A stretch of DNA of 46,076 nt from Planctomycetota bacterium (GTDB taxonomy: Bacteria > Planctomycetota > Phycisphaerae > Sedimentisphaerales > Anaerohalosphaeraceae): NCBI GenBank assembly GCA_019456225.1, contig VRUI01000036.1:1-46076 (forward strand). The letters are read 5' to 3'. Shown one piece after another: positions 1 through 46,076 of this stretch (the stretch's first letter is position 1; each line of letters opens with the position of its first letter). Both the position numbers and the translations under genes were made by a program. The notes under the pieces are model-generated. The model searched no databases. It was not told where the DNA came from and saw only the letters and a list, made by a program, of their open reading frames with translations.

Positions 1-364
1 GATACCGAAAGGCAAGAGAAACAGAGAAAACAAATTAAATCTAAATGAAGGACCATATTATGTCTACTCGACAAAAATGATAATAATTAAATTCGCCACA
101 AGGTGTTTTGTTGTCACAAGCATACAACTTATGGCTGGTTTTGGTGTTTTGCTTTTTTAAAAAAGACGATCAAAAACAAGAAGAAAGATTTTATAATCAT
201 CCTGTTATCGGCGTCAATAAAGAGAGCTTAGAGTGATTAACAGGAAAAACCGTGAACGGTTACAACAAAAATAAAGCAAAGCGATCCATGGAAAACAAAG
301 ATGATAGTTTTTGTTTGGATTCGGATTTTGGCTGAGGCTATTTTTATGGGTTTGGTTTTTTAAT
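1..364. other. Intergenic, no gene seen
   Basis: AT-rich sequence with no credible reading frame on either strand. A short dyad, ACCGT-ga-ACGGT, lies near 251-262. I see no convincing terminator for the minus-strand gene that ends at 365. Confidence 0.5.
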
Positions 365-1483
365 TTACATGTTGCCGATAGCAAGGTTGGGTGCGGGGGT
401 GTTGGAGTAGTTTATGTTTATGCTGTTTATGCCTGTTCGCATTATTATTGATCTCAGAGTTGGATTATAGAGGATTCTTGATTTTAGATTTTTTAAAGCG
501 ATGTTTGTTTGCAGCGGTCCTGTGAGGGTTCGGTAACGATTTTCGAAGCCTTTTAGTCCGGGTTTCAGGGATTTGGCCAGCAGTGCGGCACTTCTGAAGG
601 CATAGCTAAAGCCCTCGGCGGAGCTTGGGCTGATGAATCCGGCGGCTTCTCCGATTAGCGCGATAGAATCCTTTGCTGTAAATATCTGGTTTTGCCTGGT
701 CGGTCTTAGTATGTATGCCGCTTCGGTGTGGAGAGTTTTTCCGAACTCGAAACCGTATTGTTTGAGCCTGGTTTTTAACAATTGGAATTTGCTGCCGGCG
801 TCCGGGCCCGGCTCAACCGCGGTGCCGATGACCAACGCGTTTCGTTTTGGGATTGTCCATGAGTAATAATCCGTGACATCGGTGTCGAAGATAGATGAAA
901 AGAAAGGTTGAGTCTCATAGGACTGGACCCAGTGCTGGATCGAGATGTATTTTTTCGGGGATGGTTTTGCATCGAAGGCGAGTTTTCTGACTTTGGAAAA
1001 CCCGCCGTCGGCTCCTATGATAAGCTTTGTTTTTATTTTACGAGTACCTGAGTTCGACCTCAGTGTAAGATCGAAATGATCGCTGCGTTTCTGGAATCCT
1101 TTGAGGGTGGTTTTTTCGATAATGTCAACCGAAGCCGGAACCAGAGATAACAGCCAGCGGTCGAACTGCCACCTGTCCATGTTGATGTAGTAACGCTGGT
1201 AGCACCTTTCGAGGTTTCGCTGTATGTCGATCGCTCTGACAACAAAGAGCTGAGGCTCGGAATGAACCGCCTGGGGCAAAGACAGCTGCATTTTGGCGAG
1301 AGCGGCCTGAGCATCGGGAGCGAGCAAACCGCCGCAGCATTTTCCGGAACCATACCCTTCGGGAATGTCTCTGAAACAGCGTTTGTCAATAACGACTGTG
1401 TTATAGCTGTCTCCAATTAACCGTGCAAGCGTACTGCCTGCCGGACCGGCACCGATAATTGCAATATCGTACACGTTTGACAT
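365..1483 (-). CDS. FAD-dependent oxidoreductase, geranylgeranyl-reductase-like
   Basis: A 372-residue flavoprotein. The N-terminus IAIIGAGPAGSTLARL is the Rossmann dinucleotide-binding glycine motif (GxGxxG, about residues 11-16) that holds the FAD ADP moiety. A cysteine-containing GKCCGGLL segment near residue 48 and the late FAD-binding motif LIGEAAGFISPSSAEG (about 280-295) match the geranylgeranyl reductase/FAD-dependent oxidoreductase family. Members reduce isoprenoid double bonds or hydroxylate aromatic and lipid substrates; the substrate cannot be read here. Its C-terminal neighbour is intergenic, and the next gene upstream, threonine aldolase, is unrelated and on the same strand. The start is placed at MSNVYD because the Rossmann strand follows immediately. 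An AAGG abuts the ATG with no spacer, so translation initiation is not canonical. Confidence 0.8.
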   Translation of the reverse strand: MSNVYDIAIIGAGPAGSTLARLIGDSYNTVVIDKRCFRDIPEGYGSGKCCGGLLAPDAQAALAKMQLSLPQAVHSEPQLFVVRAIDIQRNLERCYQRYYINMDRWQFDRWLLSLVPASVDIIEKTTLKGFQKRSDHFDLTLRSNSGTRKIKTKLIIGADGGFSKVRKLAFDAKPSPKKYISIQHWVQSYETQPFFSSIFDTDVTDYYSWTIPKRNALVIGTAVEPGPDAGSKFQLLKTRLKQYGFEFGKTLHTEAAYILRPTRQNQIFTAKDSIALIGEAAGFISPSSAEGFSYAFRSAALLAKSLKPGLKGFENRYRTLTGPLQTNIALKNLKSRILYNPTLRSIIMRTGINSININYSNTPAPNLAIGNM

Positions 1484-1654
1484 CCTTAAAAGAAAGAAAC
1501 CAGAGATTTCTATGTTGTACGCAGTGATGCCAGCAATGTTCTGTAGTTTCTATTTATTTTTTTCTTTTAATTTTCAGGTGCCAAATAAATTCATCAACGG
1601 CAGAATGCCTGGAATATTTGGTTGGCGTTAATTGTTTTTGTTGGGTTGGTTAAC

Positions 1655-1680
1655 GGGTGGACACATGGGTCCACCCCTAC
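1655..1680 (-). repeat. GTAG-headed palindrome (REP-like)
   Basis: Read on the minus strand this is GTAG followed directly by a hairpin with arms GGGTGGAC and GTCCACCC around a 6-base loop. It sits just past the stop codon of the threonine aldolase gene. It shares the GTAG head, but not the arm sequence, with copies at 4660, 11182 and 15610. Confidence 0.6.
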
Positions 1681-1692
1681 AGGTATCGGTTT

Positions 1693-2709
1693 TTACTGGC
1701 AGATCGATCTTATTGTTTCTATTGCCTGGTTTGTCATTTCTTTTGTTACCATTAGGTTTGTTACCGCTCTTATTGAGTTTTCGCCCAGTGCTAGCATTAG
1801 TATTTCTTTTTGGTTCATTTTTTCGACCAGCTCGGCGGCTGGGTCGGTTGTGTTGAAGAATACTATGTTTGTTTCTACGGCAGCCGGGTCGATGTCTATT
1901 CCTTTCAGGCCGGTTAGGCCTTCGGCGAGGAGCTTTGCGTTTTTGTGGTCTGCTTTTAGTTTCGGGCGGTTGTTTTGTAGTGCGAATATTGCTCCGGCTG
2001 CTATTATGCCGGCTTGCCGCATGCCTCCTCCGAACATTTTTCGGAACCTGCGTGCGCGGTCGATCATTTCGGCGGAACCGGCTAGTGCCGAGCCTACGGG
2101 TGCTCCGAGGCCCTTGGAGAAACAGACGCTGATGGTGTCGAAGTGTTTTGCGTATTCCTTTTCCGGTATGCCTGTTGCGGCGGATGCGTTCCATAGTCTT
2201 GCGCCGTCGAGGTGTGTGCGGAGGTTTGCGTTGCGGGCGGTGTTTGTGACGGATTGGAGTTGGTCTATCGGCCAGATCTTGCCGCCGCCGCGGTTGTGGG
2301 TGTTTTCCAGTACGAGGAGTTTTGTTGGTGCGAAATGCAGATTTTTTGGGCGGAGTGCGGCGGTTAGTTGCTCGGCGGTGAACAGTCCGCGGTCGCCCTT
2401 GATTAGTTGGCACATTACGCCGGACAGTGCGGCCGGTCCGCCGGATTCGTAGTAGTAGGTGTGTGAGTTTTCCTCCATTACTATCTCGTCGCCGGGTTGT
2501 GTGTGGAGGCGGATGGCTACCTGGTTGGTCATTGTTCCGGACGGCATGTAGAGGGCTGCTTCTTTGCCGAGGATCTCGGCGGTAAATTCTTCGAGCTGTT
2601 TGACGGTTGGGTCTGCGCCGAGTACGTCATCGCCAACTTGTGCGGTTGCCATGGCCTCTCGCATGCGGTCGCATGGCTCTGTTACTGTGTCGCTTCTAAG
2701 GTCTATCAT
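1693..2709 (-). CDS. ltaE: Low-specificity threonine aldolase
   Basis: A 338-residue fold-type I PLP enzyme that cleaves L-(allo-)threonine to glycine and acetaldehyde in the cytosol. The family opening MIDLRSDTVTEP is intact, as is VGDDVLGADPTVKQLE. The PLP-binding lysine is in VCFSKGLGAPVGSALAG at about residue 198, and HLDGARLWNAS supplies the conserved aspartate and arginine. Length is normal for the family (330-350). The start has GGAGA six bases upstream, a good ribosome-binding site. It is flanked by its own intergenic regions and appears monocistronic. The gene symbol is assigned from family recognition; allo versus low-specificity cannot be separated from sequence alone. Confidence 0.9.
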   Translation of the reverse strand: MIDLRSDTVTEPCDRMREAMATAQVGDDVLGADPTVKQLEEFTAEILGKEAALYMPSGTMTNQVAIRLHTQPGDEIVMEENSHTYYYESGGPAALSGVMCQLIKGDRGLFTAEQLTAALRPKNLHFAPTKLLVLENTHNRGGGKIWPIDQLQSVTNTARNANLRTHLDGARLWNASAATGIPEKEYAKHFDTISVCFSKGLGAPVGSALAGSAEMIDRARRFRKMFGGGMRQAGIIAAGAIFALQNNRPKLKADHKNAKLLAEGLTGLKGIDIDPAAVETNIVFFNTTDPAAELVEKMNQKEILMLALGENSIRAVTNLMVTKEMTNQAIETIRSICQ

Positions 2710-2789
2710 GTGTTTTCTCCAAAATTTAGGCTTAATAAGTCCGATTGTAACAAAAATCAGTCGATATTAAAGGATTGAGATTTTTTTAT

Positions 2790-2827
2790 TTGACTTTGGG
2801 CGGGATATTGTGTACGCTTTAACGTAC
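2790..2827 (+). promoter_or_regulatory. Promoter and operator of the YefM/YoeB-type pair
   Basis: TTGACT at 2790-2795, a 17-base spacer and a weak TACGCT -10 at 2813-2818. A perfect dyad GTACG-ctttaa-CGTAC (2812-2827) overlaps the -10. YefM proteins are known to bind palindromes with TGTACA cores, and this left arm reads TGTACG. I infer autorepression by the antitoxin or the complex. Confidence 0.6.
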
Positions 2828-2850
2828 GGTTGTTTAATTAAGGGAAAATT

Positions 2851-3093
2851 ATGACAAATATTACGGTTACAAACGCCCGGAAGGACCTTTATAAGCTGAT
2901 CGATCAGGTGCAGGAGTCGCATGAACCGATCGTTATAACCGGCAAACGCGGGAGCGGGGTTTTAATCTCCGCGGAGGACTTCGCGGCGATCCAGGAGACG
3001 CTTTACCTACAGTCGATCCCCGGAATGACCGAGAGCTTTGTTGAGGGTATGAAGACGGATGTTAAGGAATGCTCCGAGGAGTTGGACTGGTGA
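2851..3093 (+). CDS. Type II antitoxin, Phd/YefM family
   Basis: An 80-residue antitoxin. The N-terminal half (TVTNARKDLYKLIDQVQE, then PIVITGKRGSGVLISAEDF) is the Phd/YefM DNA-binding dimer domain. The acidic C-terminal tail (ECSEELDW) is the usual flexible toxin-wrapping part. It neutralises the ribosome-associated endoribonuclease encoded next and probably represses its own promoter through the dyad at 2812-2827. A ribosome-binding site AAGGGAAAATT precedes the ATG. Its stop codon overlaps the toxin start by 4 bases (GTGA), the translational coupling expected of such pairs. Placed between convergent housekeeping genes, it looks like a small plug-in module. Confidence 0.9.
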   Translation: MTNITVTNARKDLYKLIDQVQESHEPIVITGKRGSGVLISAEDFAAIQETLYLQSIPGMTESFVEGMKTDVKECSEELDW

Positions 3094-3353
3094 GCTATAA
3101 GGTCGTATTCACAAAACACGCTCAAAAAGACGCGAAGAAACTGTCGTCTTCGGGGCTGCGAGCCAATGCGGAAAAGCTGATAGCGGTTCTGAAAGAGGAC
3201 CCGTGGCAAAATCCGCCGCCATACGAAAAGCTTGTTGGGAATTTGACTGGTGCTTATTCGCGCCGAATAAACATTCAACACCGGCTTGTTTATCAGGTTC
3301 TGCCAGATGAGAAAATCGTAAAGGTTTTGCGGATGTGGTCGCATTACGAATAG
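3090..3353 (+). CDS. Type II toxin, YoeB/Txe-family mRNA interferase
   Basis: An 87-residue RelE-superfamily endoribonuclease that would cut mRNA in the ribosomal A site. I choose the GTG at 3090 rather than an ATG 21 bases earlier because GTG gives the family start (M)SYKVVFTKHAQKDAKKL and a 4-base overlap with the antitoxin. Family catalytic residues appear present: the glutamate in PPYEKLVG, the arginine in YSRRINIQHRLVYQV, and the terminal MWSHYE with the His-Tyr pair that closes YoeB proteins. Length matches the family (84-90). Nothing suggests inactivation. Confidence 0.9.
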   Translation: MSYKVVFTKHAQKDAKKLSSSGLRANAEKLIAVLKEDPWQNPPPYEKLVGNLTGAYSRRINIQHRLVYQVLPDEKIVKVLRMWSHYE

Positions 3354-3392
3354 AAGAAGTTGTAAGAGCAGCTAAATTGCCTATCTTATGAA

Positions 3393-3416
3393 AAAGAAAC
3401 CAGGTTTCTTTAATTT
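3393..3416. terminator. Bidirectional hairpin between convergent genes
   Basis: Arms AAAGAAACC and GGTTTCTTT around a single A form a near-perfect dyad, followed by AATTT. It lies between the toxin stop (3353) and the stop of the convergent U32 peptidase gene (3421). The U-tract is modest, so termination strength is uncertain. Confidence 0.45.
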
Positions 3417-3420
3417 ATCC

Positions 3421-4620
3421 CTACAGTATTTTTCGTAGGATTGAATATTCTGGGAGGTCTTGGTTTATTAGTATGAATCTTGAGTTGTTTACTTCTTGTT
3501 CGGTTTTGCCGCCTATTGTTTGCAGGGGGGTTGGCATTTTTATTTCTGTTATGCTGCCGTCTGGTTTTAGTACTTCCAGTTTGTCGCCTGCTTTTATTTT
3601 GTTTCTTACTTCTATTTGTGTTTTGCCGTCTTTCTTTTCGGCTAGTGCGTTTCCTACGAATAGTGATTGGGCTTTTGAGAGGCTTTCTCCGGTGGAGTAG
3701 TCATCGGGGGTTATTTCGCCTTTCATGAAACCGTATGAGTATCCGCGGTTTGGGATTTGGCCGAGGAGGTCCAGGCCTTCTTGTTCGGTGAATTGTTTTC
3801 CGTCGAGTACCTGGCGGTAGAAGGATACTGTTGAGGCGATGTAGTGGATTGCTTTCATTCGGCCTTCTATTTTTATTGAGTTTACACCGGCGGCGGCTAG
3901 TGCGGGGACGAATGGGAACAGGGCGAGGTCTTTGTTGTTGAAGAAGTATAGGCCTCTTTCGTCTTCGAATACGGGATAGAACTCGCCGGGTCGTTTTTCT
4001 TCCATTAGTGCGTATTGCCAGCGGCATGGGTGTTTGCATTCGCCGCGGTTTGCGTGGTAGCCGGTCATGTAGTCGCTGATTGCGCATCGGCCGGAATAGG
4101 AAAAGCAGACTGCTCCGTGGATGAAAACCTCGGTTTCTATTTTGCCGCTTGTTTTGGTTTGGATTTCTTTTATCTGGTTGATGGACAGTTCGCGGGCGAG
4201 GTTTACGCGTTTGGCTCCGAGAGCCTTGTATGCCATTATCGCCTGGTAGCTGGTGGTGTTGGCCTGGGTGGATATGTGGAGGTCGGCATTGAGATTCAGC
4301 TTTTTTAGTTCGGTAAGTACGCCGAGGTCTGCGACTATGAATGCGTCTGCTCCGAGTTCGTCGAGTGTTTGGGCGGTTTGGGTGAGTTTTTCGTATTCGT
4401 CGGAGAAGGGGTAGATGTTTAGTGCGACGTAGCCCTTCTTGCCGCGGGCGTGGAGGTAGTCAAGGCCAACGGCGGCGTCTTCGAAGGTGAAGTTGCCGGC
4501 GTAGCTTCTTAGCGAACCGAATTCGGATCCGAAGTATACGGCGTCTGCGCCGTAGGCAACGGCCCATTTAAGTTTTTCAAGGCTGCCGGCTGGAGCTAGT
4601 AGTTCTGGTTTTGTATTCAT
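3421..4620 (-). CDS. Peptidase U32-family protein (TrhP/RlhA-like)
   Basis: A 399-residue U32-family protein. The opening KPELLAPAGSLEKLKWAVAYGADAVYFG is diagnostic. The four-cysteine signature is intact: C at the start of CFSYSGRC, the second C seven residues on, then GECKHPCRW (about residues 169-196). EGRMKAIHY follows. Despite the peptidase name, characterised bacterial members TrhP and RlhA hydroxylate tRNA or 23S rRNA uridine/cytidine using prephenate-derived chemistry and bind an Fe-S cluster. The length and Cys pattern favour this RNA-modification role over protease activity, but the RNA target cannot be told from sequence. It is on the opposite strand to the upstream TA pair and separated by the hairpin at 3393. 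Confidence 0.85.
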   Translation of the reverse strand: MNTKPELLAPAGSLEKLKWAVAYGADAVYFGSEFGSLRSYAGNFTFEDAAVGLDYLHARGKKGYVALNIYPFSDEYEKLTQTAQTLDELGADAFIVADLGVLTELKKLNLNADLHISTQANTTSYQAIMAYKALGAKRVNLARELSINQIKEIQTKTSGKIETEVFIHGAVCFSYSGRCAISDYMTGYHANRGECKHPCRWQYALMEEKRPGEFYPVFEDERGLYFFNNKDLALFPFVPALAAAGVNSIKIEGRMKAIHYIASTVSFYRQVLDGKQFTEQEGLDLLGQIPNRGYSYGFMKGEITPDDYSTGESLSKAQSLFVGNALAEKKDGKTQIEVRNKIKAGDKLEVLKPDGSITEIKMPTPLQTIGGKTEQEVNNSRFILINQDLPEYSILRKIL

Positions 4621-4659
4621 AGTTTAAATCTATTCCAGTATGTTAGGTCTTGCGAACGC

Positions 4660-4680
4660 GTGTACTGAAGTACACCCTAC
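4660..4680 (-). repeat. GTAG-headed palindrome overlapping a stop codon
   Basis: On the minus strand: GTAG followed by a hairpin with arms GTGTACT and AGTACAC. The TAG inside the GTAG head is the stop codon of the winged-helix gene at 4677-5381, so that gene's 3' end coincides with the repeat boundary. It belongs to the same family as the copies at 1655, 11182 and 15610. Confidence 0.55.
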
Positions 4681-5381
4681 GGTATCATTATTTTTGTTTT
4701 TCCTGCTATGCTGCTTCTTGTTATCATTCTGCAGAATTCGAGGTGGTCGAGTGCGTCTCTTAGGGCTTTGCGTGTTACTCCGCAGTATCTGGCTAGTGCT
4801 GATTCGCTTTGGCCTGCCTGTTTGTCGTAGGTTAGAGTTTCGAGTATTGACGCACGCAGGTTTCCATTGAAGATGGCTCTGTTTATGAGTTTGGTGTTTT
4901 CGTTCATTATCCAGTCTGTTGGCTTCAGAGTGTCTTCTTTTAGTTGAGGCTCGGGGGACCACAGGCCCCATTTAATGCCCAGTTCGCAGCTGGTGGTTTT
5001 AGCCATTGCCGCGAGTTTGCGGTTAGTTCGGTCTACTTCGAATAATGGTTGAGGTTCTTTAAATGTTTTGCATTTTTTTATGACGATATTGAAATGGTCA
5101 ATGTCTATTTTGGATTTTACTGTGTCCAAAAGCAATCCTAATGCAGCTGAGGTTTGCGGATCGTCGATGCGGGCGGCAAGGCCGGCGAGCCGGTGTCTGC
5201 AAACAAGCCGGTAGTTTTTGCAGAGCCAGGTTACCGCGACAGGAAATAAGCGTGCGTTTTGCGGCAAAACCATGGCGGTGTCGATCAATAGCTGTTCGAT
5301 GTCCGGAGTAGTATTGGCGGCCTTGATATTAAAAGCTGCACCGAGTTTGCTCCACTGCATTAAGACTGATTTAACATTCAT
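4677..5381 (-). CDS. Winged-helix protein paired with a nucleotidyltransferase
   Basis: A 234-residue protein with no family I can name. The C-terminal 55 residues read as a winged-helix DNA-binding domain: ESALARYCGVTRKALRDALD is a helix-turn-helix, followed by EFCRMITRSSIAGKTKIMI as the wing. The N-terminal two thirds look helical and carry an LPQNARLFPVAVTWLCKNY segment. I choose the ATG at 5381 because GAGGAGG sits 6 bases upstream; it overlaps the end of the nucleotidyltransferase gene by 11 bases, indicating a coupled two-gene operon. The stop codon falls in the GTAG head of a dispersed repeat, so the original C-terminus may have been trimmed. By position it could be the antitoxin/repressor of an AbiE-like pair; that is inference. 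Confidence 0.7.
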   Translation of the reverse strand: MNVKSVLMQWSKLGAAFNIKAANTTPDIEQLLIDTAMVLPQNARLFPVAVTWLCKNYRLVCRHRLAGLAARIDDPQTSAALGLLLDTVKSKIDIDHFNIVIKKCKTFKEPQPLFEVDRTNRKLAAMAKTTSCELGIKWGLWSPEPQLKEDTLKPTDWIMNENTKLINRAIFNGNLRASILETLTYDKQAGQSESALARYCGVTRKALRDALDHLEFCRMITRSSIAGKTKIMIP

Positions 5382-5925
5382 CAAGGACCTCCTCGATCGT
5401 ATCAATGAGTTTTAGTGCTGTAACTATCTGGTCTAGATCGGCGTGCCTTGAGGGGAGTTTGAGCATATCAAGATATTTGCGAACAAAGCACGTCTCTTCT
5501 AATTTCGGTTTCATTTCCATGATATCTTCACGGTCCTGCGGGCGGTTTGCATAGAATTTCATACATAGCATATCTAGTCTGCTTGCCGCGTAAATGGAAA
5601 GCTGATCGTATTTGCATATATACTCTCGGCGTGATCGCCAGCCGTCGGGAAGGACATCGAGCTGCATGGCCTGGCAATTGAGCCAGTTTTCGGGAAGACC
5701 CTTGATCCTGGCAACTTCGCGGGCGGAATTTAATATTGCCTTTTGAGCCTGCTTTGGAGATAGATTTATTATATCGCAGTCCTGAGTGACTCTCTCGGCG
5801 GGTAATTGTCCGGTTAGCATGGCGGCAACACCTCCGACGAGTAATATCTCAATGTCGCCGTTCCACTCCAGATTAGCAGCGGTTTCCTTGAGAGCATTCA
5901 GTATTTCTTTTGAGCCAAATTGCAT
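5371..5925 (-). CDS. Minimal nucleotidyltransferase (AbiEii/DUF6036-like)
   Basis: A 184-residue protein with a nucleotidyltransferase-fold core: EILLVGGVAAMLTG gives the GG catalytic-loop motif (residues about 26-39), RVTQDCDII supplies the DxD metal ligands (about 45-54), and QLDVLPDGW may provide the third acidic residue. RLDMLCMKFYANRPQDREDI in the second half resembles the helical tail of AbiEii/DUF6036 proteins (K.A..R..DR.D). Such proteins transfer nucleotides to targets such as tRNA or are toxins of abortive-infection pairs. It is the first gene of a two-gene operon with the winged-helix gene. Its mRNA would be nearly leaderless: the -10 box ends only 6 bases before the ATG. Confidence 0.7.
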   Translation of the reverse strand: MQFGSKEILNALKETAANLEWNGDIEILLVGGVAAMLTGQLPAERVTQDCDIINLSPKQAQKAILNSAREVARIKGLPENWLNCQAMQLDVLPDGWRSRREYICKYDQLSIYAASRLDMLCMKFYANRPQDREDIMEMKPKLEETCFVRKYLDMLKLPSRHADLDQIVTALKLIDTIEEVLDEC

Positions 5926-5931
5926 ATTCGC

Positions 5932-5960
5932 ATTGTATACTAAAACTATACACCTGTCAA
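5932..5960 (-). promoter_or_regulatory. Consensus promoter with operator dyad, near-leaderless
   Basis: Read on the minus strand: TTGACA (5960-5955), a 17-base spacer, TACAAT (5937-5932). The start codon begins at 5925, so transcription would begin within a few bases of the ATG and leave no room for a Shine-Dalgarno sequence. A perfect inverted repeat TGTATA-N7-TATACA (5934-5952) overlaps the -10 and spacer, as expected for an autoregulatory operator. The -35 overlaps the stop codon of the upstream glycosyltransferase gene (5957). Confidence 0.75.
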
Positions 5961-7069
5961 GTTATTTCTATAGCTTTGTCCATTTCTTTTGCTCTTTTTT
6001 GCCAGTTGTGCTTTTGCATTGCTATTATACCTCTTTTTGGGGCGTTTTGCCATAGTTTGTTTTTTTTGTGGCGGGCTGCGAGGTCTGTTAGTTTTTCGGT
6101 TAGGGAGTCTACCGTTCCTTCGTATAGGAATTCGTTTGGCTCGGTTTGTTCTATTGCGCTTACTATCTCCGGGTATGACAGGCGGTTTGGCAGGACCGGG
6201 TATGCACCGGAGGCGATTGCTTCCACCATGGATATTCCGAAGAATTCGTGGATGGCTGTTGAGACTACTATATCTGCGTTCTGGAGGGCGGCTATGTAGT
6301 CGTCGCGGGTCGGCTGGAATCCCCAATGGTCTAATATGGCTGTGTAGTCTTTTATTGCCTGGGTGAAGACTTCGGGTATCTCGGTGAAGTGTTCGCCGAT
6401 TATGCTCAGGCGGAAGTCTATGCCTTTTTTGGCGATTTGTTTTATTGCCGCGAAGAAGTCTTCGGGGTTTTTGTCGTGCTCCCATCTTGCCGCCCACAGG
6501 ATTTGCAGAGGACGGCCGGTTTTGTCGATCGTTTCGGGGACAGGAACGTCTATTGCCGGGTGCTGGACGGTTGATTTGGCCTGTATTCTTTCGATTATGT
6601 TTTCGGGTTTTTCGCTGGGGAATTTTCTGATGAATTTTTTGAGCTCGGCTGGGAATTCGTTTTTGTGGAACTGGGAGTTGAACCAGAGGCGGTCGGCGGC
6701 AAGGGCGGTGGTCATGTTTGTTACGACGAACTGGTAGTCGCGGTCGGATTCTACCTGGTTTGGGTAGGTGAGCTGGTTTTCGTGGAAGTAGACGACCGAA
6801 GGGATGTCGCGGATGCGTTTATCGACGAGGCCGTAGAATTCGGCAAGGTTTAGCATGTCCGAGCAGAACAGCATGTCCCAGGACTGGCCCTGGGCGAGTT
6901 TATTGTTTACTTCATCTGCGAAAGAGACGGCGGCGATGCGCATGCGCCACTTCCATTTGTTAGCCGGTAGTGTAAGCAAATCCCAGTCATGGACGCTGCG
7001 GGATATCCAGCAGTCGAGGAAGGATTTGTGGCTGCCGCCGTAATATGGTTCTAATGCGAGAATTTTCAT
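5957..7069 (-). CDS. tRNA-queuosine alpha-mannosyltransferase-like glycosyltransferase
   Basis: A 370-residue GT-B glycosyltransferase. The N-terminus ILALEPYYGGSHKSFLDCW and the following LLTLPANKWKWRMRIAA are hallmarks of the DUF3524/QTMAN domain, whose animal member GTDC1 mannosylates queuosine in tRNA-Asp. The C-terminal half carries the family-4 nucleotide-sugar site: EFFGISMVEAIASGAYPVLPN with the E(x7)E pattern (about residues 282-302). In bacteria the role is inferred from homology. The gene is monocistronic here, with the nucleotidyltransferase promoter starting at its 3' end. No queuosine synthesis gene is visible in the window. Confidence 0.8.
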   Translation of the reverse strand: MKILALEPYYGGSHKSFLDCWISRSVHDWDLLTLPANKWKWRMRIAAVSFADEVNNKLAQGQSWDMLFCSDMLNLAEFYGLVDKRIRDIPSVVYFHENQLTYPNQVESDRDYQFVVTNMTTALAADRLWFNSQFHKNEFPAELKKFIRKFPSEKPENIIERIQAKSTVQHPAIDVPVPETIDKTGRPLQILWAARWEHDKNPEDFFAAIKQIAKKGIDFRLSIIGEHFTEIPEVFTQAIKDYTAILDHWGFQPTRDDYIAALQNADIVVSTAIHEFFGISMVEAIASGAYPVLPNRLSYPEIVSAIEQTEPNEFLYEGTVDSLTEKLTDLAARHKKNKLWQNAPKRGIIAMQKHNWQKRAKEMDKAIEIT

Positions 7070-7196
7070 ACGGTAATTATAACCGCGGATTCCGCGGATT
7101 ACACGGATTATTTTTTAGATCAAAAATTAAAAATCAAAAGGCAAAATGACAAATCAAAATTTAAAATGCTGTCAGCAGGATGCCGATATTACGGGG

Positions 7197-7556
7197 TTAG
7201 GCTGAAATTGCGTCGGCTATGCAGTATAGGATTATTCCGTAGAAGAGTGGCATTAGGAATATTGCTATTGCTGCTCCGAGTGAATCGTAACTGAGTCCGT
7301 ACAGCATCTTGGTTATCTCTATTACGGTTGCTAGTATGACTGCTGCTATGAAGTGTTTTTTGCAAGCCTTGATATACCCGACAAAGCCTCCGCTCCTGTA
7401 TGACGCCAGTCCCAGTGAACCGCCGACAACGACGACAAATATTATTGAAGGAAAACATATAAACAGCTGATAATCGCTTCCACAGAGAATAGCTCCGGTT
7501 ATTGCAATGATAAATAATAAAATTCCCAGAACAATATGGATCGTATTTGCTTTCAT
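7197..7556 (-). CDS. Mini-MotA-like membrane protein, copy 2
   Basis: A 119-residue protein with four predicted membrane segments: residues about 8-28, 33-50, 70-88 and 95-115. The middle FPSIIFVVVVGGSLGLASYR resembles the MotA segment DPPSLLIVIGGTLGA, and the final FLMPLFYGIILYCIADAI resembles the MotA TM4 ALLTTFYGAILAN. The cytoplasmic loop that separates these pairs in MotA is reduced to about 20 residues. It is a tandem paralogue of the gene at 7608-7970, sharing the C-terminus YGIILYCIADAISA and the leader GGAxCCAAAATG. Ion-channel function is inference; this copy has lost the TVIG..QML match kept in its neighbour. Confidence 0.6.
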   Translation of the reverse strand: MKANTIHIVLGILLFIIAITGAILCGSDYQLFICFPSIIFVVVVGGSLGLASYRSGGFVGYIKACKKHFIAAVILATVIEITKMLYGLSYDSLGAAIAIFLMPLFYGIILYCIADAISA

Positions 7557-7607
7557 TTTGGCTCCTATTGATTAGGATTTTGTGAGCATACGGCCTACCC
7601 TACAGGA

Positions 7608-7970
7608 TCATGCAGATATTGCGTCTGCTATGCAGTATAGGATTATTCCGTAAAAGACTGCCAGTAGGCCTACTGCTACTTCGGCGCCTATCGAATCGGG
7701 GCTGCTTAGACCTTGCAGCATCTGGATTACGCCTATTACGGTTCCGAGTATGCCTGCGGACATGAAGTGTTTTTTGCATGCGGTGATGTACTTAATAAAT
7801 CCGCCGCCTCTGTATGATGCCAGTCCCAGTGATCCGCCGACAACGACCACAAATATCATTGATGGAATATGGAAGAACATCAGAGCGCCGCCGTCCAGAT
7901 ATATCGTTGCTATTATGATGCCGATAAATATGAAAATGCCAATTATTATAAAGATCGGGTTTCGTTTCAT
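7608..7970 (-). CDS. Mini-MotA-like membrane protein, copy 1
   Basis: A 120-residue four-helix membrane protein. IPSMIFVVVVGGSLGLASYR matches MotA TM2, and GTVIGVIQMLQGLSSPDSIG followed by AVGLLAVFYGIILYCI matches the MotA TM3-TM4 signature (TVxGLIxML..L.dP..IG..mA.ALLtTfYG). The long cytoplasmic domain of MotA that contacts the flagellar switch is missing, so a stator role is unlikely. It is the upstream and more conserved member of a tandem pair; ribosome-binding site GGAACC lies 4 bases before the ATG. No MotB/ExbD-like partner is visible nearby. Confidence 0.6.
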   Translation of the reverse strand: MKRNPIFIIIGIFIFIGIIIATIYLDGGALMFFHIPSMIFVVVVGGSLGLASYRGGGFIKYITACKKHFMSAGILGTVIGVIQMLQGLSSPDSIGAEVAVGLLAVFYGIILYCIADAISA

Positions 7971-8608
7971 TTTGGTTCCTATTGTTTAAGCATGTATATT
8001 ATGTCGGCATTTCTTTGGTGATTTCTTTGGCGGTTTTTGGCTCATTCGGAGAATGCGTTAGTCAATCAATCTGAAAATCTGAAATAATTGGCAACCCCGG
8101 ATCACATGCGAATTTACTGAATGAAGCATGCTTTTTTACTCTTGACAGCATAATTCAAGTACAAAAGCCGATAAAATAGATGCAGCAGGCCCTCAAGCTC
8201 CATAACGGCAAAAAAACCCCGATATTAGGCGCTAATCGCAATATTCAAAGGATATTCCGGATATTTAAAAAAACGCAACCGAAAAATCGGTCGGAAATGG
8301 ACAACCTATGGTCAACCTTTTCGAGTAGATGACTGTACGCGCCACCGGAAAATGCTCATTGCCGTTGGTTTTTTGTTGATGGTAGCTTTACGGTAACGGA
8401 TCGGCTTGTTAGTGTTGCTTAAATGTGTTAATACTTCAATATTTACTTTTGCCAAACACCGGCATAAGCCGATATATACAAAAATCGCCTGTTAAACATA
8501 TTTCGTGTTTTTTGGGCGGATAAGACTTGTAATGGAACCTTAAAACTTTAAACTGGCCAGCGAGTATATAAACCCCCTATAATTTTATGTTGTGAAAGGA
8601 ATTGTATT
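7971..8608 (+). promoter_or_regulatory. Long intergenic region with hppA promoter
   Basis: About 620 bases without a gene. The end nearest hppA carries TATAAT at 8578-8583 with no good -35 at 17 bases; the ribosome-binding site is GAAAGGAATT before the ATG at 8609. A second partial promoter, TTGACA at 8152-8157, lacks a -10 at normal spacing. The rest is AT-rich with short dyads such as GATATTC/GGATATT near 8260 and GCCG(ataa)GCCG near 8460. I recognise no riboswitch. Confidence 0.4.
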
Positions 8609-11098
8609 ATGAAGGGACTCTTTAAGTCAATGGTATTTACAGCGCCGCTAATGGCGCTGGCATCAACTGCAATGGGTGCAGATCCTCCAGCTGCAGCAGA
8701 AGGTGCAGCGGCCGCAGCCAGTATTCCGCCTCTGTGGTACATCGCTCCGATCTCATCGATCATCGCGCTTATCTTCGCGGTCGTCTTCTATAAGAAGATG
8801 ATGACAGCCCCTGAGGGTAACGACAAAATGATCGAGATCGCCCAGCACGTACGCGAAGGTGCATACGCCTACCTGTTCAGGCAGTACAAGGTTGTCGCGG
8901 TTGTATTTGGCGTCCTGTTTGCCATCTTCGCAATCCTTTCCTATATGGGTGTACAAAACCCATTCGTACCTGTGGCGTTTCTGACAGGCGGATTCTTTAG
9001 CGGTCTTTGCGGTTTCCTCGGCATGAGGACAGCGACAAACGCATCGGCGAGAACAGCCCAGGGCTGCAGCGAAAGCCTCAACAAAGGCCTCCAGGTCGCT
9101 TTTAGATCAGGTGCTGTCATGGGTCTGGTAGTAGTTGGCTTCGGTCTTCTTGACATTTCGATCTGGTACTGGGTTCTTGACAGGATAGTTTATACCGATG
9201 ATAACATGATCAGCGGTCTACGGTTCCTCGGTCTCCAACTGGTTCCTGAAAACATGGATGCTCATCACAAGCTCGTCGAGATCACAACAACAATGATCAC
9301 ATTCGGTATGGGTGCTTCAACCCAGGCACTCTTTGCACGTGTTGGCGGTGGTATCTTTACTAAAGCCGCAGATGTCGGTGCAGACCTCGTTGGTAAAGTC
9401 GAAGCCGGTATTCCGGAAGACGATCCACGTAACCCAGCAACAATCGCCGACAACGTTGGTGACAACGTAGGCGACGTAGCCGGTATGGGTGCTGACCTTT
9501 ACGAATCATACTGCGGTTCGATTCTGGCAACCGCCGCTCTTGGTGCGGCTCTTCCCATTGCCACGCTGGCGGCGGCGGGTATGGATCCTATGAAGGCAGT
9601 TCTCTCTCCCATGATCGTTGCCGGTATCGGTATCCTTCTTTCGATCGCCGGTATGTACATGGTTAGGTGTAAAGAAGGCGCGACCCAGAAGAACCTGCTC
9701 AGATCGCTGCTTACGGGCACGCTCGGCAGCAGTATCTTAATTCTCATCGCCATAGCCATTTTGGCAAAGTTTGAAATGATCACCTGGGGCATCTTCGGTT
9801 CGGTTTGCTCAGGTCTCACTGCAGGTGTTCTCATCGGCCTGCTTACAGAATACTATACATCTGACGAATACAGCCCGACAAAGGGTATCGCCAAGCAAGC
9901 TGAGATGGGTGCTGCGACTACCATCATCGACGGATTCGGTACTGGCATGTACAGTGCAGGTCCTCCCGTAATCATCATCGTCGGCGGAATTCTATGTGCA
10001 TACGGTTTTGCGGGCGGTTTCTCAAACATGGCGATGGGCCTGTACGGCATCGGTTTTGCTGCTGTCGGTATGCTTTCAACACTTGGTATCACACTTGCCA
10101 CTGACGCATTCGGTCCTATCGCCGACAACGCCGGTGGTAACGCTGAAATGAGCGGACTTGGCGAAGAAGTTAGAAAACGCACAGACGCTCTTGACTCACT
10201 CGGTAACACAACCGCCGCGACCGGTAAAGGTTTTGCAATCGGTTCTGCCGCTCTTACAGCAATGGCTCTTATGGCCGCATATATCGAAGAGATCAAGATC
10301 TGGATTGGAAGACTCGCTGTTGAGACAACTGATGGCATCTATCAGGTTGGCAATGTCGTATTCTACAAAGGTGCCGAAGCTACTGAAAAAGCAACTACTG
10401 CTTTTGCCGCTATCGCAGATGCAGCCAAAGAAGCCGGTTCAAAAGCTCCGGAACTTATTGGCACCACTACCGCTGAGATTTCTGACTTTGTCACAGCATA
10501 CGACCTGACGATCATGAATCCCAAGGTTATCTGCGGAATGTTCATCGGTGCCATGATGGCATTCGTGTTCTCAGCAATGACAATGAAGGCGGTCGGTCGT
10601 GCAGCCGGTGCGATGGTTAACGAAGTTCGTCGCCAGTTCAGGGAAATCCCGGGCATCCTCGATGGTACCGGCAAACCTGACTATGCCAAGTGCGTATCGA
10701 TCTCAACAACAGGTGCTCAGAGGGAAATGGTTCTTCCTTCGACCCTGGCGATCGTTGTCCCGGTCATTACAGGCCTGATCCTCGGCGTTGGTGGTGTACT
10801 CGGCCTCCTTCTTGGCGGTCTGACAGCTGGTTTCGTTCTCGCTATCACCCTCAATAATGCCGGCGGTGCATGGGACAACGCCAAAAAGTACATCGAAAAG
10901 GGTGCTTTAGGCGGCAAGGGCTCGGATGCTCATAAGGCCAGCGTCATTGGCGATACAGTCGGCGACCCGTTCAAGGATACTTCTGGTCCTTCGCTGAACA
11001 TCCTCATCAAGCTGATGACGATGGTAAGTGTCGTCTTTTCAGGCGTAGTTGTGAAATTCGGTACGGTCATCTCCGATTTCCTCCATATGAGCAACTAA
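8609..11098 (+). CDS. hppA: K+-dependent membrane pyrophosphatase
   Basis: An 829-residue integral membrane ion pump that hydrolyses pyrophosphate to export H+ or Na+. Diagnostic motifs: GGGIFTKAADVGADLVGK and IPEDDPRNPATIADNVGDN (about residues 247-285, Mg-PPi binding), DNVGDVAGMGADLYESY, DAFGPIADNAGGNAEMSG (about 495-515), and near the C-terminus ALGGKGSDAHKASVIGDTVGDPFKDTSGP. The GNTTAATGKGFAIGSA segment has Ala and Gly where K+-independent enzymes have Lys and Thr, so it should be K+-dependent. Sodium versus proton cannot be settled. The first 25 residues look like a cleavable signal (STAMGA) before the first true membrane helix. About 100 residues of insertion (579-620 region) between helices make it longer than the usual 660-770. 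A strong terminator follows at 11142. Confidence 0.95.
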   Translation: MKGLFKSMVFTAPLMALASTAMGADPPAAAEGAAAAASIPPLWYIAPISSIIALIFAVVFYKKMMTAPEGNDKMIEIAQHVREGAYAYLFRQYKVVAVVFGVLFAIFAILSYMGVQNPFVPVAFLTGGFFSGLCGFLGMRTATNASARTAQGCSESLNKGLQVAFRSGAVMGLVVVGFGLLDISIWYWVLDRIVYTDDNMISGLRFLGLQLVPENMDAHHKLVEITTTMITFGMGASTQALFARVGGGIFTKAADVGADLVGKVEAGIPEDDPRNPATIADNVGDNVGDVAGMGADLYESYCGSILATAALGAALPIATLAAAGMDPMKAVLSPMIVAGIGILLSIAGMYMVRCKEGATQKNLLRSLLTGTLGSSILILIAIAILAKFEMITWGIFGSVCSGLTAGVLIGLLTEYYTSDEYSPTKGIAKQAEMGAATTIIDGFGTGMYSAGPPVIIIVGGILCAYGFAGGFSNMAMGLYGIGFAAVGMLSTLGITLATDAFGPIADNAGGNAEMSGLGEEVRKRTDALDSLGNTTAATGKGFAIGSAALTAMALMAAYIEEIKIWIGRLAVETTDGIYQVGNVVFYKGAEATEKATTAFAAIADAAKEAGSKAPELIGTTTAEISDFVTAYDLTIMNPKVICGMFIGAMMAFVFSAMTMKAVGRAAGAMVNEVRRQFREIPGILDGTGKPDYAKCVSISTTGAQREMVLPSTLAIVVPVITGLILGVGGVLGLLLGGLTAGFVLAITLNNAGGAWDNAKKYIEKGALGGKGSDAHKASVIGDTVGDPFKDTSGPSLNILIKLMTMVSVVFSGVVVKFGTVISDFLHMSN

Positions 11099-11141
11099 GC
11101 TGTAAACAGTTTGACAAGCAGCAACAATTTGTGTAATCTAT

Positions 11142-11174
11142 CGGGGCAGTCAGAAATGGCTGCCCCGTTTTTTT
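11142..11174 (+). terminator. Rho-independent terminator of hppA
   Basis: GC stem CGGGGCAG / CTGCCCCG (11142-11149 with 11160-11167), a 10-base loop and a run of seven T. It lies 44 bases after the hppA stop codon. Confidence 0.9.
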
Positions 11175-11181
11175 ATGTTTT

Positions 11182-11206
11182 GTAGGGGCAGGTCTTGTGC
11201 CTGCCC
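11182..11206 (+). repeat. GTAG-headed palindrome (REP-like)
   Basis: GTAG followed by a hairpin with arms GGGCAGG and CCTGCCC around a 7-base loop. It sits between the hppA terminator and rsfS. An upstream-extended reading of rsfS would translate right after it, which argues for the later GTG start. Confidence 0.6.
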
Positions 11207-11296
11207 ATTGCATCGCAGAAAAGACAAACAGAAACCCGAAGCGCAAGCGCAGGGATAAAAAACTCAGCAAATGCTGAAAAAAGTAAAGGTTTTAAA

Positions 11297-11701
11297 GTGA
11301 CAAAAAAAGAATCAATAGACAGTAAAGAATTCGCTATCCAGGCGGCCCGGATCGCTCTTGAGCTAAACAGCAGAGACGTGATGGTAGTCGACCTTCGCGG
11401 GATAAGCCCGGCGACTGACTTTTTCGTGATCGCTACCAGCACAAGCGACCGCCAGGGCAGAACCGTCTGCGACGACATCACAGTATTCGCAAAGGCCCAC
11501 GGTTTTCCCCGTTTCGGTCTGGCAGGGCACGACCAGGGCCAGTGGATACTCGCCGACTTCGTAGACGTAGTGGTACACGTATTCGACGAGGAATACAGAA
11601 ACTACTACGAACTGGAAACCCTGTGGGGAGATGCTGAGCAGCTGGAATTGCCCGAGTTCAAGAAGCCCCACGCTCCGCATGCCCAGCCGAAAGATGAGTG
11701 A
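11297..11701 (+). CDS. rsfS: Ribosomal silencing factor RsfS
   Basis: A 134-residue DUF143/RsfS/Iojap protein that binds ribosomal protein uL14 and blocks subunit joining when nutrients fall. The core is intact: SPATDFFVIATSTSDRQGRTVCDD, then GLAGHDQGQWILADFVDVVVHVFDEEYRNYYELETLWGDA, with the WxLxDxxDVVVHxF segment typical of the family. I choose GTG at 11297 (TKKESIDSKEFA) with AAAGG 8 bases upstream. An ATG at 11195 would add 34 low-complexity residues that come from repeat-flanking DNA. The C-terminus ends in a His/Pro-rich tail. It precedes argS by about 100 bases on the same strand, a common neighbourhood for translation genes. Confidence 0.9.
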   Translation: MTKKESIDSKEFAIQAARIALELNSRDVMVVDLRGISPATDFFVIATSTSDRQGRTVCDDITVFAKAHGFPRFGLAGHDQGQWILADFVDVVVHVFDEEYRNYYELETLWGDAEQLELPEFKKPHAPHAQPKDE

Positions 11702-11761
11702 CTATTGACCGGTGGCATCGGTCCCTCCGAGCCCGATGGTTAAACTTACAGGGACTAATTT

Positions 11762-11799
11762 TGAATATCCAATAACGAACAAGGAATAACCAATAACCA
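11762..11799 (+). repeat. Dispersed AACGAA-AAGGAATAACC repeat abutting argS
   Basis: One copy of the family found at 24872-24908 and 24993-25030. The last base before the argS ATG is inside the repeat context, so the repeat forms the whole translation-initiation region of argS. Its internal AAGGAA at 11781 is the only Shine-Dalgarno-like sequence, at a long 13-base spacing. Confidence 0.7.
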
Positions 11800-13815
11800 A
11801 TGAAACCTGTAATCGAGATACTAAATACCAGAATAGCCGACGCTATGACCGCGGCAACGGGCGAGAGCGATTGCCTGGCGATCGTGAAACAATCGGGTGA
11901 TGTGAAATTCGGCCACTACCAGGCGAACGGCTGTATGGCGCTTGCTAAGCGGGTTAAGACAAACCCCCGTGAACTCGCGGCAAAAGTTGTTGAAAATCTG
12001 AAGATTGACGACATCTGCGAAACCCCGGAGATCGCAGGGCCGGGTTTTATCAACCTAACCCTGAAAAACGATTTCCTTTCCGACAGGCTTATGGAGATCG
12101 CGGCAGATGATAAGGAACGTCTGGCGATAGATAAAACAAGTACTCCGAAGAAAGTTGTCGTAGACTTCTCCAGCCCAAACATTGCAAAGCAAATGCACGT
12201 AGGCCATCTAAGATCCACAATCATCGGTGATACAATAGCAAGAATTCTAAACTTCCTCGGACACGATGTAATTAAGCAAAATCACATCGGAGACTGGGGC
12301 ACACAATTTGGAAGAGTAATTCTTGGCTTGTGGCATCTTTGTATGGCCCAAAAGCATGGTAACACTTATTATCGAACTGAGCTAAAGGAACTAAAAGACT
12401 GCAAAGAAGATGATGGGAAACTAAAAGAACTTTGTCTGGCTATACGTGATCGACACGAAAAAGACTGGGAGGAAGATCGTCTTGATAAGCGTGGAGACGG
12501 GGAGGTACTCTTCCACCCTTACATCAAGAAACTCAAGGGATTAGATAAGGGAGAATTATGGTCGCAGTTTTTAGAAGTATATCAATATGTAAATCTTGTG
12601 GAAGAATCAATAACCGGAATGAACCTGGAAGTCCCAAGCCGTAAAATGATAGATGGAGAATATGTATACTCAAATATGCCGTACGAATCTGTTTCTCGCC
12701 TTGCAACAGTAATGCTGCAAAATGAGGATGATCAGGAAAACAAGGCATGGGAATATATAAGTGAACTCACATTAAATTATTGCCAGAAGATTTATGATAG
12801 ACTTTCTGTTTTATTGACTGAAGATGATGTTTGTGGAGAAAGTTTTTATAAAGACAGATTGCCAGGCATAGTTGAAGAATTAAAGGATAAGGATCTGGCA
12901 ACTGAATCCGAAGGTGCAATGTGTGTTTTCCCCGAAGGCTTTACGAACAAAGAGGGCAACCCGCTTCCATTTATTATTCAAAAATCAGACGGTGCGTTTC
13001 TTTATGCGACCACAGACCTGGCTGCGATCAATTACCGCATCAAAGAACTTGACGCCGAAAAGATCATATATGTAACGGATGCTCGGCAGCAACTTCATTT
13101 CCAGATGCTTTTCGCAACCGCCAAAGCTGCCGGATGGTTAACTGACGATGTAGAAGTTTCACATGTGACATTCGGGACAATGATGGGAGAGGACGGCAAA
13201 CCGCTTAAGACTCGCTCCGGTGAGAACGTCAATCTCTCTGACCTGTTAGACGAAGCCGTCGAAAGGGCGTCTAAGGTTGTCGAGGCTAAGAATCCCGATC
13301 TTGGCGATGCTGAAAAAGCATCTATTGCTAACGCTGTTGGAATTGGGGCTGTTAAATATGCTGACTTTTCCAATAACCGAACGACCGACTTTATCTTCAG
13401 CTTTGACAAGAGCCTTGCCATGGAAGGCAACACCGCACCGTATATGCAGTATGCTTACGCACGTGTGAAATCCATCGAACGGAAAGCGGTAGACAAAGGA
13501 ATAGACGTCGCAGCCGAACTGACGAGCCTCGATACTCTCAACATTACCGAGCCTGCCGAGATGGATCTTGCGCTGCACATTATCCGTTACAGCGAGGCTA
13601 TCAATGTCGCAGCCGGCGATTGTCGTCCAAACTACCTGACGGCGTATCTCTATGACCTGGCCCAGAAGTTCAGCACATTCTACAACGCCTGCCCGGTACT
13701 CATCGCAACAGAAGACAAACGGCCAACGAGGCTGATGCTATGCGACCTGACCGCAAAAACAATTGCCCACGGGTTGACAAATCTACTGGGAATTGAAGTA
13801 GTGGAAAAAATGTAA
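11800..13815 (+). CDS. argS: Arginine-tRNA ligase
   Basis: A 671-residue class I aminoacyl-tRNA synthetase. The N-terminal Add-1 domain (residues 1-115) has VKFGHYQANGCMALAK. The HIGH motif appears as HVGH in MHVGHLRSTIIGD (about residue 133), then NHIGDWGTQFG. The KMSKS loop is the ArgS variant GEDGKPLKTRSGENVNL. The C-terminal anticodon-binding DALR domain ends the protein with APYMQYAYARVKSI and later MLCDLTAKTIAHGL. It is roughly 80-90 residues longer than typical bacterial ArgS because of a charged insert after WGTQFGRVILGLWHL (residues about 185-260). Bases 12180-12950 are visibly more AT-rich, with AGA and ATA codons, than the flanks. Confidence 0.95.
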   Translation: MKPVIEILNTRIADAMTAATGESDCLAIVKQSGDVKFGHYQANGCMALAKRVKTNPRELAAKVVENLKIDDICETPEIAGPGFINLTLKNDFLSDRLMEIAADDKERLAIDKTSTPKKVVVDFSSPNIAKQMHVGHLRSTIIGDTIARILNFLGHDVIKQNHIGDWGTQFGRVILGLWHLCMAQKHGNTYYRTELKELKDCKEDDGKLKELCLAIRDRHEKDWEEDRLDKRGDGEVLFHPYIKKLKGLDKGELWSQFLEVYQYVNLVEESITGMNLEVPSRKMIDGEYVYSNMPYESVSRLATVMLQNEDDQENKAWEYISELTLNYCQKIYDRLSVLLTEDDVCGESFYKDRLPGIVEELKDKDLATESEGAMCVFPEGFTNKEGNPLPFIIQKSDGAFLYATTDLAAINYRIKELDAEKIIYVTDARQQLHFQMLFATAKAAGWLTDDVEVSHVTFGTMMGEDGKPLKTRSGENVNLSDLLDEAVERASKVVEAKNPDLGDAEKASIANAVGIGAVKYADFSNNRTTDFIFSFDKSLAMEGNTAPYMQYAYARVKSIERKAVDKGIDVAAELTSLDTLNITEPAEMDLALHIIRYSEAINVAAGDCRPNYLTAYLYDLAQKFSTFYNACPVLIATEDKRPTRLMLCDLTAKTIAHGLTNLLGIEVVEKM

Positions 13816-13858
13816 AAACTCAAAGATAAACTATAATCGTGTTTTAAGGATATATCTA

Positions 13859-14239
13859 ATGGCAAATCGTATCCCAATATTGATAATAGAAGACGATAAG
13901 GATTTTCTGGGACTGATGGATCGCGCAATGTTTCTGGGCGGCTTTAAAGTTTTTAAAGCATCAAATGGCCCCAAGGGGCTTAAAATTGCCCGCAGAAAGA
14001 AGGTGTCTTTGATCCTCCTTGACACCGTAATGCCTGGGATGGACGGCATGCAGGTGCTTTCAGAATTAAAATTCGATGACAAAACAAAAGATATCCCGGT
14101 GATAATGCTAACCGGCAAATCAATGCTGGGCGATATAGAGCAGGCATTCAAAATAGGCGCAGACGACTACATCACAAAACCGGTAGTAATCCACGAAATT
14201 GCCGACAAGATAAAAGCAAAGCTTGAAAAACTTTTATAG
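13859..14239 (+). CDS. Single-domain response regulator (CheY-like)
   Basis: A 126-residue receiver domain with no output domain. Acidic pocket IIEDDKD at the N-terminus, phosphoacceptor Asp in LILLDTVMPGMDGM (about residue 53), Thr in VIMLTGKS (about 84) and the conserved Lys in DYITKPV (about 104) are all present, so it should be phosphorylatable. AAGGATATATCT precedes the ATG. It follows argS by 43 bases on the same strand. No histidine kinase is in the window, so partner and output are unknown. Confidence 0.9.
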   Translation: MANRIPILIIEDDKDFLGLMDRAMFLGGFKVFKASNGPKGLKIARRKKVSLILLDTVMPGMDGMQVLSELKFDDKTKDIPVIMLTGKSMLGDIEQAFKIGADDYITKPVVIHEIADKIKAKLEKLL

Positions 14240-14341
14240 TCCGTCAGGATTGGCTATGCCCATGCTGATAAGAAAAGCATCGCCGAATGCGAATCATTAT
14301 TTTTGTCTTATATTTTAATCCGTGGTAAAAAGGAGTCTAAG

Positions 14342-14752
14342 ATGAACATTACAACCAAATCAATCCCGGTAAAAACATCAAAACGCTGCGACATGATAGA
14401 TATTACTGCCCAGGTCGCCGCCGCCGTCGCCGAATCCGGAATAACCGAAGGCGACTGCATAATCTTTTGCCAGCATACCACCGGCGGGATTACCATCAAT
14501 GAAAACGCAGACCCGGACGTAGTCCATGACATGCTAATGACTCTCGAAGAGCTTTTCCCAAAGAACCGCCCCGGCTATCGCCATAATGAGGGCAATTCTG
14601 ACTCCCACATAAAAAGTACCCTCACGGGCTGCTCCGAGCAGGTGCTGATAAAGGGCGGCCGCCTGACTCTGGGCGTATGGCAGGGGATATACTTCTGTGA
14701 ATACGACGGACCGAGAAACAGAGCTGTACAGATCCAGGTACGAGGGATATAA
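14342..14752 (+). CDS. YjbQ/UPF0047 family protein
   Basis: A 136-residue YjbQ (UPF0047) protein. Family marks are IIFCQHTTGGITINENADPDV and the closing RLTLGVWQGIYFCEYDGPRNR, containing the conserved His, Asn-Glu-Asn and Asp/Glu residues of the beta-trefoil-like active site. The E. coli member has weak thiamine-phosphate synthase activity; the physiological role is not settled. I choose the ATG at 14342 because AAGGAG lies 6 bases upstream; a frame starting at 14303 would add 13 residues without a ribosome-binding site. It ends about 150 bases before a strong terminator. Confidence 0.85.
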   Translation: MNITTKSIPVKTSKRCDMIDITAQVAAAVAESGITEGDCIIFCQHTTGGITINENADPDVVHDMLMTLEELFPKNRPGYRHNEGNSDSHIKSTLTGCSEQVLIKGGRLTLGVWQGIYFCEYDGPRNRAVQIQVRGI

Positions 14753-14765
14753 ATCTAATAATCTT

Positions 14766-14898
14766 TTGTAGGGTATCAGTTGCGTTGAGACTGACGGTTG
14801 CCTGATCTTGCTGAAATGGGCGAAACGTGGCTTGTTGATTATTTGTTAACAGAACCGGTTGCTAAGTAATGTAGTAAGATAACCAGGTTACAAAGTAT
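14766..14898 (+). other. Unexplained spacer before a strong terminator, possible sRNA
   Basis: Non-coding 130 bases between the YjbQ stop and the terminator at 14899. It starts with GTAGG, contains partly paired segments (ATCAG...CTGAT; AACCGGTT...AACCAGGTT) and shows no open frame. It could be a long 3' UTR or a small RNA sharing the terminator. No promoter was confirmed. Confidence 0.3.
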
Positions 14899-14935
14899 CG
14901 GGCCCCCGGGTGAATTCTTGGGGGCCCGTTTTCAT
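14899..14935 (+). terminator. Strong rho-independent terminator
   Basis: Nine-base perfect GC stem, CGGGCCCCC / GGGGGCCCG, with loop GGGTGAATTCTT, followed by TTTTCATTTATT. It would end transcription from the argS-response regulator-YjbQ side. Confidence 0.9.
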
Positions 14936-15140
14936 TTATTATTTATGAATGATGATTTATTATTTGCTTGATTGGTTTTGCGGGTTTGTTGCCTTGAAAC
15001 AGCAGCGTGGATCGCGAGCGACATGCTTTATTTCGGTTTTTTGTAGATTTTCGTAATCGTTGGTCAGCCCGGCGCTGGCGCTTAGGGCTTCTGTTTGGGG
15101 TTTTCACTGCTTTTGTGAGGTTTTGTCCCGGTGCTTGTGG

Positions 15141-15572
15141 TCAGCTTTTCCTTGTGGCTTCTTCGTGTAGGTCCTTTGCTCGTTTTCTTGTTTCTTCGGC
15201 TTTTTGGATCAGTTTGTCGCGGTCCGGGGCCTGATATGGGGTAAGGTCGAATGTCCACTCGTATTCGTCTATTATGCGGCCCGGCCAGAGGCACTCTGCG
15301 AAGAAATCGAATGGGAAGCCGTCGTGGAGGGGGGCTTTCAATAATTTGTGGGTTTTGAGGGTCGCGTAGCCTTCCTTGGTGATTCTGACGTTGTAGTCGC
15401 CGTACCAGCTGAAGGGGACCGTAACGGGGGCAACGCCGATCTCTTCGTCGTTTAGCGTGACAAGCCCGCCGGGCGGGTTGGTGTTTATGGTGAGTTTACG
15501 CTCTACACAGCCGGTCATGGCGATTGTAAGGGCGATCAGGGACGCGAATATTGTTATTTTTGACTTTTTCAT
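15141..15572 (-). CDS. PEGA-domain lipoprotein
   Basis: A 143-residue lipoprotein. The start at 15572 (MKKSKITIFASLIALTIAMTGC) gives a lipobox MTGC with Cys at about residue 21. An earlier ATG would add 15 residues before the signal. The mature part is a PEGA domain: ERKLTINTNPPGGLVTLNDEEIG, then PFSWYGDYNVRITKEGYATL, a surface-layer-associated beta fold. The second half has a basic, charged tail of helices (RDKLIQKAEETRKRAKDLHEEA). AGAGG precedes the ATG. It faces pheT across a divergent 190-base gap. Confidence 0.8.
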   Translation of the reverse strand: MKKSKITIFASLIALTIAMTGCVERKLTINTNPPGGLVTLNDEEIGVAPVTVPFSWYGDYNVRITKEGYATLKTHKLLKAPLHDGFPFDFFAECLWPGRIIDEYEWTFDLTPYQAPDRDKLIQKAEETRKRAKDLHEEATRKS

Positions 15573-15609
15573 ATTATTTGCCTCTTGAATCAAGAATACT
15601 GGAAACAGC

Positions 15610-15629
15610 ATGGGCACAGCCCATCCTAC
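15610..15629 (-). repeat. GTAG-headed palindrome (REP-like)
   Basis: On the minus strand: GTAG, one G, then a hairpin with arms ATGGGC and GCCCAT around a 3-base loop. It lies in the intergenic gap between the PEGA lipoprotein and pheT. Confidence 0.55.
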
Positions 15630-15759
15630 CTAAGCTACGAGTTCTAAATTACCACCTATGGCCGACAAAATCAACTATGCAATTGACATTATCGGCGGGG
15701 TTGGGTAAAATTCTTTGCTCTCAGAGATAAATTGTTGTTTATGCAGATAAGGTAGTTCT

Positions 15760-17769
15760 ATGAAAGTTTCGATTAATTGGTTAAGCCAGTATGTTGATAT
15801 TGACGGCAAGGGGCCCGAAGAGGTCGCAGATATTCTTAGCGAGCTTGGTTTTCCGCTGGAGGGTATCGAGTATCCCGACGGCGATTCTGTTATCGATATC
15901 GAGGTTACGAGCAACCGGGGTGACTGTTTGAGCTATATCGGCATTGCCCGTGAGGTGGCCGCTGCGTGCGGGGCTGCGTTGAATATCCCGTCTGTCGAAC
16001 TGCCTCAGTGCGATAAGGATATTAGTGAGTTTGTCGACGTTGCCATTGAAGAGCCCCAGCTTTGCGCCAGGTACACGGCGAGGGTGATAACGGGCGTTAC
16101 GGTCGGGCCTTCTCCGGATTGGCTGAGAAAGCCGCTGGAGGCCGTTGGGCTTCGCAGTGTCAATAATGTCGTTGACGCGGGCAATTTCGCAATGCTTGAA
16201 ACCGGCCAGCCGCCGCATGCTTTTGACTATGACAAGCTCGGCGGTAAGAAGATCATCGTTCGTAAGGGCGTCAAAGGTGAGCGGCTTGTCAGCATCGACG
16301 AGACGAAATGCGACCTCGACAATGAGATGCTTGTCATCGCAGATGAGAACACGCCGGTGGCTATCGCAGGTGTAATGGGCGGGCTGGATACGGAGGTTAG
16401 TGCGAGTACTACTACTATACTTCTGGAAGAGGCGTGCTTCGATCCGGTTTGTATTCGCACGACGAGCAGGAAGCTTACTCTCAGCTCGGAATCATCCTTC
16501 CGCTTTGAGAGGCATGTCGACAGGGAAAATATTGACTGGGCGTCGCAGAGGACGGCGGATCTTATTATCAAAGCGGCGGGGGGGCAGGTGGCTCGCGGCG
16601 TTGCCGATGTTTATCCGGAAAAGATCGAGGTCTCAACGGTAGATATGCGTTTTTCGAGGATGAAAAAACTTCTCGGCATAGATATTTCTCAGGAAAAAGT
16701 CAAATCTATCTTCCAGGGGCTTGACCTTTGTCCCGAGATCAAAGACGAAGATATTATACAAGTAACCGTCCCCTCGTGGCGGCATGATATCTACCGTGAA
16801 GTTGACCTTATCGAAGAGGTTATCCGTTCGCACGGTTATGGCAATATTCCGGTTGAGAAAAAGCTTACCCTTGAAGTGGCCGCTCCGGATCTTCGTGAGA
16901 AGCTTTCCTGCGGTTTGCGAAGCTATCTTAACGGCTGCGGTTTCTTTGAGACTGTAAACGTGACCTTTACCGATGAGGCGACGGCGGATGTGTTTGCCGA
17001 GGAGGGGGTTACATCGCTTAGTGTAAAGGATGAGTCGCGGAAGGCGAACCTGCTTAGGCAGACATTGCTGGGGTCGCTTATGACGGTTTATAAGTCAAAC
17101 CATAACGCGGGTAATCTGCCATGCAGTATCTTCGAGCTTGCCGATACTTTCCGTGTGTCCGGCGATAATGAGCTGTGCGAAAAGACGAGGGTTGCGATGG
17201 TTTCCGATTGCGATCTGCGTCAGATTCGCGGCGTTATCGAAGGTGTTGTCGCTCTTGCAAACAAAGAGGCAAAGGTTGAGATCGTACCTTCGTCGCAGAG
17301 CTGGTCGTCGGCAGCCGGACAGGTTGTTGTTGACGGCAAGACTATCGGTGTTTGCGGGGTTGTGTCAGATAAGGCAGCAGGCAGTTTTGGGTTGGGTAAT
17401 GCTCAGCTTGTGGCGGCGGAACTGGATTTTGATGAGCTTGCGGCGATGCAGGGGGTTGTAGTTAAGGTCAAACCCCTGCCGCGATTCCCGGCGATCGACC
17501 GTGACCTTTCGCTGATAGTAGAGGAAAAAGTTTCATGGGCCGAGATCACCGCGGCTGTAAAAAGTAAGGCTCCGGCGGAACTGGAAGATATCTGCTTTGC
17601 CGGAATGTATCGGGGCAAACCGATCGAAGCAGGTAAAAAAAGTGTGACCGTTTCGCTTCGATTCAGGGATGAAGACGGAACGTTAAGGCATGATATAGTC
17701 GACGGTTTCGAGGCGAAAATTCTTGGGGAATTAAAGAATTCCCTAAATGCAGAACTCAGAACGGTTTAG
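15760..17769 (+). CDS. pheT: Phenylalanine-tRNA ligase beta subunit, short form
   Basis: A 669-residue PheRS beta chain. The order is a B1 start (MKVSINWLSQYVDI), then directly IDIEVTSNRGDCLSYIGIAREVAA, the B3/B4 domain with ARVITGVTVGPSPDWL, the B5 domain (TVDMRFSRMKKLLGID), a catalytic-like core RSHGYGNIPVEKKL, and the C-terminal FDX-ACB domain (PLPRFPAIDRDLSLIVEEKVSW...). The EMAP-type tRNA-binding domain normally inserted at residues 40-150 is missing, which explains a length about 130 shorter than most bacterial PheT. No pheS is adjacent. The last 90 bases recur, diverged, at 19764-19853. Start: AAGGTAG before the ATG. Confidence 0.95.
   Translation: MKVSINWLSQYVDIDGKGPEEVADILSELGFPLEGIEYPDGDSVIDIEVTSNRGDCLSYIGIAREVAAACGAALNIPSVELPQCDKDISEFVDVAIEEPQLCARYTARVITGVTVGPSPDWLRKPLEAVGLRSVNNVVDAGNFAMLETGQPPHAFDYDKLGGKKIIVRKGVKGERLVSIDETKCDLDNEMLVIADENTPVAIAGVMGGLDTEVSASTTTILLEEACFDPVCIRTTSRKLTLSSESSFRFERHVDRENIDWASQRTADLIIKAAGGQVARGVADVYPEKIEVSTVDMRFSRMKKLLGIDISQEKVKSIFQGLDLCPEIKDEDIIQVTVPSWRHDIYREVDLIEEVIRSHGYGNIPVEKKLTLEVAAPDLREKLSCGLRSYLNGCGFFETVNVTFTDEATADVFAEEGVTSLSVKDESRKANLLRQTLLGSLMTVYKSNHNAGNLPCSIFELADTFRVSGDNELCEKTRVAMVSDCDLRQIRGVIEGVVALANKEAKVEIVPSSQSWSSAAGQVVVDGKTIGVCGVVSDKAAGSFGLGNAQLVAAELDFDELAAMQGVVVKVKPLPRFPAIDRDLSLIVEEKVSWAEITAAVKSKAPAELEDICFAGMYRGKPIEAGKKSVTVSLRFRDEDGTLRHDIVDGFEAKILGELKNSLNAELRTV
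17680..17769 (+). repeat. pheT 3' end, copy A of a 90-bp direct repeat
   Basis: The final 30 codons of pheT (TLRHDIVDG onward). They recur at 19764-19853 with 13 base differences out of 90 by my count, all but three of the changed codons being synonymous. The pair brackets the radical SAM gene. Confidence 0.9.
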
Positions 17770-17836
17770 GATAAGGATTTCTCTAGTTCCAGTTAAGTCA
17801 AACTTTTAATTAGTAACGAAACTAATGAGTTGAGAT

Positions 17837-19756
17837 ATGAAAATTGTTATTGTCATATGTCCACAAGTACAAATGAGAAGTTATCATTTGCCTACTGGAA
17901 TCGGTTTAGTTTCGGCCTGTTTAAAACAAGCCGGCCACGATGTGGTTATGATTAATCCCAATCATTCTTTAGAAGAGTACCAATCCCTTCTGGAAAAAGA
18001 GATCAAATTCCATAAACCGGATGTTGTGGCCACGGGCGGCCTGGGATTTCAGTTAAATGATATTAGGTTTATTACAGATATTGCACGCAGGATAGTTCCT
18101 GATGCAACCATTATTATTGGGGGTCCACTCGTTACCTACGTTCCTGAAGTGGCGATGGCAGGAGTAGAGTCTGCGGATTTCGGGATTGTTGGTGAAGGCG
18201 AGTACTCCACCGTGGAATTGGTCGACGCCCTGGAAGCAGGGTCAGATATTACTTCAATAAAAGGTGTCATCTACCGGGACGATCAAAACCCTCAGACATT
18301 AATTCAAACTCCCTCCAGGCCTCTTATTGATGACCTGGATTCTCTGCCTATGGTTGATATGGAGGGCTTAGGCATAGACACTTACGCAAGCCTGCATCAA
18401 CCCGGCGAATGTGCTCCAGCTCTTGTTGTTGATTCCGACACGCGAGTAACGCCTCTGTTAACCAGTCGCGGCTGTCCCTTTAAATGCACCTTCTGTGTAC
18501 ATGAAGTCTGTTCCCAAGGTTACCGAAACCGTTCTTTGGATAGTGTTTTTACTGAAATCCAGTATGCTATCGATACTTACAATATAAATGCTTTTTTCAT
18601 TTATGATGATCTGTTCTGTCTTAACCCTACTCGCCTTAAAGAGTTTTGTCGTCGCATTGCACCATTAGGTGTACGGTGGGAATGTTCAATGGTTGCCAGG
18701 CAAATTAATCCTGAAATGTTGAAAATGATGAAGGAAAGCGGATGTTGCTGCATTGGCCTTGGCGTTGAGAGCATGAGCCCAACCGTGCTAAAGAGCATGA
18801 AAAAAGATGCGACCGTCGAGCAGATAGAGATTGCCTTAACACAGATATATGAGGCAGAAATGGCTATATGGTCCAATTTAATATTTTTTGATCCAGCCGA
18901 AACCCTTCAGACGGTGGATGAGTCGCTTGAGTGGTTTAACAATCATCCACAGTTTGAATTTCGTACTGCAAAAGTTGGGTATCATCCAGGTTCACTTATC
19001 TATAACGAAGCAGTCAAAAACGGATTGATTAGTGATCAACTCGAATATCTTCAGTCTGGAAATTGTGAATTAAATGGGACATCCATGGTTGCAGGAGATG
19101 TTACTTTTGCGCAAATACTCATAGCGCAAATACAAATTATATTTGGCTATGCAGGGAAATTATTAAACTGCAAAGTAGATGAGAGCGGAACTATTATTGC
19201 AACATGTATTTGCCCCTATTGTGGAGTATCTGCACAACGCCGATTTGGGGGGGGCGTTGTTCGCATTAATTGCCCGTCATGCAATAGAAGATACCAGTCA
19301 CCAATTGCTAAACGAGTAACGCCATTACCAGATGATGCCGCGAGCATTGATCGCCTAATTCAGTTGACGAAAACGGAATCTTCCTTAAGCAGAATCTATG
19401 ACAACTGGTGTCAGGTCATCTCAATAGACCCTTACCATGAAGAGGCATGGAGTCAATTACTTCATCTTGCTGAGCAAGATAATAATCATCGATTATATGC
19501 CATCATTTTAAGAAACTTTCTCCTAATAGATCCTTATGTCTCGGATAATTTCAAGAAAATGGCGGAGATTTTGACATACCTTGGACTTGACAAGCGAGCC
19601 ACAAAATATAGTCTTAAAGCTGAACATCTAAAGCGGTCAGACATCAGCCAATCAATTGTGACCTTGCCGCAAGACGTCAACGGAAAGAACATACTGGGTT
19701 TGATGACAAATATGAAGAGCTCTCTCTCGGATGAATTTTTCCTCAAAATCGTTTAA
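17837..19756 (+). CDS. B12-binding radical SAM protein with zinc-ribbon tail
   Basis: A 639-residue protein. The N-terminal 150 residues are a cobalamin-binding Rossmann fold (LPTGIGLVSACLKQAGHDV; later IIIGGPLVTYVPEVAM and GIVGEGEYSTVEL). The radical SAM core has the 4Fe-4S motif in SRGCPFKCTFCVHE (CxxxCxxC, about residues 213-220), FIYDDLFCLN and CCIGLGVESMSPTVLKSMKK. After about residue 440 a zinc-ribbon, CPYCG...CPSCNRR, is followed by a helical TPR-like tail. B12-dependent members methylate or rearrange lipids, peptides, nucleosides or antibiotics; the substrate here is unknown. Codon use is more AT-rich than pheT. It lies between two copies of the pheT 3' end, so it is probably acquired. 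A small dyad ATTAGT/ACTAAT precedes its start; the ribosome-binding site is weak. Confidence 0.85.
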   Translation: MKIVIVICPQVQMRSYHLPTGIGLVSACLKQAGHDVVMINPNHSLEEYQSLLEKEIKFHKPDVVATGGLGFQLNDIRFITDIARRIVPDATIIIGGPLVTYVPEVAMAGVESADFGIVGEGEYSTVELVDALEAGSDITSIKGVIYRDDQNPQTLIQTPSRPLIDDLDSLPMVDMEGLGIDTYASLHQPGECAPALVVDSDTRVTPLLTSRGCPFKCTFCVHEVCSQGYRNRSLDSVFTEIQYAIDTYNINAFFIYDDLFCLNPTRLKEFCRRIAPLGVRWECSMVARQINPEMLKMMKESGCCCIGLGVESMSPTVLKSMKKDATVEQIEIALTQIYEAEMAIWSNLIFFDPAETLQTVDESLEWFNNHPQFEFRTAKVGYHPGSLIYNEAVKNGLISDQLEYLQSGNCELNGTSMVAGDVTFAQILIAQIQIIFGYAGKLLNCKVDESGTIIATCICPYCGVSAQRRFGGGVVRINCPSCNRRYQSPIAKRVTPLPDDAASIDRLIQLTKTESSLSRIYDNWCQVISIDPYHEEAWSQLLHLAEQDNNHRLYAIILRNFLLIDPYVSDNFKKMAEILTYLGLDKRATKYSLKAEHLKRSDISQSIVTLPQDVNGKNILGLMTNMKSSLSDEFFLKIV

Positions 19757-19763
19757 GATAATT

Positions 19764-19853
19764 ACGCTGCGGCATGATATAGTCAACGGTTTCGAGGCAA
19801 AAATTCTTGGCGAATTGAAGAATTCGCCGAATGCAGAACTTAGAACTGCTTAG
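19764..19853 (+). pseudogene. Displaced pheT 3' fragment, copy B
   Basis: A 30-codon reading frame that ends in TAG and reproduces the pheT C-terminus (TLRHDIVNG...ELRTA), with no start or upstream pheT sequence. It begins 8 bases after the radical SAM stop. The mostly synonymous differences from copy A indicate that both were once functional pheT ends from two related lineages rather than a recent duplication. Confidence 0.85.
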
Positions 19854-19914
19854 GGCCAATCGTGTTTTGTCGAGGATTTTTTCTTGAATATTTTTGGGTT
19901 TTTTCATAAATTCC

Positions 19915-19943
19915 TTGATTTTTTATGCCGATTTTGTTACCAT
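19915..19943 (+). promoter_or_regulatory. Promoter of the 6S RNA
   Basis: TTGATT (19915-19920), exactly 17 bases, TACCAT (19938-19943). Transcription would begin near 19950, at the inferred 5' end of the 6S RNA. Confidence 0.5.
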
Positions 19944-19948
19944 GCATT

Positions 19949-20140
19949 TGTAGGGTGACCCCTGCGATGTTGGTGTTGGCGTTATACAATGTGGAGGGAA
20001 CCGATGCCCATCTTTCGGGAGGTCAGAACCGTTGGATCGTGCAAGCCCGCTTGACGGGACGTACGAACGGCGGGGATGTCCACCCACTTTGAAATACTGG
20101 GTTCTTTCCAGGAAACGCAGGTACGGCATATGCGGAGGTT
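19949..20140 (+). ncRNA. ssrS: 6S RNA
   Basis: About 190 bases with the 6S layout. The closing stem pairs CCCTGCG (19960-19966) with CGCAGG (20116-20121). The 5' strand continues through ACAATGTGGAGGGAACCGATGCCC, and the 3' strand carries ACCCACTTTGAAATACTGGGTTC before AAACGCAGGTACGGCAT, resembling the conserved 3' ends of proteobacterial 6S (AGCCTGCGGCGGCAT). 6S RNA mimics an open promoter and sequesters the housekeeping RNA polymerase in stationary phase. A sigma-70-like promoter lies upstream and a terminator downstream. Small frames on the other strand here are artefacts. Identity rests on recognition of this pattern; a covariance-model search would settle it. Confidence 0.75.
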
Positions 20141-20156
20141 AACCTTATATAAGAAA

Positions 20157-20182
20157 GGCCTACTGTTTAGTAGGTCTTTTTC
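20157..20182 (+). terminator. Terminator of the 6S transcript
   Basis: Stem GGCCTACT / AGTAGGTC with a GTTT loop, followed by five T. Confidence 0.85.
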
Positions 20183-20458
20183 TTGCGCGCGGGTTTATTC
20201 TATAATTATTCGTTACAATTCCTCGATACTTCAAGGCTATGGATATTTTTTACATTCTTTTATCGGATTTTCGTGAAATATCTCCAGATTTCCTTGTAAG
20301 TGACGATAAAAAGGTTATGCTTTGTTTGTTGAATTGAATTCTTTTCTTGAGTAAGGCATTTTTTGGATGTGTTTTTTCCAGGCCTTTTGAAAATACTTAG
20401 ACTGTTGTAATCTTGACAACTTTGAAACTTAGATGTTTAATTCGATCTGGAACAGCAT

Positions 20459-20869
20459 ATGAAAAAAGATGTTGTTATTCTAATAGCTGAGGATGATATT
20501 GGTCATTTTCTTCTTGCAAAGCGCCGGCTTCGCAATTCCGGTGTTTCCAGCGAGATTTTACATTTCCCCGACGGTCAGTTAGTGATTGACTTCCTTAATA
20601 ATAACTGCATCAAAGATAATGATGCCAACTACCTGCTTCTGCTGGATATTCGTATGCCGAAAATTGACGGTATTGAAATTCTTGATTATGTAAAGAAACA
20701 TCCTGATCTTAAGGATATTGCAGTAGTGATCGTTACAACAAGCGACAATCCGATGAACGTTTTGCGATGCAGACAGCTTAAGTGTGACGGTTATATAGTA
20801 AAGCCCCTTGACGATACTTTCATTGATCAGATTTACAAAGTGATGAACAAAGCTTTTTCAATGGCCTAA
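20459..20869 (+). CDS. Single-domain response regulator (Rcp1-like)
   Basis: A 136-residue receiver. Acidic residues in ILIAEDDIGH, phosphoacceptor Asp in YLLLLDIRMPKIDGIEIL (about residue 61), Thr in VVIVTTSDNP (about 93) and Lys in DGYIVKPLDD (about 112) are present. The long alpha-4 region and the GHFLLAKRRLRNSG start are the style of Rcp1/phytochrome-type response regulators that receive phosphate from hybrid kinases. No kinase is in the window. It is not a close paralogue of the receiver at 13859. The start codon has only a weak GGAAC upstream. Confidence 0.9.
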   Translation: MKKDVVILIAEDDIGHFLLAKRRLRNSGVSSEILHFPDGQLVIDFLNNNCIKDNDANYLLLLDIRMPKIDGIEILDYVKKHPDLKDIAVVIVTTSDNPMNVLRCRQLKCDGYIVKPLDDTFIDQIYKVMNKAFSMA

Positions 20870-21050
20870 TGCCCTTTTTTGTATAATCGAAAAGGCGCGA
20901 TTGCATGGTCTGACTTTTTTTGTCTAAAGTCCCCTCCGACTCATTCCGATAAGAGATTATCTAATCAAATGGGGGTTGAATTAATCAACCTGAAACGTAT
21001 AGCCCAATATTCTGGCATTCGTTTTTATATTACTTGCACGGGAGAATAAA

Positions 21051-21272
21051 ATGGGGACAGGTACAATTAAATGGTGTGATTTCGGTAAAGGTTTTGGATT
21101 TATTTCACCTGAAGAGGGAGGCGACGACTTGTTTTTTTATATCACGGATGTCCAGGAACACCAGGTCAATGATCTGGACAAGGGTCAGACTGTCGCATAC
21201 GAACTTATGGAAGGCGGAATGGTTCCTTGTGTGACAAACATATCTATTCAGCAAAGAGCGATTAGCGATTAG
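21051..21272 (+). CDS. Cold-shock domain protein
   Basis: A 73-residue OB-fold nucleic-acid-binding protein of the CspA family. GTGTIKWCDFGKGFGFISPE carries the RNP1 motif (KGFGFI). The RNP2 position reads DLFFYI rather than the usual DVFVH(F/Y), replacing the His with Tyr. The rest, GQTVAYELMEGGMVPCVTNI, aligns with the last strands. GGGAGAA precedes the ATG by 6 bases. Its stop overlaps by 4 bases the 3' end of the minus-strand kinase-like gene (21269), a tail-to-tail arrangement. Confidence 0.85.
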   Translation: MGTGTIKWCDFGKGFGFISPEEGGDDLFFYITDVQEHQVNDLDKGQTVAYELMEGGMVPCVTNISIQQRAISD

Positions 21273-21955
21273 CTGCCGGCAACTTTTACGTTGCCGATGA
21301 TGCTGCATTTTGCCGGTTTCATCAGTGATGACAGTTTGGTTGTGTCGCCTGCGTTTTGGGCGAAAATAAAAGCGCAATCGCAAGCGGCGGCGATCTGTCT
21401 TTGATTCGGGCTATTTTCCAGATCAGGTGCACTGATAATAACAAAATCGAATTCATTTTTTGCCCATTTGACTACGTCGGAAATTATGAGTGCATTTTTA
21501 TGCGCAAAGTTGTGGGCCGGCCATAGACGCAGATTGTCGAAAGAAGTTTTATACCCTCGCGGACTGAGCAGTTCGGCGGGTGCATGTTCGTCGATCTCGA
21601 AGGCTTTTGCGATGGCGTTTCGCTGGATATCCATGTCGATGAGCAGGCATCGCTTGCCGGATTGGGCCAGGCTAATGCCGACGTTTACCGGTATGGTGAT
21701 CGGAAGGCAGTCTATCGAAGAGGCGGCTAAGAGGACAGTTGTGTATTTGTCCTCTATTTGCATCAGGCGTTCCGTTATAAGCTCATAGTCGGAGTCTGAG
21801 ATGGTTTTGTGTCCGGAGAGGGCATTACCCGAGACGGTGGCCTGGTCTTGCATTTTTCCTCTGAAGAAAAGCATGTAGATCAAGGCGAGGCAAAGGATAA
21901 AAACACATCCGCCGATGATGAGTCCATCAAAAATTGTCGCTGATAAAGGAATCAT
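21269..21955 (-). CDS. Degenerate BY-kinase/ParA-like membrane protein
   Basis: A 228-residue protein. One membrane helix (about residues 10-32, IIGGCVFILCLALIYMLFF) is followed by a cytoplasmic domain shaped like a bacterial tyrosine kinase or Mrp/ParA ATPase: ISLAQSGKRCLLIDMDIQRNAIAKAFEI matches the Walker A' strand (LLIDADLRRP), and NEFDFVIISAPDLENSPN the Walker B strand (YDFVIIDSPP). The Walker A loop expected before it reads AASSIDCLPITIP and lacks GKST, so ATP binding is doubtful. The C-terminus lacks the tyrosine cluster. It follows the acidic protein gene by 3 bases, so they form an operon, perhaps for surface polysaccharide regulation. Confidence 0.65.
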   Translation of the reverse strand: MIPLSATIFDGLIIGGCVFILCLALIYMLFFRGKMQDQATVSGNALSGHKTISDSDYELITERLMQIEDKYTTVLLAASSIDCLPITIPVNVGISLAQSGKRCLLIDMDIQRNAIAKAFEIDEHAPAELLSPRGYKTSFDNLRLWPAHNFAHKNALIISDVVKWAKNEFDFVIISAPDLENSPNQRQIAAACDCAFIFAQNAGDTTKLSSLMKPAKCSIIGNVKVAGS

Positions 21956-21958
21956 GGG

Positions 21959-23311
21959 TTAGCAATTTGTTGTTAATTCGCCGCAGAATCTTGCGATGTC
22001 TCTCGAAACAATATTAATAATAATATCTTCCTGGAAAGGATTAAGTCTGTCGGATTCGTTTATGACGCAGCAGGCCGCTACGCTGAGGACAGGTTCCGGG
22101 CGGTCATTCGGGAACTCTGCGACTTCGAGTGTGTCGAAAACGACAGGTTTCATCTCGTCGGTTTCGTCCGGGATCGGGGCCGGCTGTGTTTTGGGCTCAG
22201 AATCTTTTTTTTCCGCGGCTGCGGCGACAGCTTTTCTGGCTTGTTCTATGATCTGGCCGACAGTGCCTGCGATTGGCATTACATTTAGATTTCTAGCAGG
22301 CGCCGGTCTTTGCCTTCTCTTTGATGCGACTTGGCGTTGTTCTTTTAGTATTTGCTCGGCAAGGTCGAACTTTGGTATCGTCGTGTTTGCGGCAGGTTCC
22401 CGGTGAGCCGGGCTTTCATCCGGAAGGTCGGTCATTTTTTCTTCGCCTGAATCTTCCTGAATATCTTCGATGGAGATATCGTCCGGGTCTTCTGTTTGTT
22501 CGAGAAGGTCGGTTATGTTCATTATCTCAGTAGTATCGTTGTTTTTTTCTGAGGGGCCGTCTGCGGCTTTTGCCTCTGGGATCTGCTGAATGTCTTCATT
22601 GTTCATTATGTCTTCGATGTCTTCAAGCTCGTCGATCTCTGGTTGCGCCTGGTTTTTTGCTTCGGCGACGACTTTTCGCAGGGCCTCAAGTCCTTGTTCT
22701 GTCGCTTCGGTTTGCGACTGTGTGTCGTTAATTTCAGAATCTTCTGTTTCGGATGCGCCGAAAAGCGCCTGCTCTTCCTGGGGGGTGACGATATTGTCCT
22801 GGTCGAGCTCAAAACCAACCTCAGCGACATCTTCATCCCCAGCGTCTACAGGCTGAACTTGCTCTTGCGTCGGCTGCTCGTGAGCACCTGTTTCGACGGC
22901 AGCTTCCTCGTCTTGCTTGATTTGCGGCTCTGGCTTTGGTTCGGTCTTTAAAGGCGTTTCCCACAATCCGTCAACGACCTGATTTTCTGAGGCGATGAGG
23001 TCTTCGAACTGAGGAATTCTGACGGTTTTGCCCGCAGCATCGTCGGCGCCGCTGTCAGGAGATGAGTCCATGGTCTCTGAAATGCTTTCAACGTTTTTTT
23101 TCGCGGCGTTCGGATCTACCCGGGTGGCAACTACGTCGGACCGTTTAACAGGGTTGTCTCGGGAGGTCTGATCGGCGGGGCTTGCCGGATCAGGATCTGG
23201 AGCTGGGCTATCTTTGGCTTTGGTCCGGTTTCGGTTGCGCAGGATGTCTGCGCGGCATTGCATGATATCATCGTCAAGAATTTCCTGATTATTCAAATTG
23301 TCATTTTCCAT
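21959..23311 (-). CDS. Large acidic low-complexity protein, unknown
   Basis: A 450-residue protein I cannot place. Residues 1-330 are acidic and poor in hydrophobics (runs such as EDIEDIMNNEDIQQIPEAK), probably disordered. There is no signal peptide or membrane helix. The last 60 residues change character: PVLSVAACCVINESDRLNPFQEDIIINIVSRDIARFCGELTTNC is a folded, Cys-containing module. AAGGGGTG precedes the ATG. It is cotranscribed with the kinase-like gene, whose start follows the stop by 3 bases with no Shine-Dalgarno, implying coupling. It may be a scaffold or adaptor for that membrane protein. Confidence 0.7.
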   Translation of the reverse strand: MENDNLNNQEILDDDIMQCRADILRNRNRTKAKDSPAPDPDPASPADQTSRDNPVKRSDVVATRVDPNAAKKNVESISETMDSSPDSGADDAAGKTVRIPQFEDLIASENQVVDGLWETPLKTEPKPEPQIKQDEEAAVETGAHEQPTQEQVQPVDAGDEDVAEVGFELDQDNIVTPQEEQALFGASETEDSEINDTQSQTEATEQGLEALRKVVAEAKNQAQPEIDELEDIEDIMNNEDIQQIPEAKAADGPSEKNNDTTEIMNITDLLEQTEDPDDISIEDIQEDSGEEKMTDLPDESPAHREPAANTTIPKFDLAEQILKEQRQVASKRRQRPAPARNLNVMPIAGTVGQIIEQARKAVAAAAEKKDSEPKTQPAPIPDETDEMKPVVFDTLEVAEFPNDRPEPVLSVAACCVINESDRLNPFQEDIIINIVSRDIARFCGELTTNC

Positions 23312-23592
23312 TGCACACCCCTTAATAGTCTATAGTTTTAAGTCTATAGTCTTTAGTTGTAATAACTCGTATTAGCTTATCTTACTGCGTATATTATAGG
23401 AGTGTCGGGTTAATAAGCAAGTCAAAAATGCTGACAAGCCGCCCTTTGCGATATGGTTCAGGCGGGCGTTGACAGGTTTAAAACGCTTAAAAATGCGTGA
23501 AATTCGGCTCAGATATAAATTTTCATTAAATCTACCTCCTTTTAGGGACGATAAGCTTAAGTGCAAATGTTTATTATTTAAAGGATTTTACT

Positions 23593-23937
23593 ATGGGTAT
23601 TCAGAACTGGTCTGACGAAATTATCTTGATCAATCTTGGGCAGGAGCCTCAGATGGGCGAAGAATTACAGACTGCGATCGATCTTACCGGAGACGATAAT
23701 TGCCGCGATATTGTGCTGGATTTATCAGTAGTTGACATAGTTACCTCTTCGAGCATCGCTAAAATGCTCAAACTTCGCAAGGAACTCGGCGAGCGTCAGA
23801 GGCGACTTGTCTTTTGCAGTGTCAGCAGACAGACAATGAATCTTTTCAAGGTAGTCGCTCTTGATACGGTTTTTGAGTTTGCCGAAAACCAGTTTGTTGC
23901 CCTCGCCTCGCTGCAGATGGTTGCAAGCGAAAAGTGA
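23593..23937 (+). CDS. STAS-domain anti-sigma factor antagonist-like protein
   Basis: A 114-residue single STAS domain. The central DIVLDLSVVDIVTSSSIAKMLKLRKEL is the SpoIIAA-type core: strand, DxSxVxxxxSxxI loop with a serine cluster at the phosphorylation site (about residues 52-56), then the second helix. VFCSVSRQTMNLFKVVALDTVFEFAEN completes the fold. Such proteins bind anti-sigma factors or regulate kinases depending on Ser phosphorylation. AAAGGA lies 7 bases before the ATG. No anti-sigma factor is adjacent. Confidence 0.85.
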   Translation: MGIQNWSDEIILINLGQEPQMGEELQTAIDLTGDDNCRDIVLDLSVVDIVTSSSIAKMLKLRKELGERQRRLVFCSVSRQTMNLFKVVALDTVFEFAENQFVALASLQMVASEK

Positions 23938-24089
23938 CAGGTGCGGTGCGGGGCGATCTTTTTTTTTGGTTGACAAAGTCATTTTTGGTTTATATAATTG
24001 TTTTGTAATGTATTGGCAAGCCGATCTCGAAACTCGCATTACTGGCGGTTTTCGAAATCTGCTCGCGGTTTATCACAGGATTCCGCCGG

Positions 24090-24797
24090 ATGAAAGAAAG
24101 TAATTTAGGGCAGCTTGAAGAGTTGCTCGGATATCAATTCAAGGACCAGTCACTTCTCGTTAAAGCGATGACTCATTCATCGCTTGCCGACAATCGTTCA
24201 GACAGCAACGAAAGGCTTGAGTTTTTCGGAGACGCGATACTTGACCTGGTGATCTGCGAGACACTTTTTGAACGTTTTCCTCAGTACCAGGAGGGCGATT
24301 TGACGAAGATCAAGAGCATGCTCGTTTCGCGTAAGACTTGTTCAAGGGTCGCCATGGGGCTGGACTTTTCACGTTTTGCGAAAGTCGGAAAAGGTATGGA
24401 AAAGACGCGTGCTATGGCAGGTTCGATCTCTGCGGGTATCTTTGAGGCGATAGTTGCCGCGATCTATCTTGACGGTGGGCAGGCGGCGGCGAGGGAGTTT
24501 ATCCTGCGATTGTTTAACCCGCTGATCAATAAGGCAAACTCGCGTCAGCATCACGAAAACTTCAAGTCACTTCTTCAGCAGCACTGCCAGCGAAGATACT
24601 CGACGACTCCGGATTATCTCCTTCTTGATGAGAAGGGGCCTGACCATAATAAGTGTTTCGAGATTGGGATCGTTATCGAGCATCGACATTTTCCGACGGC
24701 GTGGGGGGTAACAAAAAAAGACGCCGAACAGAAAGCGGCGTTCATGACGCTGGTGGAACTGGGGGTACTGGAGCCGGAAGAACCAGCTGAGGAGTAG
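24090..24797 (+). CDS. rnc: Ribonuclease III
   Basis: A 235-residue dsRNA endonuclease for rRNA processing and mRNA turnover. Catalytic domain: THSSLAD, NERLEFFGDAILDLVICE (the signature nonamer, with Glu and Asp metal ligands near residues 40-48), and GIFEAIVAAIYLDGGQ with the second Glu/Asp set. The dsRNA-binding domain follows: NFKSLLQQHCQRRYSTTPDY, GPDHNKCFEIGIVI and WGVTKKDAEQKAAFMTL. Length is normal. The start follows AGGA with a long spacer. Immediately downstream are tandem dispersed repeats (24821-25030). Confidence 0.95.
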   Translation: MKESNLGQLEELLGYQFKDQSLLVKAMTHSSLADNRSDSNERLEFFGDAILDLVICETLFERFPQYQEGDLTKIKSMLVSRKTCSRVAMGLDFSRFAKVGKGMEKTRAMAGSISAGIFEAIVAAIYLDGGQAAAREFILRLFNPLINKANSRQHHENFKSLLQQHCQRRYSTTPDYLLLDEKGPDHNKCFEIGIVIEHRHFPTAWGVTKKDAEQKAAFMTLVELGVLEPEEPAEE

Positions 24798-24820
24798 CGA
24801 TCAGCCGCGTTCGCACTTAC

Positions 24821-24908
24821 TTCCTTATTCGATATTCCTTGTTGGATATTGGCTATTCGTTCTTGTGATCTGAATATCCAATAACGAATAAGGAATAACC
24901 AATAACCA
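24821..24908. repeat. Inverted-repeat hairpin unit, first copy
   Basis: Arm 24821-24859 (TTCCTTATTCGATATTCCTT onward) and arm 24872-24908 (GAATATCCAATAACGAATAA onward) are imperfect reverse complements over about 38 bases and would form a long AT-rich hairpin. A second unit follows at 24941. Confidence 0.8.
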
Positions 24909-24940
24909 AATAAAAGCACTCTGACCTGTTCGTTTTTTAC

Positions 24941-25030
24941 TTCCTTGTTCGATATTCCTTGTTGGATATTGGCTATTCGCTTTTAACGACCTGGATATCC
25001 AATAACGAACAAGGAATAACCAATAACCAA
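24941..25030. repeat. Inverted-repeat hairpin unit, second copy
   Basis: Arms 24941-24979 and 24993-25030 nearly repeat the unit at 24821-24908 in sequence and spacing. Both units are preceded by a similar TTCG....TTAC spacer. The same arm occurs alone at 11762-11799 and, in the other orientation, at 25502-25533. Confidence 0.8.
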
Positions 25031-25049
25031 AAGAGAAACTTTAAACCAT

Positions 25050-25454
25050 TCACCTTTTCCCATCATTGAGTTTCTTTTTTGAGGTCTCTATACTCTTGAA
25101 CATAATTGAGATCAGTTCATTCGTTTCCTCAAGCAATGGAGAAAGTTTTGACATGGGCTGAACCATTCCAGACCTGGCAATGACTTTTAGCCACACTTCA
25201 GTTTCCCACAATTCCTTCAGAGCCAGTTTTAGCTTATGAATAAAATCCGGTCTTGACTCTGCACTTTGAGCTTCACCATAGTTAGCAGCAGGAGACGTTC
25301 CGCTTCTTAATATCTGAGAACATATATGATTACCCGCTTTTGTATTAGGAAGAACTTCAGTAACCTTGATAATACTGACCGAATAATCAACAAATCGATC
25401 TTGTAAATCAAACTTCTTCTTACCGTTACAATCTTTACTGTAATTGTCCTTCAC
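25050..25454 (-). CDS. Four-helix-bundle protein (S23/IVP family)
   Basis: A 134-residue protein of the four-helix-bundle family first seen as S23 in intervening sequences of 23S rRNA and related to the avd accessory protein of diversity-generating retroelements. Signature: FDLQDRFVDYSVSIIKVTEVLP, ICSQILRSGTSPAANYGEAQSAES, then DFIHKLKLALKELWETEVWLKVI. I favour a GTG start at 25454 because AGAAAGGA lies about 8 bases upstream; a TTG at 25478 is possible but lacks one. The gene is bracketed by dispersed repeats ending 20 bases after its stop (24993-25030) and beginning 47 bases before its start (25502-25533), as if gene and repeats move together. Function unknown. Confidence 0.85.
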   Translation of the reverse strand: MKDNYSKDCNGKKKFDLQDRFVDYSVSIIKVTEVLPNTKAGNHICSQILRSGTSPAANYGEAQSAESRPDFIHKLKLALKELWETEVWLKVIARSGMVQPMSKLSPLLEETNELISIMFKSIETSKKKLNDGKR

Positions 25455-25501
25455 AAATAACGAATCCTTTCTAAGCAATGTTGCCAGATTTTCCCTTCAT
25501 C

Positions 25502-25533
25502 ATTCGATATTCCTTGTTGGATATTGGCTATTC
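25502..25533 (-). repeat. Dispersed repeat arm upstream of four-helix-bundle gene
   Basis: A single arm (ATTCGATATTCCTTGTTGG onward) nearly identical to 24828-24857 and 24948-24977. It is in inverted orientation relative to the arm at 24993-25030 on the other side of the gene. Confidence 0.8.
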
Positions 25534-25544
25534 ATTTTTTTTGA

Positions 25545-25793
25545 TTAGCTTGTTATGAAGGCTACCAGTATATTTAGTCCTACGCCGGCTAAAATCAGGA
25601 ATATGCTGATCGTTAAAAATAGAACAACAACTTCCTTGATGAATATTTTTGGGAAGATGACTCTCAGTTTTGTCGCTTTGTAGACGATCGCTATAGACAA
25701 GATAAGAGGGAACATCCAGAGCATCGAAGCGGGGGATGTTGGGATGTCTATTGGCGACATAAAACCGGCTAGTATGATTGAAATGCTATTCAT
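25545..25793 (-). CDS. Small membrane protein, unknown
   Basis: An 82-residue protein with two hydrophobic helices (about residues 22-38 and 54-78) joined by a basic loop YKATKLRVIFPKIFIK. It overlaps the end of the upstream membrane-protein gene by 8 bases (25786-25793), placing it third in a coupled operon with the PpiD-like gene. I recognise no family. Confidence 0.7.
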   Translation of the reverse strand: MNSISIILAGFMSPIDIPTSPASMLWMFPLILSIAIVYKATKLRVIFPKIFIKEVVVLFLTISIFLILAGVGLNILVAFITS

Positions 25794-26217
25794 CTTCTTC
25801 GCTCCCGATCATCTCGCCGCGACCGCTGTGTGCCATATAAACAGCACTTAAGATCGCCAGCAGGTTCAATGCTCCTGCGATGGCGGTGTATATTTGTCCG
25901 TAGTCATGCGGGTTTCCGTAGCTTACAATCCCTACCATTTCTCCGTTCGGGTCCATTTGCTTAATATTTGCCAGCAGGGATACCCCAGGCGTTGTGAGCA
26001 TCTGGCCGATGTACCATGGCCATGCTCCGGGCGGGTCAATTACGCCTACCGAGCCGATATAGAGACCGACTGCAAAAGTCAGCGTTATCGTCACGAAAAT
26101 GATCGCGGCGCGTTTTTTCTCCTTGATGAAGAAATGTCCGCCGCCTGGAACGATCCATGCAAGGATCGCCACGATCAGCAGTAAAAGCCCATGGTCCATA
26201 TCGCTGCGCTTAGCCAT
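25786..26217 (-). CDS. Membrane protein, probably DUF6677-like
   Basis: A 143-residue membrane protein with helices at about 9-27, 35-57 and 110-130. The opening LLLIVAILAWIVPGGGHFFIKEKKRAAIIF resembles small Planctomycetota membrane proteins annotated DUF6677 (LAWLVPGxGHxxxGxxxRA); I am not certain of that name. The end is acidic (GSEEDE). The start shares one base with the stop of the PpiD-like gene (TAATG), so it is translationally coupled. A role in membrane protein folding next to the chaperone is a guess. Confidence 0.7.
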   Translation of the reverse strand: MAKRSDMDHGLLLLIVAILAWIVPGGGHFFIKEKKRAAIIFVTITLTFAVGLYIGSVGVIDPPGAWPWYIGQMLTTPGVSLLANIKQMDPNGEMVGIVSYGNPHDYGQIYTAIAGALNLLAILSAVYMAHSGRGEMIGSEEDE

Positions 26218-28475
26218 TAAGCATCTCCGTCTTTGTCGGTTTTGTCTTTATCTTCTTCGCTGTCGCCGTCTTTTGGCTCTTCAGAGTCGCTTGCCGTGGC
26301 GGTCCACTCGAATCCCATGCGTTCGATGATGTTATCCGGCGAGAAATGTATCAGAGCAAGGCTGTCACTGCGGCTTGCGTCCAGGTTGTAGGCAGTCATT
26401 GCTTTGCTTTTTTCGTAATCGTCTATAGTGACCCGCGAACGGGATACTTTTTTTACTACGTAGCATGCTCTCTCTGCCGGGGACTCTATGATGACGCTCA
26501 GGTCATTGGCGTCTGTCTCGTCTGCTGGTATGAGTCCATAAAGCTTCTCATTTAGCAGTTCTTCAGCAGCTCTCCACCTGATCGTATTCTGTGTTAGAGA
26601 AACGTTCATTCCCGCTGTGCGTATTTCAAAGTCCTTCTTGTCGCGCAGCGAAGATCTTGTTTTCTCCTGCGGCGCTGAAAGACTTATTTGTCCGACGCTT
26701 ACTTCTTTGCCGGCGAGCGAGTCGTTAAACTCTTCGATGGCTTTTTCCCAATCATCCTTAGTTTCGAGTAAACTGACAAATTCTTCTGCTAGTTCTTTTG
26801 CGATCTTTACAGAGGCTTGATCTTTGAGGTCCTTGATGACGTCATCTTTAACGTTGTAGATGTTTTCGGATAAAATTATGCTCTCATCGAGAACGACACT
26901 TTTAATGTCGTAGGAATGTTCAAGATTCTCCGGTACATATTCTTTATTGGCTTCTACAACTCTGACCAGTGCGACCATACTTGAATACCGGTCCTTTAGC
27001 GGGCCGATATTTTGCCACATATTCGGTTTTGCCGGATCGAACCTTCCCAGTTTTGTTATCCCCAGTTCGTCGACGGCAAAAAGGATCTTGTCGAGTCCCA
27101 GACCTGCCGTGCTTCTTGTTGACGGTAACTGCAGCGTGCGAAGGTTCGGGTCGCTGAATATCATTTCTTCACTTAGTTTGCCGGTCGTGCCGGTGTGGAC
27201 TGTAACACCGTGTTCCTCTGCGATTGCCTTGGCGACAGCTTTATAATCGGCGGAGTGTTCCTTATATAACTCGCTGGTAGGCTTTTGCATGTCAATGCCT
27301 GCAAAACCTTCGTCGGCGGCGTCGACTACGTTGATCATTATCTGGTCGGCTTTAATTGAGGTGTTTTGGCGTGTTAGAATTCCGCGTATTCCGGCGGCAA
27401 CATCGGAGTAATCCTTTGTAACGGGTATTTTATCACCGTCCGGTTCATTGGGGTCAACAGGTTCCTCGCTGGTGTAAGTCTGCAGATTGTCACGGTAGTA
27501 ATCTTCCATGTCCTGTGCGGTGGGCTGATCAATAACTTTCTCGATATCTTTAAGCTTGACGATTATATATTCGAAGACAACTGCCGCAGGCTGCTTGTAT
27601 CCGAAACCGTAAGGGTTTTCTTTTGTGTAAACTCCGGGTGTGAAGTCTTTGTACTTGTCGAATTGAGCGGCAATCTCATCATCGGTCGGTTCGGGCAGAT
27701 TCGGTTCGATCGGACTGACCTGAAACCTGACCATCTCGGCTTTGATCTTTTCTCCGTCAAGGCCCATAAGCGATTGAACCTGTGCGATAGTTGTATCTTC
27801 GTTGGTAAGTATGGTTTTGGCATATTCGGATACGGCGAGAAGGTCCGAGAAAATTGATACAATCTCGTCGGAGCGTTTTTGGTAACGATTTGAGATAGCG
27901 CCTACCAGCGTTGCCGCATCCATATTTCGACCTGAAAAGATAGGCACCATATCCCTTAGAAGGCCTTTGGTTGCTGCGTCAGATATGGCGATGCCGGCGT
28001 TTTTGGCTTCGGCTTTCAGGAGCAGCCAGCGAATGTCATTTCTTCCTTCCAGTTGCATGAAGAACGAATCGATTTGCTGAGCCGATGCCTGGAGACTGTT
28101 TTGCTGCATTGACATTGCAAAATACTTCAGTCGCCTGTTTTCTTCAGCGGCCATCCTGGGGTCGGGAAAGAGAACCTGCGACAGGAGCAAGTCTTTCGTG
28201 TTACGATTACCTTGCCGATCGACCCTGTTAAGGTAATCGACGGCCATCAGTTCTTGCAGTATCTTAAGCTCGGTCCCTGCGTTGAAAATTTCGGTAGAAG
28301 TGACCTTTACATTGTCTCCGTAGACCGCGACGGATTTACCCGAACTGAACCATCGGTTGATTTGATTTATGATCGGGCGAAGCGAAGATCCCAGAACAAA
28401 ACCTACCATAATAAAGATGAGCAAAAAGACCATGATCTTATTGCTGTTTTTCCGCATTGACTTTATTAGACTCAT
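26217..28475 (-). CDS. SurA/PpiD-like periplasmic folding factor
   Basis: A 752-residue protein with a PpiD-type layout: a short cytoplasmic start (SLIKSMRKNSNKIM), one membrane helix at about 14-32, then a long periplasmic part with the SurA_N-like region (SVAVYGDNVKVTSTEIFNAG, RRLKYFAMSMQQNSLQASAQ). The later stretch could hold a divergent parvulin domain, but I do not see a clear catalytic signature, so chaperone without isomerase activity is possible. The C-terminus is extremely acidic (SEEPKDGDSEEDKDKTDKDGDA region). AAAGGTAG precedes the ATG. It heads a three-gene minus-strand operon with two small membrane proteins. Confidence 0.75.
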   Translation of the reverse strand: MSLIKSMRKNSNKIMVFLLIFIMVGFVLGSSLRPIINQINRWFSSGKSVAVYGDNVKVTSTEIFNAGTELKILQELMAVDYLNRVDRQGNRNTKDLLLSQVLFPDPRMAAEENRRLKYFAMSMQQNSLQASAQQIDSFFMQLEGRNDIRWLLLKAEAKNAGIAISDAATKGLLRDMVPIFSGRNMDAATLVGAISNRYQKRSDEIVSIFSDLLAVSEYAKTILTNEDTTIAQVQSLMGLDGEKIKAEMVRFQVSPIEPNLPEPTDDEIAAQFDKYKDFTPGVYTKENPYGFGYKQPAAVVFEYIIVKLKDIEKVIDQPTAQDMEDYYRDNLQTYTSEEPVDPNEPDGDKIPVTKDYSDVAAGIRGILTRQNTSIKADQIMINVVDAADEGFAGIDMQKPTSELYKEHSADYKAVAKAIAEEHGVTVHTGTTGKLSEEMIFSDPNLRTLQLPSTRSTAGLGLDKILFAVDELGITKLGRFDPAKPNMWQNIGPLKDRYSSMVALVRVVEANKEYVPENLEHSYDIKSVVLDESIILSENIYNVKDDVIKDLKDQASVKIAKELAEEFVSLLETKDDWEKAIEEFNDSLAGKEVSVGQISLSAPQEKTRSSLRDKKDFEIRTAGMNVSLTQNTIRWRAAEELLNEKLYGLIPADETDANDLSVIIESPAERACYVVKKVSRSRVTIDDYEKSKAMTAYNLDASRSDSLALIHFSPDNIIERMGFEWTATASDSEEPKDGDSEEDKDKTDKDGDA

Positions 28476-28828
28476 AGCACTACCTTTGGGTATTTAATAG
28501 TATTGTTATATTAATAATATGGCAAAACATAAGAATATAACTATCTGTAATTTGAATGCAAGTAAAATACTGCTGTTGAGAAAAAACAACATAATTTTAG
28601 CAATTAGCAATTAGCGATTGGCGATTAGTTGGGCGGATTATTGAAAAAATGCCGCTAAAAACCTGATACAATCCCTCAAAACCCACTTATCTGGCGGTTT
28701 TGGTACTTTGAGATTGATTTTTGCAAAGGTTTCGCTTATAATATACCGAAAAGACGTTAGAACTGTATATTTAAGGTGTGTATCGATCACACGCGGTGAA
28801 ATGTGAATACTGAGGCTCAGGAGAAAAT
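28476..28828 (+). promoter_or_regulatory. Divergent intergenic region with consensus promoter
   Basis: Separates the PpiD-like gene from the plus-strand membrane protein. It contains tandem ATTAGCAATTAGCGATTGGCG-like units at about 28600-28630. A good sigma-70 promoter, TTGATT (28714-28719), 17 bases, TATAAT (28737-28742), would start near 28749 and drive the gene at 28829. Confidence 0.65.
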
Positions 28829-29701
28829 ATGATGGATGATAAACCAAAAGTAAACAATGTTGTTGATACTACCGATTGCCTGGAAGCAATTGGGGCTTTT
28901 AAGGCAATGAAAAACCTCTTTTTTATGGTGGTATTCATCTGCCTGATAGTCCTTCAGGGCATTTTTTGGCTGAATTATCTCGGGTACATTGATGTTTCCG
29001 AAGCTTCTGTAGAGCCTGCGGCGGCCGTTGTTATTGAAGAACCGGCCGAGTCGGCTATACCGGCTATGTCGGATATTGAAGCTATTATTGAAAGCGGAAC
29101 TGGGGCACTTACCGGTCCTGTTGCCGGTGGAGTCGCAAATGACGTTACGATCAAAGAGCATGCCGATAAAGTTGTCGCGGACGTAACTGAAGGTGAAACG
29201 GATTCCGAAACCGAAACAGATGAAGATGCAGCCGCAACTGCCGATGAGGTTGACGAAGAAGCATCTACAGGAGGTTTAGCCAAATACATGCCAAAATATG
29301 AGCACGCCGTTATAGCTGTCAGGATATGTAACTTTGTCCTTGTCATTTCGGCGACGATTTATTGTCTTATCCTGCTTATGAGCGTCAAGATATCTCTTAT
29401 CGGCAGGCTTGGCGGAATAAGCCACATATCCAGAGCCTTCTTCCTGTCACTTTTTGCACTGGTTATCCTGCTGCCCTGGCAGGGACTTTTCGATGGTGTT
29501 GTCCTGGGTGTGATATATCTGCCCGCCGAACTATTCAGTAAATGGGTTCTGACCGATGAATCGACGCTCGTCTGCAAGATCATGTATTTTGCCAGATTTA
29601 GCGGAATGTGGGGCATATCGCTGCTGCTTTTACTGATGGCACAGGCAAGGTCGTCAAAGTGGTCGAAAACTACTCTTCGCAGACTAGGCATCCTCAGATA
29701 A
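28829..29701 (+). CDS. Multipass membrane protein with acidic insert, unknown
   Basis: A 290-residue protein. An amphipathic N-terminus leads to a first membrane helix (about 30-50, LFFMVVFICLIVLQGIFWL). Residues 55-150 are Ala/Glu/Thr-rich and acidic (GETDSETETDEDAAATADEVDEE). Four more helices follow (about 165-190, 205-222, 225-245, 262-280), with a VRICNFVLVISATIYCLILLMSVKISL stretch and a basic C-terminus. AGGAG lies 8 bases before the ATG. Driven by the promoter at 28714. I recognise no family. Confidence 0.75.
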   Translation: MMDDKPKVNNVVDTTDCLEAIGAFKAMKNLFFMVVFICLIVLQGIFWLNYLGYIDVSEASVEPAAAVVIEEPAESAIPAMSDIEAIIESGTGALTGPVAGGVANDVTIKEHADKVVADVTEGETDSETETDEDAAATADEVDEEASTGGLAKYMPKYEHAVIAVRICNFVLVISATIYCLILLMSVKISLIGRLGGISHISRAFFLSLFALVILLPWQGLFDGVVLGVIYLPAELFSKWVLTDESTLVCKIMYFARFSGMWGISLLLLLMAQARSSKWSKTTLRRLGILR

Positions 29702-29738
29702 CCTGAAATCAAGATTACAAATTTACAGGATTAGTCAA

Positions 29739-30623
29739 ATGTCAAAGCAACGGATTGCTTTTATTGGCGCCGGGATCATGGGGGCGCCTATGGCTGTTAA
29801 CCTGCTTAAGGCAGGGTTTCGGCTCAATATTTTCTCCAGGACAAAATCAAAGGCCCAGGCCGTTATCGAAGCAGGGGGTGTCTGGGTTGAGTCTCCCGCT
29901 GCCGCTGCAGCGGACGCTGATGTCGTGATCACCTGTGTAACCGATACCCCGGATGTCGAAGCGGTTTTGCTTGGTGCAGGCGGAGTTATCGAGTCGGCAC
30001 GGCAGGGTATGATCTGCATCGACATGTCGACGATCTCACCGCAAGTAACAAAGCAGATAAGCTCTTCGCTTGCAGCAAAAGGTACCGTTCTGATAGACGC
30101 TCCAATAAGCGGCGGTCAGGTCGGTGCGATAGAGGCGAAGCTTTCGATAATGGCAGGAGGGCCGGCTGAGGCACTTAAAAAGGTTCGCCCGATCCTCGAG
30201 GCTATGGGCAAATCTATCACACACTGCGGCCGGGTCGGTTCCGGGCAGATGACAAAACTTGTCAACCAGGTAATGGTGATCCATACGATCATGAGTATTT
30301 CCGAAGGGCTGGCTTTCGCAGAGGCAGCCGGACTGGACCTGGAAACGACGCTTGCGGCAACATCGGCAGGGGCGGCGGGAAGTCATTCACTGACAAATCT
30401 TGCTCCGAAGATAATCGCCGGAGATTTCAAGCCTGCTTTCATGGTCGATCTGCAGCTTAAGGACTTAAAGCTCGTGATGGATTGCGCCAGGCAGATCAAA
30501 CAGCCGCTTCCCGGCACGGCCCTGGCCGAGCAGCTTATGAGCTCTTTGCAGGCTGTAGGTAGAGGAAAAGACGGCACACAGGCACTTGTAGAAGTGATAA
30601 GGCATTTAGGTCAGAATCGCTAG
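29739..30623 (+). CDS. Beta-hydroxyacid dehydrogenase (GarR/MmsB family)
   Basis: A 294-residue NAD(P)-dependent dehydrogenase. The N-terminal Rossmann motif is IAFIGAGIMGAPMAVNLLKAGF (GxGxMGxxMA). VIDMSTISP appears as CIDMSTISP, then DAPISGGQVGAIEAKLSIMAGG and HCGRVGSGQMTKLVNQVM with the catalytic Lys (about residue 170). These define the family of tartronate-semialdehyde (2-hydroxy-3-oxopropionate) reductase and 3-hydroxyisobutyrate dehydrogenase; the two cannot be told apart here. ACAGGATTAG precedes the ATG. It follows the membrane-protein gene by 37 bases and may be cotranscribed. Confidence 0.9.
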   Translation: MSKQRIAFIGAGIMGAPMAVNLLKAGFRLNIFSRTKSKAQAVIEAGGVWVESPAAAAADADVVITCVTDTPDVEAVLLGAGGVIESARQGMICIDMSTISPQVTKQISSSLAAKGTVLIDAPISGGQVGAIEAKLSIMAGGPAEALKKVRPILEAMGKSITHCGRVGSGQMTKLVNQVMVIHTIMSISEGLAFAEAAGLDLETTLAATSAGAAGSHSLTNLAPKIIAGDFKPAFMVDLQLKDLKLVMDCARQIKQPLPGTALAEQLMSSLQAVGRGKDGTQALVEVIRHLGQNR

Positions 30624-30642
30624 TTTTAGGTTAAAACCATTT

Positions 30643-30999
30643 TTAAAAACCTGGTATCTTTGGCAGTTTTGGTTTGATCTGCCGATATGCTTCCTTGAGG
30701 AGCTTTACAGATACGCCCATTGCATCGTTTAAGATACCTTTCTTTTTGCCTGTTTTTTTCTTGCGGTTTGGTTTGCTTTTCTGAATTGGTTTGCTTTCCT
30801 TTTTTTGCCGGCTGCTGTATTCCTTAATTTGCTGCCTTTTGCTGATCGTCGGTCTATATGCAATCTGCTTGTTTACCTGCATTTTTTGAGGCCGCATACT
30901 GTTTCTGCCTTGCTTTGGTACGGAATACATGCAAACGCCGGAACTGGCGCAACCGGAGACGGCTAGTACAACTATCGACAAAAAAAACAGAATACGCAT
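30643..30999 (-). CDS. Small basic lipoprotein, unknown
   Basis: A 118-residue protein with a signal peptide and lipobox (LSIVVLAVSGC, Cys at about residue 17). The mature part is very basic and disordered: KKESKPIQKSKPNRKKKTGKKKG. It ends in a short helix, GVSVKLLKEAYRQIKPKLPKIPGF. It may bind acidic surface polymers or nucleic acid; this is only charge-based. It is convergent with the dehydrogenase gene at 30623 with only 19 bases between stops. Confidence 0.7.
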   Translation of the reverse strand: MRILFFLSIVVLAVSGCASSGVCMYSVPKQGRNSMRPQKMQVNKQIAYRPTISKRQQIKEYSSRQKKESKPIQKSKPNRKKKTGKKKGILNDAMGVSVKLLKEAYRQIKPKLPKIPGF

Positions 31000-31024
31000 T
31001 CAGACCTCACTCTTTTGTCTAATA

Positions 31025-31054
31025 CTCCAAACTGACCGAAAGGCCAGTTTGGAG
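31025..31054. terminator. Strong hairpin downstream of the pilus-like gene
   Basis: Arms CTCCAAACTG and CAGTTTGGAG close a GAAA-type tetraloop through a short GC stack. T-rich sequence follows on the plus side only (ATTTATTTTTTAG), so on the minus strand it may act as a 3' stabilising hairpin of the gene ending at 31102. Confidence 0.5.
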
Positions 31055-31101
31055 TGGTTAGTATTTATTTTTTAGTGCATGATTCAGGCATAGAGCCTAA
31101 A

Positions 31102-32454
31102 CTAATTTCTGATTTCCTGATAAGAATCGGGGTCGTAATCCAGCACGACAACAGCTTCAAATCCTGCGGGATTGTTGGTTGTTCCCGACCTGTTAAAACT
31201 AAGGGATCCCTGTCCCTGCATGATCATAGGCTCTGAGGAATAATTTATTATCGAACCGTTTATAGTTCCGCCTGCCTGACCGGTGAAACGTGCTCCGCTG
31301 CAGGCAATAACGCCGTTGATCAGGTTTGACTGGCCTGTAAAATCGACAACCGAACCGGGAGCGATCAGAAAAGTTCCAGTTTCGTTTTTGATTGCATCAT
31401 ATTCAGCTCCTACGAGCGATGAAACATCACTGCATGTTACCTGGCCGCTAAAGAAAAAGCTGTTTAAAGTGGTATCGGAACCTATGGGAGCGGTGCCTGC
31501 GATGATACCCTGTACGTCAGCTTTTCCCTCAAATTTTACGTTGTTGGGGTGCTCGACGAATAGTACGCCGTTAATCTCCATGTTATCGGAGAAAGTGGGG
31601 TTTGTGTTCGCCGCGATAATTACGTTGTTTAGCTCTGTATAGCTGCTTAAATCGGTCGAAGAGTCTATCACGTCACCTGTCGCGAATTGCCTGAAATATT
31701 CGGGGTTAGGTGTAGGGAAACCAACAGGGTCTACGCCGAGGATGATATTGTCTTCTGCGCTTGAGCCTGTTTCGCCGCCGACCTCAGAATTGTCGCCTAT
31801 TTGATAAGTGGCAAAGGGATCGACTATATGAACTTTACCTTCCACCATTGCCTTGTTGCCGATCTCGAATGAGTTTCCCATTGCGCTAGTGTCAATAAAT
31901 ATGTCAGACTCAACGGCAAGATTGAAACCGGTAATTTCCGTCTGTCCGCTCATCAGCAGGGGGCCTTTTGTGGCGACACCAAAATCAAAAACGGTATTAG
32001 CCTGCTCAATTATATTGAAATTGAAGCGTATGGTGCGGCTGAGACTGCCGCTCGTTCCTGTGATGTCGGCCTGCCAGCGGTCTGCAAGCACCGTGATGAC
32101 AGCATTGAAGCTTTCCGTCGCCGAGTCAAGGGTAACGCTGGAAAGTGTAATAGTATCTGTTGTACATACCGCATTAATACCCGTTAAACCTTTTACGGCA
32201 AGCTGGACCTGCATCCCTGATGCAAGCGTAGCAGGCACAGGCATTCCTTCAAGCATGTGCCTGATGATCTGCGCACCGGATTGAGCGTTGGCCATCACAC
32301 GGTTTCCGCGTTTGTGGTTATTGGCAAGCTGGGCATTTGCTGACGACATCGTAACCATTGAGACGGAAAGAGAGGCGAGTATCGCAATAAATATCATTGC
32401 GATAATAAATACAATACCACGTCGATTTTTGCTTCGTTTTTTTAGGCTCTTCAT
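31102..32454 (-). CDS. PilX-like surface/pilus-assembly protein
   Basis: A 450-residue exported protein. RRGIVFIIAMIFIAILASLSVSMVTMSSANAQLANN is a type IV pilin-like N-terminal helix preceded by basic residues, as in PilX_N proteins that bundle all minor pilins of Planctomycetota. The rest is beta-rich, with repeated small motifs (SGQTEITGFNLAVESDIFID, EGKVHIVDP, MEINGVLFVEHPNNVKFEGKADVQGIIAG) resembling a right-handed beta-helix of the bactofilin/DUF7305 kind. No catalytic residues. Minus strand, monocistronic; a hairpin follows. The start has AGGAGGGCC upstream. Likely part of a pseudopilus or of the exported surface matrix. Confidence 0.7.
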   Translation of the reverse strand: MKSLKKRSKNRRGIVFIIAMIFIAILASLSVSMVTMSSANAQLANNHKRGNRVMANAQSGAQIIRHMLEGMPVPATLASGMQVQLAVKGLTGINAVCTTDTITLSSVTLDSATESFNAVITVLADRWQADITGTSGSLSRTIRFNFNIIEQANTVFDFGVATKGPLLMSGQTEITGFNLAVESDIFIDTSAMGNSFEIGNKAMVEGKVHIVDPFATYQIGDNSEVGGETGSSAEDNIILGVDPVGFPTPNPEYFRQFATGDVIDSSTDLSSYTELNNVIIAANTNPTFSDNMEINGVLFVEHPNNVKFEGKADVQGIIAGTAPIGSDTTLNSFFFSGQVTCSDVSSLVGAEYDAIKNETGTFLIAPGSVVDFTGQSNLINGVIACSGARFTGQAGGTINGSIINYSSEPMIMQGQGSLSFNRSGTTNNPAGFEAVVVLDYDPDSYQEIRN

Positions 32455-32829
32455 AATAAAGGCCCTCCTAACTGAACATAATTACCCGTCAGTTAAAGTA
32501 TGAGAAATAAAGGCATCAGAAGCAAAAAAAAACGCAATTATTTTCGCTATTAATTATAGGCTGGTCTTATAATAACCGTCTGTTCAGTGTCAAGAGTAAG
32601 TGGTCAGACATGCTTTGTAGAAAACCTGCTCCGAGCTGTCATTGACGCGAACAGACTGTGTCACAATTACTGTCCCCTATTGTTGATTATAATACCAAAA
32701 ACAGCGATTTCTTCAAAAAAAGTACCGACACCTTAAAATTACCCCCTTGAAAGCTATTGACAGGGATGGTATATTGGTGATATCGGATTTTATACATTAA
32801 TATCAATTTTGTTGTAATGGAGACTGAAA
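32455..32829. other. Intergenic with IS-end/REP relic
   Basis: No gene. A copy of a 55-bp repeat (32597-32651) similar to 42009-42063 lies in the middle. The rest is AT-rich. RBS for the next gene: GGAGACTGAAA before 32830. Confidence 0.5.
32597..32651 (+). repeat. Diverged IS left-end/REP composite
   Basis: TAAGTGGTCAGACATGCTTT onward, then TGTAGAAAACCTGCTCCGAG; matches 42009-42063 at all but about 6 of 55 positions. The first 27 bases match the left inverted repeat of the IS at 35125. Confidence 0.75.
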
Positions 32830-33615
32830 ATGACTGATTCAAAAATGGGTGTTACACGCAGGGACGTTGTCAAGGGTTCTGCGATGGCTATAGCCGGTGC
32901 GGCGGCGATGGGTGTCGGCGGGTGCCGGGAAAGCCTTTCAAAAGGTGGCGTCAACCCTGGTAATGCGGCTTTTTATGGCAAGGATGGGGCCTTTGACGCT
33001 AAAAGCTCGATCAAGGCTTACCATGATATGATGGAGGCTTTTGGGTATCCGATCACTGATGCTCTTCGGTCTGACCAGCTTTGGGTGTGTGACTTTCTTT
33101 CGCGTGATTTCGAAAAGCTCGGCATGGCCGGGATATTCTGGCTCAACGCAAGCGGAACCTATGGTACCGCCGGAGCAAAAGCTTATAAGGGTGAATTCAA
33201 AGACCAGAAATATGGATACCTGGGCCATGAGATATTTTTGCTGCCCGGTCAGATGCTGCCCGAACACAGGCATATCGGCGGAGCCGAAGGGTATGGCCCC
33301 AAGATGGAAGCATGGCAGGTTCGGTATGGATCGGTTGAGTTCTTTGGGCAGTACGATAGCGGCGAAGAGTCGCTAATAAGCGATATGCCTGAGTCTGAGC
33401 AGCCATGGGGTTATGGCCAGGATTGGTTTAAGTCCAGGTATGTCACCAAACGAACCGCGCAGTCGGGTAAACTTTACGAGATGGCCGATGCCGAATCATG
33501 GCATTTTCAGCGTGCCGGTGCACAAGGTGCGATAGTCAGCGAGTATGCGACATATCATAACCACGTTGAGTTCAGCAAACCGGGTATGGAATTTAAAGGC
33601 TCAGAAGCGATTTAA
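32830..33615 (+). CDS. Tat-exported cupin protein, sugar isomerase-like
   Basis: A 261-residue protein. A twin-arginine signal (VTRRDVVKGSAMAIAGAA, residues 8-25) followed by a lipobox-like VGGC (about 29-32) suggests a Tat-exported, possibly lipidated protein. The body is a cupin: LPEHRHIGG with two His (about 145-150), YGPKMEAWQVRYGSVEFFG with Glu, and HNHVEFSKPGMEF near the end provide a D-lyxose isomerase-like His-His-Glu-His metal site. Related intracellular enzymes isomerise D-lyxose to D-xylulose. Periplasmic placement is unusual. GGAGACTG lies before the ATG. It sits between a pilus-like gene and a metallopeptidase in the accessory region. Confidence 0.6.
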   Translation: MTDSKMGVTRRDVVKGSAMAIAGAAAMGVGGCRESLSKGGVNPGNAAFYGKDGAFDAKSSIKAYHDMMEAFGYPITDALRSDQLWVCDFLSRDFEKLGMAGIFWLNASGTYGTAGAKAYKGEFKDQKYGYLGHEIFLLPGQMLPEHRHIGGAEGYGPKMEAWQVRYGSVEFFGQYDSGEESLISDMPESEQPWGYGQDWFKSRYVTKRTAQSGKLYEMADAESWHFQRAGAQGAIVSEYATYHNHVEFSKPGMEFKGSEAI

Positions 33616-33840
33616 AATTTAAAGGTGTCTGACCCCTAAGTTTTCCCCAAAGGAAAATAATGAGACCCAACTAGATTCATCGTCCTCAATCAGCAAAAGA
33701 GAAACAAGCTGAGAATTGCCTTGACAAATGCGGGATTCCACGGTACAATGCTGGCTGTAGACAAGCCCGATTCGTTGTGAGTGACGGGCTAATTCGGCCT
33801 TGAGCCGGTCGAATCTAACATGAAACAGGAGATGTGATCT

Positions 33841-34653
33841 ATGAAGATGAGTATTATTTGCGCCGTTATTCTCGTACTTTTTGCCGTTTCGGAGACGAAT
33901 GCTGAACGCCTGAAGGACCACTTCGTGGGTTTGTATTCGACGTTCGGCGACAACAGCACGACGGAAGTTAGTATTGTTTCAGGTCCCGAAATCGTCGCGA
34001 TGAACCGGGGCGCCGCTGTGGGCAAACAGTGGATTGCAGAGAGCGGAAAGTATCAGTTCAAGCTTACGATTGAAGATGCGACCGGTGTCACAATCGGCGA
34101 CCTGGTTAGTCGTATCGAAGAACTCCCCGAACCATACATAAGAGCCTGCAAGGAAGTTTCCGACGATGGAGAAGACGGAATCGCGCTTTACGTCGACATA
34201 GGCGGTGCCACGGCTCATGGCGGCAAGAGTTACATCAACATGGTTGCCGGTGCCGGTTCGCGGGTGATCGCCCACGAGGCAGGCCACACGCTGGAACAAG
34301 TGGCCAGAGAAAGCGACCCGACTATTCTGGAACAGTGGGCGGCGGCCATTTTGTCGGACAATGTGTCGGTCTCCGGTTACGGTGACCAAAATACCTGGGA
34401 AGATCTAGCCGAATTCGCTCAACTGTACGCCGTCTGTCTGGGCGCCGGTTCGGAGTCTCTGGCCGAACTCGACTCATTATCGCCCGCGCGGTTCGATCTA
34501 TGGGAGGCGATGCTCTACGACGATAATACTAATAATTGTGCTTACGGTGCATCTGTGGCTCGTACCATAGGCGATACGAACTGGGACTGTAAAGTTAACT
34601 TAGTTGACTTTGCTGCTTTAGCGTCTAACTGGCTGACTAATGTATCATTCTAG
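33841..34653 (+). CDS. Secreted metallopeptidase with dockerin-like tail
   Basis: A 270-residue secreted protein. Signal peptide MKMSIICAVILVLFAVSETNA. The catalytic motif is HEAGH in RVIAHEAGHTLEQVARES (about residues 143-155, HExxH zinc site), with WEDLAEFAQLYAV (about 187-199) as a candidate third-ligand helix. The fold resembles gluzincins; I do not recognise the family. The C-terminus is a dockerin-type I-like Ca-binding segment (GDTNWDCKVNLVDFAALASN with a terminal WLTN), a common anchor or sorting tail in this lineage. AGGAGATGTGATCT precedes the ATG. A broken gene with the same tail type lies immediately after (34670). Confidence 0.75.
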   Translation: MKMSIICAVILVLFAVSETNAERLKDHFVGLYSTFGDNSTTEVSIVSGPEIVAMNRGAAVGKQWIAESGKYQFKLTIEDATGVTIGDLVSRIEELPEPYIRACKEVSDDGEDGIALYVDIGGATAHGGKSYINMVAGAGSRVIAHEAGHTLEQVARESDPTILEQWAAAILSDNVSVSGYGDQNTWEDLAEFAQLYAVCLGAGSESLAELDSLSPARFDLWEAMLYDDNTNNCAYGASVARTIGDTNWDCKVNLVDFAALASNWLTNVSF

Positions 34654-34669
34654 ATACCAGTCCCCCTGA

Positions 34670-34987
34670 CTCGTCCTCAAGTTTGCCGCCACTGATTATA
34701 ATCAACCGCGGACAGTAACTGTTGAGGCGATTGACGACGACGTATCCGAAGACGATCCTCACGGCACGACAATCGTGCTGACGGCATCTTCTACGGACGC
34801 TGGTTATGAAGGACTGGAAACTACCGTGGATGTGTCTATCACAGAAAATGACTGCGGTGCGTGGGGTACGTACTGGGCCGATTTCAATGGCGATTGCATA
34901 GTTGATATCGCCGACCTGGCAGAGTGGGCGTCCAGCTGGCTGGCATGCACTACGCCCAATGAACCGGGTTGTGTGGACATGCGATAA
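34670..34987 (+). pseudogene. Remnant Calx-beta plus dockerin-like protein
   Basis: An open stretch that begins straight after an in-frame TGA (34667-34669) and has no plausible start. It translates as FAATDYNQPRTVTVEAIDDD...DPHGTTIVLTASSTDAGYEG...VDVSITENDCG, which matches Calx-beta type repeats of large planctomycete surface proteins, then a dockerin-like NGDCIVDIADLAEWASSW. The 5' part of the gene is missing. It lies 16 bases after the metallopeptidase stop. It ends with a terminator at 35013. Confidence 0.75.
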
Positions 34988-35012
34988 CGCAATTTCATGT
35001 AAAGTCTGAATC

Positions 35013-35048
35013 GAGGGCCCGGGAAGAGTTTGCTTCTCGGGCCCTTTA
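35013..35048 (+). terminator. Terminator after the metallopeptidase region
   Basis: Stem GGGCCCGGGAAG / CTTCTCGGGCCC (35015-35044) with a short loop AGTTTG, followed by TTTATG. Confidence 0.8.
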
Positions 35049-35124
35049 TGTTCCTGTAATTAGTGCAATGTTGTTGATAAGTGGAGGTTCATAAGGCAGA
35101 GTTAAGAATACTTGCGAGGAATTT

Positions 35125-36156
35125 AAGGGGTCAGACCTGCTCTGTAGAAAAGCTCAAAAAAATCTTTAAAACTCCCAATAAAAGACTTGCGCTATCGGCT
35201 ACTTTCCTGTATACAATCAGGGATGAGCAAGACATCTAAATCTCCAAAACAAATTATGATCATAGCATTAAAAACAGCACGTCGGGTTTTGCCCGATTAC
35301 TGGCATAAATTCAGCCCGCAGAAGTTCACTCTGCCGCAATTATTTGCCTGTATCCTGCTGCGAGTCATACTAAAAACCGACTACCGCGGCGTTGCGATCT
35401 TTCTTAAAGACTGTTCCGATCTGCGCGACGCTATCGGCTTAAAATCAGTGCCGCATTTTACTACATTACACAAGGCATCGCAGCGTTTGCTGCGTCACAA
35501 AATCGCAGATAAGCTACTGATCAGCACTATCAAAAAACTCACCAAAGGCAAAGATATTGTCGAACTGGCCGCCATAGATTCCAGCGGTCTTGACTCCAAC
35601 TATGTCAGCAGATATTTTGTTCGCAGAAGACGCTCAAAGAAGCTAAACCTTTGGGAGGACGTCATTTACAAGCGTTATCCGAAACTAGCAATCGTCTGCG
35701 ACTGTTCAAATCACGCGATATTGTCAGCTATGACAACCCGCGGGCCAAGCGTCGATGTTAATCAGTTTCGCGAGCCCTTAAAGCCCGCAGCCGAGCGAGT
35801 CAAAATCAATCATCTTCTCGCCGATGCCGGTTACGACAGTGAACCAAATCATGAGTACGCACGAGAAGTATGTAACATCCAAACAACTATACCGCCCAAA
35901 GCGGGCAGGCCAGGTTCTAATCTGCCAAAAGGCAAATACCGCAGAGAAATGCGAACCAATTTCAAGCATAAAGTTTACGGCCAACGCTGGCAGGTCGAAA
36001 CGGTATTCAGCATGATCAAACGAAACTACGGCAGTGCCCTAAGAGCAAGGAACGAAGAGTCCCAGGCGAGGGAAATGTTACTGCTTGTGCTAACGCACAA
36101 TATCGCTATAATCCAACTTGTAAAAGAGCTTTTCTACAGAGCAGGTCAGACCCCTT
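35125..36156 (+). mobile_element. IS5-like insertion sequence with 31-bp terminal inverted repeats
   Basis: Left repeat 35125-35155 (AAGGGGTCAGACCTGCTCTG onward) and right repeat 36126-36156 (GAGCTTTTCTACAGAGCAGG onward) match as reverse complements at 30 of 31 positions by my count. The element is about 1.03 kb and encodes one transposase. I find no unambiguous target duplication. Extra left-end-like copies occur at 32597 and 42006. Confidence 0.85.
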
Positions 36157-36242
36157 TTCCGCTTGTGGCCCCGAAACGACGGCGATCTAAAGCTGAGGAT
36201 GCTGAACGGCTACTTCTCCCGCTACCACGGGCTAACTGCTAG
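35223..36242 (+). CDS. IS5/IS4-superfamily DDE transposase
   Basis: A 339-residue transposase. DDE residues: ELAAIDSSGLDSNYVS (Asp 1, about 125), NHLLADAGYDSEPNHE (Asp 2, about 215) and RWQVETVFSMIKRNYGSALR (Glu, about 270, with YREK-like context). A helical DNA-binding N-terminal part reads PKQIMIIALKTARRVLPDYW. I choose ATG at 35223 (MSKTSKSPKQ) over 35187, which is 36 bases earlier. The frame continues through the right inverted repeat and stops 86 bases outside the element, so the last 30 residues are encoded by flanking DNA. Confidence 0.85.
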   Translation: MSKTSKSPKQIMIIALKTARRVLPDYWHKFSPQKFTLPQLFACILLRVILKTDYRGVAIFLKDCSDLRDAIGLKSVPHFTTLHKASQRLLRHKIADKLLISTIKKLTKGKDIVELAAIDSSGLDSNYVSRYFVRRRRSKKLNLWEDVIYKRYPKLAIVCDCSNHAILSAMTTRGPSVDVNQFREPLKPAAERVKINHLLADAGYDSEPNHEYAREVCNIQTTIPPKAGRPGSNLPKGKYRREMRTNFKHKVYGQRWQVETVFSMIKRNYGSALRARNEESQAREMLLLVLTHNIAIIQLVKELFYRAGQTPFPLVAPKRRRSKAEDAERLLLPLPRANC

Positions 36243-36400
36243 CCCGCCAACGAGCGGGCGGTGGGATGCGTAGTGACCTGGGGCTGAGACTGACTTGGGA
36301 CCGACGGCCCGTAAGGGTCCGAGGCCACCGTAGACGAGCTAATGACTAGCGAGCCATGGAGCGTTAGCGACTGCGAGCGGTGGGGTTGCTGGGGCTGTGT
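36225..36400. other. GC-rich hairpin-rich block
   Basis: No gene. It contains GCCCGC-caacga-GCGGGC (36242-36259), paired GGACC/GGTCC around CCC-gtaa-GGG, and a second similar unit CTAGCGAG...GCGAGCGGTGGGG (about 36346-36388). Composition is far more GC-rich than the neighbours. Confidence 0.45.
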
Positions 36401-36468
36401 GGCGAGTTGTGAGGTGCTGTTGCAGTGGCCGCAATGCCAGCAGTAAGATGTCTGATCTTTAATTTGCC

Positions 36469-36546
36469 CGCTATGATCCAGCTTGTGAAAGAGCTTTTCG
36501 CTTACGCGGCTCTACTTGTCTACAGAGTGGGGCTGACCCTTTTACT
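36469..36546 (+). pseudogene. Right-end relic of a second IS copy
   Basis: CGCTATGATCCAGCTTGTGA onward matches the transposase 3' end (36104 on), encoding MIQLVKELF where the intact copy has IIQLVKELF. It then carries a longer spacer before a degraded inverted repeat (CTACAGAGTGGGGCTGACCC). It ends at the 3' end of the M56 peptidase gene. No intact reading frame belongs to it. Confidence 0.7.
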
Positions 36547-39500
36547 TTACTCCTGTAGCCTTTCTCCTGAACGAGAATTTAAGCTGTCTGAGGGTTTTGG
36601 TTTTACTTGCGCATTAGTTTTCATACCGGGACGGAGGGAGATGTTTATTGTTTTGTGAGTTTGGTCCTTTGGTAGAATGATGTTATGAACCAGTTTTGAC
36701 TTTTTGTCAGGAGTTACCATCGCGATCGAAAAGAGTGTTGGGTCGAGTTTTGAGATTGCATTCGGCATGCCGTTTTGAGTTTTAGATTCCCTTGCGACGC
36801 AGAAGCGGAAATTCCCCTTGTTGTCGGTGACTGTTCGGCAGATCTTGGCATGTTTTTTTTCAATCCATAGTTTCCCGCCCATCATTTCAAGTCCCATCTC
36901 TATTTTCCATCTGTCAGCTGGGATGTTTCCTCCGCAGAGAAGGAGGCTGGCCTGAGGTATGGGCTTGCCGGATTCGTCGGTCACTTTGCCGCTGAAATAC
37001 AATTTTTCTGTAGGTGTTAATTTTACATCAAGTTTTACATTGGTGGCGTGTTTAGCAGTTACCAGGTCGGAGTTGTTAAGATAGTATTGGGTTTTGCTGT
37101 CTGGGATGATCGCAGGTTTGTAGTTGTTCAGCGATGTTATCATATTCAATTGACCATTATCTGGACGTGGGGCAGTGAAATAGATTTTGATCTTCTTTTG
37201 TTGCCTTAGCGGCAGGACAATGTTGTCCAATTTATAATAGCCAGACTCATCGGTTTTGCAGTAGGGCTGTTGGTTGTTGTAAGAAACCGCGAAGACTCCC
37301 GGAATTGGTTTGCCGGACGGGTCCTTGACATAACCGGAAACACTCATTACACCTGACAGTTTTATGAGCGTTTGTTTATCACGTCTATCACGAATCTCAC
37401 CTTCTGCAAGGTCTTTTAAAACTACCCGGCCCATTCCCAGGCCGTCGGCGAGAGCTGCGATCTTGGCGCCTGTGTGTTGCCTGGTTGATTCCAGGAAGCC
37501 GGTTTTCAATTTGAAGATGCCGTTTTTATCTGTCCGGCAAGTTTCGCGGCTAACCTGGCTGTATGGGGCAATTGTTGAGTTGACGCCTACCATTGCACCG
37601 GAAACGGGCTTTTTGTCTGGGTCGATGACCTTTCCGATGACAGTTGCTTTTTTCAACATTTTAACATTGTAGGTGCTTGTCTTTGAAGGTGATGCATGCA
37701 TTTCGGGTGATTTTAGATAATTGGTGCGAGTTTGAGGCTGAAACCAGTCTGTATGTCTTGGCCATACTAAATAACGGCCATGCGGAAGGTCGTTGAACGA
37801 ATATGTGCCATCGGGATCGGTGGTAGTTTCGACATAAAATCCGCTTGAATACCAGGGGCGGGCTTTTACAATGCATCCGGGGATCGGCTTGCCGCTGGTT
37901 TTGGAGGTTACGGTGCCTGTGATAACGCCTGGGCGATTCAATGCTAAGCTAATGTTGCTTGTGTTTTTGCGGATTATTTTATGCTCGGATACCTTGATAC
38001 CTTTCCTGGCGTAAATGACTCCCTGTCCGATGTTTTTCGGTAAATCATCAAATACGAAATTCCCTTTTTCGTCCGTAAGTACTGTTTTTTTATAGCTTCT
38101 TCTGCCGATGACCGTGACCTTGGCGCTGGCTGCTGCGTTACCCGTTTGGGCGTGGGAAATTTTACCCGTCAGACGATGTGTCTTTGCTTTACTTAGAATT
38201 GTTATTTTTTCTTTGGCTGCTCCTGATAATGCTCTGTCTGTTTTGTAGCGGAAACCGCCTTTGTTGAATTCAAGTAAATAGTCTTCTCCGGCGATCGCAT
38301 TGGAGATGACATACCGTCCGTCTTTGCCGGAGCGTGTCTCAACCATGAAAGTTTTACGCTGAATTGAGCATCTCATTGGAGTTGCTTCAACTCGAACATC
38401 TGTGAGAGGTTGGCCATTGACGTCAACGACACGACCTGTAACGGAAACAGAAGTGCTTGATGGGGTTGTTTTTTTCCATTTTCCTGCTTTTTGCATTGCC
38501 TTTTTGAAATTCAATGCGGAATGTATCGGGCTGGCATAACCGTTGTGGACATCGTTGATTGTGATTTTGTGAGTTCCACAGTCATGACTTATCTTATCAA
38601 CTCTTTTACGTTTGGTAACAAAATCTTTGACTATTTCCTTTGCTGAAGGAGGTAAGCTCTTGTCATTAATATAATTATTCAATGCCTTTTCAAGATACAT
38701 GCTAAAATAACCATTATGACCGTAGTCTAAAGATAACCATCTACCAAATTCAGGTTTGATCTTATCGACGTGATTGTTTATCTCGGCCTGGTGAAGTTCA
38801 AAGCACCTTAGCACTAATGGCAGGTTATCGGTATGGTCTATGCTTACAAGCACTGCTAAGAGCTTGTCATATCCTGAACGCCAACCCTTAGAAAACGATT
38901 TACTGCCAAGTTCTATTTTCTCATCCCTGTTGACTGTGTAGTTGCGAATTGTTGGCATTATGGTATCGATTACATGTTTTCGTGCCTCTTTGGATTTCCT
39001 CGCATAGGTAATAAGTTTTCGCACGCGCAAATCTGCAAATGTTACTTCCAGGTCATCAACCCGTGAATCCGAGCTCATACCCAGGGGTATATCTATGTAC
39101 GATGCTAATTTATCAACTGAGTCTTTGATGCCTTCTGAAAGGATAATCTTCTTGCGACCACTTTCATTACGCTGATCGGAAGGAAGATACGTCAAAACGA
39201 TCTTCTCTCGCGGCGATTCCATTTTTATGCCCAACAATTCTTTCTTCGTCTGATCAAGGTCCTTTTCTTCTGAACGAGAATTTAAGGTGTCTGCTGAGCT
39301 CTGTATTTCGGAATGCATGATTTTACAATTTTCAAGCGCCTGCGTTAAAGTTTTCAGGGCACTTTTGCTGACAGATGTATTCTTAAGGTTAAGATATTTT
39401 AATTTTGAAAGCCCTGCCAGGTGTTCTAAACCTTCGCCGTTAATATCATTATTACTTAGACTCAGAAATATAAGAGAATTCAGTTTTTTGAGATGAATAA

Positions 39501-41217
39501 GTCCCTGATCCGTTATTTTCGTATTCGTAAGTATAAGGTGTTCAAGCTTTTTCAGACCACCCAACTGAATCAGTCCTTTATCAGTGATCGAATTGTTCTT
39601 TAAAGACAGCGTTTCCAACTCAGACAATTTGGCCAGGTGGACCAGGCCGGCATCGGTGACCTTGGTTTGTGCGATGTTAAGTTCTTTAAGTGATTTCAGC
39701 CCGGCAATGTGAGCCAACCCTTCATCGCCTATATTTGTCATCCCAAGGCCTATTTGCCTAAGTCCTGTGAGGCGGCTGATGTGTTGCAGATCAGCATCCT
39801 GAACTTTTGTGCGATAAAGATATAAATGCTGCAAATCAGTCGGCTTCAAATTTGCCAGAGGCGATAGATCTACGGGCTTGTCTCTTGCAAATTCCAAACC
39901 TAACAGATGACCTGCCGGGATATGGACCTTGCCGCATGCCTCAGCAAGCTTCTTATCCGGCTCGCGAGCAACAGGATTCCACTTACGTGTTTTCAACATA
40001 CCAACAGAACGATCTGCGGGAAAATTGACTGTACGTTCCTCAACCCATGGCAGAGAGGGAGTTTCACCGGCGTTTACTTCCGGCTCAAACAGCACATCGG
40101 GTTTTTCCTCTGAACGTTCTGTTAAAGCGAAGCCTGTTGGTATTAGCAGTGCTATTACTAACAGAGCCGCGATAAACGATGGCTTCCAGTCGGCTTTTAC
40201 AGCGATTGAGTCCTTTTGGACCAATCGGCAGATTCGCTGAAAGAGGCTGCCTCCGCTTGCTGCTACTGCCAGTTCCGGCTTGCTGGCTCTAATACCATCA
40301 AATAAAGCCAGGGTTTTTGCATACTCGACGCGATCGCCGCTTACCTTTACTGCTATGTCGTCGCAGCAGTTTTCTCTTTCGGCCCTGATCTTCTTTGAAA
40401 TCCACCAAACAGCCGGATGGTAGAACCCTAATATCTCCACGCCGGTTTGAAGCATGTTGACAAGGTAATCGCATCTCTTTATATGAGCCAGTTCGTGGGC
40501 AAGTATCGCCTCAATCTGCTCGGCGCTAAATCCCGTCAAAATACTCGCAGGAAGAAGTATTACCGGTTTTAACCAGCCGATTACCGCTGGTGATTCGACA
40601 AGTGCCGACTCTACAATCTCTACTGCCCTGTTAACACCTAAAAGTGCTGACAGTTCTTTGAGTTTATGTCGCAAACGCTCGTCTACAGGCTTGACCATTT
40701 TTCGCCTAAGTTTCTGCAATTGCGTCCACCCACCTAAATACCATACGGAAAGGCCAAACACGCCCAAAAGCCATGCCATCACTAAGTAAGGTAGATTCGG
40801 CTCAAGGATTTCGGTGATCCTTTGCCTTAAAGGAATCGCAGGAGCAGCAGCGATGCTTTCGGTAGGGAATTCTACATCTATTGCGGGCATTTCTATGCTG
40901 GCAGAGGGTTCAATTTCAACCGGTGCTGAAATATCAGCAACAGGCTCAGGATCAAGAGCAGTGGCAACTGCCGCTTCTACAGGCAAATAAGTCTCGTCAA
41001 CCGGGATCAGATTCATCGTTACCACCGGCCCCGCGACCACCGCAACTAAACCCAGGCAAGCAACTATATAAAGCAGGTTGGGCGAAGACTTGCGAAGCAT
41101 TTTTAACAGAATCGCCAAAACCAAAGCCACCGTTGCAGCTTGCCAGACAAAATGAACCAGCATCCAGCCAAGCCTTTGAACTATTGCCTGTGTGAGAATG
41201 TTATCAAAAAATTCCAT
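36547..41217 (-). CDS. Giant M56 (BlaR1-like) peptidase with LRR and carboxypeptidase-regulatory domains
   Basis: A 1556-residue fusion. Residues 1-340: BlaR1/MecR1-type M56 domain with several membrane helices and a zinc site HELAH in EAILAHELAHIKRCDYL (about residue 240), then a final helix near 350-368. Residues about 425-640: leucine-rich repeats of the LxxLxxLxLxxTxIxDxGL type (TNIGDEGLAHIAGLKSLKEL, and more). Residues about 650-900: charged region with helix repeats. Residues about 920-1540: five or more CarboxypepD_reg-like beta-sandwiches (VTGRVVDVNGQPLTDVRV; GKVIDPDKKPVSGAMV; GYVKDPSGKPIPGVFA; GKVTDESGKPIPQASL). The pair with BlaI implies a cell-surface stress sensor that triggers repressor loss. 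It overlaps no neighbour; BlaI ends 3 bases upstream of its start. Linker repeats encode LNSRSEE at 39271 and LNSRSGE at 36568. Confidence 0.85.
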   Translation of the reverse strand: MEFFDNILTQAIVQRLGWMLVHFVWQAATVALVLAILLKMLRKSSPNLLYIVACLGLVAVVAGPVVTMNLIPVDETYLPVEAAVATALDPEPVADISAPVEIEPSASIEMPAIDVEFPTESIAAAPAIPLRQRITEILEPNLPYLVMAWLLGVFGLSVWYLGGWTQLQKLRRKMVKPVDERLRHKLKELSALLGVNRAVEIVESALVESPAVIGWLKPVILLPASILTGFSAEQIEAILAHELAHIKRCDYLVNMLQTGVEILGFYHPAVWWISKKIRAERENCCDDIAVKVSGDRVEYAKTLALFDGIRASKPELAVAASGGSLFQRICRLVQKDSIAVKADWKPSFIAALLVIALLIPTGFALTERSEEKPDVLFEPEVNAGETPSLPWVEERTVNFPADRSVGMLKTRKWNPVAREPDKKLAEACGKVHIPAGHLLGLEFARDKPVDLSPLANLKPTDLQHLYLYRTKVQDADLQHISRLTGLRQIGLGMTNIGDEGLAHIAGLKSLKELNIAQTKVTDAGLVHLAKLSELETLSLKNNSITDKGLIQLGGLKKLEHLILTNTKITDQGLIHLKKLNSLIFLSLSNNDINGEGLEHLAGLSKLKYLNLKNTSVSKSALKTLTQALENCKIMHSEIQSSADTLNSRSEEKDLDQTKKELLGIKMESPREKIVLTYLPSDQRNESGRKKIILSEGIKDSVDKLASYIDIPLGMSSDSRVDDLEVTFADLRVRKLITYARKSKEARKHVIDTIMPTIRNYTVNRDEKIELGSKSFSKGWRSGYDKLLAVLVSIDHTDNLPLVLRCFELHQAEINNHVDKIKPEFGRWLSLDYGHNGYFSMYLEKALNNYINDKSLPPSAKEIVKDFVTKRKRVDKISHDCGTHKITINDVHNGYASPIHSALNFKKAMQKAGKWKKTTPSSTSVSVTGRVVDVNGQPLTDVRVEATPMRCSIQRKTFMVETRSGKDGRYVISNAIAGEDYLLEFNKGGFRYKTDRALSGAAKEKITILSKAKTHRLTGKISHAQTGNAAASAKVTVIGRRSYKKTVLTDEKGNFVFDDLPKNIGQGVIYARKGIKVSEHKIIRKNTSNISLALNRPGVITGTVTSKTSGKPIPGCIVKARPWYSSGFYVETTTDPDGTYSFNDLPHGRYLVWPRHTDWFQPQTRTNYLKSPEMHASPSKTSTYNVKMLKKATVIGKVIDPDKKPVSGAMVGVNSTIAPYSQVSRETCRTDKNGIFKLKTGFLESTRQHTGAKIAALADGLGMGRVVLKDLAEGEIRDRRDKQTLIKLSGVMSVSGYVKDPSGKPIPGVFAVSYNNQQPYCKTDESGYYKLDNIVLPLRQQKKIKIYFTAPRPDNGQLNMITSLNNYKPAIIPDSKTQYYLNNSDLVTAKHATNVKLDVKLTPTEKLYFSGKVTDESGKPIPQASLLLCGGNIPADRWKIEMGLEMMGGKLWIEKKHAKICRTVTDNKGNFRFCVARESKTQNGMPNAISKLDPTLFSIAMVTPDKKSKLVHNIILPKDQTHKTINISLRPGMKTNAQVKPKPSDSLNSRSGERLQE

Positions 41218-41219
41218 GG

Positions 41220-41603
41220 CTATTTCCTTTCGTCCTCATTAAACATTTTTTTAACTATTGCCTTTTCTTTTGTTGAGAGCTTACTAGTCGAAAGCAATTG
41301 CATCAGAAGTTTTTCCGTCGAACCCGAGAATGCTTTATCAAGAAAGTTTGCCAGCAGCTGCTTTTGCGTCTTTTCCTCCGGCAGTGAGGCTGTGTAGATG
41401 TGCCTGAACTCTGAGGCGTCTCTGGCAAGCAGACCTTTTACGAGCATTTTCTGCATGACCTTAAGTGTCGTGGTGTATCCTACAGACTTGGTTATATTTA
41501 TTGCCTGATGCACCTGCTTGACTGTGCTTGGACCGTTGTCCCAGAGAAACCTGAGAACTTCAAGTTCGCCGTCTGTCGGCTGTGGAAATCCCTGCTTTAC
41601 CAT
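41220..41603 (-). CDS. BlaI/MecI-type repressor
   Basis: A 127-residue winged-helix repressor that is inactivated when the partner M56 peptidase senses its signal. DNA-binding part: LEVLRFLWDNGPSTVKQVHQAI and GYTTTLKVMQKMLVKGLLARD, the second helix with the recognition region; dimerisation and cleavage part LANFLDKAFSGSTEKLLMQLLS. The start at 41603 (MVKQGFPQPTDGELEVL) has AGGAGA 8 bases upstream; an earlier in-frame ATG would add 12 residues. It is followed after 3 bases by the M56 gene in one operon. It should bind the two dyads at 41655 and 41684. Confidence 0.9.
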   Translation of the reverse strand: MVKQGFPQPTDGELEVLRFLWDNGPSTVKQVHQAINITKSVGYTTTLKVMQKMLVKGLLARDASEFRHIYTASLPEEKTQKQLLANFLDKAFSGSTEKLLMQLLSTSKLSTKEKAIVKKMFNEDERK

Positions 41604-41647
41604 TATTAATCTCCTATTAAAATCAATTCGGTTTATCACTAAGATAT

Positions 41648-41699
41648 ATAATACACGACAGAAGTCGTAGAGTCAAGAAGAAATACGGCAAAAGTCGTA
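41648..41699 (-). promoter_or_regulatory. blaI-M56 promoter with two operator dyads
   Basis: On the minus strand: TTGACT (41676-41671), 17 bases, TATTAT (41653-41648). Dyad O1, ACGAC-AGAA-GTCGT (41655-41668), fills the promoter spacer. Dyad O2, TACGGC-AAAA-GTCGTA (41684-41699), lies just upstream of the -35. Their centres are 30 bases apart, about three helical turns, so two repressor dimers would bind on one face of the DNA. This gives self-repression of the operon. Confidence 0.85.
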
Positions 41700-41833
41700 G
41701 AATTTTTAAAAAATCTTCTCATCCTGTTATTCCTTGACATTTATTGACGGCGGATGACGCTTGCTGTCTGTTGATAAATATCTGTAAAATGTGGATTTAG
41801 TTGACTTTTTTTGCTTTTTCGGTGGATTTGTGC

Positions 41834-41862
41834 TTGACAAATACAGAATTTCATGAAATAAT
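41834..41862 (+). promoter_or_regulatory. Orphan promoter with no downstream intact gene
   Basis: TTGACA (41834-41839), 17 bases, AATAAT (41857-41862). It points toward 41870-42100, which has no gene. It could drive the IS relic or a non-coding RNA. Confidence 0.35.
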
Positions 41863-42005
41863 GTGTTAGATGGCAAACAAACAGTTGGAAAAGTTTTAAG
41901 ATTTAAGTTTTTAAGGATTTAAGTGCAGGGCCAAAAAAATATTAGGCATGAAGCGGAGTAGCTACCGCTTAGGTGCTGTAATCATCGTCGTCTATTACAT
42001 GGGCA

Positions 42006-42075
42006 ATTTAAGGGGTCAGACCTGCTCTGTAGAAAACCTACTCCGAGCTGTCATTCCCGCGAAGGCGGGAATCCA
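42006..42075 (+). repeat. Solo IS left end joined to a palindrome
   Basis: Bases 42006-42036 match the left end of the IS at 35121-35151 perfectly. The following TGTCATTCCCGCGAAGGCGGGAAT contains an 8-bp perfect hairpin ATTCCCGC-gaag-GCGGGAAT (42052-42071), a widely dispersed bacterial palindrome type. The 55-base combination recurs, decayed, at 32597. Confidence 0.8.
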
Positions 42076-42102
42076 TTTTTGGCGATTATTTGGTGATTTT
42101 GA

Positions 42103-42339
42103 ATGAATTTAGGTAAACGTATGACTGGCGGTGGCCGGGGAAATGTTCGTGCAAAGCTGTATATGCCAACTTTGGTGGCAATACAATATAACCCGGCAAT
42201 CAGAGAGTTTTACCGGCGACTACTCAAAGCCGGCAAAACTAAAATGATCGCTGTAACAGCGTGCATGCGGAAAATGTTGACGATTTTAAACGTCATGGTA
42301 GCTAGAAAAGAATATTGGAATTCTGAATTATATGCTTGA
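42103..42339 (+). pseudogene. IS110-family transposase C-terminal fragment
   Basis: A 78-codon fragment. GRGNVRAKLYMPTLVAIQYN, then EFYRRLLKAGKTKMIAVTAC and MRKMLTILNVMVARKEYWN are the C-terminal transposase_20 region of IS110/IS1111 elements (LYMxTLxAxRYNPxIRxFYxRLLxAGK). The upstream catalytic part is absent; an in-frame TGA sits at 42100-42102 just before the first ATG. The boundary with the solo IS end at 42006-42075 marks a deletion or rearrangement. Confidence 0.85.
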
Positions 42340-42430
42340 TTTTAATAACAGTCGCTTTAATTACCCTGCTGAGCTGAAATATATAAGGTTATATGGGAAA
42401 TCTCAGTTAGTTTGATGAGTTTGTGTTTTT

Positions 42431-45400
42431 TTAGGGTTCTGGGTGTGCTGGGGAGCCACCTTTGTTTTGGCTTTGTTTCCAGCTGACCCCATAATTGAGA
42501 ATTCCATCTGGTTGGGTATCCATGGCCCAGGCATTTGGTACCATCGAGTAGCCCTGTCCGTCGGCTCCCTGGGGCCAGTCGGATGTGTCATTGTATTCAA
42601 ACTCGACAATAATGCCTTGCATGGTATCTTCTATCCTGATGTTTTCGCCTCCGTTGGAGAGGCTTGTGTCTTCGAATTGGCCGGCGATCCTGTTATTTAG
42701 AGTTGTTCCGTATTGGTTTTGGAAGTCTGTCTGGCTTTTTATGATCAGCACAAATTCGCCTGGCAAAAGAGAGGTCACATTGCTTTGGGCAAAGGTGAAT
42801 TGCACTCCGTCTGTTATAGATAGATCGCTGAGGTCGAGAGTTGTATCATGGCTGGTGTTTTGCAGTTCGATAAAATCGGCATCGCCATTGTTGTACATCA
42901 GTTCTGTTACTCGCAGGTGGTTTATGAGGTCAGTTTTGATGGGCTCTGTGGCAACAAATTCTATGGGCTGTGACCAGTGACTCCATCTGCCGCTGGTGTC
43001 TTTCATTCTACAGCGAACGCGATAGGTGTTTCCGGGTTCACTGTATTCAGCGGGGAAATGGATGTCACTTGCAAACTCTGTTAGAACGTCGCTTTCCCAG
43101 AGGGTTTCTATTTCATATTTGCCCGGCGCTGTTGCTGGGATAAAGTTGTTGGGGTCAACTTCTGCAATTCGCCATTTCATTGCGGCGAATGTCTGGTCGC
43201 CATCGGGGTCGACAAAGTTGCTGGTTTGGAATTTCAGGTCATTGGCAGGATAGCCCGATGTTCCGGTGAAAAATATAACAGGCTTTTGCGGGATCTGCGG
43301 GTCGTTATAAAAGCTGTTGAGATCCCTGTTGCCTACGACGTAATCTTTCATTATCTGAACCATGCCTTCAAAAGTTTTATTTGACGCGATGCTATAAAAA
43401 AGTCCCTGCCCTGCTTGGTGTTGATGGCTAAGGTATGTTGGGTAGGCGTTAGTGTCCATGACCCAATGGTAATCCCACATCGCACGGTCGACGTCGACAA
43501 AACTGTCGTTGTTGACATCGGGTGTGTTTATCAGGGCGGCGTATTCATCGATCAGTTTATAAAGCTGGTCGTCATTGTAGAGCAGGTCATAGAAGTGTCG
43601 TAAAAAATTCTGGTATTGGAGAGATATCTCGGGATGGCTGAAAATATTTCCCTCCGACTTAAACGGATCTTCGCCATTGCCCCACATGCTGTTGCTCCAG
43701 GTCAGATCAATATCCCATGGCAGTGTTTTCCAGAGGCCGTTGGTTGGGTCGTGATAAAAGAAGTAGTTCTTTCCGGCGTAGATGTCTCCGTGACGGATGC
43801 CCTCGACAACGGCGCGGTATGCGTAGTAAGATCGCAAGTCCACGTTTGTTTGCCACTGGGCCAGCGTCGGGTCAGGGTTGTCATAGTATAGCGATTTAAA
43901 TGCCTGGAAATCCGACCGATCGATGACGCCGGTCCGGCTCAGGTTATTGGTTGTTCCGCTGACAGAATGGTTCTCGATCTTATACAAATTACCATCGGGC
44001 AGATCATGTTCGTCGAGGAAGCGACCATCCATTTGTTCTATCACGAGATAAAGTCCCCATAAGTCACCGTCATACTGTGTTCCCGAAGAAGTTTGCGGGG
44101 TATGAGAACCATTTAGATTTCCGTCTTCACTGTTTTCGTCGATGACCCTGAATTGAACCCAATGAGTTTTGGGAGCTTCGATGCCCATCAGGTTAAACAT
44201 TTTAAAGCCCACCGCTTCGAACATGCCCTGTTCGCCCCGGTGTCCGAACCAGTTTTGCTGGATGCAGGCCGAAAAATTCAGCTTGTCCCATTTGGTTTTG
44301 TATTTTTTGCCGTAATTGTCGCGGGCCTGGAACGAGTGCCCCCGGTTAAAGTCAAACTTCCACATGTTCTTGCCCATGGCATATCGCCAAACACCGCCTC
44401 GCATTCGGTAACGAATATTGTCATAGACTTTGCCATCAAAGACGAGTGTGCCTTGCCAAAGATAATCGCTGCCTGTGTACTTGTCCTTCCAGGTTGCCTG
44501 TTCGACGTCGCTTTTTTTGCTTATTAAATGATATACCGGTAGTGAACGCATAAGCTCGGCTGAATATGTTTTCTGGTTAACTCCGGGGTCGGCCGATCCT
44601 GTCCATGCAGGTACTGCGTTGTAAATGAAATATGCGAAATTGCCCTGCGGGTCATCGGCATACGGTACGGTCAGGGTTGTTTGGGTGTAGTCTGTCGCGG
44701 TTATCCGGTAGCGGATAAGGTTGCGGTGAGTTTGGGTAGAAAGAGGCATTTGGACGCTGTATACGGAATCAAACGCGGTATTGTCGCCGCCGAGGCCATC
44801 ATCTCGCATGGCGATGTCTGTCCATGAGGTGTTGTATGCCGGGTCGTTTTTGGCGATATAGCTGCCCGGTGTTAGAACCTGGTATGATAGGACGACGGAA
44901 TTAACGCCGTTTAGATCGGTTGCCTTTGCTGAGATGGTGACAATGTCGCTTTCGGTTGGCTGAGCGGGGGTGTGGCTGACCTGGCGGATATGGGGGGGAG
45001 TGTTGTCAGCGTAGACAGATGAGTTGGCGGCAGCTGGGGTGGGGTATGAACTTCTCCAACTGCCTGCAAGATCGTTGTCGGCAAGTGCGTTTATGAGTTG
45101 GATCGAATGGCCTGTACCTTCGCCGTTAATTGCGTCTCCAACCGTCGGCCATGGAAAGCCAAGCTGGTAATCAACCTCGTCGACCTTTTCGCCTGTTTTG
45201 GTCCTGAGCTCGATCGTTTCGCCGAAGTTGTTCAGTTTGCCCTGGAAATGTCCGGCTATATATGAAGCTGCTATGCTATATTTCTCAGCGACACTTGTGA
45301 TGGGTGCAACTGTTCGCTGGGTATGATCTTCAGTTACAATGACATAGCTGCCTGCTTTTATCGTAGTCCCTTCGGGGAAGGTGTAAGTGATGCCGTCACT

Positions 45401-45715
45401 GAAATACCATTGGGAGAGGTCTATGTCTTTGCTGCCGTGATTGTAAAGCTCGACAAATTCAACAAGTTCATAAGAAAGGTCCGGGTTGTAATGTATCTCG
45501 TTTATGGCGACCGGGAAATCTCCACGCTGCTGCCATGTTCTGGCGACAGCAGCAAAATCATCAAGGTCGGTTTGGTCAAGCCACTGCTGAGCAATAATGG
45601 CAAGGTCATCGATGTCTACAAAGCAATCACCGGTCAAGTCGCCATCGGGACAGGCGAAACAACAAGTGATCAATGCGGACAAAATAATAATGCCGAAACT
45701 CAAAAAACTTTTCAT
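42431..45715 (-). CDS. Secreted CotH-kinase/lamin-tail protein
   Basis: A 1094-residue secreted protein. Signal peptide SFGIIILSALITCCFA, then a dockerin-like segment (DGDLTGDCFVDIDDLAIIAQ, residues about 22-45). A lamin-tail domain (VAINEIHYNPDLSYELVEFV, VELYNHGSKDIDLSQW) comes next, then a Calx/Ig-like region (SDIVTISAKATDLNGVNSVV). The CotH kinase core covers about 370-740: RMRGGVWRYAMGKNMWKFDF, GLYLVIEQMDGRFLDE, GNLYKIENH and LPWDIDLTWSN match the protein-kinase-like fold. A second lamin-tail domain (LRVTELMYNNGDADFIELQN) closes the protein. CotH kinases phosphorylate proteins in the cell envelope. No sorting signal is seen at the C-terminus. Confidence 0.85.
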   Translation of the reverse strand: MKSFLSFGIIILSALITCCFACPDGDLTGDCFVDIDDLAIIAQQWLDQTDLDDFAAVARTWQQRGDFPVAINEIHYNPDLSYELVEFVELYNHGSKDIDLSQWYFSDGITYTFPEGTTIKAGSYVIVTEDHTQRTVAPITSVAEKYSIAASYIAGHFQGKLNNFGETIELRTKTGEKVDEVDYQLGFPWPTVGDAINGEGTGHSIQLINALADNDLAGSWRSSYPTPAAANSSVYADNTPPHIRQVSHTPAQPTESDIVTISAKATDLNGVNSVVLSYQVLTPGSYIAKNDPAYNTSWTDIAMRDDGLGGDNTAFDSVYSVQMPLSTQTHRNLIRYRITATDYTQTTLTVPYADDPQGNFAYFIYNAVPAWTGSADPGVNQKTYSAELMRSLPVYHLISKKSDVEQATWKDKYTGSDYLWQGTLVFDGKVYDNIRYRMRGGVWRYAMGKNMWKFDFNRGHSFQARDNYGKKYKTKWDKLNFSACIQQNWFGHRGEQGMFEAVGFKMFNLMGIEAPKTHWVQFRVIDENSEDGNLNGSHTPQTSSGTQYDGDLWGLYLVIEQMDGRFLDEHDLPDGNLYKIENHSVSGTTNNLSRTGVIDRSDFQAFKSLYYDNPDPTLAQWQTNVDLRSYYAYRAVVEGIRHGDIYAGKNYFFYHDPTNGLWKTLPWDIDLTWSNSMWGNGEDPFKSEGNIFSHPEISLQYQNFLRHFYDLLYNDDQLYKLIDEYAALINTPDVNNDSFVDVDRAMWDYHWVMDTNAYPTYLSHQHQAGQGLFYSIASNKTFEGMVQIMKDYVVGNRDLNSFYNDPQIPQKPVIFFTGTSGYPANDLKFQTSNFVDPDGDQTFAAMKWRIAEVDPNNFIPATAPGKYEIETLWESDVLTEFASDIHFPAEYSEPGNTYRVRCRMKDTSGRWSHWSQPIEFVATEPIKTDLINHLRVTELMYNNGDADFIELQNTSHDTTLDLSDLSITDGVQFTFAQSNVTSLLPGEFVLIIKSQTDFQNQYGTTLNNRIAGQFEDTSLSNGGENIRIEDTMQGIIVEFEYNDTSDWPQGADGQGYSMVPNAWAMDTQPDGILNYGVSWKQSQNKGGSPAHPEP

Positions 45716-45721
45716 CGTTAG

Positions 45722-46076
45722 TAGGCCCTAAACAATAGCAAGAGAATTAAGGGATCAGACCCCTTTTTGGCAAGATAGGTAAAATGGCATCCTGCGATCC
45801 CGTCCATTTAATTAAAAGCCCTATTTCCCAACTCATTTGACAAACTCCAAAATTTGAACGAAGCGAAATCCCGAAGGGAGTCTATCCGCCGAAGGAAAAC
45901 CCAAGGCAAACTAATAACTGTATCATCATAATACCAGAATACTACAAAATGTAAAGACAAAAACCACAAAACCCCAAAAAATCCCCCCCCCAAAAAAAAG
46001 CCTCGGCCTCCGGCCGATTCCTCAATTCGTAATTCGTAATTAGTAATTGCTGTCAACCCCCACTTGCCACCTTCCA
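45722..46076. other. Intergenic repeats at window edge
   Basis: No gene. It holds an AATTAAGGGATCAGACCCCTTT palindrome-like IS-end footprint (45745-45767), a polypyrimidine/polypurine stretch near 45985, and tandem AATTCGTAATT units (46022-46046). An 82-codon minus-strand frame at 45808-46056 is a by-product. Confidence 0.5.
45987..46019 (-). terminator. Minus-strand terminator of an off-window gene
   Basis: On the minus strand, a perfect stem TCGGCC-gga-GGCCGA (46017-46003) with flanking GG is followed by GC and a run of eight T. It would end a gene whose coding part lies right of 46076. Confidence 0.6.

Follow-up and report, generated by a model that had tools for sequence, protein, structure and literature searches.

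The window analysed here, a stretch of 46,076 nucleotides from a Planctomycetota bacterium (contig VRUI01000036.1), carries a small gene of the S23-like family enclosed by inverted arrays of a short repeat. The features at this locus, and related arrays elsewhere in the window, are:

24798-25547: insertion that separates rnc from a small membrane ORF, 747 nt long compared with -11 to 125 nt in 11 syntenic relatives
24821-24908: hairpin unit 1, two 7-nt arrays facing each other in inverted orientation over a short distance, with no gene (fold z -4.0 and -6.8 for its strands)
24941-25030: hairpin unit 2, built in the same way from 7-nt arrays and also gene-less (fold z -4.0 and -5.8 for its strands)
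24992-25031, minus strand: 7-nt periodic arm downstream of the S23 gene, doubling as the 3' half of hairpin unit 2
25050-25454, minus strand: S23-like four-helix-bundle gene (PF05635/TIGR02436), a likely coding sequence with a GTG start behind AAAGGA, its frame open to about 25496
25502-25533, plus strand: arm upstream of the S23 gene in gene orientation, 48 nt ahead of the start codon
11756-11812, minus strand: solo 7-nt array with the same spelling as the window arms, upstream of argS
7113-7168: solo 7-nt array that is spelled differently (AATCAAA type)
7081-7110: solo 9-nt array (CCGCGGATT/ACACGGATT), with the unit length found around GxxExxY genes

The original prediction had placed the two hairpins, the inverted arm and the solo arm ahead of argS correctly, and its reading of the gene as S23-like is borne out by matches to PF05635 (3.7e-15) and to TIGR02436, 'four helix bundle protein' (1.8e-24). 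It missed the 7-nt periodicity, the double role of the arm at 24992-25031 and the genome-wide dispersal of the spelling. The solved structures nearest to the encoded protein are 2RLD (2.5e-16) and 2GSC, which is protein XCC0516 from Xanthomonas; the S23p protein of Xanthomonas has been described as a homopentamer (PMC4990558).

Sequence comparisons within the window show five copies of the 20-mer GATATTCCTTGTTGGATATT (up to three mismatches) where shuffles give an expectation of 0, and the repeat is built up by consecutive heptamers (ATATCCA ATAACGA ACAAGGA ATAACCA ATAACC). Four lag-7 arrays were found in the window and none in the shuffles. In the minimum free energy fold of the RNA from the S23 sense strand, 25502-25533 pairs with 24992-25031 across the ORF, and this second arm is used both by hairpin unit 2 and by the bracket of the S23 gene. 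An Rfam search of 23900-26300 rendered only sub-threshold matches to miRNA hairpins, none of them ribosomal, and a promoter and terminator scan gave nothing exceeding shuffles. At 7081-7168 the solo 9-nt array is followed directly by the solo 7-nt array of different spelling, with a tRNA-queuosine mannosyltransferase-like gene and a small ORF as neighbours.

The order rnc, small ORF, DUF6677 is kept in 11 relatives, where the gap has no S23 gene and measures -11 to 125 nt compared with 747 nt in the source genome. The empty sites that the original prediction proposed to look for are therefore present at the window junction, and they were also found in some relatives at gspE|gspF. The unit lies directly behind rnc (24090-24797), the gene of the enzyme that excises its relatives from rRNA; this position is probably a coincidence because the relatives lack the unit at that junction.

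The window spelling itself is dispersed. It forms 76 arms in 53 clusters genome-wide (at most 2 mismatches), most of them solo arms and not pairs, and of these clusters the one in the window alone lies close to an S23 gene. Enrichment of this spelling near S23 genes, as originally proposed, was not found, with 1 of 53 clusters within 1 kb against 0.11 expected (P ~0.10). Among 39 relatives, five have 1-9 copies and the rest have none. The source genome has four S23 genes, one broken by a stop, and the other three are flanked by repeats unlike the window spelling. Although the arms lie within 20-50 nt of the window gene on both sides, the idea that S23 genes have this repeat family as their terminal repeat and move together with it is refuted as stated and has almost no remaining probability: there are 76 arms yet one S23 locus, a coincidence with a chance P of ~0.10, and the genome's other S23 genes are spelled otherwise.

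Direct reading of the flanks of other S23 genes gave a different picture, with simple 7-nt units on both sides, the two sides being mirror images and the spelling specific to the locus. In the source genome the unit is 7 for the window gene, for the gene on contig C72 and for the bracket of the gene between tRNA-Met and tRNA-Glu (C23), and it is 8, clear on the upstream side only, for the gene behind tRNA-Pro (C38); all four genes thus fit the array-bracket rule. In the Planctomycete set the best-window lag-7 identity reaches 0.60 on the upstream side and 0.53 on the downstream side, where non-coding controls and shuffles give 0.38; peaks occur at lags 7 and 14 only. A second Planctomycete set has 31 of 43 loci at 7 and six more at 8, and in a cross-phylum set of GTDB genomes 60 of 73 loci reach a lag-7 identity of at least 0.6, compared with 0 in shuffles. 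Pooling of the distinct loci gives 154 of 179 with 7- or 8-nt periodic flanks (139 at 7, 15 more at 8 only), many of which pass on one side only, while neither flank exceeds the periodicity threshold in 25. Shuffles and other lags show no comparable periodicity, and the S23 homologue of a human-faecal phage (L404) has no arrays. These comparisons show that S23 genes across many phyla sit in inverted short-unit arrays in which the spelling varies by locus and the length is kept. The proposed link between S23 genes and inverted repeats consequently fails for the window spelling but stands for the class, at about 86% of the 179 loci.

The two arms of one locus resemble each other more than the arms of different loci. 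When the best ungapped match of the upstream arm to the reverse complement of the downstream arm was scored, own and mispaired loci gave 17.6 versus 9.0 in one set, 17.2 versus 9.6 in the cross-phylum set and 18.9 versus 8.7 in the second Planctomycete set. The difference persists among loci at the orthologous gspE|gspF junction (13.9 versus 9.0, permutation p=0.0002) and at leuC|leuD (p=0.008); the same-site test at ffs|dnaX, with 4 loci only, gave p=0.24. Because own pairs are still better within orthologous junctions, the arms change together after divergence, and at one site even two species of one genus differ in spelling (L260, L264). Either selection on pairing or mutational homogenisation could produce this co-variation.

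Selection on pairing would be expected if the arms were an RNA device, in which RNase III cuts the folded transcript, the S23 segment is excised and a polycistronic mRNA is split as the intervening sequence (IVS) splits 23S rRNA. The arms do pair across the ORF, they coevolve within one site, and RNase III excises the IVS of Coxiella (PMC4990558). The sense duplex is also slightly stronger than the antisense duplex (p=0.025), and the upstream neighbour is on the same strand as the S23 gene in 117 of 137 cases (85%) versus 146 of 209 controls (70%; p=0.0008), so that the unit mostly runs in the direction of the upstream gene. On the other hand, mismatches between arms are unbiased, with 166 of the G.U type versus 151 of the A.C type (p=0.43), a balance that speaks against fine selection acting on the sense RNA. 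Solo arrays make up most of the dispersed ones in the genomes sampled, and a device of this kind leaves unexplained why unit length follows gene family (see below). We therefore regard it as unlikely, though it is the stronger of the remaining alternatives.

The S23 gene with its arms behaves as an insertion unit between genes. Three states of the gspE|gspF junction were found side by side in related genera: empty, with gaps of 5-51 nt mostly without arrays; filled, with 423-529 nt arranged as arm, gene and arm; and remnant, with 51-357 nt of arrays without a gene. Genome G013, which has no S23 gene, retains a 79-nt hairpin there. Sites of S23 units include gspE|gspF, leuC|leuD, ffs|dnaX and argH|thiL, and atpA|atpG in Cerasicoccus, the gene names at junctions being assigned by eye from translated ends. 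Cultured hosts of S23 units include Nostoc sp. C052, Nostoc sp. ATCC 53789, Indibacter alkaliphilus and Cerasicoccus maritimus. The suggestion that gene and repeats may move as a unit with trans-acting machinery holds as far as insertion relative to empty sites is concerned; we observed neither a transposition event nor a mobilising enzyme, and could define no target-site duplication. On the weakly resolved tree, S23 genes that share a site often fall together, and much of the distribution may therefore be vertical.

Free arrays occur almost only where the genome also has S23 genes. In 20-kb stretches, one array was found in 800 kb from five S23-free genomes and 48 in 1184 kb from six S23-bearing genomes, where G+C (0.50-0.59 in the S23-free versus 0.44-0.53 in the S23-bearing) is a possible confounder and phylogeny is not fully controlled. 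A degenerate heptad pattern searched in 120 genomes of the class was found in 28 of 97 S23-bearing and 0 of 23 S23-free genomes (p=0.0018). In that search a single spelling recurs at many places of the same genome, which suggests that arrays spread inside genomes. Genome G012 has 8 S23 genes, yet no array in the 89 kb sampled. The association proposed at the outset thus receives a divided answer: the window spelling is dispersed, but gene-less arrays as a class are almost restricted to S23-bearing genomes.

These distributions bear on a passive origin, in which 7 nt is a slippage-prone length, arrays expand in intergenic gaps, template switching at quasi-palindromes makes the arms alike, and S23 genes merely tolerate the gaps. 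Heptamers are indeed known to be unusually frequent among the repeats of bacteria, and the footprint of a polymerase has been put forward as the reason (PMC4679880, PMC4692102). Such an origin is at odds with the near absence of arrays from S23-free relatives, with empty sites that lack arrays and with the 9-nt arrays around GxxExxY genes, and we consider it quite improbable.

Unit length follows the gene family. Within the S23 family, 8-nt arrays cluster on the tree, with 10 of 25 rows in one clade versus 2 of 117 elsewhere (p=4e-7), and the number of unit-length changes on the tree is 8 versus 11.7 when shuffled (0 of 500 shuffles as low); the 8-mer clustering could partly reflect descent of the DNA. 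Certain inverted array pairs enclose other ORFs or no ORF. Tracing of S23-less pairs led to a broken GxxExxY gene with an array pair around it (L320, about 7450-7950, G000:C47), identified by eye and by a PF13366 match at G000:C47. The notion that only S23 genes are bracketed by such arrays was accordingly rejected, as GxxExxY genes (PF13366) are bracketed by mainly 9-nt arrays: among 28 loci in relatives the dominant unit is 9 in 13, 10 in 5, 8 in 3, 7 in 0 and unclear in 7, which differs from the 7/8 of S23 at p=5e-14. Own arms exceed 95% of mispaired arms in 20 of the 28. Plasmid copies in Bacteroides and Gemmatirosa agree with the 9-nt rule. The inverted pair of the Bernardetia copy is less regular in its units, and in Treponema and Sphingomonas the arrays are weak or present on one side only. 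The two gene families also co-occur across genomes (p=0.003).

Among the known systems close to the S23 unit are the intervening sequences of 23S rRNA in Coxiella, Leptospira and Brucella, with which it shares the protein family and stem-forming terminal inverted repeats. The Coxiella IVS has an S23p ORF, a 28-bp terminal stem, excision by RNase III and three GACAGAT heptamers before the ORF, and the number of these tandem heptamers varies between strains (PMC4990558). The window unit has an S23p-family ORF and complementary ends forming a stem, but it lies between rnc and a small membrane ORF and not inside an rRNA gene. S23 units differ from the IVS in that they are found between protein-coding or tRNA genes, are numerous and have a locus-specific spelling.

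Heptameric simple sequence repeats, intergenic 7-nt arrays with genome-specific spelling as here, have been described as TAACTGA in Beggiatoaceae, Cyanobacteria and Bacteroidetes, GGGAATC in Xanthomonas, where about 70 close inverted pairs occur per genome, and GGGGA(T/C)T in Nostoc (PMC4679880, PMC4692102). We found no description of an S23 link, a gene bracket or an insertion unit in those papers, and the open-access literature covered contained nothing joining heptamer arrays to S23 genes. Xanthomonas and Nostoc, hosts of the described heptamers (PMC4692102), both carry S23-family genes.

REP/RAYT systems and MITEs are dispersed short palindromes with a gene-bearing version between the same repeats (PMC3733652), and S23 units are alike in this respect. 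Their termini are of fixed sequence, whereas those of S23 units are short-unit arrays. The GTAG/CGTC end tag of REP/RAYT was absent from the arm and hairpin sequences, which were read by eye, and among the loci encountered no transposase lay between the arms. The hairpin units resemble MITEs in being short, multicopy and ORF-less with inverted termini, though solo arms predominate among the copies.

The S23 family is related to Avd, which is likewise a four-helix-bundle protein. Avd has a role in diversity-generating retroelements (PMC10053308). RVT_1 is absent from five genomes with 5-9 S23 genes each (G012, G014, G023, G029 and G030), so dependence on a reverse transcriptase is excluded as a necessity and these S23 units do not qualify as such retroelements. 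The weakest PF05635 matches (G007:C311 and G035:C1:2054190) adjoin reverse transcriptase genes and are probably true Avd.

The explanation that we favour, by a small margin of confidence, is that the gene and its two arms form an intercistronic insertion unit similar to an IVS, with S23-less derivatives, whose protein sets or reads the unit length; its movement and biochemistry are inferred. On this view one insertion unit comprises a small gene of the S23-like family between inverted arrays whose unit is 7 nt, or 8 nt in some subclades, and would be a selfish element that may share descent with the S23-bearing IVS of 23S rRNA. It would settle between cistrons, where it is co-transcribed and tolerated, and gene-less hairpins and solo arms might be its non-autonomous derivatives. 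Its protein product, which forms a pentameric ring in a relative of solved structure, might set or read the unit length in trans, as is suggested by the mainly 9-nt arrays of GxxExxY genes.

A broader and more tentative proposal, to which we give somewhat less than an even chance, is a general class of minimal selfish bacterial elements consisting of one small gene in inverted short-unit arrays. The gene family would fix the unit length (7 or 8 for S23, 9 for the nuclease-like GxxExxY), the spelling would drift freely yet alike on both arms, and the protein would measure length and not sequence. PF05635 proteins have lacked a known role ever since rRNA intervening sequences were first found, and they now gain a genomic rule that is testable in culture. 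To our knowledge, no mobile element has the length of its DNA repeat unit set by a protein family, as would be the case here if the proposal is true. The data suggest that bracketed S23 genes represent a type of insertion unit that is widespread and, it appears, has not been described before.

Two minor observations concern the surroundings of these loci. S23 genes on Nostoc plasmids (L400, L441) adjoin XisH/XisI (element excision factor) genes. The palindrome GGATTCGGCCTTTGGCCGAG, which is terminator- or REP-like, often follows the arrays (L320, L321, L326 and L290, the gspE|gspF junction of G038) and is common to different families of the order.
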